A DNA stretch of 64,000 bases. It comes from Edaphochlamys debaryana (taxonomy: Eukaryota > Chlorophyta > Chlorophyceae > Chlamydomonadales). A model generated the notes under the pieces. That model was not told the origin of the DNA. It did no database searches and saw nothing but the letters and a program-made list of their open reading frames with translations. The stretch covers positions 496,001 through 560,000 of the forward strand of contig JAEHOE010000086.1 in assembly GCA_016858145.1 (NCBI GenBank). The letters are read 5' to 3'. Position 1 is the first letter of the stretch; every line of letters begins with the position of its first letter. Made by a program: the position numbers and the translations under genes. Positions 1 through 64,000 of this stretch are shown in pieces.

Positions 1-115
1 GCTGAGCAATTCACGGGGATTCGTAACCCCGCCCTCTTCCCTCCCCCACCTTTGACCCCGTGTCAGGTTCCCGCTCACTCACCCTCCCCCCCAAGGCCCC
101 CCCTTTCCCCCCTAC

Positions 116-3100
116 CTGCAGCACGATGGTCGCCGACAGCGCCCCCGCGTCCATAGCCTCCAGCGCCGCCCGCAGCTGCTCGGGGCTGAGCGCGGCCTTG
201 GCGAACTTGATCAGCATGTTCTGGGCGGCCGAGGGGTCCAGCAGGCAGGCCTTGCCGTCTGTGTGTGGTTGGGGGGGAGGCAAGAGGGGGGAGGCAAGGG
301 GGTGATTTTCGGAGCATTGGATAGCGAAGGAAGAGATAGAGCGGCAAGGGCGGGGGGGGGCGGTTGAGGAGAACCGGGGAGAATGAGGGGCCTCGGCAGG
401 AACGCGAGAGGGGGGAACTTGAGGGGGCGCGCCGCGACGGCCGGAGGCACCTGGGCGCGGAACCCCGCCCCTCGCCGAAGCTTCGAAGCCCCCCTTTTCC
501 CCAACACAAACCCACCACGAAACCGCCTGAGCTCGGGTTCCAAGCTGGGCCCTGGATCACGCTGGATCCGGTGGATCCCGCGCACCCCACCCCCCTACCC
601 ACCCGTGTTCCGGCTCAGCCTGAAGCCCAGGGCGGCCCCCGAGGCGCAGCGCGCGAAGAGGGACAGCTTGTCGGCCCCCGAGCGGGAGGCCACGGGCGCA
701 GCGGCCTGGGGGTGGGGGGGGGGAAGGCACCGAAAGGGGGGGAGGCGGGTGGGGGGGGGGGGGTAGGGCCGTAGAGGTAGGGGCAAGGCCGTAGTTGGGG
801 GGGGGGGGGGAGGCCGGGGCCCTGGCCTCCTGCCCCAGCTCTCTACTCCCATCTTGCTCTGATGTGCCCCTCTTCCTGGACTTCGTCATCTTGTACCTCC
901 GCCCTCTACCTCCGCCCTCAACCCCATCAGCCTGTGTAGTCTCTCTCTCACACCGGCAGACCTCACTCACCCGCCGGCCAGTGCACCCAACCACCCGCGC
1001 ACCCGCCAGGCCGCTTCCCACACACGCACTCCGTCCATCCATAACACCACCACCACCACCAACACGCCCGCGCATCCCCAAGACACACAGGCCCTTCTGC
1101 GCCGCCGGCGGGCCGCACCAGCTCCAGTTGGGCGGGCTAGTCTAGTCCAGCGGGCGGGCAACCCGACAGGGGACATGCAGGACCGCCAAGATCCTGCCGC
1201 ATCTACGTTCCCTCGGCTCACACGAGCAGCCCTTCACACACAGCCGCACCGGTCGGGCTTCGGGCACCTTGCAACCGGCCGGCTACCCACCGCGCCCTAC
1301 GCCTCCTAGTCCCACACGCGCAGCCCCGGACACCCGCTCGCACCCGCACCGGAGGGCTGCCCCCAGCGGGAGCGCCGGCACGCAGTTCACCCACACCAGG
1401 CTCCCAATGCAACTGCGGTCCGGAGCCGAGCGTGCCATCGCTGCACACTCCTTTAAACCCACTTCACCCGCACCAGGCTCCCAATGCAACTGCGGTCCGG
1501 AGCCGAGCGCGCCATCGCTGCACACTTCTTTAAACCCACTTCACCCGCACCAGGCTCCCAATGCAACTGCGGTCCGGAGCCGAGCGTGCCATCGCTGCAC
1601 ACTTCTTTAAACCCACTTCACCCGCACCAGGCTCCCAATGCAACTGCGGTCCGGAGCCGAGCGTGCCATCGCTGCACACTTCTTTAAACCCACTTCACCC
1701 GCACCAGGCTCCCAATGCAACTGCGGTCCGGAGCCGAGCGTGCCATCGCTGCACACTTCTTTAAACCCACTTCACCCGCACCAGGCTCCCAATGCAACTG
1801 CGGTCCGGAGCCGAGCGTGCCATCGCTGCACACTTCTTTAAACCCACTTCACCCACACCAGGCTCCCAATGCAACTGCGGTCCGGAGCCGAGCGTGCCAT
1901 CGCTGCACACTTCTTTAAACCCACTTCACCCACACCAGGCTCCCAATGCAACTGCGGTCCGGAGCCGAGCGTGCCATCGCTGCACACTTCTTTAAACCCA
2001 CTTCACCCGCACCAGGCACATCGTTCACCCACACGCGGCACCCCAACCCAGCTGCACCGACACGCTCGCAACCCCCCCCCCCCCAACACACGCTCGCACC
2101 TGCATGAGCGGGCTGGCCCACAGCGAGGGCGCCAGCAGCGCGGCCGCCGAGGCCTGCAGCGGATCCCAGTGCAGCGCCCGGCGCTCCAGGGGGGCAGCGG
2201 GCGAGGGGGAGGGGGAGGGCGAGGGGGAGGGCGGGGGCGAGCAGCCTGCGGGGGCCGGGCGGCGGGCCGGGAGGGGCCGGTGTTGAGGAGGCGACAGGAT
2301 CTCGTCTCTGATTGTGGTTCAATGCTACCAGATGTACAAGATACATATGGACGAAGCGTTCGGGCGTGATTATGCGGGCATCTTGCACAAACAGGGAGGG
2401 GAAAGCGCAGGGAAACACCGGCACCGAAGGTAAGCAGATCGCACGCACCTCCCAGGCCCCCAGCTCCGCCACCGTTGGCCGTGGGCGTGCTGGCGACGGA
2501 AGTTGGCGTGGCGGCGCCGCTGGCGGCGGCGGCGGCGGCCGTGACGGAGCCGGCCTCGCTGGCGGCGGCGCCGCTGCGTGCCACAGACACCGGCGGCACT
2601 GCCAGCGGGAGCCCCGGCGGCAGCGGTGGCGGCGGCGGCGGCGTCTTGCAGGCTGCTGGGCTCTTGAGGCCGCTGGCTGGCGGCGGCGGTGGCGGCGGAC
2701 CGGGCGGCGGCGGCGGTTTCCCCCACGTTGGGCTCTTGAGGCTAAGGATTGGCGGCGGCGGCGGTGGCGGCGGGGGCCCGGGTGGCGGCGGCGGTGCATT
2801 GCTCGGCGGCGGGCTCTCTAAGCCGCCAGGCGACGGTGGCGGCGGCGGCGGCCCCGGCGGAGGTGGCGGCGGCGGCGCATTGCTCAGCTGCGCGCTCTTG
2901 AAGCCGCCAGGCGACGGTGGCGGCGGCGGCGGCCCCGGCGGAGGTGGCGGCGGCGGCGCATTGCTCAGCTGCGGGCTCTTGAAGCCGCCAGGCGACGGTG
3001 GCGGCGGCGGCGGCCCCGGCGGAGGTGGCGGAGGAGGCGCTTTACTGGGCGCCGGGCTCCCTAAGCCGCCAGGCGACGGTGGCGGCGGCGGCGGCCCCGG

Positions 3101-4825
3101 CGGAGGAGGCGGCGGCGGTGCTTTACTGGGCGCCGGGCTCTTTAAGCAGCCAGGCGACAGTGGCGGCGGTGGCGGCCCCGGCGGAGGAGGCGGTGGCGGT
3201 GCTTTACTGGGCGCCGGGCTCTTTAAGCCGCCCGGCGACGGAGGCGGCGGTGGCGGCCCGGGCGGCGGCGGTGGCGGCGGCAACGGCTTGCTGAACGTCT
3301 GACTGCGCAGCCCTTCCCCCGACGGCGTGGACGTCAGTGCCGGCGCTTTGACAGGCGATGCAGCACATCTGAAGCCCCCCACTGCCGGCGGCGGCGGGGG
3401 TGGCGGCGGCCCCGGCGGCGGCGGCGCCCGGGCCCGCATCGTGGACGTCGGCACCGCCGGGCCGTCGGCGGCCGTCGCTTGCGTCAAGCCCAGCCCGCTC
3501 GGCGGCGGCGGCGGCGCCGTTGACGGCGGCGACTCCGATCTTGACGGCGGCCCCGAGTACGACGACATCTGGCTGCTGCACCACGACGCCTCACAGTCAA
3601 CCGCCGCCGCCGCCGCCGCCGCCGCTGACGGCGGCACGCACGGCTCAGGCTGTGGCATCGGCGGCGGCGGCCGGGCCAGGTCGGCGTCGGTCTGGCAGCG
3701 GGCGGTCTCCTCCGCCAGCTCCAGCGCCGCCGCCGGGTTCCCTGCCAGCAGCGCCAGCACCGCCGCCCTCGCCCTGGCGGCCGCTTCGGCCCTCAGCCGC
3801 GCCGCCGCCGCCGGGTCCTCCGGCGCCGTGGCGGCGGCCGCCACGCCGGTGGCGGCGCCGCCAGCCGACGACGGCGGCTGCCGCATCCCACCCCAGCGCA
3901 CCCCCGCCGCCAGCGGCGTGCCCCGAAGCTGGTCAGGGCTGCCGTCCCCGACCGGCCCCGGCCGCCTCAGCACGTCGGGCGGGCTGTCGTACGGCCCACC
4001 GCCGCTGCCGTACGTGCACGGGCTGCCGTACTGCACGGCACCCCCGTTGGACGAGCACGGGCTGCCGTACGAATGTACGACAACTGCCGTACTGCGGCCG
4101 CCGCCGCCGGCGTCCCGTAGCTCCAGCAGCGCCACGGCGGCCTGGGCCGTGTCGGCAGCCAGGAAGGGGTCCGGCTCCGACAGCCAGGCCGCGACGGCGC
4201 CGCCGCCCCTGCGGCCTGCCGCCGCCGTCGCCGCCTGGGGCTGCCCTGTCGTCAGGGGCTGCTGCGCATACGGCGCCTCCGCCGTCGGCAGGGCTCGCGG
4301 TTGCGGGCGGGTGGGAGACATCACCCCGTCTTCGTCCCGCCCTGTGCCCGACCGACTGATCCGGGCACGAGGCGTCTGATCAGGACCGCCGCCAGCCGCA
4401 GCGGGGGCGGCGGCGTCAACGGCAGCCCGCGGCGCTGCCAGGTCGTTGCCGCCGTCGTCCTCGTCAACGGCCGCTGACGGCGCCGCTGGCAAGTTGGTGC
4501 CTGTTAGGGCCTGTTGCTTGCTAGGTGTGGAGGCAGGGGAAGCGCCGGCGGCGCCGGCGGCCGCAACCTTCCCCCGCCGCGCCGCCACTGACGCCATCGG
4601 CGGCGGCGGCGGAGGCCCCGGCGGCGGAGGCGGCGGGGGCGCCTTGGCGGCGGGGCGACCTGCAGCGACCACAGCCGCTGCAGGCGACGGAGGCGGTGGC
4701 AGCGGCGGTGGCGGCGGCGGGGCCTTAGCTGGCGATGGCAGCGCCACGCCGCCGCCGCCGCTGCCGCCAGTGGCACCGGAGGCGGGCGCAACAGCCAAGC
4801 CATCCACTGCACGCCCCGGTTCCAT
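116..4825 (-). CDS. Formin (FH1-FH2 protein), 5' part, continues past left edge
   Basis: Formins nucleate and elongate actin filaments in the cytosol. Coding exons (minus strand) are 4825-2449, 2245-2100, 705-603 and 258-116. Phases agree where checked: exon 1 ends one base into a Gly codon that exon 2 completes, and 705-603 ends one base into the Asp codon opening 258-116. Exon 1 (792 codons) is low-complexity and proline-rich, with an FH1-like block of PPPPPPPGPPPPP runs in its second half. Exon 2 opens FH2 with LHWDPLQASAAALLAP. The last visible exon has LLDPSAAQNMLIKFAKAALS, matching the FH2 signature in which LLDPkraQN is followed by a basic helix. The start ATG at 4825 follows a stop-containing leader. 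A further small exon between 2100 and 705 is possible; I could not settle one near 1080-1140. The rest of FH2 lies off the window. The family call is firm; the exact exons less so. Confidence 0.85.
1407..2022. repeat. 77-bp minisatellite, 8 copies, in formin intron
   Basis: The string atgcaactgcggtccgg recurs at 1407, 1484, 1561, 1638, 1715, 1792, 1869 and 1946, exactly 77 bp apart, with very few substitutions. It lies in the 1.4-kb intron between the formin exons at 2100 and 705. Identical short plus-strand ORFs that repeat every 77 bp here are products of the repeat, not genes. Confidence 0.95.
2790..3300 (-). repeat. 81-bp coding repeat in the formin FH1 region
   Basis: Six units spaced 81 bp apart (marked by agccgccagg near 2820, 2901, 2982, 3063, 3144 and 3225) encode a 27-residue module on the minus strand: a short SPGG-x-x-SP linker followed by an APPPPPPPGPPPPPP run. 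FH1 polyproline runs bind profilin-actin in known formins, so copy number should set the number of profilin docking sites. Confidence 0.85.
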
Positions 4826-5961
4826 TGCTACGGTTAAAAGGGGGTGGCACAGGGGCTGCGTAAGTGCGAGGTATAGGTGTCAAGTGCTCTGCGGCTACAG
4901 GGTGAGCTGCATTACGGGCAGCTGCTGCGGGCCGGGCGCCGCCGCCTGGGGCCGTGCCTTGGGCCACGAGGTGACATGGGTTTGCGGGAGTTAGCAACGC
5001 GCCGGCAACCCACCAGCCCCCGAGCGAGCCATCGCGTCAAGGTGTTGATGCACTGACTCCATTGTCTGCGCGCACAGTAGGTGAAGCCCGTCAGCGTGCA
5101 ACAGCCGTGGGCGCATCTCAACTTCCTCATCGCTGCTGAGCTCCAGGGCCGCTGGTAGTTCTTTCCAGCTCCTGTCACCTTCATCAGCACCTCCGCCAGC
5201 TGCCGGTACTCCTCCGCCCCTCCGGGAACCAGCGCGGGCCCGTCCATCTGTTCAAGCTGCGACGAGCGCTTCAGTGCACTCGTCGAGCGTAATCGCTAAT
5301 GAATTGTCATCCGCAAGCCAGCGCCAATTGTGCTGGAGCTGTGGCGTCACGCCAAAAAAACTGGCTTTGGCGCGTTCGGTTGTAAGGCCTCTACAAAAGA
5401 CGCAGAGCAGTCTACGCACTAGTGGAATCCAATCCAAGGCTAGTAGTTTCGACAGACGGGCATATCGTGCGGGGGCGCGAGGGCATGCAGCGCGCATTGG
5501 CCGAGTTCCGGGTGCCTCTCTGATCGCCCAAGGCACTGCAAACGGCCACAAGTAGACTAGGCTATTAAATCCATCGGACAAGAGGCCATCAGAGCGAGTC
5601 GCGTGCGCATCCCCAGCGCGGCGACCTTGTCCGCTCCGCGCGTGGGCATGGCCATGACCACAGTCTAGACCTCGATAGCTTACGGGCCCCATTCAAAGCC
5701 ACAGGGGGCTTCCTTACAAGCGTCGCCAAACTGCTTTTTTGCTACTCGGCTGGCGCTGGGCCCCGATCAGGCGCCCAATAGCTATATCTGGCCCATACTG
5801 CACCTTGTGCAGTGCACAGACAGCGCCAGGCCTCCCCTAGGCGTGCGAGCCCAATCTCCACCGGGCTAGCACCCTCCCGCGACGCCGCTCACGCCTAGCC
5901 CGAGCAGGCCGCGCCTAGCGGTCTCTGCTTAGCGACCGCCGGCGTTCCGGGCTCGACAGCC
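4826..5961. other. Divergent intergenic region between formin and MFAP1
   Basis: These 1.1 kb must hold the promoters and 5' leaders of two genes transcribed away from each other. I see no clear TATA box. GC content is lower than in the flanking genes, and the minus strand carries a possible coding relic (listed separately). Confidence 0.7.
4912..5692 (-). pseudogene. Possible degenerate coding relic, family unknown
   Basis: Two minus-strand reading frames abut. One spans 5692-5252 and ends in LDECTEALVAA. The other (5247-4912) starts in a different frame with MDGPALVPGGAEEYRQLAEV and contains a Cys-rich stretch LRCAHGCCTLTG. Amino-acid composition in both looks protein-like rather than low-complexity, and a frame shift at the junction would join them. 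This could be the remnant of an algal gene family member, or chance reading in a regulatory region. I do not recognise a domain. Confidence 0.2.
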
Positions 5962-8900
5962 ATGTCAGGCGCGTTCGCGGCGCGCACGGCCGCGGAGGAG
6001 GGCGAGAAGGGGCGCGTGGACAAGACGCGCGTCAAGCGCTATTGGCCCGGCAAGGCGCCCGAATGGGCGGAGCAGCAGGAGGAGGCCGAGGCGCCTCGGG
6101 AGCGGGTGCGAACGGAGGTGGCGGCACCGGTGATCGTGCGGAGGTGAGCGGTGTGTGGCGAGGGGGCAGGAGAGGGGTGGGTGGGTGTACAAGTGGGGGC
6201 TCGGGGTTTAAGTGGGGGCTCGGGAGGGCTTGGCTTTGGGGCTGCGTATCGTACCCCATGCCAGCAACGAGAACAGCCAGCCCGACAGGGCAACAGCAAG
6301 GAAGATCCCTGGCTGAAGCGGAGGCTGGTCACGGAGCGGAGGCACGACATGTGATGCGATGTGATGTCTGTCCAGGCTGCGTGTAGGCTCGGCCGGGGCT
6401 CTCTGGCTACAGAAGTGTGGGCGCCGCTGGGGCCCGGGAGTGAGGGTCTGTGCGCACCGGCATGCGCTCGTGCCGCAACGAGCAGAGGAACTCTGTGCTG
6501 TTGAGGCCGCCCCCTGGTTCGGCTGGGGCCCTGGCTACAGCAGTGGGGGCGCCGCTGGGGCCCGGGGACAAGGGGTGTGGGCTCCTGCGTGCACTCTTGC
6601 AGAGGAGGGTCTGTGCGCACCTGCATGCTGGCCTGCAGACGGGGGCTGCGGCGGTGGCCACTGGCCACTGAGCGCCGGGGGCCGGTTCGGGGATGCGGGC
6701 CGCAGGGCCCTGCCGCCCCGCCGCCCCTCGTGTCGCCCTCCCGCCGCCCCCTCCCGCCCACCTCGGTCCGTCGCTGAGGGCGCCAGTTCTTTGTTCGCTC
6801 CCTCATCTCAAATCCGCGAAACCCGCACTCTATACCAGCCCCTGCCCAGCCCCCGCTTCACACCAACCCCTGTCCCTCCCCAAACCTCCCCCCCACAGGG
6901 CGGATGACCCCCGTCTGGCCCGTCTGCAGCAGTCCCGGCTGGCGGACAGGGACGAGGCGCTGCAGGTAGGGGGGGTGGGGGAGGAGGGAGAGGGGGGGAG
7001 GAGGAGTGTCAGGAGTGTCAGGTGAAGGGCCAGGAGCATCGCTGATGCCAGATCCGGGCGGATGAGAGACCTGGCTTGCCCTGATTCCCATGTGAACGAA
7101 GCTCCCCTCGTCCCTACTGACTCCCCCCCTGCCTGCCTCCCTGCATCCGCGCGCCCCCCCTGCCCCCCGCCCACAGGAGCGCCGCCAGATCCGGGCGGCT
7201 GAGATCGTACGGATCAAGCGGGAGCGGAGCGAGGAGCCGTCCTCTGAGGGGGGCGGCACTGGTCCGGTGCTGGGGCGGGAGGGGGAGGAGGAGGACGAGG
7301 AGGAGGGTGGCGGCGGGGAGGAGGAGGAGGGGCGGCAGCTGCGGCGGAGGCGGCGGGAGCGGAGCGAGGAGCCGGAGGCGCCCTTGGATGTGAGTGGGGA
7401 GGGAGGAGGGGGGAGGAGGGGGGTCGTCCTTGACATTTTGGAGTCCGGAGAGTGGTGGGGATGGGCGCGAGGAGAGAACCGGTGGCCCGCTTTAGTCATG
7501 GGATGTGGGCCCTGGTCCCAGCCTGAGGGCGGCTGCTCTCTGCTCATCCTTTGCGGACCCGCCCCGTGCTGCGCCCTGCCCCATGCCGTGCCATGATGTG
7601 CTCTGTGCCGTGCCGTGCTGTGCTGTGCGTGCGGTGCAGGGCGACGTGCCTGACGGCGAGATGCAGCGGCGCGTGGCGGCCCGTGAGGCCAAGGAGGAGG
7701 TGGAGGACGAGGAGGAGGCGGCGCGGCGGCGGCAGGCGGTGCGCGAGAGGTGAGGGGGGGAAGGGGGCCGGGTGGGGGGGGCGGGGGCAGGTGGGGGGGG
7801 CTGAGGGGAGGTGTGGGGAGGGCTGAGGGGGGCTTGGGGTGAGGCGCGGGAGAGGAGTATCCACCGTTCCTTGCCCTTTGCCTCCCCTACCCCCCTGCCC
7901 CCCAAAGGCTCCTGCAGCAGCAGCGGGAGGAGGAGGAGCGGCGGAAGGCGGCGGCGGCAGAGGAGGAGGAGGAAGAGGAGGAGGAGGTGGGGCGGGGGCG
8001 GGAAGGGGCGGGGAGGGCGCGTTGTGGACACGCTTGCCACATAGGCCCGGGCCTCTCTAGGGACGCGTGGCGAAGCCCCATATTCGTGCCCCATCTCTTG
8101 ATCCTTATCTTGTGGAGGAATCTTCGGCACCCATGCCCACACGACAAGCCCCATTTACTGGCCCGTGCCCCCTCCCGCCACCCCATCCCCCCCTAGGAGG
8201 AGTCTTCGGAGTATGAGACAGACGACGAGGACGACGGACCCGGTGGGTGTTAGGGGTGGGGGGTTGGGAGGGTGGGGCCGCGCGACCTGGTTTACGGTTC
8301 AGACCTGACGACTCCGTGCCCCTCCTCTTCCCTCTTCCTTACGCACCCTAACCCCCCCTCCCCTTCCACCCCGTCAACCCCTGCTCCCCCTCCTTCCCCC
8401 CAAAGGCGGGCGCCTGCTCAAGCCCGTTTTCGTGCCCAAGCATGCACGGGACGTGAGTGGGGGCGGGGGCGGGGGTAGAGGGAGGGCAGACAGGGCGGGA
8501 GGGCGGGAAGAGGGAGGAAGGGAGGGCCGCGCTTAGATTTGTGGCGGGGGTGCCGGAGGTTGGAGGGATAGCTGGCATGAGAGAGACAGAGAGATGGTAC
8601 AGGTGTTGACCCAACCCGCACGCTCCGCTAGGGTCAGAGTCGGGACACATGGCCGGGCCGGGCCGGGCTGGGCCCGGGAGGTGGTGTGGCGTGTCACTCC
8701 GCCGAAGCCTCCTTTGCTTATGCTGTCCCTTCCCACAAGCCCCGCCACAAACCGCCCCCCCCCCCCATCCCCATCCGCCTCCCCCGCCCCCACACACACA
8801 GACCGTGGCTGAGAAGGCGGCCATGGAGGCGGAGGAGGAGGACGCCTACCGCCGTGACAAGCAGCGCCTGGAGAGCCGCAAGGTGGGGGGGAGGGAGGGG

Positions 8901-11900
8901 GGAAGAGGGGGAAGAGGAGGGGGGGAGACGTGACACGGTGTATGGGCGTGTGGTGCATGGCCAGGACTGGCAACGGCTGGGATCGGGCGTTGGGCATGGA
9001 CCAACCGCCAACGGCTAACCGTCAACCGCAGGAGGAGACCAAGGCCATCGTCACCGAGACCCTGGCGCTGGAGGCTGCCGCCGCCGCCGCCGCCGCCGCC
9101 GGCCCCGCAGGCCTGGACGACATTGACACGGACGACGAGGCGGAGCCGGTGCAGGTGGGGGGGGGGGGGAGAAGGAGGGTTTGACACGGTGTATGGGCTC
9201 AATGGCGGGGTATTTGTGACGTCCACCCCAGGTGGGGGGGGGGGCACACAAGCCGTCTGACCACACGTCGTGCGCCGCATTCACTGCTGTCCCCGCCCCC
9301 ACGCTTGGTAACCCGAACCCCCCCCCCGACCCCGACCCCCCAGGCCTACGATACCTGGAAGGCGCGCGAGCTCCGACGCATCAAGCGGTGGGGGGGGGGG
9401 GAGCCTGGCAGGGGGGGCGGGATGGGGGGCTGCACTCCACCGCACACTCCGCGCGGGGCCTTGGGGGGGATGTCGGGCCTAGGGCAGGGGAGCTGTGAAG
9501 CGGCCGCGAGGACCGGGGGGAGGGTTTAGGGCCGTACCCCGATGCCGTACACGCTGCCGTACATCCTGCCGTACATGCTGCCGTACCCCAGGGACCGCGA
9601 GGAGCGCGAGGCCATGGAGCGCGAGGCCGCTGAGCGGGAGCGGCTCAAGAACATGACGGAGGAGGAGCGGGCGGCGTGGGAGCGGGCCAACCCCAAGGTG
9701 CGTGTGCGTGCGTGTTTGTGTGTGTTAGGGAACGAGGAAACTTTAAGCAAGCAGAATGCGTGGGTGTGGGTGTCTTTTTGTGTGCTTTGGGGTGGAGTGG
9801 GCGGGGAGGGCTTGGGAGGGCGTGCCTTGGGGAGGGAGCGGGAGGGTGTCATGGAGGTGGGGGAGAAGACGGGGCGGGGTCTTGGGTCTTGGGGGGCAGG
9901 AGCGGGCTGGACGCGGGGGTGGTCGCACCATGGCACCCTCCTGGTGGGGGCAAGGCACGAGGAGCGACTCAAGTTGGGCACTGCTACACAGTCGCAGGCG
10001 CGGTGCAGAGCCGGCCGGTGCTCAGTTGCGTAGCCCAGCCCATCCCGCCCGTCCCGAACCGGCGTGTTTTGGGTTTTTTTGGGGGGGAGGGCTTGGAGGA
10101 GGGGGTTTGTCTACTGAGTCTCAACCGACAGAGCCGTGCCCTCCCCACGCCCCCACTCCAAACCTTCCACACTGACAATCTCTCTACCGTATCCTCCCTC
10201 CCTGCCCTCCCGCCCACCCCCCGCAGGTGGCCAAGCCCGAGGGCCCCAAGTCCAAGTGGAACTTCCTCCAGAAGTACTGGCACAAGGGAGCCTACTTCCA
10301 GGTGGGGGGGGTGGAGGGGGAGAGGGGGAGGTGCTGGCAGGCGGGAGCGCTTCCCCCGTCTAGACAAGCCCCAGCAAGAGGCGAAGCGGAGGGCCCCAAA
10401 GTTTCCCCATCCAAACGCTCCCTATCCAATCTCCCCGTCGAACCTCTGCCGCGACGCCGACTCCTCCCCCGCTGTCCCCACGGCTCACAAAATCCCCCCC
10501 TTCCCCCCTCCTTCCCCACCCCACCCCACCCCAGGAGTCCGCCGACGACACCCGCGGTACGGCAGGTACGGACGCCATCTTTACCCGTGACTTTTCGGCG
10601 CCCACCGGCTTCGACAAGTTCGACAAGTCCGTACTGCCCAAGGTCATGCAGGTGAGAGCCGGACCGGACCGGACGGGTATAGGACGGGTCCGGACCGGAG
10701 GGGAAGGGGACCGGACCGGACTGGACTGGACCGGACCGGACTGAGGCCGGAGTATGACCGGACTCGGTTGGACTGGGACCGGACTGGGGCGGAGATGGCG
10801 GGGCTGGGGCGGAGGGGGCCGGGCCGCATTGTTGGGGGAGGTAGGAGGACGCAGGTGGGGGCATGGCGGGGCCGTGCGGGCAGTCCTCCACCCCCCCGCG
10901 ACCCCTCCCTCCCCTCGAGCCCCTCCTCTGCACACACACGCGTAAGCCCTCCCTCCTCTCCGCCCCCTCCGTCTCCTCACCTCTTTCCCCCCGCCCCCCC
11001 CCAAACCCCAACTCCCCCCCCCCTCAGGTCAAGAACTTCGGCCGCCAGGGCCGCACCAAGTGGACCCACCTGCTGGCGGAGGACACCACCCAGGCAAGAG
11101 GGGGGGAGGCAAGAGGGGGGGAGGAGGCAAGAGGGGGGGAGGCAAGGGCAGGGGGGGCGGACCAAGTGGACCCACCTGCTCGCGGAGGACACCACCCAGG
11201 CAAGAGGGGGGGGAGGAGGCAAGAGGGGGGGAGGCAAGGGCAGGGGGGGCGGACCAAGTGAACCCACCTGCTGGCGGAGGACACCACCCAGGCAAGAGGG
11301 GGGGAGGAGGCAAGAGGGGGGGAGGCAAGGGCAGGGGGGGCGGACCAAGTGAACCCACCTGCTGGCGGAGGACACCACCCAGGCAAGAGGGGGAGGAGGA
11401 GGCAAGAGGGGGGGAGGCAAGGGCAGGGGGGGCGGACCAAGTGGACCCACCTGCTGGCGGAGGACACCACCCAGGCAAGAGGGGGGGAGGCAAGAGGGGG
11501 GGAGGCAAGGGCAGGGGGGGCGGACCAAGTGAACCCACCTGCTGGCGGAGGACACCACCCAGGCAAGAGGGGGAGGAGGAGGCAAGAGGGGGGGAGGCAA
11601 GGGCAGGGGGGGCGGACCAAGTGGACCCACCTGCTGGCGGAGGACACCACCCAGGCAAGAGGGGGGGAGGCAAGAGGGGGGGAGGAGGCAAGAGGGGGGG
11701 AGGCAAGGGCAGGGGGGGCGGACCAAGTGGACCCACCTGCTCGCGGAGGACACCACCCAGGCAAGAGGGGGGGGAGGAGGCAAGAGGGGGGAGGCAAGGG
11801 CAGGGGGGGGGCGGACCAAGTGAACCCACCTGCTGGCGGAGGACACCACCCAGGCAAGAGGGGGGGAGGCAAGAGGGGGGGAGGAGGCAAGAGGGGGGGA

Positions 11901-14900
11901 GGCAAGGGCAGGGGGGGGCGGACCAAGTGGACCCACCTGCTCGCGGAGGACACCACCCAGGCAAGAGGGGGGGGAGGAGGCAAGAGGGGGGAGGTAAGGG
12001 CAGGGGGGGGCGGACCAAGTGAACCCACCTGCTGGCGGAGGACACCACCCAGGCAAGAGGGGGGGAGGAGGCAAGAGGGGGGGAGGCAAGGGCAGGGGGG
12101 GCGGACCAAGTGAACCCACCTGCTGGCGGAGGACACCACCCAGGCAAGAGGGGGAGGAGGAGGCAAGAGGGGGGGAGGCAAGGGCAGCGGGGGCGGACCA
12201 AGTGGACCCACCTGCTGGCGGAGGACACCACCCAGGCAAGAGGGGGGGAGGAGGCAAGAGGGGGGGAGGCAAGGGCAGGGGGGGCGGACCAAGTGGACCC
12301 ACCTGCTGGCAGAGGACACCACCCAGGCAAGAGGGGGAGGAGGAGGCAAGAGGGGGGGAGGCAAGGGCAGGGGGGGGCGGACCAAGTGGACCCACCTGCT
12401 GGCGGAGGACACCACCCAGGCAAGAGGGGGAGGAGGAGGCAAGAGGGGGGGAGGCAAGGGCAGGGGGGGCGGACCAAGTGGACCCACCTGCTGGCGGAGG
12501 ACACCACCCAGGCAAGAGGGGGGGAGGCAAGAGGGGGGGAGGAGGCAAGAGGGGGGGAGGCAAGGGCAGGGGGGGCGGACCAAGTGGACCCACCTGCTCG
12601 CGGAGGACACCACCCAGGCAAGAGGGGGGGGAGGAGGCAAGAGGGGGGAGGCAAGGGCAGGGGGGGGCGGACCAAGTGAACCCACCTGCTGGCGGAGGAC
12701 ACCACCCAGGCAAGAGGGGGGGAGGAGGCAAGAGGGGGGGAGGCAAGGGCAGGGGGGGCGGACCAAGTGGACCCACCTGCTCGCGGAGGACACCACCCAG
12801 GCAAGAGGGGGGGGGAGGAGGCAAGAGGGGGGGAGGCAAGGGCAGGGGGGCGGACCAAGTGAACCCACCTGCTGGCGGAGGACACCACCCAGGCAAGAGG
12901 GGGGGAGGAGGCAAGAGGGGGGGAGGCAAGGGCAGGGGGGGCGGACCAAGTGAACCCACCTGCTGGCGGAGGACACCACCCAGGCAAGAGGGGGAGGAGG
13001 CAAGAGGGGGGGGAGGAGGCAAGAGGGGGGGGGGGCAAGGGCAGGGGGGGCGGACCAAGTGGACCCACCTGCTCGCGGAGGACACCACCCAGGCAAGAGG
13101 GGGGGGAGGAGGCAAGAGGGGGGAGGCAAGGGCAGGGGGGGGCGGACCAAGTGAACCCACCTGCTGGCGGAGGACACCACCCAGGCAAGAGGGGGGGAGG
13201 CAAGAGGGGGGGAGGAGGCAAGAGGGGGGGAGGCAAGGGCAGGGGGGGGCGGACCAAGTGGACCCCACCTGCTCGCGGAGGACACCACCCAGGCAAGAGG
13301 GGGGGGAGGAGGCAAGAGGGGGGAGGTAAGGGCAGGGGGGGCGGACCAAGTGAACCCACCTGCTGGCGGAGGACACCACCCAGGCAAGAGGGGGGGAGGA
13401 GGCAAGAGGGGGGGAGGCAAGGGCAGGGGGGGCGGACCAAGTGGACCCACCTGCTGGCGGAGGACACCACCCAGGCAAGAGGGGGAGGAGGAGGCAAGAG
13501 GGGGGGAGGCAAGGGCAGGGGGGGCGGACCAAGTGGACCCACCTGCTGGCGGAGGACACCACCCAGGCAAGAGGGGGAGGAGGAGGCAAGAGGGGGGGAG
13601 GCAAGGGCAGGGGGGGCGGACCAAGTGGACCCACCTGCTGGCGGAGGACACCACCCAGGCAAGAGGGGGGGAGGCAAGAGGGGGGGAGGAGGCAAGAGGG
13701 GGGGCGGCAAGGGCAGGGGGGGCGGACCAAGTGGACCCACCTGCTCGCGGAGGACACCACCCAGGCAAGAGGGGGGGGGAGGAGGCAAGAGGGGGGAGGC
13801 AAGGGCAGGGGGGGGCGGACCAAGTGAACCCACCTGCTGGCGGAGGACACCACCCAGGCAAGAGGGGGGGAGGAGGCAAGAGGGGGGGGAGGCAAGGGCA
13901 GGGGGGGCGGACCAAGTGGACCCACCTGCTCGCGGAGGACACCACCCAGGCAAGAGGGGGGGGAGGAGGCAAGAGGGGGGGAGGCAAGGGCAGGGGGGGC
14001 GGACCAAGTGAACCCACCTGCTGGCGGAGGACACCACCCAGGCAAGAGGGGGGGAGGAGGCAAGAGGGGGGGAGGCAAGGGCAGGGGGGGCGGACCAAGT
14101 GAACCCACCTGCTGGCGGAGGACACCACCCAGGCAAGAGGGGGAGGAGGCAAGAGGGGGGGAGGAGGCAAGAGGGGGGGGGGGCAAGGGCAGGGGGGGCG
14201 GACCAAGTGGACCCACCTGCTCGCGGAGGACACCACCCAGGCAAGAGGGGGGGGAGGAGGCAAGAGGGGGGAGGCAAGGGCAGGGGGGGGCGGACCAAGT
14301 GAACCCACCTGCTGGCGGAGGACACCACCCAGGCAAGAGGGGGGGAGGCAAGAGGGGGGGAGGAGGCAAGAGGGGGGGAGGCAAGGGCAGGGGGGGCGGA
14401 CCAAGTGGACCCACCTGCTCGCGGAGGACACCACCCAGGCAAGAGGGGGGGGGAGGAGGCAAGAGGGGGGGAGGTAAGGGCAGGGGGGGCGGACCAAGTG
14501 AACCCACCTGCTGGCGGAGGACACCACCCAGGCAAGAGGGGGGGAGGAGGCAAGAGGGGGGGAGGCAAGGGCAGGGGGGGCGGACCAAGTGAACCCACCT
14601 GCTGGCGGAGGACACCACCCAGGCAAGAGGGGGAGGAGGAGGCAAGAGGGGGGGAGGCAAGGGCAGCGGGGGCGGACCAAGTGGACCCACCTGCTGGCGG
14701 AGGACACCACCCAGGCAAGAGGGGGGGGAGGCAAGAGGGGGGGAGGCAAGGGCAGGGGGGGCGGACCAAGTGGACCCACCTGCTGGCGGAGGACACCACC
14801 CAGGCAAGAGGGGGAGGAGGAGGCAAGAGGGGGGGAGGCAAGGGCAGGGGGGGCGGACCAAGTGGACCCACCTGCTGGCGGAGGACACCACCCAGGCAAG

Positions 14901-16882
14901 AGGGGGAGGAGGAGGCAAGAGGGGGGGAGGCAAGGGCAGGGGGGGCGGACCAAGTGGACCCACCTGCTGGCGGAGGACACCACCCAGGCAAGAGGGGGGG
15001 GGGCAAGAGGGGGGGAGGAGGCAAGAGGGGGGGAGGCAAGGGCAGGGGGGGCGGACCAAGTGGACCCACCTGCTCGCGGAGGACACCACCCAGGCAAGAG
15101 GGGGGGGAGGAGGCAAGAGGGGGGAGGCAAGGGCAGGGGGGGGCGGACCAAGTGAACCCACCTGCTGGCGGAGGACACCACCCAGGCAAGAGGGGGGGAG
15201 GCAAGAGGGGGGGAGGAGGCAAGAGGGGGGGAGGCAAGGGCAGGGGGGGCGGACCAAGTGGACCCACCTGCTCGCGGAGGACACCACCCAGGCAAGAGGG
15301 GGGGGAGGAGGCAAGAGGGGGGAGGTAAGGGCAGGGGGGGCGGACCAAGTGAACCCACCTGCTGGCGGAGGACACCACCCAGGCAAGAGGGGGGGAGGAG
15401 GCAAGAGGGGGGGAGGCAAGGGCAGGGGGGGCGGACCAAGTGAACCCACCTGCTGGCGGAGGACACCACCCAGGCAAGAGGGGGAGGAGGAGGCAAGAGG
15501 GGGGGAGGCAAGGGCAGCGGGGGCGGACCAAGTGGACCCACCTGCTGGCGGAGGACACCACCCAGGCAAGAGGGGGGGAGGCAAGAGGGGGGGAGGCAAG
15601 GGCAGGGGGGGCGGACCAAGTGAACCCACCTGCTGGCGGAGGACACCACCCAGGCAAGAGGGGGAGGAGGAGGCAAGAGGGGGGGAGGCAAGGGCAGGGG
15701 GGGCGGACCAAGTGAACCCACCTGCTGGCGGAGGACACCACCCAGGCAAGAGGGGGGGAGGAAAGAGGGGGGGAGGAGGCAAGAGGGGGGGAGGCAAGGG
15801 CAGGGGGGGCGGACCAAGTGGACCCACCTGCTCGCGGAGGACACCACCCAGGCAAGAGGGGGGGGAGGAGGCAAGAGGGGGGAGGCAAGGGCAGGGGGGG
15901 GCGGACCAAGTGAACCCACCTGCTGGCGGAGGACACCACCCAGGCAAGAGGGGGAGGAGGAGGCAAGAGGGGGGGAGAGGAGGCAAGAGGGGGGAGAAGG
16001 GCAGGGGGGGCGGACCAAGTGAACCCACCTGCTGGCGGAGGACACCACCCAGGCAAGAGGGGGGGAGGCAAGGGGGGGGGGGGGGGGGAGGAGGCAAGGG
16101 GGGGGAGGAGGCAAGAGGGGTGGCAGGCAAGGGGGAGGGGGGCGGACCAGGTGGACCCACCTGCTGGCGATCGCACTCCTCCCCGATCGCCCCCTCTGTC
16201 CGCCTACACTGTCAGAGACGAGCTGCATGCTGTGCCATCACACCCCTGCTCAGACGCACAATCGCACACCCTCAACCCCGCTCAACACCCCTCATCCCCC
16301 TGTACCCTAGCTAGGAGCGCTATGCTTCCCTGGCGCAGGCGACGCCATCCCGCTCAGCAACAAACACCCCCTATTTCCCCTCACCCCTCCACCATCACCC
16401 CGTTTAGGTGGAGGACGAGCTCTACGCCGCTGCCAAGGACGGCATCGTGCGGAAGCGGAACGAGGCACTGGCGGGGGCACAGGTGTGTATGGGGGGGGAA
16501 GGGGGGGAAGGGGGGGAAGGGGGAGGGGGTACTGAAGGCTTGTTGCCTGGCGGTTGCTAAGTCGGGAGAAAGTCTTCCCGCCGAACACCACTAGGGACGG
16601 GGGAGGGGGAGGTAGGGGGGCGGGGGACCAGGCACGGGGGCGGGGGGGCACGGGTGGGGGGCTGCAGCCGCGCCCTAGAGGTAGATTGGAGGGCGGCGGG
16701 GCCGTGGGGGCCTCCAGCCTCCACACTGCACCGCACCGCGTGTCCCCTCCTCTCCGCTCCCCTCCACGCGGTCCCCGTGTCCGGGTCCTCTTGCGTTGGC
16801 CTGCCCCCTCAACACCCCCCCATCGCACCCCCGCCCCTCAACCCCACAGGTCTTCAACAAGCCAAAGAAGTTCAAGCGCTGA
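5962..16882 (+). CDS. MFAP1: MFAP1, spliceosomal B-complex protein, complete
   Basis: MFAP1 is a nuclear pre-mRNA splicing factor that binds PRP38 in the B complex. Exons: 5962-6143, 6899-6965, 7177-7389, 7640-7749, 7908-7986, 8197-8242, 8406-8452, 8802-8882, 9032-9154, 9344-9387, 9592-9697, 10227-10301, 10535-10651, 11028-11093, 16408-16482, 16850-16882. All phases close and give 487 residues (animal MFAP1 is about 440). Landmarks in order: DDPRLARLQ near the N-terminus; acidic Glu-rich stretches; YETDDEDDGPGGRLLKPVF; WKARELRRIKRDREEREAME; KNMTEEERAAWERANPK; WNFLQKYWHKGAYFQ; FTRDFSAPTGFDKFDKSVLP; KVMQVKNFGRQGRTKWTHLL; C-terminal VFNKPKKFKR. Intron 14 starts with GC (CAG|GCAAGAG) and has swollen to 5.3 kb with exon-derived repeats. 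The usual Trp-containing segment after the EDTT motif is not seen, so the protein goes from EDTTQ to VEDELYAAAKDG. Confidence 0.95.
8560..8655. repeat. Dispersed repeat copy 1 (in MFAP1 intron)
   Basis: A segment centred on acaggtgttgacccaacccg at about 8594 recurs near 44270. The similarity extends through a following caggnnagagtcggg-like stretch and an upstream gacagacag-like stretch. It sits between MFAP1 exons 8406-8452 and 8802-8882. It is probably a fragment of an interspersed element. Confidence 0.6.
9541..9591. repeat. Short ccgtac-based tandem repeat at an intron end
   Basis: The motif (a/c)tgccgtac recurs four to five times in about 50 bp, right up to the acceptor of the MFAP1 exon at 9592. 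Similar ccgtac-rich strings recur elsewhere in the window, including coding DNA near 4000-4090 and in the kinase genes. Confidence 0.6.
10652..10800. repeat. Degenerate CCGGA/GGACT microsatellite in MFAP1 intron
   Basis: From the donor after 10651, ccggaccgga-type pentamers with ggactgg variants run for about 150 bp, followed by G-rich then C/T-rich DNA up to the acceptor at 11027. No coding potential. Confidence 0.75.
11044..16170 (+). repeat. Exon-derived minisatellite, about 54 copies, each with a GC 5' splice site
   Basis: The first unit is the 3' part of the real MFAP1 exon 11028-11093 (GRTKWTHLLAEDTTQ) plus the start of its intron. By hand count about 53 further units follow, each with the exon piece from gcggaccaag to the CAG, then GCAAGAGG and two to four inner aggcaagaggggggga repeats, then aggcaagggcagg. 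Units run from about 90 to 130 bp. In about 24 units the Trp codon TGG reads TGA. The last unit breaks off after cacctgctggcg near 16170, beside unrelated DNA. The block lies inside intron 14 and is extremely G-rich on the plus strand. Confidence 0.93.
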
Positions 16883-18803
16883 GGCGAGGTGCACAGCACG
16901 CCAGGGGCCGCAGTACGCAGCACGGCGGGGCGCATAGCACGGTGTGGCGCGCAGCACGGCAGGCGCAGCACGGCGGGAGGGCGCGCGTCGCAAGCGACGG
17001 GTGTGCCGGGGGCGGGCAGGAGGGGTGGGGGCGGGGCGGGGAACTGGTGGGGTGGGTGGGGGGTGCCTCTGCGGTGTGGCCGAGAGGGAAGTGCTCGTGG
17101 GTGCTGGCGGGGGCTTGGGGGGCCTTGGCTTGGAGCGGGGAGCGAGGGAATCCTGAGGGGTGGGAGGGCGGGAGGGGGGAATGTCCAAGCACGGAGGCCG
17201 AGGGCCCTCGCGGGTCCGGAACGGCAGTTGGTTGCCGTACCCGAGGTGATATGGCATATGGAGCAGGTGCGCTCCTTCTCGGCTTGGTGTGGGGACGATT
17301 ACGGGGCGCGATGCAGCCGCAAGGTCGCTTGGTCGCGGCCTAGTCGAGGCCGGGCGAAGTGTTACTTGTCCCGATGGGTAGGACCCAAACCGATGACCGC
17401 AACGAATGTGGGCGACGCGCCGCAGCGCCCCGGCAGAGCCTGACTTGCTGGCACGGTTACGCATGCGGCCTCAGGCGATACGGCGATAAAAGCAGTTGTG
17501 CGGTTGCGGCCACTATCGAGCCTGACTGAGGACATGCCGCTCAGTGGCATTCGCGTCTGGCCCTGTCTCAGTTCGATGAACTGCATGCGGCGCGCCGCTT
17601 CGCTGTTAGCAGTCTTTCTGTGGCCTAGTGTTTTGTCGCCTCGTTGGACAGGCCTTCTCAGGTTGCGTACGCGCATACGTCGAGGATGTTCGAGGTTACT
17701 GCAACCGCTTGCCCGCCAAAACTATATGTGTTCCTACATACGCGTATCCCTGCTGATTCGCTAGGTAGGACGCACCTCTAAGCATCGCGTAAGAAACCGC
17801 CGTAACTTTTAACGGAACTGACGATCGTGGGAGGCGTACCCCGTCCCAGTCACAGGACTCCGCATACTTGCCGAGCCAAACAGTCGGGCTGCAGAGCGTG
17901 CACTAGGACGATGGGCTCAAGCGTGCTGCTTACTCGCTGACTGCTGCTGCCGCTTCATCGCTCAGCAGCCGGCGCGAGCCCAGAGCAGCACACAAGGAGC
18001 CCTCGCTCCCACACACCTTACTGCTGCTGTGAATGTATGCATGAAGAGATAGGGCCACAGCAGCCGACGCTTCGGGAAGGAGAGACGCGCCATCGCCATC
18101 GGCGTACGGTCGCGAATTCGGAGATTTCCGCAAAACGGATTATGATATGAATACAACGCCTGAAAACCCGGTAAGTGATGTCGACGGAGGCAGGAGGGCT
18201 GTCCGGGGCCCAGCCATTTCAGACAGCCTTGCCTCTGCGTGCCGCTCGGGCCGCTGAGACGCAAACCTAGGATGCTCGTGTACACGTGCATTCCACAGAA
18301 TCGCGTCTGTGGAGGTTTAGGGCTGCGCCGCGCACGTGTCACGGGCGGGCGTCCTGAGCCGGCGCTTGACGCCCACCCGTCTGCCCAGCCGTGCCTAGCC
18401 GCACGCCGCATCCGAGGACCGTACGTCGTAACCCCGTCGATGCCAGCCGCACACCGTTGTGGGCCTCATGCCTCAGCTATCAGCTATGTCAACACCGTGC
18501 CCAGGCTAGGAACACGAACGCAAGCACTTGAAAGCTGCCGGAACATACATCGATCGTTATGTCTGCGGCCATTACGTAACAGCGTGCCACACGTCCACAC
18601 TGCCTTGTTTGTGCTTCACTGAACACATTCCCCTTTGGCCCACGGCCCGTACGGGGGTTCACGGCTGGTACCATGTCCGTGTAACAACAACAACAACACT
18701 GCCTGGCCCCGTGCCCTTGCTCCTGGACCACGCCCTCGACAGGCATCCCCCAGCTCCTGCCCTTGAGCTCCCTTCTGACACCCTGTGCTCCTTGCTTACG
18801 CAG
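16883..18803. other. MFAP1 3' region and space before kinase A
   Basis: Just after the MFAP1 stop are degenerate gcagcacggcgggg-like repeats (about 16890-16980), probably 3' UTR. From 17250 on the DNA is less GC-rich, with no recognisable gene. A LINE-like tail lies at 18610-18700. The missing first exon and promoter of kinase A should be somewhere in 17.9-18.8 kb. Confidence 0.6.
18610..18700 (+). mobile_element. Solo 3' tail of a LINE-like element
   Basis: Sequence around ggcccacggcccgtacgggg through ccgtgtaacaacaacaacaa is repeated on the minus strand at 37130-37050, where a protein-like fragment lies just upstream. The tail ends in (CAA)n after TGTAA, as expected for a retroelement 3' end inserted by target-primed reverse transcription. 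The family is not identified. Confidence 0.45.
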
Positions 18804-23852
<5,049 letters not shown>

Positions 23853-25160
23853 TAAGCAAGGGCCGTGCAAGCCTGCGGGGCCGTGGCACCAAGGGACGCG
23901 CCCACAATGCGGGGAGAAACTAGTAGATAGATTTGGGACAGTGCACGTGCTTCCAATGTGTTGGGTGGTGCTGGGTAGCATGCAATTCCGCCGCGCCCTG
24001 GGGGGTTGCAGCATTCTCAGCAGGAGACACGTCTTACGCTTGGGGACAGGCGCAGGGCGGGGAAAGCGCTCGACTGCCTTCGTGGAGATCAGCAGGGCGC
24101 TATCACCACGAGCGACCCCTTGCAACGTCTCTCTTAAAGATAACGCACGAGCGTGACGTAAATGTTTATCACAGCCTGTGCCTCCAAGTTCTTGGGGGCC
24201 TCAGCTCTGAAATGAATCTTGCCTGGCCTCAAGGGATCTACGCAAAGTGATGTCTGCCGTGCCGGTACCCCGGCCGGTTGGTTAATGATGGCCGCAGGTG
24301 CCTCCGAGGCTCCTACGCATTGTAGCACGCGTGTTGGGCCCTGCCGCACGCAGCTGCGGACGTGGGGTTCAGTTGTTCAGGGCCTGCTCGGTTGAGACAT
24401 TGCTCCCTTACATCGAAGGGTGGGTTTTTACTACGGAAGCACTGTCGTCGACGCAGCCCTCGTCGGCCGCCGTACATCTTGCCGTACCGCTGTGCACGGC
24501 AGGAGCACTGAATACAAGTATTGTTGCTGACGTGGTTGAGCCGACCTGAGGGCGGCATGACTTGACTGGAGAGCAAACAATGTGACTCAGTCCCCTGGCT
24601 ATGCGGCCAGGGCGATACATTCGGCGAGGTCCCCCTAAACGTTCGCGAGTCCTGGGCGGCGCAGGTCTACCCCTGGCCATTATTCGGCCGGCGCTGTTTC
24701 AAGCCGTGCGGGTTGGGTCTTTCAGGAGCCATGATAAGCTGTTGGGATGATCATAAGTGGACATTTTGCGCGTGGGCCGTATGTACGGCACCTTGCGCTG
24801 TATCCAAGTTAAGCTGCGGGAGTTGGCCGCAAGTGCTCCGGCCCTGGTCACGTATGGCTAACGGCCCGCTTGATGAGAACCACTTGGCCCGCCTTGCTTT
24901 GTGGGCTTTTCTGCCGGGGCCGTCACGGGGCGGGGGTCACGTATCCCTTTCAATGGACCCTGTGTGTGGGGATGCACGTGCAGACGGGGGTTCAGCCCTT
25001 TCCCGCTGCCTGCCGCTGAGCTTCATCCAGCTGTACGTTGGGGATTATGTTTGCAGCCATGTGGGCTAAACTTTCGTGCTCTTCACGATCGAACTCGTGC
25101 GAACTGCGGTACAGTTGTGTGTGATCATAATAATGCTCGTGGAGTGCTGCGTGCCCCCCC

Positions 25161-25186
25161 CACCACCACCACACACACACACACAC
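25161..25186. repeat. CAC/CA microsatellite
   Basis: A short run of cac triplets passes into eight CA dinucleotides. Confidence 0.9.
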
Positions 25187-25684
25187 GGGATAGCCCCGAC
25201 CAATACCGTCCCCCCCAACCTTGCAGACCTGGCTAGGGTCCGCCGGTGGACAAACAGGAATGACTTGTACATCACGGATGGATCTGGCTGGTGAACTGTC
25301 CTGCTAGGGCGGGAATGAAGGAAGGGCCGTGCAACGACCACCGAGTGCTCGACCCATTCTGGTGCATTGGGTGGTTCTGTCTTGTGGGGGCGTAACTGGC
25401 CCCGAGCGAGCATTCGTTCCGTGCTTACTTCATGGCTTGCCCTAGCTATTGGCCCAGCCGGCATGTTGGTTCACGGTCCTGTATGGTCAAGGCTGAAAGT
25501 TGCAGCAAGTCAGTGCCTCATCATGGTTGCGTGGCGTACGGTACTTGGGCCCGACGCGCCCCCTGCGGATGATGATGCGATTGTCGTGAACTGCCACTTG
25601 CCACTTGGCTGGCGCCAGCTGCAGCGTGGCGTTGTGTCACGACCCAGCGCCGACATGACACGGTGCCGACACGGCCAGGGGTGA

Positions 25685-25745
25685 AAGGGAAAGGGGGACG
25701 AGGTTGTGCGAAAAGCAAGGCCAGCAGAGTGCAATCCCAGCAGGG
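25685..25745. repeat. Stray copy of kinase A intron sequence
   Basis: Blocks such as gacgaggtt, gcgaaaa, ggccagca and agtgcaat occur here in the same order and spacing as in the kinase A intron at about 19805-19865, with scattered mismatches. It is either a duplicated intron fragment or a shared interspersed repeat. Confidence 0.55.
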
Positions 25746-28270
25746 TCCCAGCTGAACACGGCCAGGGGTGCCGACCATAGAGCGGGACCACGCCAGGGGC
25801 ATCTCCAGACCAGCTTCCGCAACAACTTTGTGTCATACTCAGTGTTGCTATCAAAGTGACAGAGTGACGCCAAAGTGAAGCCGGTGGCACATTTCCGGGC
25901 TAAAATCCAAGAAAGTGCAGAGACGGCTTGCTTCACTTCCTACTGCTGTAAACGCCCGAAGTGCTGTCCGCGCCGTCACTTTTTCGCCCCGTCGTGGCGT
26001 GCAGTGCATACGGCTGGATGGCAGGAGTGTCAGTTAGGGGGAGGCGGGGGGTCCGGAACCCGGAAAGGCCCGGCAGGACTGCCAGTAAGGGAGAGGCAGG
26101 GAGGTTAGGAGCCCGGAAGCTTGGGTTAGTGTCCTGCACGGCGGGCGCGCCGGCACTTTTAGGGCTGCCGGAGGCTGCAAAGTGCTGCCCGCTTTCGCAC
26201 TTTTGCCACTGGCCAGGGCCTGAAAGGGCGAGCTCTGGGACTCAAGGTTGAAGGCGGCGTACTATGTCTCCTCGCACGTCCGGTCGTGGTCGCACTACTA
26301 CGCTCATCTGAGCCATAGGGTGTCAGCTAAGTTGGCTGGTAGGCGGGCCTTGTGCCGCGTCAGGCCACGATCGGCAGCCCTCGTGCCGCCGCATAGAAGT
26401 CCCAACCATTCGCACGCAGAGCTAGCATGGTGCGGCATCTGCGGGGCTGTCCGGACGAATGGCTTTGCGGAAAGGTGTGATGTTGCGTTCGATGTCATAC
26501 ATGCTGCGAGTGGTGCTCTGCTGGATGTCTTGGTGGCCCTCTGGTTGCCCGTGCGACGCTAGGGGCATTTTGGTGGGATGTTGGGACGCTGTGCCTGGTG
26601 GTGTGAGTCAGTGGTGGCCCTCGACGTGCCTGGACGTGCCTTGGCCCTTCAAAGAACACCGGCCCGCTCGCGGGCCTAGACCGCTTCCCAGAAATTTGCG
26701 CTTGGTAGGCCAAGCGCCAGAAAAGAAGTTTTGAGGGGTCTCCCCTCGGCGACCCCCTCGTTGTGGGTCAACGACCAACAGTTGGCTGCAGCTGGGGGCG
26801 GTGCTGGTATGGAGGCCCATACCCGGTAGGTGGCGCTTTACGCTTAACCCCTCTCAGCTGGTGCTCGGAGGCGGTTCCTACTGTAACCATCGCATCCTGA
26901 AAGTGCCGGTCCTCCGCACTTCGGCCAACGGAAGATAGCATCGCTGGTCATACTGTATTGTTTCAAGCGGTCTCGGGCGGGTGCACGCCGCCAAACCGGT
27001 CCCAAGTTGCCCACCCCTCTCCCCTAGACACGCACGGCTGGCAGGGGACAGACCGGGACAGACACGGCGACGAGGGATCGACACGGTCACTTCACCACTC
27101 AGCTCGCCATAATAGGGCGTACTGCACGCATGCATTTGCGAGTTGCAAACTTGCGGTACATCGCCATTGCACCGGGGGATTGGGCAGGGACGCGTGGCGC
27201 GGCCACCTCCCGTTGCCTCACCTTGCTTGCTGCCGCCAAGGGGCCCCGGACGGGGCGGTGACTGACCTCTGTGCGTTACTGCCCCGACTTCGCCCCCCAC
27301 CCCGGATGAGCAAGCGTTGCTGACTGCGGGCGCGTCGTGCGCTCGGCGTACGTCGGCGAGGCGTGGCGAGGTCCTGACCTCACCACGCACTGGACGCCGA
27401 CGTTCAGTTACAACGGTTGACAAAGTCAGACGCTCGGCCGGTGTGGAAGCCTCAAGCTTTGGCTTAGAATACTTCGACAAGCCGTTCAACCTGCTGGATT
27501 GGTCGGCCGGCTAGTGGCTCTGTGGTAATGGATTGACCTCGCGCACACGCCGGCCGTCGCTAACGCGAGCGGACTGTACGCGGCGCACCCCTTTCGTATG
27601 TAAGTGCCGTTCCTGCTGGTAGCATTCGTTTTGTTGGGGCGCCTATCACAAAAACGCGTTCGTCATGCCTCAGGACAACTCCGTTGAGGCTTTGTGCAGG
27701 ACCCCAGCACCCTATCCTCGCAGAACTCAGCAAGACACAGCGTCAGCAATGACCACATCACACACATGCGCGTTCGCAGCGGTGACACGTTTAACACGAG
27801 AAATCCTCCAAGTTGGTCCAAGGAAACATGAGCTCAGCTGCAGAACTACTGTTACGACTTGTCACTGACGAGCTCTTGATGATGTACAAGTCAAAGAGCG
27901 GCCACTCGCTCAGTTGAGCTCACATCCCGTTGCAGCGCTACGCAGCAGTGATGGCTCTTGACGCTACGGCCACCGCTTGCTACGATTCAGGCGAACTGGT
28001 GGGTTGCGGCTTCGGCGCGCAGCGCGCCCACCTGTGGGTGTTGCCGGAACGCGCCATGGTATGCGCACGCGTGCACACGCTGCTGCACACATTGGCGTCG
28101 CTGCTCCCAACGTGCACCAGCGTGGACACTAGAAGGGAGAGATTGGGGGAGGTTAACCGTGACTGAGGCTGAAAGCAGCCTGGGGTCACACTCCAGCCGA
28201 GAGGCCCTTGACCCACCCGGCGTCAGCTGGACCACCGACCGGCTCGTCCCTGTGCCGGTGCCTTCAGGCT

Positions 28271-31200
28271 ATGGCCGGGGCGGTGGAGGACCTGACGCCG
28301 CTGCGACAAATCGGGGAGGGCTCCTTCGCCACGGTCTTCGAGGCGCTGCACCGCCCCACGGGACTTGTGGTGGTGGTGAAGCGCTTCAAGGACCTCCACA
28401 TGGACCCGGAGGCAAGTGACACATGATGGGTGCATGTGTCGCACAACCGCACACACATGCACACACAGGCTAGACGCGAGCTCCAGAGCTCTATGTCCTA
28501 TTGGGCCACTCTTCCTGGTGGTGGTTGGGTACGGACAGAATAGGTGGGCGGTTTTCTGTACTTGTGGATGGCACGTGGCACTCCCATTGTCAGCGGAATC
28601 CAAGAATGGTTACCTCGTTGGGTTACGTTGCAAAGGGTAATGTACCTGCACAGCGCACGGTCTTCATTCTTCGTGACCATGCATGGCAATCTTAGGCCGG
28701 AGGTTGATAGGGTTCCGCACCACCCGCCCGTCCGCATCCAGCCACCCACTTCGTTGCCCCTGCCTCTACAGGTGCGCCGCTTGGCTCTCCGCGAGCTGCG
28801 CGTGCTGGCCAGCCTCCCTCCCCACCCCAGCATCGTGCAGCTGCTCAGATCCTTCCGAAGGTGCGTGGGGTGCGATGACTTCGGTCCCACGTCTTGGTTC
28901 CTTTCAAGACGCAACCGCAGGCCAGGGGCGTTGGTGACGAGCTGACAAGGCGCACGCCGGCGCTGGCATAGGCCGAGCAGGACCCATCCACCACGTGGCA
29001 CGCTGATGACCTTACCCGTTGTATTGCGTGTAATAGCAACAACAGCACCTTGCCGGGTCCCGTTGCGCATACCACAGCAACTCTGGGCGCCTGTACCTGG
29101 CATTCGAACAGAGCGGCCGTGACCTGAAGAAGGTGCGTACAGGACAAGGTAGCTAGCCCGAGAGTTGGCTGACACGGGATCAGGCCATGAGTCTGAAGTC
29201 TTGAGCTCACCTGGAGGGCTTGCTACTTTACACCTCACAATTTAGGGTGGAGAAAGGGACGACAAGCATGACGGCATGTATGGACCTATGACAGGAAGCG
29301 CCCTCAACTCGTGAGATACAAGATCCGGCGTGTCCCTTGGTGTGCCTCCCCTGCCTCAGGAGATGGCCCGCTATCCCGGCCGCCGCCTGCCCCCGGCCCT
29401 GCTGCGGGCGGTGGCTTGGCAGCTGCTGGGAGCACTGGAGCACTGCCACAGCCACGGGGTGAGGGCGAGATCTTGCTGGCCTGAAGCCAGTCGGCGTGCA
29501 TGTCAGCCCCTTTGCATCCCCGTAACATCTATCGGTTACACCACACCACCTGCCAAACCCTCCACCCGTTAGGTCATACATCGCGACGTCAAGCCCAGCA
29601 ACGTCCTGATCGACACCCGCGAGGGGGACGGCGGCGAGCCGGCGCCCGTGGTCAAGCTGTGCGACTGTGAGGCAGGGGGCAGGGTTGGGGGCTGCAGTGC
29701 TACTGGCTGTTCAGTCCGGGCAATGGGTGGCTCAGGGCAGGGCACACAATGCTCCTAGTAGCCTCACACGCCCTGATCTCAACCCTGCCCTGCATGGCCC
29801 CGCATCCGTCCTCGCAGTCGGTCTGGCGAGGTGGCTGCCGGGGGCTGAGCCCGACCCCATGAGCGCATCGCGCGGGCTCACCGGAGCGGACTGCGCGGCC
29901 CGCGAGACGCGCGATCAAGGACGCGCCGGGGCCTGCACCGACTATGTGGGCACACGGTGGTACCGGGCACCCGAGGTGAGCGCACCCCGGGTGGCCGATG
30001 CGAGACAGTGATTGCGACAGCATAGGACCAGCTCGGGCCCTGTCAGGTCAGGCCGGGCCCAAGGCTGTGCCGAGCACAACCGCACGCTGCTGCGACGGCA
30101 AAGAACTCATCATTTGCACAGCACGCGTGGTGATGACAAACTCCAGCGATCGGGACCGACCGGTGCAATTTTCCGACCCCGCCTTCTGCCCCCCCTCCTT
30201 GCCTTGCAGATCCTCGTGGGGAATAACCAGTACGGCACCGCCGTGGACCTGTGGGCGCTCGGCTGCACACTGGCGGAGGCGGCGACCGGCAAGCCGCTCT
30301 TCCCGGGTGGGTACGCCGAACCCTAGCGTGTCAGTGGTGGACCAAAGGGCGAACCCGCCTCATCTGTTGGCGGGTCTGGACTCATAGAGCGTGCGGGTAG
30401 GGGAAACGCCTGCAGCATCTCGTTAATCTGCCGGGCCACTTTTTCCCCCGCCTATCCAACTCCCCGCCTCCATCTTCACCTCTTTCCCCCAGGGTCTTCG
30501 GAGACGGATCAGATGTGGCACATCGCACGTGTTCTGGGCCCCGTGCCGTACGGCATCCGCAGGGCCTGCAGCCCCGGCTCGAGCCAACCGCCGGCCCGCC
30601 AGGGGCCTCGGTCGGGGGCGAGCTGCAACGAGACGGCGCTGGGTCAGGGCCCGGTGGAAGCGCTTGGGCCCATGCTGGGGGTGAGTGGCGGATGCGAGGT
30701 TGGTCCGCGCTCTGCGGGCAGGGGGGGGGAGGGTAGGAACGAAACCCCCGGACATCATGCCGCAAAACCCCCGGACCCCCCCGGACCTACTACCTACCCT
30801 TCCGTACGGCACACGACACTGCCGTACAAGGCCTATATGTCAGCCATTTCGTACCGTTCCGACGGCTACGGTCTGCTTGTCGTATTCCCTATCCCTCTGC
30901 ACGGTCTGCACATGCGTGCGGCGAAGTTAGTGCGTCGACATTGACCATGTCCTGGACCCCAACCCCAACCGCCAGCCACCGTTGGCACCTCACATGCCGT
31001 CAACGGTACATCCGATTTTCACACATCGGTTGGCAGCGATTGGCAGTGCGGGGGGGACGGTCCTTGTGCGGAAGGGTAGCGGCTTGCAGTGCGGCATGCC
31101 GACAGGGCTGGCCCCAACTGACCGTGGGTTCCCCCCTACGCTGCTACCCGTGGTATACTGCTGTAATAGAGGCACCTAGTGCTGGAGAAGGCCTTCGGAG

Positions 31201-34200
31201 GGGTTAGAACGGCGTGTAGGGCCGCCTGACAAAACCCACGGACTCACTTTGACGAAATCCCCGGGGCCCCCCTGACCTACTACCTACTCCAAACTTTGGA
31301 GGCTCAGAACTTTGCAATCAAACCTCCGTTTTTAAATCTGAAAGCGGATTTGGGCTCCTCTCGCCGAACGCTTTCCATTCAAGGCGTGATGTATGTCTGG
31401 GACGAACCTACCCCACCCCCCTGCTGCGGGGAGCTGTAGTACGCAGCGGAAGCATGCGGAACGGAACAAGACGATAGGTCCGGGCCAGGTGCCTGAATGC
31501 TCACCCAACCAGTCACTCGTGCCCCAATCTCATCAACTGCCGTCTCCTCCCGCCAACACGCCCCTCCACCCCGCAGCCGCTTGTGGATCCCGGCCTGCTC
31601 CAGGTCATCGGGCGTTGCCTAGCCATGGACCCGGCGCTGCGCCCCACCGCCGCGCAGCTGCGCAGCCTGCCCTACTTCCACGGACTCAGGGAGCCGCCGC
31701 CGCAGCGGCCCGCTCGCCTCCCGGAGCCCCCGGCCGAGCCCCAGGTCGGCCGACCCTTCTCTCCTCGCTCACACACAAACCGGGCTTCCTCGGGGCCATT
31801 TCTGCGACCCTCCGGAGCTGGGGCCCCCAACCCACAGCCGTCCCTGTACATGTCCCAGCACACGGCGCCCGCGCTGGCCTTCCACCCCGTCAACGTGAGC
31901 GGGCGATTACGAGAGGCCGTGGTCGCACGTGCGGTCTGTACGGAGGCCGTACTCGTCGCGCCCGCGGCCGAGCGAGCCGCCTACGTGACTGCCAGCGCAG
32001 CCCGTGTGGCGGCGCAGCTGAGCCGGAGCCTCTCCTGCGCGGCGAGAGGGCCCAGCAGCCCGAGTGCCGGCGCGCCGGGCTCATCAGTTCCGAGTCCAAC
32101 CAGCAGCGTGGAGAAAAACGCTGGAGGCGGTGGCTCTGGTGGCAGCTCGGGCGTCGCCGCTGGGACCGCCGGCAGCGCCGAGCGGGACGGTCGGATGCTG
32201 AGCAGGGCGCTGGCGGGAGTCGGATCTGGGCTCGGAGCCGGATCTGGATCTGGATTTGGAACGGGATCTGGATTCGGTGCGGGGCTCCAGCAGCAGCAGC
32301 AGGCGGGGCTGCGGAAGTCCCTGCGGCAGCGCGCTCAGGTGCCAGCAGCGCTCAAGCTTGACTCTCCCATGTCGGAGGCCGCAGTGGTCTTGACGCGTGG
32401 GGTTGCGCTTTCGGCCACATGCGCCGTGACACACTGCCAGCCGCTTTCCATCGGGACCCTGTCCTCGACCCTCTCCGCCGTTACTGCGTCGTCGTATCAC
32501 GCCATTGGCTATGAGGTGTTCGCTTCGGCACAAGCGTTGGGCCCCTTGGGCCCCGCCTCGCCAGCCACATCATCCGAGGCCCACGCGGGACCACTCTCCC
32601 CGGCGTGCTCCGCGCCCCTGCTGTTCACATCGCCACACCCTCCGCCACCAGAGAGCGTGCTACAGTCGGCCGCAACCGCACCTGTGGCCATCATGCCACC
32701 CCTGGTCGGCATGCGCGCTCAGGCGCGGACGGATGACGGCCTGCCACGGCGCAGCGAGGGCGGCTGGGGCAGCCCAGGCAAGGCCTCCCGCTTCTCAACC
32801 GCGCAGGCGCCGCCCAAGTCGAACAGCCTCGCAGACTCCGAGCCCGCACCCGAAAGCAGCGGCCCCTTGCTGCCGGCCGCTTCCGGCGGCATGTTCGTCC
32901 GCGCCAGTGCCCCGGGGACCTTGCTCAGCTCGGCTCGGCTGCCCGTCGCCGTTTTGTCGCCCGTGCAAGTCCCGGGCCCAGCGACCGGACTGTCACCTTC
33001 GGCCCTGCGGCGGCACAGTCTGATCGCGGCCGGCGGGCTGGAGGGCACCGCCGCTGCCGGCGGCGTCGCTCACTCTCCGTCGCTGCACGGCGCCCCCTGC
33101 CGCAGCGGCGGCAGCGCCTTCTTCAGCCCCGGCCCTGGCTCCTCCGACAGCAGCCTGCCCCTGCTCCAAAAGCGCCAGGCTGCCGCCGGACCGAGCCCCA
33201 CCGCCGCCGCCGGCTCCCCCACCGCCCGCTCCCCCGGCGGCCTCAGGGCGGCCTTCGCCGCCCCTGATCTCGACCTGCTGCCCGCCATCCCGTCACCGTG
33301 TGCCACGTCAGCGGCAACGCCATCCCCCTCCTGCGCCGGGGTCCCCGTGGTGCAGCTCCCCGGCGCGCCGCCGGCCAACCCGCGGGCCTGCAGCGTCTCC
33401 GCCCTGCAGGTGGAGGAGGCGCTGTCGAGGCTGCACGGCCCCTCCACGACCACACACCCGTTCCTGATCGAGGCAGCCGGCGGCGCGGCGGGAGACGACG
33501 GATGCGGGATCGAGGACGACGATTCCGTGGAGCTGGGGCGCTCCGCCGTCGGCTCCCCGCGCTGCTGCAGCTCCCCAGCCCTCGTCACCGCTGACCGCGC
33601 CACCGTCGCCGCTGCGGCAGCCGCCGCCGCGGCTGACAGCAGCAGCGGCGGCGGCGCGTCCCGCGGCGGCGGCCGGCCGTTGCTGGCTAGCGGCGCTCGG
33701 CCGCGGTCGCTGCTGCCCTCGCTGGCGGCGCTGATGGCACTGGAGGACGACGCCGCTGTACGGCAAGACAGCGCCAGGCCCTGGCCCGCCGTGTCGCTGG
33801 CGTCGTGGGCGGCGCCCAAGGTGGCGGCGGACGCGCTGGGGCCCAGCGGCAGCGACGGCAGCGACAGCGGTGGCGGCGGCGATGGCAGCGGCAGCGGTAG
33901 CGGCAGCGGAGGTGAGAGCGGCTCGCAGCCTGCCCAGGCTAAAGCGGCGGCAGACCAGTCAGGGGGCGAGGCGGCGGGGCAGAGCGCGCGGCTGACTTTC
34001 AAGGCGCCGCCGCCACCTCCGGCCGCTGCTGGCGGTGGCTCCGCAGCCGGCAACGGCAAGGGGTTCGGCAGCAGCGCCGCTTCCGTGCTGCCGGCCCTTC
34101 GGACTCCTAGTGGCGAGAACGGCGGCGGCGGAGGCTCCCTTGCTCCCGCCTCCGCGACCAAAGCGGGCACGTGCTCAGGCGCAGGCGAGGTCAAGGGCGA

Positions 34201-34300
34201 ACAGTCGCGCGCACCGTTGCCGGCGGCAAAGGGCTTCAGCAAAGGGGCTATGCGGGCCTTTGCGCAGAAAGTCAAGAAGGCGTTTGCGGGGGCGCGGTAG
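28271..34300 (+). CDS. CDKL-like protein kinase B
   Basis: Exons: 28271-28411, 28772-28860, 29078-29132, 29360-29458, 29573-29666, 29818-29975, 30210-30306, 30493-30680, 31577-34300, coding 1214 residues if the ATG at 28271 is the start; cttcag just upstream could also be an acceptor. Landmarks: GEGSFATVF at 15-23, catalytic Lys37, HRD 131-133, DFG 159-161, TDY 200-202 (the only copy with the canonical CDKL Thr), APE 210-212, then VDLWALGCTLAEAATG. The first intron uses a GC donor (GAG|GCAAGTG). The tail of about 880 residues is Ala/Ser/Gly-rich with the motifs LSRSLSCA and AVSLASWAA, and ends KGAMRAFAQKVKKAFAGAR. Exon 4, intron 4 and exon 5 are almost identical to those of A and C. The kinase family is well supported; substrate and role are not known. 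Confidence 0.88.
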
Positions 34301-36184
34301 GGGCCATGTGCGCCATGCATGCCAGACGGAGCGTCCTGGTACGAGTACGCGTGTCAAACAGCATGTGTATACATGCATGCTTGGTTTATAGGCGCATCGC
34401 GAGCCGGTGTGCCGCTTCAGCAGGCAGGTGTGAAGCAAGGCCGTAGTCCGTCTAGTGGATTTGGCAACCAGGAGAGGGCTCCTGGGATGAGTATGCCTGC
34501 TGCTTGCCTGCTCCAGGTTGCGCGTTCAGCGCCGGTCGTCTGGGCTTGGGATTGCTGGGAATTGCTTACTATCACCTCTTAGCCATGCACGGGATTAACA
34601 GGATCAGGGCGGGGGGGCGGGGCGGGCGGGTACAGGGCCAGGGGAGGGGCGAGTAGCCGAGCCGGGTAGCAGGAGGGAGTGACGCTGTGAGAGCGCTGCC
34701 CGTGCAGGCACATCTGGTGCATGGGTGGGTGCCCTCAACGGCCTGTTGAAGTTGGACACGTGTGCCACACGTGTTGCCGTTTCAGGGCATACGCACGATT
34801 GGCGGGGATAGACCCGGGATTGTTTACCTTGCTTGTAGCGGGCGGCCTCAGCTCGCCTAGATACTCTTCTTGATGTTTTTGCATCTTGCTGTGCGACATC
34901 TGTGATCGCTGGGTATGCATACCTGCTGAGTCTGAAGGTCTGAACGGCGTGCCCTGCTGACCCATCCAGCTGATTCTGCGCTTTTGCCGGCACTGCAATG
35001 GCCTAGGTCTGGCACCCAGACTGGTGCCTGGAAGCGCAATGCATCACGCACCTCGCCTGGAGCTCGTCAATCACGTCGCAAGCGCACAGTGCCCTGAGCC
35101 TGACGCCTAGTTCGCACGCACGCGACTCTTGGGCAAAGTACCAAGCAACATCCCGTTGTGCACGGTTGCACTGTCTGTTGAGCCTGTATCAGTGTCAAAG
35201 CTGTTGAACAGGCTATTGGAAGGCAAAGATATCTGTGGAAAGAACCGGGTTCGTAAGCCGGCGTCGTTGCTTGGTTCTTTTGCGGAGTGAAGGAAGGGGC
35301 CACAAGGGGGCGGGGGGAAGGGGTGGGGGGCGCAATGCTGGGCACGCGTGTAGCGAGCAACGAAGGGGGGGAGGGGCAGCCAAGATGGAGACACAGGGTA
35401 CCGAGATGAGGACTGTATGGTTTGGGCCCAAGAGTGGAGGCGTTTCGGTGTTGGAGCAATGTGTCTGAACTGCTCAGGGCGACGGAGCGGGTCACCGGTC
35501 ATGGAGACGGCGGGCTTAGTGCAGCATCGAATTACACAAGAATGCGTCTGTCTGTCGATAATGCTGAATGATTGCAAAGGCTCTGGAACTTTGGCATAGT
35601 TGTTGGAACCTTGCTGTGACCTCTTGTGACTGGGCAGACAGAGCCTGAGTTCTGGACAACTCAGACTACATCGAGCTTTGCTGTTGTGACACGGACAAGG
35701 TAGGGGGACGAAAGCGGATTGCAGTCGAACAGAACTTGTTGGGCGGATGAGGGCCTTGGTCTGCGGACTGGGTGACTTTGGTGTCGTACTGGTTACAGAT
35801 GACGGAGCTAAACCGAGACGGCGGCTCATAATGCTGAGACTGTGCCGGCCGTGAAGCCCCAAGAGCTAGCAGACTGGTTGCGGGTTACTGACCGGACTGC
35901 CAGCCATATTGAGTGGCACCCAGGCCTGTCGCCGTACACGAAACGGCGGCTAGGAACCCACTGCACGGACTTGGGCGGCCTCAGGGGCCGCACAGAGTAG
36001 CTCGGCAAGGTCTGTTCACCCAGGGTCACCCCCAGCTCGACTTCATGATTCGACAGGCGGCATGAAGGGGGCGTGGCAGCTGAACGCCACGGCCGAGCAG
36101 GGGCGGGCGACGTCATGCGCCGTGCGTTTTGGAGAAGGGGCCATGGGAGGCGTCACACCATGCGGCATTTTTTGAGATGAGCCC

Positions 36185-36261
36185 GGCGCGTAGCGCCTGG
36201 CGCGGAGCGCCAGCCGGGGGGCGAGAGGCCCCCCGGGATTACCCCGTGTTGGCGTGCGTGC
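36185..36261. repeat. Three adjacent hairpins plus a 25-bp shared end
   Basis: Three short perfect hairpins follow each other: ggcgc-gta-gcgcc (36185-36197), tggcgc-gga-gcgcca (36198-36212) and ccggggggc-gagag-gccccccgg (36214-36236). The next 25 bp (36237-36261, containing attaccccgtgttgg) recur in inverted orientation at 43289-43313, also beside a hairpin. This looks like the end of a small non-autonomous element, followed by gcgtgcct repeats. Confidence 0.65.
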
Positions 36262-36527
36262 CTGCGTGCCTGCGTGCCCTGCGTGCCTGCGTGACACATA
36301 AACATGCGATTTACGCCTAGCCTGCGCTGGCTGTATGTGATCGACGAGACCAGTATCGGCCCAGTCTAGGGCCCAGTCTAGGCACAGTACCAGGCACTCT
36401 ACCTGGGCAGGTGCGGGTGGGTGGGTGATTGGAGACGGTCCGTTGGGGCTTGGCGGCGTTGGTGTGCGGAGGGCTGCTTGGGTGGACTTGGCTAGACTAA
36501 CCCGCACCCCTTCCCACGCCCCCTCAG

Positions 36528-36638
36528 AACCGCGACGTCTCCGCTGCCAACGTGATCCGCATCCTCCTCCTGCTGAAGCTGCTGGGCTTCAGCCGGCCGG
36601 CCGCGCTGGAGCGGCCGCCGGCCGTGGACCCGGGCTGA
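36528..36638 (+). pseudogene. Terminal exon fragment resembling a TnpB/Fanzor C-terminus
   Basis: After a good acceptor (cgccccctcag) the frame reads NRDVSAANVIRILLLLKLLG, then RPAALERPP and a stop; 36 codons. The RDxxAAxN block followed by a hydrophobic helix matches the last catalytic-Asp motif of TnpB/IS605 OrfB-like and Fanzor nucleases, which are common in algal transposons. The upstream Zn-ribbon (CxxC) and RuvC parts are not visible, so this is at best a relic. A small intron 36411-36527 is plausible. The similarity is short and could be chance. Confidence 0.35.
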
Positions 36639-37049
36639 GGGCCCAAACAAAGAGCAGCGGCGGCGGAGGGAGAGATGTAGCGGGTGGCGTGTGGGCAGTA
36701 GCGGATTGCAGACGGACATCTTCTCTTTCTATCTTCTGGAGGGTGCATGTGAATGTGCGCCCAACCCAACCGGCTAAGTCCGGCATTGCGGGGTTGCGAA
36801 GGCCCCTAACTTATGGCGGCGTGGGTTTAGTCCGTGCGCTGTGGGGCGTAGTGCTTGATTGCGCGGCCCCAGTGCTGCCCGGCCTCGCGGGGTTTGGGGC
36901 TCGGCCCTTTTCCCTGTCCTGAGGAGGGACAGACACCCTTGTTTGAGCTCTCTGCGCACAATGCTGGCGGTCTTGGTATCAAGTTCCGGGGGGGCACAGG
37001 CGGCCGGCGGCACAGGAGCGTGGGGCGAGGCGCGCGCACGGGGGACGCA

Positions 37050-37307
37050 GGGTTGTTGTTACACGGACAAGGGCAGCAGCCGTGAACTCCCATACGGGCC
37101 GTGGGCCATAGGTACATGTGTCCAGTGAGGCAAAAGCAAGTAAAGCTAGGTTGAGTGGGCCCCAAAGCGCCTCTCCCAGATCTCACGCAAGACACGGGCC
37201 AGCTGCTGCCGGGCATCCGACCGAGTCAGGGGTATGAAGGGCGTGCGGTCGGCCTCACTAAGGCCTAGTAGGCCCCAGGCCCAATCAAGGAGGCGCACAC
37301 CATGCAT
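37050..37307 (-). mobile_element. 5'-truncated LINE-like fragment with 3' tail
   Basis: On the minus strand 37307-37146 encode 53 residues including LGLSEADRTPFIPLTRSDAR and QQLARVLREIWERRFG, then a stop. About 20 bp on begins the 80-bp tail shared with 18610-18700, ending in TGTAACAACAAC. The style matches the extreme C-terminus of an algal retrotransposon polyprotein plus 3' UTR, but I cannot name the family. Confidence 0.45.
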
Positions 37308-38369
37308 CTTGGGGCTTGCTTGGGACGCTCTTCTGTGCTACTGGTGTCAAGTTCAGGAGCGTGGGGCATCTCTTCAGTTGGCTGCGCGGTGTGTCATGGT
37401 ACGGGCCGCAGGCCGACACGTTCCACTACTCCTTTTGCCGATGGACAACTACCGCACTGGCTGTACATGAAGCGCCAGACTCCGCTTGGTTGCGACAAAT
37501 CAGGGGGACGCAACAGGGTGTATGATGTTGGCCGCCTTCGTCGCGCTGGGACGACCATATGTGGCCCTCCGGACACTGGACCTTCCGTGCAGTCGCCCCA
37601 TGAAGGACCGTCAGCAATCCGCCGCCCCGCGGTCCCCCCTCACCACGAAAGGCTCAGGACATGCCCTATTGTTTCCGCTCTGCCCTCATCGTCCATAGCG
37701 GCGTCCATCACTGCCCGCGCACGCCGGAGTCCGCGTCGCGTGGTGTCGCTCAATCTGCCTAGGATGTGGACTGGCTACATAGGTCAGCCTGAAACGATGG
37801 CATAGCTCACACTCTAAATCAAGCAAGCAGGGTCCACACCAGAACAGCGTACACTTTTTGTCGTCGCCAGTTGTCGCAATGTTCCCCGACGCACACTTGG
37901 CCACTGGCAGTCGATATCGCTCAACGAGCGATGTCAAGGTATGTCATGCGTCGGTGGGTTGGAATCGCTACAAGCCTACAACTCATTGCATCAACTGGCC
38001 TGTCCGCCGGAGCCAGGGCGCATACCTGAAGACGCATTGCATTGTGCAAGCATACCGTAGTGTCGTGTTCCAGCCTGAGGGGTGACAACGTCCATCTCAC
38101 CGGCGCCGGTGCCTATAGTGACGGGACACACCCCTCGGAGCCCCGAGTCCGAGCCTCCTTCCCCCCGGCCCCCCGATCCCCACCCTTCTATGCACACAAC
38201 CTTATCCTCGTAACCTTGCACAATAGTGTATCCTCCTCCCGCTGACTTTCCTTGTAGGAACAATTGCACTTTATTGGCCTTGCTTTCGCGTACACTTGTC
38301 CCCGCTTCTCATTCTCCCTTCATCCCCCCTTTGTGCCTCCCTTCCCATACTGCCCATGCCATTGAGACC

Positions 38370-41300
38370 ATGGCCCTTCGCCACTACAGTTTGGCCGGGA
38401 ATCCCCTAATCCCCTTGGATGCATTGTACCCGACCACTCAGATTGAGAGCGTGGAGGACTACACGCCTCTACGCCAAGTCGGCGAGGGAGCGTATGCCAT
38501 TGTCTATGAGGCTCTGCACAGGCCCACGGGGAGCACTTTCGTCGTGAAGCGCTTCAAGTTTGCCCACAGGGACGCACAGGTAAGCTGCATAGCCTGCGTA
38601 AATAGGGTATACGTGCGTGCATGCACTCACGCGGAGGGCTCCAGGACTCACCCGGGTTCGGTCCGAGTAGCGCACCAGGACTCTCCGCTCCCCGCCGGCT
38701 GCCGTCACGGCACCACGGTGGTGCGTGGCCTCGTCAGGGCACAGACAGGTTAGGTATCTGGGCACTAAGCGCGAACGACAAGCCGGATGCCCATCTGCGC
38801 CGGCATCACGCCCCCTCAGGTGCAGCGCCTGGCAGTGCGCGAGCTGCGCGTGTTGGCCAGCCTCCCTCCCCACCCCAACGTCGTGCAGCTGCTCAGCTCC
38901 TTCCGGAGGTGCGTGGGCAGGGCGCCACGTCGGTCGGGGAGCCCTGAAGCGCATAGGTCCTTCAACTAGTTCATTCCGAGGCACTCATAGAAGGGCGGGG
39001 CTTCTTACCCTCTGACGACACGCGCTCTCGCTATCTGAGGCTTGGCCCTGCCCTCTGATGTCTGACTAGTCTGCTGCCTTCCTCACGAACCTCCCAAACA
39101 CATACAGCGGCTCCGGGCGGCCGTACATGGCTTTTGAGCGCATGGGAAGAGACTTGGAGCAGGTACGTGCGTAAGAATCGCCCATGATAATCCCGGACAT
39201 TGGGGTGCCACAGTAGTGGTTTTAGTTCTGTGATGGGCTGCGTCTCATCACCGCACCCACCTACTTACCTTCCGTTTGCTAACTCATCACCCGCTCACAG
39301 GAGATGGCCCGCTATCCCGGCCACCGCCTGCCCCCGGCCCTGCTGCGGGCGGTGGCTTGGCAGCTGCTGGGAGCACTGGAGCACTGCCACAGCCACGGGG
39401 TGAGGGCGAGATCTTGCTGGCCTGAAGCCAGTCGGCGTGCATGTCAGCCCCTTAGCATCCCCGTAACATCTATCGGTTACACCACACCACCTGCCAAACC
39501 CTCCACCCGTTAGGTCATACATCGCGACGTCAAGCCCAGCAACGTCCTGATCGACACCCGCGAGGGGGACAGCGGCGAGCCGACGCCCGTGGTCAAGCTG
39601 TGCGACTGTGAGGAAGGGGGCAGGGTTGGGGGCTGCAGTGCTACTGGCTGTTCAGTCCGGGCAATGGGTGCCTCAGGGCAGGGCACACAAGGCTCCCAGT
39701 AGCCTCATAGTAGCGACTGTGAGAGCGGTTGGACGAGGAGCGCACTTGCCTTGTGATGGACTCAAACATGGGTGGCTAATGACCAAGGGGAGCAGGTGGT
39801 TAGCCATCGCTCTTGCTCTCCCCTCTCCACCCTGCCGCAGTCGGCCTAGCGCGCTGGCACGCGTCAAAGCCGTCCTCGTTAGGCTCGTTTGCTCTCAGTC
39901 CTCAACACTCTTACCTGCCCTGCTAATCCTTTGCTTGCTTTGCGCTCCTTTCCCCACCCCACGACAGTCGGCCTAGCGCGCTGGCTCCCGGGGGCCGACC
40001 CCGAGTCCCGTGGACTGGCGGGCCGGCGGGAGCCCGCGGCGGTGGCGGAGGCGTCTGTGCGTCCGGCCTCTCATGGCGAGCCCCTGTCAAGCTACGTCGT
40101 CAGCCGCTGGTACCGAGCGCCCGAGGTACGCCGATAGATCCGTGATCCCAGCCCAGTTTCTTGGGGTCAAGTGCATCTCAGCCAGCCTTCTGCGTCCCCC
40201 TGGACGACATGCACCACTCGTGGCAAGCAAACCGGCATCCCTTTCCCACCAGTCGCTGCTGTAGTGTGCTCCCCCGCAAGCCGTTCAAGTTTCCTTCCCT
40301 CCCGCCCTGTCCTCATGTCGTACCGTGTCATCCTACCTCAGCTGCTGGTGGGCAATCGCCTGTACGGCACCCCCGTGGACGTGTGGGCCGCGGGCTGCAC
40401 CCTGGCGGAGCTGGCGACGGGACAGACCCTGTTCCCGGGTGCGTGGTTCGCCTGGGGCGGTTGCTGCCTGGAGCCGCCCAACACGGAGCCAGCGGGAGCC
40501 GCCGCTTGCCCGCTGCACGCATGCTCGCCGCCCGCATGCATTCGCCGAGCTCGAACCTCGCTCATCATGCGATTGTCCCTCCGTCTACGCCCAGGTTCGT
40601 CCGAGTCAGACCAGCTTTGGATCATGGTCCGGGCGCTGGGCCCCGTGCCCCGAGGCGCCCACAAGGCCAGCGGCGGGTCAGGGAGCAGTCGAGCCGGCTG
40701 CGCCCCGCCCAGCGTCTCAATACCCGCCGGCAGGGCTCTGGCCACGAGGCTGGGGGTGAGTTGCCTGGTATCGCGGCTGAGCTCTAACGGGAAAGCCTTC
40801 TGCCCAGTCCGCTATCACGTGGGGCTGATGGTTGGGCGGTTGAGTGGTATCCAGTTGAACCTACAACTGAACCGTGCCCCACCCTCCGCCCCGCAGCCGC
40901 TTGTGGATCCCGGCCTGCTCCAGGTCATCGGGCGGTGCCTCACCATGGACCCGGCGCTGCGCCCCACCGCCGCGCAGCTGCGCAGCCTGCCCTACTTCCA
41001 CGGACTGAGCGAACCCGCCGCCTGCACCCCACCGGCCCCTCGGCTCCCAGAGCCCCCAACCGGTCCCCCGAGCTCCGGGCTCCAGTCCCCACGCGCTCAC
41101 CTTCACACCGCTCCCGCGGCCTCCAAGCTGCCGTCCCACGCTTCATCAGTCGCTGCGGTGTCGCCTGCCGCGGCGGCGGACATGCTACCCGCTGCTCCGC
41201 TGCCTCTGCCTTCACGGTCTCTGCACCCCGCATCCTCTGCAGCTCGATGGCGTCGCGACTCCACCGTTCGGCGCGCTACAAACTCTACCGTCGGCACGCT

Positions 41301-43140
41301 CAAGACAACGGCCCCCGCCGCAGCGCCTTGCGGCGAGGGCTCCCCGCGCATGGTCGCTGGAGCCCCCGTGGCGACACAGCTCAGCCGGAGCCTCTCCTGC
41401 GCCCCGGGCGGTGCCCTCAGAAGCACCGGGTCAATCGTACCGGCCGTACTCCGCACCGCTGCATCATGCGACGCTGCCGGTGCCGGGGTTAGAGAGGCCC
41501 CACCGTCGCCTTCCTCGTCCGCCCAGCTGGTGCCACACGCGGCAGCAGCCAGCCGCCACCAGCTGCCGCCGCCGCCGCGCCTCCTGGACACCGCGCCCGC
41601 AGAGATCTGTGACGCCGCCGCACGGAGCGCTGCCCGTGCAGAGACGACCGCCCTCGACTGCGCTGAATGTACTAATACGGCGATCTCCGACGTGGGCCTG
41701 CTGACGTCCTCAGCGCTCTACGGCAGGGGCTCAACGCACGTGAGCCGTTCCTGTACGGTTGTCATTGACACCCTCGCTTCCCCGGGCATCACGGCCTCCC
41801 GGCCGCCACGCACACCACCCGCCTCTCCCGGGCAAGAGCACGGCCAGATGCTGCCGTCTCTGAGGCTCGATCAGGGGCTGCCGTTGCACTCCCCCGCTGC
41901 TGCCTCGGCCGTTGCGCCGACGCGCAGTGACGTCAGCTGGGGCCCGGCGGTTCCCTGCGCGCTAGCGCTGCTCCGGGGTACCCAGCAGGCGCAAGGCATG
42001 GTTGCATTTGGCGCCAGCTCGGCCGGCGGCGAAGGCACCGCCGACGCCACCGCCCTCGTGGGCCGGCGGGCGTCCACCGCCGTGCTGGCGCGCCTGAGCA
42101 TCCCGGGGCATGCACCGACGACGACGGCGGTGGCGCCACCGCCGGCGGCGGATGCAGCATCTGGCCCCATATCTCCTGCTGACTCAGCATCCCCTCGGGC
42201 GCCGCGCAGCAGCGGGGCCGCGGGGTGGGCCGCAGGTCTGCTCCGACGCCTCGGCGCCTGCCAGGCCGCCGCCCCGCGCTGTGTGGCCCCGCTGCCACCA
42301 CCCTCACCGCCGCCTCGCCACGGGCTGTGCGCTGACGTCAGCGACGTCTCCGCACATGTCGGGAAGCATTCGACCCTAGCACCGCCCTTGCAGAGGAATC
42401 CATCCGCCAGCGTGACACTTCCCGCCGTGGCGTCACGGGGCGACCGGTCCCAGCCGCCGCCGGCTGCGGCCTCCGCCGCCAATGGCGCGCCGTCGCACCT
42501 CCCAGCCGTGCCGGGTGCGGCGCATGGCGGGTCCTTGCATGGCCGCATCTACCTCACGGCGCCCTTGGAGTCGCCCTCCACTGGGGCGGCACGAGGCGAC
42601 CTGCTGACGGCAGCGGGCCAGCATGCGCCGCCGCCGCCCCGAGCCGCCGCCGCCGCCGCCACCACCTGCGGCCCGCTGCGCAACACCCTACGCCGCGACC
42701 CCAGCGCCATGGATGGAAAGGCGCCGCCCAAGCCCATCTCTCTCGCGGCGTGGCTTGCAGCAAACTCGGTAGACCAGCCCGCCCCCGCGGAGCGTGCGAC
42801 CGAGGCGGGCAGGAGCGCCTGGCTCCTCCCGCCAGCTGTGTCCACGTCAGCTGGCGTGGAGCTCACCGGGGCGAGCTCTGGCACGGTCGACGACGACGAC
42901 AATGTCCAGCAGCAGGCTCGCCGGACGGCAGCAAGTGAGGGCGTCCTGTTTGCCGCTTCAAGCGATCCCTGGACCCCTGGTGCATGCGCCGTGACGCCGT
43001 GTGGCTGCCGGTGGCTGGAGCCCCGGTCCCCCGTCAGCGAGGACGGGGGCCGTGTGGACGCCCCTGCGCTGGTCAGGGCGATTGCAAGGAGAATGAGGAA
43101 GGTGCTTGCAGGGGCGCGTGCCTTGTCGGTCACAAGTTGA
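38370..43140 (+). CDS. CDKL-like protein kinase C
   Basis: Exons: 38370-38579, 38820-38908, 39108-39162, 39301-39399, 39514-39607, 39968-40125, 40342-40438, 40595-40755, 40897-43140; 1068 residues. The start ATG sits in gaccATGgcc, a good algal context. Motifs: GEGAYAIVY (38-46), Lys60, HRD 154-156, DFG 182-184, SSYVVSRWYRAPE (so the TxY position is SSY, and the residue before RWY is Ser rather than Thr), [13 protein letters not shown]. The tail has LSRSLSCA and PISLAAWLA and ends LVRAIARRMRKVLAGARALS, five residues longer than in its sisters. Exon 6 has a decoy duplicate of its first 17 bp in the intron at 39841. Much of intron 5 matches B at its start and D at its end, suggesting conversion from both sides. 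Confidence 0.88.
39841..39857 (+). other. Duplicated start of kinase C exon 6 with its own acceptor
   Basis: tcggcctagcgcgctgg follows gccgcag here and recurs at 39968-39984 after cgacag. The second copy is the working exon because only it continues to the RWYRAPE motif. Splicing to the first copy would read DFGLARW and reach a TAA after about 23 more codons. Confidence 0.8.
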
Positions 43141-43288
43141 CAAGCGGGGCGCCCCCATGGGGGCGGAAAAGGGCTGAGCCCCTCACCCATCTGCTACGCG
43201 ACCCATTCCCCGCGGTAACTGTGGGCGCACTATACTCCAACCGAGCTTTAATGCGTGGATAGCAGGTTGTCGGGGGACTCGCGCGCAC

Positions 43289-43335
43289 GCACGCACGCCA
43301 ACACGGGGTAATCTACGCGCCGGGGGCTAAGCCCC
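43289..43335. repeat. Inverted partner of the 36.2-kb hairpin element
   Basis: 43289-43313 is the exact reverse complement of 36237-36261. It is followed by a small hairpin (ggggc-taa-gcccc, 43323-43335), mirroring the arrangement at 36.2 kb. Confidence 0.65.
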
Positions 43336-44239
43336 AAAAGCCGGAAACACATTCATAGTTGCGTGGCGGTGCCTAAAGTCTATTTGAGCCGCCAATGCGC
43401 CGCCGCCACGCTGCTGCGTGCTCCCACCGCAGAGGTGTGGGGCTTATCTAGAGGGCCCACGAAGAGTGGTTCTTAAATGAGGCAGGGCACCCATTGCTGC
43501 CTCTGTTTGGAGTACTGCTTACGGGGTCGTCTGGAGTGAACGTGCTCACTGACTCGTCGCTTTTTTGCATGCCGTTGGGTTAAGGGATCGAGCCACTTTC
43601 CCAAGCAACGAGCGGTGCACTGGGCAGGTGTGAATGTGCTCGAGCCATCTCTGCTTGCTGCAGAGGCTCTGTACTTCATGCCACGCAAATCACCCACAAA
43701 GAGACACTCGATGACACACGATGGCACGCGCTTATAAGACTGGAGTGCAGAGCTGTAGGGCAAGCTTGCCGCATGCATGGGGATTATATTCATTGAGCGC
43801 TGTATGCAGCCAGAGTATTGTATCATCCGGTCCCTCTGGGGGATGGGTGTCATGGGCGAGTGATGAGGGAGGGCGCTGCGCTAAGGTTGCATGCAGGGGG
43901 GCTGCCCGAGGCTGAAGCCTGCAGGGTGTGTTGCGTGGGCGCGCGGGGACTTACGGGAGGGACATGCAGGCACGCAGGTAGGTAACGGATGCCCCCTGGT
44001 CCAACGCCGTGCCCTGGCGGAGGCCCTGGGTCAGCTGATGGATGCCGTCGTGTTTGACGGAGGTGACAACGGGGGTTTGACGTGGACGAAGTGAGGTGCG
44101 CACTGCTGCGGCAGTGCCTCCACGGTCCTGGGCACCTGAGGGGGGACGAAGTGTCGAGTGCTTCAATGTAGCGAAGGCGGGCTGTTTGCCGCGCAGCCAC
44201 TGGGCCGTGCGCGACAGGAGACAGAAAGGGCGGGCGGGG

Positions 44240-44330
44240 GAGAAGTTGAGGCAGACAGACATATGTCACAGGTGTTGACCCAACCCGCACGCTCGGTTAG
44301 GGCCAGAGTCGGGGCCTGGTGGTCGGGGCC
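44240..44330. repeat. Dispersed repeat copy 2
   Basis: It matches 8560-8655 around acaggtgttgacccaacccg, including the downstream agagtcgggg stretch. Here it lies in intergenic DNA. Confidence 0.6.
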
Positions 44331-45753
44331 TGGTGGTCGGGGCCGAGTCTCGTGCAACGATTTTGGGACCAGGCTTGACCCCGCTCGACGACCCAGCGGC
44401 TGGCTTCAGCCAAATCCAGTACCTTTCGGTAACCGGGAAGCCATCGATGAGTAAATGGATTTACGCGTACAGCCACCCCGTCGTGGGCATCACGTTGTGG
44501 CTGGTGGGGATGAGTGCTGCACGCACGGGATGGTAGGTCCTATCTGTCAGGGTGGTCAGGGTGAGGAGGCTGCCGGTTATTGCTGGGGCCTTCCACCGTT
44601 TGGGGTCAACGCCGGCGGACACACGGGGAGCCCACCCGACGGCGGCCCCCGATGGCCCCCACCCTCTTCGCCAACTGCCTGTCTGGGATGTCGCCCTCGG
44701 CAAGCGGTACAGCTACGGAGAAAGCCGTACCGGTGATGCTCCCGCACAGACACGTCGAAGAGAAGGGCAGTGCTGCTCGCGTTGCCAAACACGCGCGAGC
44801 TTTGGCGGGGACGGGTCCGTAAGTGTCGCTACGTGTCGGCCAAACTGCCCGTTTTTTCTCAGTGCCCACCTCCATCCTCAACAGTCAATTCCAGGAAGCA
44901 CATGTCATGCAATCATAGATCGGCTGGTCGCAGCTGGTCCTTGGGCTTGTCAGTTTGCTTGTCCAGACTCGTCCCAGTAGCAGAAGAGGGCCCTAGCTTA
45001 TCGACAAGGGTGATTGATGCATTCAGAGCTATTATTGAAGCTGTATAAAATACATTACGCGTCGATTCGAGTCCCGCGCAAGCCTGCGATCACTCGGGTC
45101 GGGATAGCGTTGGCACACTGCACGCACGAGCTTTCCACGGCGCTCGGCAGCAAACACATAGAGGTTGATAATGAGCTCGTCGTCGTAGCCCCAGCTCTCC
45201 CAGGCACGCAATGGCTTCTCTGGCACCGACTAGTAGGCTTTCGCCCACTTTCAGAAGTCGACCACATGTAGAAGTAGCCTAGTGTGGGTTCGGCGAGGTC
45301 CAGAGTCCATCCGGTCTAGCGATACATGCATCGCGCGATGGCACCGACTCGTGTTCTTTAGGGCAGGGCGGCCGAGTGACAATGTCAAGCACGCAGGTGC
45401 GTCGTCACAGCAGGGGGTCCGGGCGCTTGGGCTGCTTAGGGACGAGCAGCAGGTCGGGCGCCGGGGCACGGGCAGGGGGCTGGGCACGGGCCGCTCACAG
45501 GCTGTCTGGCCGAGGGCGACCGGTCCCAGGGCCTCACACGCCCCCCCTGTACGTGGGACACAGTCCAACCTGCCTGTCGGATTCAGTGTATGGGGTGGCC
45601 ACGTGGCATGGCGTGAAAGCTGGCCCCCCGACAGCAGGTGTTGGTCCAGGCACGATCTAGCGAGGGGACAGCCGGGCAGGAGGCGACCGACGGGGCCAGA
45701 CGGGGGCGCACGAATTAACCAACCGCCCCTGTGTTGTTCTTTGAGAGCCTCCA

Positions 45754-48700
45754 ATGAACCCTCTCGGACGCCGCGCACTTTTGCTATCGCTGCAGGAACC
45801 TGGCGGGGGCCCTGAGGACTACATGCCTCTGCGGCAGCTGGGCGAGGGAGGGAGCACGATCCTCTATGAGGCTGTTCACCGGCCCACGGGGAGAGTCGTG
45901 TTGTTGAAGCGTTTCATGGATGCCCACACCGACCGCGAGGTGGGCACCATTGCTGCTGCTGTGATTATGCACCGGGCTGGGGCACAACGGCGGGAGGGTG
46001 GGCACACGGTCCAAAGGCTCAACACACGGGGATGGGGTTGTGAATACATGAGGGGCGGAGCCCGCCGCGTCAACGCGAGAGTCATTGTAAGCCTGCTGAT
46101 GCTGAGCCGGATGCACCGAGGACTGAGCCGGATGCTGAGCTCAACCCGAAGAGCCCGCTGAACCTGTGCCGAAGGCGGCCGAAGCCTTCCCGTACTCGGC
46201 ACGCATGCTCTCCGTCACCTTCATCCGCCCCTCGTGCGGTGCCCCCCCCTTCGCAGTGTGAACGCGAGCTGCGCGTGCTGGCCAGCCTCCCTCCCCACCC
46301 CAACGTCGTGCAGCTGCTCAGCTCCTTCCGGAGGTGCGTGGGGCGCCAGCGAGGAGTGGAGTCCTGTAGCGTGTAGGCCCTGAACCTCGTTCCTGGGCCT
46401 TTACCATAAAGCTTCTGACTCTCGGAGCCATGTAACAGTCTGCCCTCCTCCCGCGCGGACCCCACACACAGCGGCTCCGGGCGGCTCTATATGGCCTTTG
46501 AGCATCTGAGAGGGGACCTGGAGCAGGTGAGACGCGAGGCAACTAGTAGGAGTAAAGATCTGTTGGCGGTGCCCTTCGTGTCGATCCTGTCGGTCCTGTC
46601 GATCCTGTCCTATCCCTTTCCTATATCTCCGCTACCTGTCTTTACTTAAACGGGTCTGCTACATCATTCGCGCATGAGCTAGACCGCACGCTTTGCCCTG
46701 CTGCACGCTTTTGCTCGCAGGAGATGGGCCGCTATCCCGGCCACCGCCTGCCCCCGGCCCTGCTGCGGGCGGTGGCTTGGCAGCTGCTGGGAGCACTGGA
46801 GCACTGTCATAGCCACGGGGTGAGGAGGAGGCCAGAACCCCTGTCACTCGGGGGTGAGGGCAAAAGCTGAAGTGCTGCCCTTGCAGCACCTGCAAGCACC
46901 TCGGGCTCCCCATAGCCTCTGTCAATAGCCTTCCTATCGCACCCCCCAGGTGGTGCACCGCGACGTCAAGCCCAGCAACGTCCTGATCGACACACGCGAG
47001 GGGGACGGCGGCGAGAAGGGTCTGGTCGTCAAGCTCCGTGACTGTGAGTAGTTCCCACCGGTTGCACAAGGAACGGGGGCACTTGCCCAGCTGAGGGTCT
47101 TGGGACGGGGGCACTTACCGGCCGTAGAGCAAGGCAGCATACGGCATAAGGTTTGGCACGCGTCAAAGCAATCCGCATTTGCTCTCAGTCCTCAACGCTC
47201 TTACCTTCCCTGCTAATCCTTTGCTTGCTTGGCGCTCCTTTCCCCACCCCACGACAGTCAGCCTAGCGCAATGGCTTCCGGGGGCCGACCCCGAGTCTTG
47301 CGGACTGGCGGGCCGACGGGAGCCCGCGGGGGTGTCGGAGGCTTCAGAGGCTGCGCTCTCTTGTGGCGAGCCCATGTCTGGCTACATTGGCAGCCGCTGG
47401 TACCGAGCGCCCGAGGTACGGCTGATGAGTGTGATTATAAAATGCGTGCGCAGACATGCTTTGGTGGAGCGCGGCTAGCAGGCTGCATGCCATCCAGCTC
47501 TTTGTTTGCTTCGTGTTCTGGCCCCAGCTGCTCATGGGCGAGCCCTGCCACGGCGCCGCCGCTGACGTGTGGGCGCTCGGATGCACCCTGGCGGAGGCGG
47601 CGACCGGGCGGACCCTGTTCCCGGGTGCGTGCACATGATTTGGGTTGCGATTGAGCAAGAGCATGGGATTTTCCTCTCCTCTCCCCTGCTGCCAAAGCCT
47701 TCGTTACCGGCACCTTTCCTCCAGCCCTAACTCACCGCCTGCGACCGTGCTGTTTTGCAATGGGGCGGCTCCCTTTCAACAGGCTCGACAGACTCCGACC
47801 AGCTTGCAGAAATCGTTCGCGTCCTCGGACCCAAGGCGCAAGGACCACAAGGGCTCACGAGCAGCACTGGAGTCAGCCGCCGGACGCTTGCTTCAGGTGT
47901 AAGCACGGCGCGCTCGAGGCGACGGCAGTGTCCCTACCGGGCCCTCGGACCGAAGCTTGGGGTGAGTCTATCGGACGGAGGCTGGGGCTGCCAGGAGAGG
48001 CGTCAACTGAGGGTCACGGCTCACGGGAGGGAGGACTGGGGAGGGCTGGCCCCACAGGTTATGGCCCCGTGTGGACTGGGGCTGTGCGAAACAGACATGT
48101 TTACACGTTATAAACCTGTACGCTCATAGCATGCCAGAGAATCAACAGGTTGTGGCCCCTGCCCTCGGCCCGAGGCCTCGGGTCAAAGTGGGCGTTCCGA
48201 GTGGGTCGCACAGTCCGTGACCGTGCTTGCCTGCGTGATGCCGTGTTATAATTATGAACAAAAGGCTCATGATGCTAAGCGTGGATGCGTAGAAGCGCGT
48301 TGTTGACGGGTCCAGCGGGAGGCGTCGTTCCGTGGTCCGTGAGACATCCCATGGGCGCCGGGGAGGGTCGGGGTGGTGGCCGTCATGCGTGTCGTGGGCC
48401 GACCTTGCCGACTTCTGACATTTCCGCGTCACAAACGTATAGATGCTCAATAACAGATGCATGTCGTTTACATCTTACAGCTTTGGGTGCGCTGTGTCGC
48501 AAGCTGCGCGGCATAAAGTCAAACCGATTTGGGGCCGAACGTGCGCTGTCCTGATCTTCTTTGACATTGTGAAACAGAGTAACCGGCTTACTACTTACAA
48601 CTTCAGCAACAGACAGTCAATTCATGGTCTGGCGTCGCGAGCGAAACTCCATTGAACCTCCCAAACATGCCCGCACGACATCACGCACACCTCTGAAAGA

Positions 48701-50821
48701 TGTGCAATATGGCTGCCATACTGCCTGCCGCAGGCCGGTGCGGATCCTAACCTGGTGCAGCTCATCGCGGAATGCGTCACCATGGACCCTGCGCACCGCC
48801 CCACCGCTACGCAACTTCGGAAGCTCTCCTACTTCGAGGGCCTCTCCACAGATCCGCTGTCGGAGGGGGTGACGCGATCGCTCTATCCTGCGACCTCGGG
48901 CGGCCGCTTGCGAGAGGCAGTTGAGCGCGTCGCGTGCGCCGCTCGGGCTGAGGCGCTCCTTGCAGTACCGCTACAGGACCGCTCCACCATGGTCACAGCC
49001 AACGCAGCCCTCGTGGCCGCCCGGCTGAGCCGCAGCCTGTCAAGAGCACCGTGCAGCGTGGGCCGGAGTCGCAGCGTCAAGTCACAGGCGGGCATTGCCC
49101 AGTCCACACCGTGCATCTTCAGCTCCGACCCCGCCGCTACCGACGCGGCGGGCAACAGCGACAGGCAGGCGGGTCCCCCGACCCTGCTCCATCGGGGCAA
49201 GCGCCGCTCATCATATCTCCTGGAAGCCCTGCTGGGCACAACGGGATCGGGTACGGCAGCGGACTCTCGCCGTACGTCGAGTGCTGCTTACGCTGCATCA
49301 GCGTCCTCCGTGGGCACGACATCGCCGGGGGCGGGGTCCGAAGCCCTGACGTCATGTGTGCTGTCGCTCCAGCTTGGGCGCACGTCCGGGGGAGGCGCTC
49401 CGTCGGAGCACGGAGCACGGCCGCCGGCCCTGGCATCACCTCTGATCCCGCAACACAGGAGGCTGGCGGCCACAGAGGACGGCCTCAAACTTTCCTGCAA
49501 AGGCAGCGGGAGCCGTGGAAGGGCCACACTACGCTTCGCGGAGCCGCCAGCGGACTCGCCAAGCTGGGAGAGCGGCCGGCTCGCCGGCTGCTCCTTAGCC
49601 GGGGGCTCATACGGGTCAGCTGCTGGCTCAGTGTCCCTGTCCGCTGGTGACCGCTCCGCGGCCTCTGCCGCCGCCTCTCCGCTTGTCCGCGGCCCTGGGT
49701 GCAGCTACAGCAGCAGCGGCTTCCAGGGGCCGCCGAGCCATGCGCCGCGCCGTGCCAGCATCCTGCGGACCGCCTCCGTAGCCGGCGACACGGGCGCCCC
49801 AGACCTGCCGGGGCAAGCGCCGCTGCCCGTCAGCGAGGCCGCGGAGCCCCTGGCGCCCTTCACACCAGGCGGCACCAAGCCATCCAACCATCCCGTCACG
49901 GCCGCCGCCGCCGCTGCCACCCCTATGGCTGCCTCCGTCATGGCTGGGGCGCCGCTGCTGTCCCCAGGCCCGCCCACCACCGAAGCTTTCATTGCAGAGC
50001 TCGAGTCCCTGCTGCTTGCCGCGCCGACGCCACGACGCGAGTCCGGCGCCGTCCGGCCGTCCGATGACTCAGCCGCCGGGGCCGGTGGCCCCGCGGTGGC
50101 GTCGTTCCTGAGCCTGACCTGCCCGCCCCCGCACGGCGCTAGTGGGCCGCTTGTGTTACAGCGGGCAACTGGAGACGAGGTTCAGCACGGGAGGCTGGGC
50201 TGTGGCGATGCAGTGCACGTCGCCAGGAGCCACGGCTTGTCGGCGAGCAGCCCGTCGGCGCCCTGCAACCTCAACCACGCCGCGCGTGTGGCGCCCGCGC
50301 CCGCTGCCCTGCTTGCCTCACCTGGCTCGCCGCCGCAATCGCCGCACAGCGCGTGGGCGGGCGCAGGCGTACCCGGCGGCCGGCCGTGCAGCGCAGGGGC
50401 TCACTCGCCCACTGGGCTGCAGCGGGGGGCGGGCGCCAGCCCCACAGCAGCTGCGCCGGTGACCCCGGCGGAGTCGGGACCGCGGGCCGGCTGCCCCGCG
50501 CCAGCGCTGACCGTGAAAGCTCTTGGCGCCCCTGGCGGTGCGGCTGAGGCCACCGCCGGCTTTGGCTCATTGGATTCCCCAACGCTGGTATTGGCCCGGG
50601 GCCCTGTTCCTGCCGCCGAGGCTAGTGCAGGCCACCTGAAGTCCGCCCCAGGTGCCTTCGGCAGCCGGGTGCTCCCGGCCTGCGGTGATGGTGTGGACAG
50701 CCTCAGAAGGGATGGGCCCGCACCGGTAACGCCGATGACCGTGGGCTCTGGCAAGGGCTTTATGGGGGCATTCGCGGAGAGGATGCGACGGGCGTTTGGA
50801 GGTCTGCGTAACAGCGTATAG
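45754..50821 (+). CDS. CDKL-like protein kinase D, divergent (DFS instead of DFG)
   Basis: Exons: 45754-45939, 46257-46333, 46472-46526, 46721-46819, 46950-47043, 47258-47415, 47528-47624, 47783-47961, 48734-50821; 1010 residues. It is the most divergent copy. The loop is GEGGSTILY with Leu where the usual Val sits; Lys52 and HRD 142-144 are kept; but the metal-binding motif is DFS (170-172) and LARW has become LAQW. The activation segment reads SGYIGSRWYRAPE. Exon 2 is shorter by four codons than in A-C. The tail keeps GRLREAVERV and LSRSLSRA (shared with B) and the C-terminal motif FMGAFAERMRRAFGGLRNSV. The Asp needed for Mg is present, so activity may be altered rather than lost. The 3.0-kb reading frame is intact, which argues against a simple pseudogene. 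Confidence 0.87.
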
Positions 50822-52338
50822 ACAAGTGGACACAGGGGCAGAAGCTCTGGCGGCTTACGCAGGATGTGCTGACTGGCACCACGCAAACAACTGAAGTATG
50901 TATTGGGCATCCACTTGATTGTTCAATTTGCCTTCACTTCTTCTCATGCCCTCCCCAACGGGTTGCTTCCATGGCGCACCTAGTACATGGACTGTGTGGG
51001 TGTGGCTTCGCCATGTCCGGGATGTCGACCTTGTTGTTGCGAAGTAACTGTAGTATCGGTCTTCCCTTTGGCGAGGGCCACTTTGATAAAGTCAGGCGGG
51101 CTAAGCAGTGCTTGGGCCCCCCAAACGTGTGTGCTAATCGTGAGGGGCGCTTCCCAATGGAGCGGCGGGGCACCGGGCGGCAGTGCGCGCCACGGCCGAA
51201 CGACTTGTTTGCTGCCCTCGTGCCTGGGCACTGGTGCATACTGACGGCACTGCGCGCCGTCCTGAAGTACGTCTGCACTGGCAACATGACTTCATGTGTG
51301 GAAGTGTGGAACTACATGTCGGGTACTGATGGCTGGGTACGATGGGCGCAGATTACGCTTGGGATGACGATTCACCTGGCCAAGGCACGCACGCTGTGGT
51401 GGTTGGACATGGCGCAACCGCTCAAGGTTGCCCAGACGACGCTTTCTATCTGAGGCCAGACGGAGGCCATGCCCGCCCAGGCGGGCGGCGCGTTGAGAGT
51501 ATACGAACCGTGCATGGTGATAAGATCTTAACTGGTGATAAGATGTTGACAGGTCAGTAAGGTTGCGGGCAGAGGCTGTGCATGCGGAGTTGGCTGGGCG
51601 TTTGAGGACTCACTTTCACCGCGTAGCATGGTTGACGACGAGGGGTGCAGGCTGGGCCCAGCTGCCGAAATGCAGCCAAGCAGGGCAAGTGGAGGTCATT
51701 GTGTCCAGATGAGGCACTTCATCAGCACGGCGGGAGGTAGGAGGACACTGCGCTTGGGTGCGGATGGGGCCCGTCTGGGGCATGGGCGTGCACTCATGCC
51801 GCCCTTGATGACGTTCTTGGAGGCCCATGTGGGGCGCCAGTGCGGGCTTGGGGCTCTTGACTAAGTTTGCGTACTTGCTTTCAATCATGACACGACCATT
51901 CAGGATCAAAGTCTCGTCGTCTGTTGGGCCTTCATCCGCATGGGTTCACCGTGCCGCGCCCATGCTGTACCGGCGGGAGGGAAGCGCGGGGGGCTCCGGG
52001 CGGGCTCCGCCAGCCTTCTCGCCGCCTTCGCGTGCCAAGCAAACACCCCGGGTCGCGAGCATTTGATTTCCGTGTATTTGCACGTATGTTCTTATCATTG
52101 TGCTCTACGGAGTTGACGAGTCGGGATGCGGCGTCCACCGGGTCCGGCATGGAGGTCGGCGGTTTCGAACCTGGGTAGCTGCATACAACTCGAAGGCCAG
52201 TGGTCGCTGTGCCTTATAAGGGCGGCGTGCGGCGCATGGTGGCAAGCAACATCAGATGCGCAGCTGTAACAGGGTTTGCATGCTAACTCCCGCTACCTCC
52301 AAGTGCGCGACCTGCCGTGACATTTGAGGTGCACATAC
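50822..52338. other. 1.5 kb between kinase D and the chitinase
   Basis: No recognisable gene. A 195-codon open frame at 50866-51453 has no known motif and probably overlaps the kinase D 3' UTR. A TATA-like element lies at 52215 in the chitinase promoter. Confidence 0.6.
52215..52220 (+). promoter_or_regulatory. TATA-like element upstream of chitinase
   Basis: TATAAG within ccttataagg, 124 bp upstream of the start codon. A TATA box is expected some 25-30 bp before the transcription start, which would leave a leader of about 95 bases. Confidence 0.4.
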
Positions 52339-55300
52339 ATGTCGCGCCTAAGACGCAACATGGCTCGCGGCTTGAGCATCGGCTTGCTGGCTGGGCTCTT
52401 GTTACAACAAGCAGTCTCAGCAGCTGTGACCGGCTCGGCGCCAGACGCTGTGACCGGCGTCTACATTCCAGGGGTAAGCGACCGACCTGCGTCTGGGCCA
52501 CAGCTCGCGCCCTGCCTCGCATAACTCGAAGGGGCTCATGCTAAGCTGCGCCAATCGGTTACCTTACCTTCCCTCGCTGTATGCGGCATGTTCGACACTC
52601 TTCTCGCTGACACGTACCCCACCTTGTTTCCCGCCCGTCCCCTACCCCAGTGGGCGCAAAACCTCTCCCCAGGCCGCGACTTCTTCAACACGAGCGCGAT
52701 CAACCTCCAGGGCGTGTCGCATGCCTATTACGCCTTCCTTTGGATCAGCAGCACTGCGACTGTGTACGACCCGTTCAGCACCTTGGTAAGCGATGGCCGC
52801 CGATGTCTGCTGCGTGCTGCCAGGCGCCGATGGATGCCATGTTCCCCGCGGCACATGCGTCTAGCCTCTCAGATGCCACATATACCCCTACCCGTCGCAA
52901 TGTGGTGTATATGCTTTCCCATCGCGCGCAGCCTCTCTTCATGGCGCTCAAGCCGCGGTGGCCGGCCACGAGCTTCATCCTCTCCATCGGCGGAGGCGGC
53001 TTCGACAACAACCTCTGGAAGAATGCGGTCGGGACGGCGTACTTCAATACCTTTGTGGACTCAATCATCAGCAAGGTGCAGGCAGTCAACGCTGATGGCG
53101 TTGATCGTGAGCCGGGGCCAAGGGAGGGCCGGGACTTGGATCGGAAGGGGCCCGCGCCGGCGGCGGCAAGCAGTGCGGCTAGGCGCCTCGCGTGCTTGCG
53201 TGCAGGGCTTCCCCATTTACTGACCTTAGATGGAGGTTCAGTAGGCTGCTTCCCAAGCAACGCCCAACGGTCCCTGTCCGACATTCGATCCCGCAGTTGA
53301 CTGGGAGACGCCAGACTCGTACGACCGTAACGCCTACACCGCCCTGTGCGCCGCCCTGCGCTCTCGGCTCGACGCCCTGGGCGCAGCGGCCTCGCCGCCC
53401 CGCAAGATGTGGCTCACGGCAGCGACGGGGGCCTTCACAGCGCCTGCGAACTGGGTTGGTGAGCTCGGGGCCGTACAGGGGAGCGAGTGCACGTGGATGG
53501 GGCTGCGTCCATGCGTCACCCTGCAACCTTAGTACCAGTAGGCCCCGCCCATACACGTCATGTGGCATTTCCCCGCCGCCTCGGTCCCGCAGGCTTCGAC
53601 CTGCCCAGTATCAAGACCAACCTCGACCTCTTCAACATCATGACATGTGGGTAGTAGGGTCGGGGTGGGGGCTGATGTGGGTCGGGCTGGCGGCGATGTG
53701 AGTTGGGGAGGAGAGCGCCCAAGACAGGCGGGGGGCATGTGCAGGCCCTGCCAACCCAGTCTTCGCTGCAGCTGAGCCTCGCCACACGCCCCCTGGCACA
53801 CCCTGTCCCTGTCCCCATCCCCCTGCCCCCGCCCCCCCAGACGAGCTGCACGACCCCTGCTACTGGGAGACCACCACCAACTTCCACACCGCCTGGAGCG
53901 GGTGCAAGGCGGCGCTCGACTTCTACATCGGACAGGGTGGGTGGGTGGGGCGGGATGCGCGTGCAGGGGAAGAGGGTCATTATAGAGAGCCGGCCCCACC
54001 TCGCGATCAAGCGGCCACGCACGGGCCCCTCGCACGCCGCCTTAAGCCAAACCCGCTTCCCTGCTCCAAGTCAAGGGCCTCGCCCCATGCCCATCCGCAG
54101 GCGTCCCCCGCAACCAGCTGGTCCTGGGCCTCGCCTTCTACGGCCACGGCTACACGCTGACCAATCCCTCCAACTACGCATACCCCGCGCCCAGCGTCGA
54201 GCTAAGGGACTGCTCAAACGAATACACGGTAGGCCGGTCTCGACAGGAGGCTCATGTCCAGGGGCTGGGCGGGCGGGCACAGCTGGCTTGGCTTAGGTGG
54301 CCCACAGCAGCCTCTAATGCCCTGCCACAGCCCCCTCACTTAATGGCGACGGCAGTTGTGTGGACACTGTTTGTGCGGTGGTCTGTCCCCTGTCACAACC
54401 TGGCTGTCCTGACTCGATGACCGTCCCTTTCCCTCGGCCCCGGCCCCGGGCTCAAGCATCACCTGGACCAGCCTCCCTACCTTGCTCTTGTCTCGGCAGC
54501 CCGAGAGATGCAACACACGTTGAGCCCCTTCCACCGTCCTCGTCGGCCCCGTGCCCCATCGGTCCCGTGTCCCCGTGCCCCCCGTGCCCCCGCAGCCCTC
54601 CTACCGCTCCCTCATGTACTACCTGGCGGGCAATGCGACCAGCGCGGGCGTGTTGGTGGACGCGGGGGAGCGCTCCGCCTACTACGTGCAGGATGCGATG
54701 GTTACAGCAGGAACCGCCTCCAGAAGGGGAGGGGTTGAGCGAGAGCGCCACCTACTGGGTGTGCCACCTGCACACCGACACCCACGCAACGTGACTGACT
54801 TTCGGTCGTCACACCACGTTGCTAGGGTCGGGCCCGTAGAGCCCCCCTCAGTACTATTCCACTAATTCCGCTGTGCCTTTAATCATCGTCAATCAAGGCC
54901 AGGACGCCTGGGGGCTCCTGCACAGTCAATCTGCCACCTGAGACTCGCAGGAAAGGATGGTCCGCCGGTATTGTCTCCCAGCCACTTGGTGGCCTGAGCG
55001 CAGCAAAAGAGTGAAGCGCTCCCCAAAACTCAGCTGACACCAACACACGTCCACGGTTCAGCACCCCGAGGCGATTCCCATTCTCCCTTGTCGCGTATAG
55101 ATATCGGCGTCCCTTCTCCATGGCTGTCGTGGCTGCAAGACACACCACATCCCACACTCTCTGGTCAACTCCCTCCGTTGGTCGAGCCAGCCAAAGATTG
55201 AACCGGCAAAGTGGCCAGGTCCATGGCATGCCCTGCTCGCCCCCTACGTGCAGGGCAGCAGCTGGGTCGCCTTCGACACGGCCGAGAGCCTGGGACTCAA

Positions 55301-57647
55301 GATCCAGGGATCCAGGGAGTACGGCATTGCGGGTGAGCGGGAGCCGTGCAGGACTGGGGCCGGCTGAGGGTAGGCTTGAGTGTGCGCCACCTCAGCAGCC
55401 AGGCCCCCGTCTCGCAACCTCGCTACGTGGTCCCGACGTGCGTCCGCCCCGCCCCGCTCCTGTCCCCCCCGTCCTCCATAGTCCAAGCCTTAGCCTGGTC
55501 CATATGTCGCAACCTCGTTACGTGGTCCCGCCTTGGTGTGCCTTAAGCACGCCGCGGCCCAGACACCCTAGGGACCCTACCAACAGCCCCCTCTTCCTTT
55601 CCTACCTTCTTTCCGCCCCCCCTCCAGGCGTCATGATCTGGTACGCCTCTCTGGACGACATCCAGGGCACCCTGCTGCGCTCCGTGGCCACCCGGGGCAC
55701 ACCCTCCAGGTGGGATGGACCGTTTAGGGAAGGGCACAATGGGTGTTGCCAACCTTGCCGTGCCAAGGCGGCGGGTGGCTGGCGGCCTACTCGTCGTACG
55801 GCACTCATCGTCAGTCGCACTGCCGGCATGACGCCAATGCCGTCGTACCGCGTGCCGTGGACCCCTGCCTCTTGACGTCACCCCTGTCTCTTGACGTCAC
55901 CCCTGTCTCTTGACGTCACCCCTGTCTCTTGACGTCACCCCTGTCTCTTGACGTCACCCCTGTCTCTTGACGTCACCCCTGCATGCCTCTGACGTCACCC
56001 CTGCATGCCTCTGACGTCACCCCTGCCTGCCTCTGACGTCACGCCCGGTGCGTTTGATGCCCCGCTGCAGATCCTGCGGCAACGGCTTCGTTGGGACGGG
56101 CGTGTGTGCCGACCCGTCCCAGTGCTGCTCCGAGTTCGGGTGGTGCGGCACCAGCGAGGCCCTGTGCGGCTACCGCTGCAGGTGCGGATGGGATCGTCAG
56201 GCAACACGGGAAGGGCTGCGGTCGGGGCACGGGACTAAGGTACACAGGGGTGCAGTCACGCCACCTCACTTGTGCCTCACTCTCCAGGGCGCTCCCCCTC
56301 CACTCGTGCCTTTCCCGCTCGCGCCCTCCCCAGGAGCGGCCCCTGCGTTCAGTACCCCTCGCCGCCGCCGCGGCCGCCGCAGCCCCCGCCCTCCTTAGGG
56401 CGACGGAGTGGTGGGGTCGGGCAACTGCGCAGACGCCACGCTCTGCTGCAGCTCAGCGGGTGCGTGTCACCCTTGTTGTTGGGTATAGGCGTCAGGTGTC
56501 ACCTGCACGTGTCCGATGACGCGGGACCGCCGTACCTTGTGTTGTGCCTTATGTGTGACCACGGTGCTTCGGTGATCCTGTGTCAAGGGCGGATGCAAAC
56601 TGTGCCAATCCATGAGCTCCTGTTTTTACCGCGTGTCTGGCATGGCCTGCAACCTTACTTGCAGGCTATTGCTGGAATGACGAGGCCCATTGCGGAGTGA
56701 ACTGCGTGGGCGGCCCCTGCTGGTACACGCCCCGCCCGCCGCCGCCCAAGCCCTCGCCGCCGCCCGCGCCCGCGCCGCCCCCTGTGGCCTACGGCTGCGG
56801 CGGAGGCGTCATCGGCAACGGCAACTGCCCCGCCTCCACCGACTGTTGCTCCGCGGCCGGCTACTGCGGTGAGTGAGGCGTTTGTTGCTCAATCGAGCAG
56901 GGCAGGAGGTCAGAGCGAGGGGCGCTGGCAGCAGCGTCCGCGCCAGTAGTCCATGTGGGCCACACCAAGGCATCAGCCGCTTTTGCCACCTGCTGCTTTC
57001 AAGCTCCTACTTGTGTCCGTCCGGCGCGTACGATTTCATCCTGGGCAAGGCATCGTCGGTCCAACCCTCGCCGCATGCCCTCCTCTTGCAGGGACTGGCG
57101 ATGCCTACTGCGGCTTTGGCTGCCAGGGCGGCCCCTGCAAGGTCTTCCTGCCGCCGCCCCCAGGCGTCACCGGCCCCATGTGCGGCGGCGGCACGGTCGG
57201 CAACGGACAGTGCGGCTACGCGGGGGAGTGCTGCTCCCAGGTGTGAGGGCGCTTGATGTATTGCCTGCGTGCCAAACCCGCATGGGACTGGGGTTGCTGT
57301 CTTTGCAGGCAGCAGCGTCGGGCAGGGGCCTTGCTGCAGGTGCTGATCGAAGCCTGCCATGCTGTGTTGCAGCAGGCGTTAGCAATTGCCTCGCCCCGAC
57401 CTTGCCCTTTACGTTTATCGTGCAGTGGGGCTGGTGCGGTACCGGCACGGACTGGTGCGGAGCCGGGTGCCAGGGCGGCGCCTGCTACATGCCCCCGCCT
57501 TCGTCCCTTGCATCCTCGCCGCCGCCCGGCCCCAAGCCGCCCTCGCCGCCGCCGCCCGGCCCCAGGCCGCCCTCGCCGCCGCCGCCAAACCCCAGGCCGC
57601 CCTCGCCGCCCCCGCCCAGCCCCAAGCCTCCCAAGAAGAAGCTGTGA
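52339..57647 (+). CDS. Secreted GH18 chitinase with four hevein-type chitin-binding modules
   Basis: Hydrolyses beta-1,4 GlcNAc polymers outside the cell. Exons: 52339-52473, 52651-52785, 52932-53106, 53297-53458, 53593-53646, 53841-53936, 54101-54228, 54596-about 54691, 55254-55332, 55628-55709, 56071-56181, 56334-?, 56399-56459, 56665-56868, 57092-57240, 57426-57647. A signal peptide (LSIGLLAGLLLQQAVSAA) follows MSRLRRNMARG; the second Met at 52360 may be the start. GH18 features: FILSIGGGGFD, then DGVDLDWE across the 53106/53297 junction with the catalytic Glu, LFNIMTYELHD, and VMIWYASLDD near the end. Four Cys-rich modules (CCSEFGWCG, CCSSAGYC, CCSAAGYCG, CCSQWGWCG) follow, with Pro-rich linkers, and the protein ends PKPPKKKL. 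The 56334-56459 segment does not read through in one frame (see findings). Plants join hevein modules mostly to GH19; GH18 plus four modules is less usual. Confidence 0.9.
54682..55254 (-). mobile_element. Probable retroelement fragment forming a chitinase intron
   Basis: An 11-bp direct repeat, ctacgtgcagg, flanks this segment (54682-54692 and 55244-55254). Removing it restores an unbroken GH18 reading AYYVQGSSWVAFDT. Antisense to the gene, 55229-54879 encode a 116-residue open frame with VDQRVWDVVCLAATTAMEKG and RVLVSAEFWGALHSFAALRP, in the style of algal retrotransposon C-terminal regions. The right-hand repeat supplies the 3' splice site. The donor is either GTGCAG inside the left repeat or GTTACA at 54701; both keep frame. 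Confidence 0.5.
55873..56041. repeat. Nine TGACGTCA palindromes in a chitinase intron
   Basis: TGACGTCA begins at 55873, 55892, 55911, 55930, 55949, 55968, 55990, 56012 and 56034: six units 19 bp apart, then three at 22-bp spacing with a gcatgcc insert. TGACGTCA is the classic CRE/bZIP palindrome. The array lies in the intron between the last GH18 exon and the first chitin-binding exon. Confidence 0.9.
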
Positions 57648-58854
57648 GGCGGCCATGCGAAGGGGCAAGACCCTACATACAAAGTGGACCATCTGTTGGC
57701 AGGGCCCAGTAGAACGTCCCCGCGTGTCCAAGCTTAATCCAGCTTATCGACTATTCATGCGCTTGTGAAGGCGCCCTGGGCTTATCTGCCTTTGTAGTTT
57801 GGTCAGAAGTATTCATTGGGGAAGAGGCCTGAGGAGGCCAAGAGCTTGATTGTGGTGATCCTTGCCGTGGTAGCAAGAAATCTAGTCTGTTTTACCAATT
57901 CATAATAAGCCCTGTTTGTGGGGCAGTTACCCTGCAAGTGCGTGGAGCTTAGCCCCTTTGCCACTCTTGAGGCGTTCAGCCACCCCTCTGTTTTGCCATT
58001 CATTCTGCCCGGTGCGGGATCCAGTAAGGAAGGGTACCTTGCCTTCACCTGCCTTCACATAAGCGTTTTGTGCCCGTAGGGCGCCTATCCCAACGTTCAC
58101 TGTACATAAGACCCATTATCAACTATGTTCATTCATAGCCGGATTCATAGTAAGGTTCCGAAGGCTTCCGCCGGTCTCCAGGCCCGCTGTTCAGGTGCCG
58201 TGCAGGGCGTGCAGGGGACCCCCTGGTGCCGTGGGGAGAGGGCGGGGCGGTTGAGCACGTCTTACTTGCAGGTCCTGCTGGATTCTTTAGTGAGCTGTCC
58301 TCTCCAGCACGCTGGTGTGACATGAAGGGTATAGGTGTGTGCACTGAGGCAAGGGCGTCGTAGGTCAAGGAGGCGAGTCGTGGCTCCTGGCCCTCGGGTG
58401 CCGACCCCTGGTTCCGCTGCTTTCATATCCTTGTTTGAGCGCGGCCCTACGCAAGTGTTGCACTAGCTGCCACCCTGTAAAACGTCGGCGACATGTCTGT
58501 GCCTCTTTGCAGCTGGTCCGCGAGGTCCAGCTGCAAGCATGTCGCTCGCCGGCCTGGCTTGCGCCGTGACCACGGGCCCACATCAAGCCTCAAACCGTAT
58601 GACAAGCAGTGGCAACGCGGCAACGCCGCTAGTCGGCATTTCGGGGCCTCGCGATCGCTGCATTACTCCATTTTGCGGACACCTGCTCGGGACCACCCCG
58701 GAAGCATTTACAGGTATTGCACGACCAAGCGCTTACTCGAGCGACTCGCTATTGACCTCGAAACGCGTCGCGACCTTCAATCAACAAGACGCCAAACGTT
58801 GCGACACAACTCGTTTCGTGACGTACCCGCTGCTTTACTCGACACGAGCCTATC
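57648..58854. other. Chitinase 3' region and COX17 promoter
   Basis: There is no coding signal. The AT-richer stretch around 57780-58130 is probably 3' UTR. A TGTAA polyadenylation-type signal lies at 58476. Confidence 0.6.
58476..58480 (+). terminator. Candidate TGTAA polyadenylation signal for the chitinase
   Basis: TGTAA is the usual poly(A) signal of Chlamydomonas-type nuclear genes. This one lies about 830 bp after the chitinase stop and before COX17, a normal 3' UTR length there. Confidence 0.35.
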
Positions 58855-59573
58855 ATGGGCGCGTCGGATTCCAAGCCCGCTGGCGCTCCGGCCGCTGCGC
58901 TTCCGGCGCCATCGGCTGCTCCTCCCGGCATCCCCATCGGTCCTGACGGCAAGCCTAAGAAGATCTGCTGCTGCTGCCCAGACACCAAGAGACTTCGCGA
59001 CACGTGCATAGCGGAGCGTGGTGAGTGTCGCGAGGGGGCCGTGTGTGGCTCTGCACTGCCGGTACCGGCATCCCGTCCCACGTCCTCCTCTGGCTTTCCC
59101 TTGCGCCACGTTACCTAGCTCCACTTGACTCCTGCCCCCTGTACTGTCATAGCTGACCTGACCATCATCCCTGAAACCTCGCAGGCGAGGAGCATGCCTA
59201 CTGCCAGGCGCTCATAGAGGCCCACAAGGCCTGCCTCCGGGTTGAGGGGTTCAAGGTAAGCGCCTGGGCCCGTTGGTGCCGGGCGTGGGGCTCGTTCGGA
59301 ACCTGGGGAGAGGAGCAAGGATTACCAGCAGGGTCCAGGGTGAAAGGGCGAACCAAGGAGCGATGGACTGCGCAGTGCTCAAGCTACAGTGTGCAGCGAG
59401 TGGCAGGGGAGCGGGGCCGAGGCGCAACCGGGCGGTGGGGGTTGTGTAGGACGCTGCAGGAGGTGTAGGACGCTGTTCTTGCAAGCCTCTCGTGCGGGGT
59501 TTCAGGGTCTCGCCTGCTCTGCTTGCGGCCCTGCTGATGTCTTGCTGCTCCCCCGCCCATCGCACAGGTTTGA
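58855..59573 (+). CDS. COX17: COX17, cytochrome c oxidase copper chaperone
   Basis: Delivers Cu(I) in the mitochondrial intermembrane space to SCO1 and COX11 for cytochrome oxidase assembly. Exons: 58855-59020, 59185-59255 and 59568-59573, the last holding only GTT TGA; 80 residues in all (animal COX17 is 63). The extra length is an Ala/Pro-rich N-terminus. The core KKICCCCPDTKRLRDTC has the copper-binding Cys pair and the first CX9C; CQALIEAHKAC is the second CX9C, and the end LRVEGFKV matches the family's GFKI-type terminus. The twin CX9C fold implies import by MIA40/ERV1. It shares no regulatory unit with its neighbours. Confidence 0.95.
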
Positions 59574-60167
59574 GCTTGACAGGAAAGGAGAAGCGTGACA
59601 GCAGCGGGTGCACCGCAGCGAGTGGCGGATGCTGGACCCTGCCGGGGCGCCCCTTGGCGCCAGGCAGGCATCGGAGAGTGTCGTGTGCGGAGAGTGGCGT
59701 GTGCAATCCCGGGAGCCTTGGACCTCGGTCGCTGGGTGCCGAAGTGGCTGCAGCAGCAAGCCGCTGTGGCTAGGGGGCCGGTTCCCTGGGCCATCGGGGC
59801 CGACGTGGCATGGTCTTTGAAGAAATGCTTGGATGCTGGCGAGAGCGAGGGCGCTCATTGCCTCTGGATGATGCTTGGTCTGTGCGCCAGGGCTACTGAG
59901 GTCTGCACAGCCCTCGGTGTGTATATTGAAGGACCACCCTGGGGTCACAGCGCTGAACGCTGAACGCTGCGGCCAACGCTGCACAGCCGAGGGAACGTGG
60001 TGCAGTGAGCAGGCAAGTGACGGTGAAGGGCTTTTGGCGGACCGCATGAGGGGGCATGAGGGAAGCTGACGAACACGGCCGCGGTTCTGTGGGGTATGCA
60101 TGACTTGGGTGGCGATGAGGGGAACGACTGACGAGGAAGGACCCGCCATGTGGGTTACCTGCTATAC

Positions 60168-60297
60168 GTTCGGATGAGGCAGGCTGGCCGCCTGGGGGTT
60201 CTGTGCTCGCAGGGGTCGTGCACCGTAGTCCGGACGATGATGAAGGGGGATGCAGCTGAGCGCGCTGTTCGGATGAGGCAGACTGGCCGCCTGGGGG
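60168..60297. repeat. 31-bp direct repeat pair, 99 bp apart
   Basis: gttcggatgaggcag at 60168 and 60267 begins a 31-bp stretch (ending gccgcctggggg) that is repeated with one mismatch. Confidence 0.8.
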
Positions 60298-60395
60298 CGT
60301 CAGGAGAGCGGAGAGCGAAGTTGTGCGCCGCTTGTTTGCTGCTGAGGCGTGCCACTTGTTGTGCTGCGTTCTCACCGGGCGGGTCCACCGGGCTA

Positions 60396-60400
60396 TGTAA
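60396..60400 (+). terminator. Candidate TGTAA polyadenylation signal for COX17
   Basis: TGTAA in ggctatgtaaatg, about 820 bp after the COX17 stop. Confidence 0.35.
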
Positions 60401-60991
60401 ATGCAAGGGCGGCGGAGTGGTGCCCGACTCCATCTGCACTCGTCGGCGAGGTTGAGGGCTCTCCCGTCCGTCTCCATCGGGTGCTTTCACCCTGGCCAGC
60501 CTGTGCCAGGCGGTCGGCTTGGTCGGCGGGCTGCCGGCACGAGGGAGCGCTGTTGTATGCATCCCATTGCCCCGGCGTCGCCCCCCATCCCCCGGTCCCG
60601 CCTCCCCTGACACCTGCCGCGAACGCGACGCCGAGCGGCAACAACCCCAGACCGACATGTACCGCAACGGGGTCGGAGTCGTGCGTGAGGCCGCGCTCCT
60701 CGTGCGTTCTATGGATAACGCCCATCAGCCTATTTAGCTACGGGGGCGAGGCAGACCCTCTCCTCGCGTCTGTCGAGAGTTTCGTGCAGCGCAACTGGTC
60801 TTCGCGATTGCGCTGCCGCTGAAGCTAGGGCCAGCCCGTTACATCCTAAACATACTTCACATTACAACTTACCAAATGAGCCAATAACCAACAGCATTCC
60901 ACAAGAGATAGGGGTCGCGCCGATTCACCTGTTGCGATGACGACTGACGCGCTCTTCGCTAATCAAGAGTAATGAGAGCCTAGACTCAGCG

Positions 60992-60999
60992 TATACAAA
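60992..60999 (+). promoter_or_regulatory. TATA-like element upstream of the sulfotransferase gene
   Basis: TATACAAA lies 70 bp before the ATG at 61062, in a locally AT-rich stretch. Confidence 0.4.
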
Positions 61000-61061
61000 C
61001 CCATAGCATAGCGGGGCATTCATTGGAGCCGAGGCGCTTCAGCGCCCAGGCTTCGGGTACC

Positions 61062-64000
61062 ATGCGGCGAACCTGGTCGGCCGCTCAACTCGCGGCTCTG
61101 CTTGTTGGGCTCTCCTGCACCGCTGTGGCGATCCAGGCAGCCGATGAGCTGGAGCAGCTAAATGGCGTGCTGCTCGCTCGGCTGGGGCTCGCGGATGTCC
61201 CGGATGGAGGCGACCCCCTCCAGTCGTCCGGCGCCTTGGCGGGCGTAATCAGTCCCCAGGAGCGTAGTCAAGAAGAGACGCTGAGAGCTCTGCAGCTGCT
61301 TATTAGTCACGTGGTTCGGCAGCCGCAGCCCAACGCCACTTTGGCGTCGGCTGACATCGTGGGGGCCATCCTGGACAGGGCGGCCCGCCTTGGCAGCGAT
61401 GAGCCCCTGGCAGGGGACAACGTGACCGCTCTTGTCAGCGAGATCGCGTCCTTGCTGGAAGTCTTGCCACTGCAAGACACCGACAGCTGGATCTGGAGCT
61501 GGCCAGCGGTGCGCCGTGCCATTGTGGCAGGCATCGCGCTCCATCGCCACCACAGCGGCCCCTTAGCTTCGGGAGCACCCCTCCAAGCGATCGCGCGGCT
61601 GCTGCTGGCGCTGTTTGAGCGGCACCGCGCAGCCGCGGGCCAAAAGAGGGTGGTGGAGTTTGCGCACGTCAGCAAGAGTGGGGGCACCACCCTATGTCAG
61701 CTTGCGCAGAAGAACGGTGAGGGCGCTGAGGGTACACGGGGGGCCGACGTGGGGCCACGCACACATGTTGCCTCCTTCATGCTCAGATCTGGCTTGACCA
61801 GCACAGGCTGCTGCAAGCCATCGCGTTCCCAGCAAGCGGGAGTGTCAAGCCCGAGAGGCACTTCCGGAAGTGCTGCGCATGCCGCTAATTCCGCTGTTGT
61901 TGGTGTATCTCCGGGTGCCCCCCTCAGGCTGCCAGACGGAGTCGTTTGAGCCCCACCGGAACTGCGAGGTCCAGGCCTTCAAGGACCAGGTAAGAGCCAG
62001 GGGTTGCGGCAGAGGACAGCGAAGAGGGGCTGGGGGGGAAGGAGGTCGCTGAGGCACACGGGTGGGCATGGCATGGCAGGGGCTTTAAGAAGAGGGGCTC
62101 AAGACGGCGCCCATGCGCTTGCTCTGACGCTTGCCTCCTCCCTCCCTAAACCCTTCAAGGCCCCTCGCCCCAACCTGGCTTCCCACCCCACGCACTACAC
62201 GCCCGCCCAACCGGCTGCTGCATCCCACCCATACCCACCTCTTGTTCCCTGCGGCCCTGCAGCCTCGCTACATTGACGGCCGCGCGCACTACGCCCTGCG
62301 CCGCGGAGGCCACACGGCATGCGACCGCCCCGTCAAACCCATGGGTTTCCGCCGGGAGCTGTCGTGCGATTTCCGGAGGGCCCAGCTGATTAGGTCAAAC
62401 TACACGATCTATGGTGGGTGCTCGCTCGGTGGGGCAGGGACAGGAGCAGAGGCGGCGCTTTGGGCTGACTGGGCATGTGAGGGGTCAGCAGTTGAGGTTG
62501 TGTTGGGCTTGGGCTAGGCATGGCGGGGCCAGCTGGATTGTCGCTCAGCCTGCTCCCCTTCCCCGCCCTCCCTCCCCAGCGAACGAGTACACGGCCCAGG
62601 GCGGAAAGGAGGACCCGGGTCTGGCGCACTCATGCGGCAACATGCTCACCGTGCTGCAGGTGCGTGCGCTGCGGCTTGCGTCAGTCTAATGGGGCTTGAG
62701 CAGCGGAGTGCGCTTGGCTAGGGGGCCATGAAGTCGGGACTTGAGGAACGGGACTGCGGCTGGCCGTGCTGGCGCCGTGCTCCAGGTGCGCCGTGTCAGT
62801 TGGTGGTTGGTGGTTGGTGGGCTGAGGGTTACGGAGTGCTTTCCGTTCGGTCCGTGTTGCTTTGGAGGCATTGGGCTCGGGGCTCGAGGAGCGGGACTGA
62901 CGCTTTCCGTGCGCCTGGTGCGCTCCTGGTTCCTGGTTGGGCGCACCGGGGAACGAGGGTGCGTTGAGAGGCTCCGGTGGTGGCTTGCGTCCGCTGTGCT
63001 GGCTTGGCATGACTCCTGTGCGTTAGCTGCCGCCGCTGCTGAGCAGCGCATGGGGCGGTTGCCTGGATGCCTCCCCGCTCAACGCCATTTATGTGTGTGT
63101 AGGGCCGTTCTAATTACCCGTCTTGCCGGTACCCTGCCTGCCCCTCCCCATGCAGATTCGCCACCCGCACGACCGGGCCCTGTCCCACATCCGGCACGTC
63201 TGGCGGTCGTACGAGGAGCATTGTGGCGATGACCGGTCCATCTTCTTCCGCGGAGGGCACAACATGAGCACATGGTCCCGCCTGCTGCCCTCGCCAACGA
63301 ACAACTACCTCATTCGGTCGCTGCTGGGCGAGTCCGTCTTTCACCTGCCGTCTGGCGACATAACGGAGTCCCATCTGGATCTCGCTCGTACGCACCTGAC
63401 TCAGCAGTATGACGTGCTGCTCGTACTGGAAGATCAGGATCAGTCGGCGCAGGCGATGCGGTACGGCCTGGGCTGGAAGGCCTTTGAGCTCCACGCCAAC
63501 TCAGCGGGCGAGGACGCGGAGGATGACGGCTCGCCGCAGGACCTGCAAGTCCTCTGGGATCTAAACACGCTGGATCTGGAGCTGTACAAGTACGGCGTTG
63601 TCATGGCGGCGCTGGACGCCATCATGTACGACGCCGTAGCTCTGATGGCGACAGCTGACGCGTCAGCGGCGGCCTCGCCCTCTGCGGGTCAGTCCACGTC
63701 CGATTGGCCACAGGATGCTGCCGCCGCCGCTGCAGCGGCGACCGCCGCCACAGCAGCAGCAGCAGCCTCGCCGTCAGGCACTCTGCAGCAGGTCCAGGGC
63801 CGGCTATCAGTGACGGCGGCTACAAGCACGGGCGCGGCAGCGGAGGCCAAGGTAGCGGGCGCTGGCTCCGACCCGCGCGCCCGCCTGGCCCGCAGCCTCT
63901 TCCAGCGCTCCCGGTGGCTTGCGGCTGGGGCTCAAGGGACCAGCGCGCCCGGCGGCCGGTCCCCACAAGGCCAGTCACCAGGGCAAGCGCAGCGGCAGGG
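61062..64000 (+). CDS. Secretory-pathway sulfotransferase-like protein, 3' end off window
   Basis: Probably transfers sulfate from PAPS to a glycan or glycoprotein in the Golgi. Exons: 61062-61716, 61928-61989, 62263-62413, 62580-62659 and 63156 to the right edge, still open; at least 597 residues. The start ATG lies in taccATGcgg and is followed by a hydrophobic signal or anchor (AALLVGLSCTAVAIQAA). A helical region of about 180 residues precedes HVSKSGGTTLC, which fits the 5'-phosphosulfate loop of Sulfotransfer_2-type enzymes (HxxKTGGTS); IRHPHDRALSHI fits the 3'-phosphate RxPxxRxxS motif. Later LNTLDLELYKYG resembles the C-terminal part of algal members. After it comes an Ala/Ser-rich low-complexity stretch. 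Cys residues around the second to fourth exons suggest disulfides. The family is fairly sure; the substrate is unknown. Confidence 0.75.

Follow-up and report, generated by a model that had tools for sequence, protein, structure and literature searches.

Intron 14 of the MFAP1 gene of Edaphochlamys debaryana contains 52 full copies of the end of its own upstream exon, each still joined to a GC 5′ splice site and to the start of the intron, followed by one truncated copy. We regard this array as probably a minisatellite that spans an exon–intron boundary, of the kind known from amphioxus as a ‘mirage’, one that lacks a positive function and is retained because its copies are hidden by normal splicing. 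The window, that is the whole stretch of DNA analysed, is 64 kb long and corresponds to C86:496001–560000 in a genome of 141.9 Mb and 502 contigs. Its features are given here in window coordinates, an ‘echo’ being a copy of an exon edge in the adjoining intron.

5962–16882, + strand: coding part of the MFAP1 gene (16 exons, 487 aa), from the match of the joined exons to HYH03_013237 and from Pfam
7047–7067, + strand: single echo of part of the MFAP1 exon 3 start, inside intron 2
11028–11093, + strand: exon 14 (VKNFGRQGRTKWTHLLAEDTTQ), phase 0, from the gene model
11055–11093, + strand: 39-nt exon tail forming the exonic part of the repeat unit, from comparison of units
11094–11095, + strand: GC 5′ splice site with which intron 14 begins, the sole non-GT donor among 15 introns
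11094–11143, + strand: four GC donors (11094, 11109, 11127, 11142) whose joining to exon 15 preserves the frame and introduces no stop
11094–16169, + strand: array in which exon tail, GC donor and intron start are repeated in full 52 times, then a truncated copy
11094–16407, + strand: intron 14, 5,314 bp, GC–AG, from the gene model
11259–11261, + strand: first in-frame stop on read-through of donor 11094 (TGA from TGG)
11994–11995, + strand: canonical GT donor within the array (GAG/GTAAGGG, the slash marking the junction), with further ones at 13326, 14474 and 15325
16406–16407, + strand: AG acceptor at the end of intron 14, directly before exon 15 (16408–16482)

The gene had been named as MFAP1 from its sequence in the original prediction, and this identification is correct: Pfam family PF06991 (MFAP1) was assigned to the product (E 6.5e-70), the top match among solved structures is also named MFAP1 (5o9z chain K), and the joined exons are identical, letter for letter, to database protein HYH03_013237 (487 aa). 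The other 14 introns of the gene start with GT and are 149–755 bp long, compared with a GC start and 5,314 bp in intron 14. To our knowledge, BRAKER accepts GC–AG introns from hints only. The genome paper, in the portion available to us, gives a median intron of 198 bp for E. debaryana and describes an annotation by BRAKER with 100-bp paired RNA-seq (PMC8226300); since non-canonical splice sites are, according to the accessible text of a second study, poorly found without hints (PMC5716242), the GC donor in the database model suggests that RNA support lies behind intron 14.

The repeat unit is 88–109 bp long and has the composition originally predicted for it, with 39 nt of exon (ACCAAG...CCCAG) and 48–69 bp of intron on either side of a GC donor; the 39-nt match is preceded by one changed base, the unit contains 15–18-bp sub-repeats of the donor, and exon 14's own acceptor is absent from it. 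We counted 53 perfect ACACCACCCAG/GCAAGAG junctions: the authentic junction, with its donor at 11094, and those of 52 copies, of which the last has its donor at 16053. A further copy, the 54th counting the real exon, breaks off at 16169, still in its exonic part, and lacks a junction. An amplification of about 54-fold, with the GC donor kept in every copy, had been claimed and agrees with these counts (53 of 53 junctions keep GC), as do the inner aggcaagagg repeats, 11028–16170 holding 164 AGGCAAG and 4 AGGTAAG (168 AGG[CT]AAG). Four array copies contain canonical GT donors (GAGGTAAGGG), and in 24 of the 52 copies a TGG has become TGA, a stop in the exon frame. That the array arose by chance is excluded, because 53 of the 61 exact CCCAGGCAAGAGG sites in the 142-Mb genome (56 forward, 5 reverse) fall within it. 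Long near-identical arrays are a known source of assembly errors, and an assembler might have invented this one or inflated its copy number, but we consider this very improbable. The available part of the genome paper reports a PacBio library size-selected at 15–50 kb, longer than the array, with Illumina correction and Pilon polishing (PMC8226300), and the 52 units include 23 intron-part types, differing mainly by G-run length and number of AGGCAAG sub-repeats, in an irregular order unlike simple stutter. The exon part is present in five types, three of which cover 50 of the 52 units.

Mean pairwise identity between units is 0.916; it is lower between neighbours (0.903) than at a distance of 12 units (0.938). 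Exact repeats of 262–278 bp recur within the array at a spacing of 851–857 bp. Together these two observations suggest exchange of several units at once, although the higher-order structure is modest, with 52 of 2000 shuffles of unit order reaching the best lag (moderately significant only). At the ends of the array the last full unit (type W) is unique and the 3′-most copy is truncated. Slippage or break repair within the G-rich beginning of the intron may have produced the first duplication, and the array could then have spread by multi-unit unequal exchange or gene conversion. A dispersed-repeat origin was checked by searching a 91-nt unit against the genome, which gave at least 149 matches, and was rejected: among the matches listed outside C86, all begin at query position 35 or later, so that they take in the G-rich intron part and, of the 39 exonic bases, no more than the final few. 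Across the genome, AGGCAAGAGGGG is frequent as a G-rich tandem motif (104 forward and 116 reverse pairs, MFAP1 array included).

Several other readings of the array were set aside. Invariance of the donor across 53 copies was rejected as a sign of selection on it, because the copies vary little apart from G-run length, differing at few sites at all. A coding array was rejected, a stop being met at 11259, and the long reverse-strand open frames (up to 1,724–1,736 codons) were ascribed to base composition rather than to a gene.

Edge echoes were also found in other genes, in a sample of 264 kb comprising the window and 20 pieces of 10 kb (200001–210000 of contigs C1–C20), with gene models from our own HMM gene finder. 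Its starting model was trained on MFAP1, so the recovery of 15 of 16 MFAP1 exons is no independent test, and MFAP1 was excluded from the echo counts; a self-trained version, which drifted in that it raised the number of predicted introns from 513 to 817 and lowered their median length from 200 to 147, was dropped and the starting model used. Before counting, genes with <200 coding nt, introns <60 nt and introns beside exons <40 nt were excluded, leaving 384 introns, or 370 once the 14 of MFAP1 were removed, and filtering of repetitive exon edges reduced these to 360 ends and 361 starts. In this filtered set, 8/360 predicted exon ends and 5/361 exon starts had an echo in the adjoining intron, against 0/2160 ends and 1/2166 starts in length-matched introns of other genes. 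Unfiltered, at score 16, the counts were 10/370 ends and 9/370 starts, against 0/2220 each in the control, and the reverse complement of the own intron (unfiltered, score ≥14) gave 0/370 on either side. Three of the 13 filtered echoes, all in locus L022, are doubtful and may be repeated genes or coding repeats, two resembling whole-exon duplication and one (8915) a simple repeat; without them the counts are 6/360 ends and 4/361 starts.

The echoes fade with distance from the exon edge, from 2/332 ends and 1/334 starts at 18 nt to 0/283 and 1/297 at 36 nt, 0/250 and 0/257 at 54 nt, 0/197 and 0/211 at 72 nt, and 1/143 and 0/154 at 108 nt. Introns on the wrong side of the exon gave 0/228 and 0/230, against 4/277 and 5/286 on the right side under the same exon-length limit. 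Because of this fading, and because wrong-side introns give none, the edge-echo pattern is explained by duplication across the boundary and not by dispersed copying. Intron composition (274 introns) is 43% G in the first 60 nt and 48% C in the last 60, and G4 motifs in the MFAP1 array number 53 in sense and 0 in antisense orientation. G-rich intron starts may favour R-loops and slippage and so place duplications at exon ends, but G-richness cannot by itself account for the echoes, because exon starts are echoed too. Rows of tandem arrays within introns start ≤40 nt from the donor in 25 of 78 cases and end ≤40 nt from the acceptor in 14, a position bias that was left unused since the rows overlap.

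Other repeats were seen in the window. At 39841–39858, the start of a predicted exon (39968–40125) is echoed in the preceding intron, with an acceptor-like CAG, and at 7748–7831 a 19–20-bp G-rich repeat sits at the intron 4 donor, its first two bases being the final two of MFAP1 exon 4. A 77-bp minisatellite (1386–2017, 8.2 copies, 98% matches) lies apparently inside an intron of a minus-strand gene, and no exon edge was noticed in its unit.

Parts of six genomic matches to the G-rich part of the unit were read (L014, L015, L016, L018, L039 and L040). The gene for CSN5 (COP9 signalosome subunit 5; C190:104401–109900) has five exon ends and one exon start echoed. One of these ends, GCWLSGIDVNTQ with its GT donor, is present five times at 92-bp spacing, all reading CAG/GTGGGGGG, the other echoed ends being YMVDFLDTNK, KVEIGAF, AKSYYPLDITFFKSSTD and FAVGQ, and the acceptor with its exon start (AVHRPEN) is copied 125 bp upstream of the real one with 1 of 25 bases different. 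TYW1 possesses two single end echoes, donors intact, 188 and 139 bp downstream. On the minus strand at C147:175801–178100, in a gene that we take to resemble BBS1, 15-bp AGGCAAGAGGGGGGG-like units run for 1.4 kb from directly behind an exon to a copy of that exon's end. In L014 (C2:372919–375945), a presumed exon end, GGGGGAGGTCAACGCGG with a GTGAGC donor, has two further copies (1651, 1753, 1946), the last with GTAAGC, and a nearby acceptor and exon start also seem to be doubled.

Which copy is used was judged from the database proteins of three genes (MFAP1, CSN5 and TYW1), in seven end-echo introns with intact echo donors: MFAP1 intron 14, four in CSN5 (after WLSGIDVNTQ, YMVDFLDTNK, FAVGQ and SSTD) and two in TYW1. 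The first donor fits the protein in 7/7, six of them without trace of the echoes. The MFAP1 protein is the exact product of the first donor, with the exon present once, the CSN5 protein HYH03_018027 fits the first of the five identical donors and also the first donor at the YMVDFLDTNK and SNRDFAVGQ ends, where the echo donors are intact, and the TYW1 protein HYH03_000018 fits the first donor in both of its echo introns. At the one start echo checked (1/1), in CSN5, the protein fits the downstream (last) acceptor. As the first donor fits all seven end echoes and the last acceptor the single start echo, the pair used in the echo introns compared seems to be the outermost donor and acceptor.

The seventh end-echo intron, in CSN5 after FFKSSTD, fits the first donor plus 9 nt of echo. 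Here the database protein carries an extra STD that no single-intron join yields and that requires a 9-nt micro-exon from the echo, with the echo's donor (C190:108797–108805, or the second-echo equivalent). The extra STD is absent from the C. schloesseri relative, and the micro-exon may be an exonised echo or a modelling error; unless it is the latter, an echo can apparently enter an exon, which makes the reading of the copies as hidden decoys slightly less likely.

Exon definition predicts use of the outermost pair, whereas intron definition, in which the nearest pair is joined, predicts the opposite; the accessible text of a Volvox study argues for intron definition for short introns there and in Chlamydomonas (PMC4378016). 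In MFAP1, exon 14 would be recognised as a unit through its own acceptor and the nearest donor, with which the echo copies, having no acceptor of their own, are consistent. Splicing would then join the outermost donor at 11094 to the acceptor at 16407, and the copies would leave as intron, as tolerated decoys. Donor use as judged here is deduced from gene models and from the requirement that a conserved protein be preserved, which makes it a statement on survivors, and any echo that took over splicing would be prone to loss; five identical donors are nonetheless tolerated in the conserved gene CSN5. It is a tentative proposal, possible rather than probable in our estimation, that exon-definition pairing in the volvocalean alga E. 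debaryana hides edge duplications and that thousands of introns grow as mirage minisatellites, with an occasional micro-exon as in CSN5. MFAP1 intron 14 would be the extreme case of such exon definition, with 53 identical donors and one acceptor.

As originally predicted, dozens of identical donors face a single downstream acceptor in MFAP1. Only four of the 168 AGG[CT]AAG sites, all within 50 nt of the intron start, leave the protein intact on joining to exon 15. On splice-site matrices built from the 370 predicted introns, which are dominated by GT sites and harsh on GC, the real GC donor reaches 1.4 bits (5th percentile) and is outscored by the array's four GT donors, at 9.17 bits (66th percentile). 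The real acceptor scores 7.2 bits (34th percentile) and is exceeded by two AG sites between the array and exon 15, at 16254 (8.7) and 16311 (7.6). Since these GT donors and AG sites outscore the real sites, leakage to them is quite possible.

Such leakage might be put to use, with the decoy donors regulating MFAP1: at low splicing capacity the array donors would be chosen, stops would be met and the mRNA would decay, so that the gene regulated itself. The 164 of 168 sites that would break the protein, and the four array GT donors that outscore the real one, are what such a circuit would have, but stops of this type are expected from most out-of-frame intron repeats, and like structures are present in CSN5, TYW1 and other unrelated genes, so we consider self-regulation unlikely. 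The suggested tie to the splicing role of MFAP1 likewise does not hold, as CSN5, TYW1 and other predicted genes carry like echoes. Alternatively, the intron might be removed stepwise, each CACCCAG/GCAAGAG copy serving as acceptor and then as donor in the manner of a recursive splice site. A C/A-rich CACCACCCAG does lie immediately 5′ of the donor in every junction copy, but as acceptors the 53 exon-end sites reach 2.5–4.0 bits, at most the 13th percentile, well below what a strong acceptor would score, and there is very little likelihood of this. Exon repetition, which the original prediction had raised and in which copies would be spliced in as tandem exons, is in our judgement scarcely credible: the copies retain a donor and part of the reading frame, and the CSN5 database model includes 9 nt of echo as a micro-exon, but the MFAP1 unit carries no copy of the exon's acceptor, its exon-end copies score poorly as acceptors, 24 of 52 copies have a stop in the exon frame and the database protein has the exon once. 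The decoy donors do exist, yet nothing seen supports exon repetition, altered splicing efficiency or self-regulation, because the unit has no acceptor and unrelated genes share the structure.

Our preferred reading, a boundary-spanning minisatellite hidden by normal splicing, is close to the mirages of the amphioxus Adh3 and globin genes, described in the portion of that report available to us as minisatellite-like duplications of the exon–intron boundary that can lie at either edge, in which many units carry splice signals and splicing is regular (PMC3087553). The MFAP1 unit likewise spans an exon–intron boundary (52 copies), its array lies beside the authentic boundary (donor 11094 to 16169, inside intron 14), and splice signals are kept, AG/GC being present in 53 of 53 junctions with GC in place of GT. 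Against the regular splicing of mirages, the comparison here is with gene models only, in which the MFAP1 protein is that of the first donor and a CSN5 echo adds 9 nt; against their concerted turnover, the array has unique or truncated ends and exact multi-unit repeats, with 52/2000 order shuffles reaching the best lag. Amphioxus BflGb6, named a mirage with BflGb9 and Adh3, has 6 and 3 units in two haplotypes according to the available text (PMC3087553), compared with 53 junctions here. The MFAP1 array differs further in its host, a green alga and not a cephalochordate, its GC donor and its nested 15–18-bp donor sub-repeats, and in E. debaryana echoes are present in an unselected sample of introns.

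Intron gain by duplication, in potato RdRp and in the 24-bp AGGT repeats of fission yeast, likewise duplicates across splice signals, and fission yeast introns are described in the available text as spanning four or two duplicates (PMC4974935). Gain of this type, as framed by Rogers, needs both splice sites to come from the duplication, whereas the MFAP1 acceptor (16406–16407) lies outside the unit; the MFAP1 intron grows, and there is no sign of intron birth. Internal tandem repeats in human paralogues are also minisatellite expansions that alter gene structure, but in the accessible part of that study they differ between recent paralogues and half are coding (PMC2812944), whereas the copies here are intronic in the database model. 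CeRep25B of C. elegans is likewise an intronic minisatellite near splice decisions, but its unit is not described, in the portion of the report available to us, as an exon edge plus donor (PMC4039745), unlike that of MFAP1. We found no report of such arrays in green algae in the mostly non-subscription literature on such repeats, which is weak evidence of absence. The mirage kind is thus already known, and what is new here is the host lineage, the copy number, the GC donor and the apparent genome-wide scale.

Serial identical donors are normally hand-built for splicing assays. E. debaryana offers natural series, with 53 GC donors in MFAP1 and five identical GT donors and two near-identical acceptors in CSN5, in which use of the outermost pair would point to exon definition and use of the nearest pair to intron definition, and CSN5 is possibly the best place to test splicing. 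The amphioxus authors propose, in the text available to us, that mirage units may become new exons or introns (PMC3087553), and the CSN5 micro-exon would be a case of this. If, as suggested by the sample, ~1–2% of exon edges carry echoes across the whole genome, these would form a visible route to longer introns and also a route to new splice sites or micro-exons.
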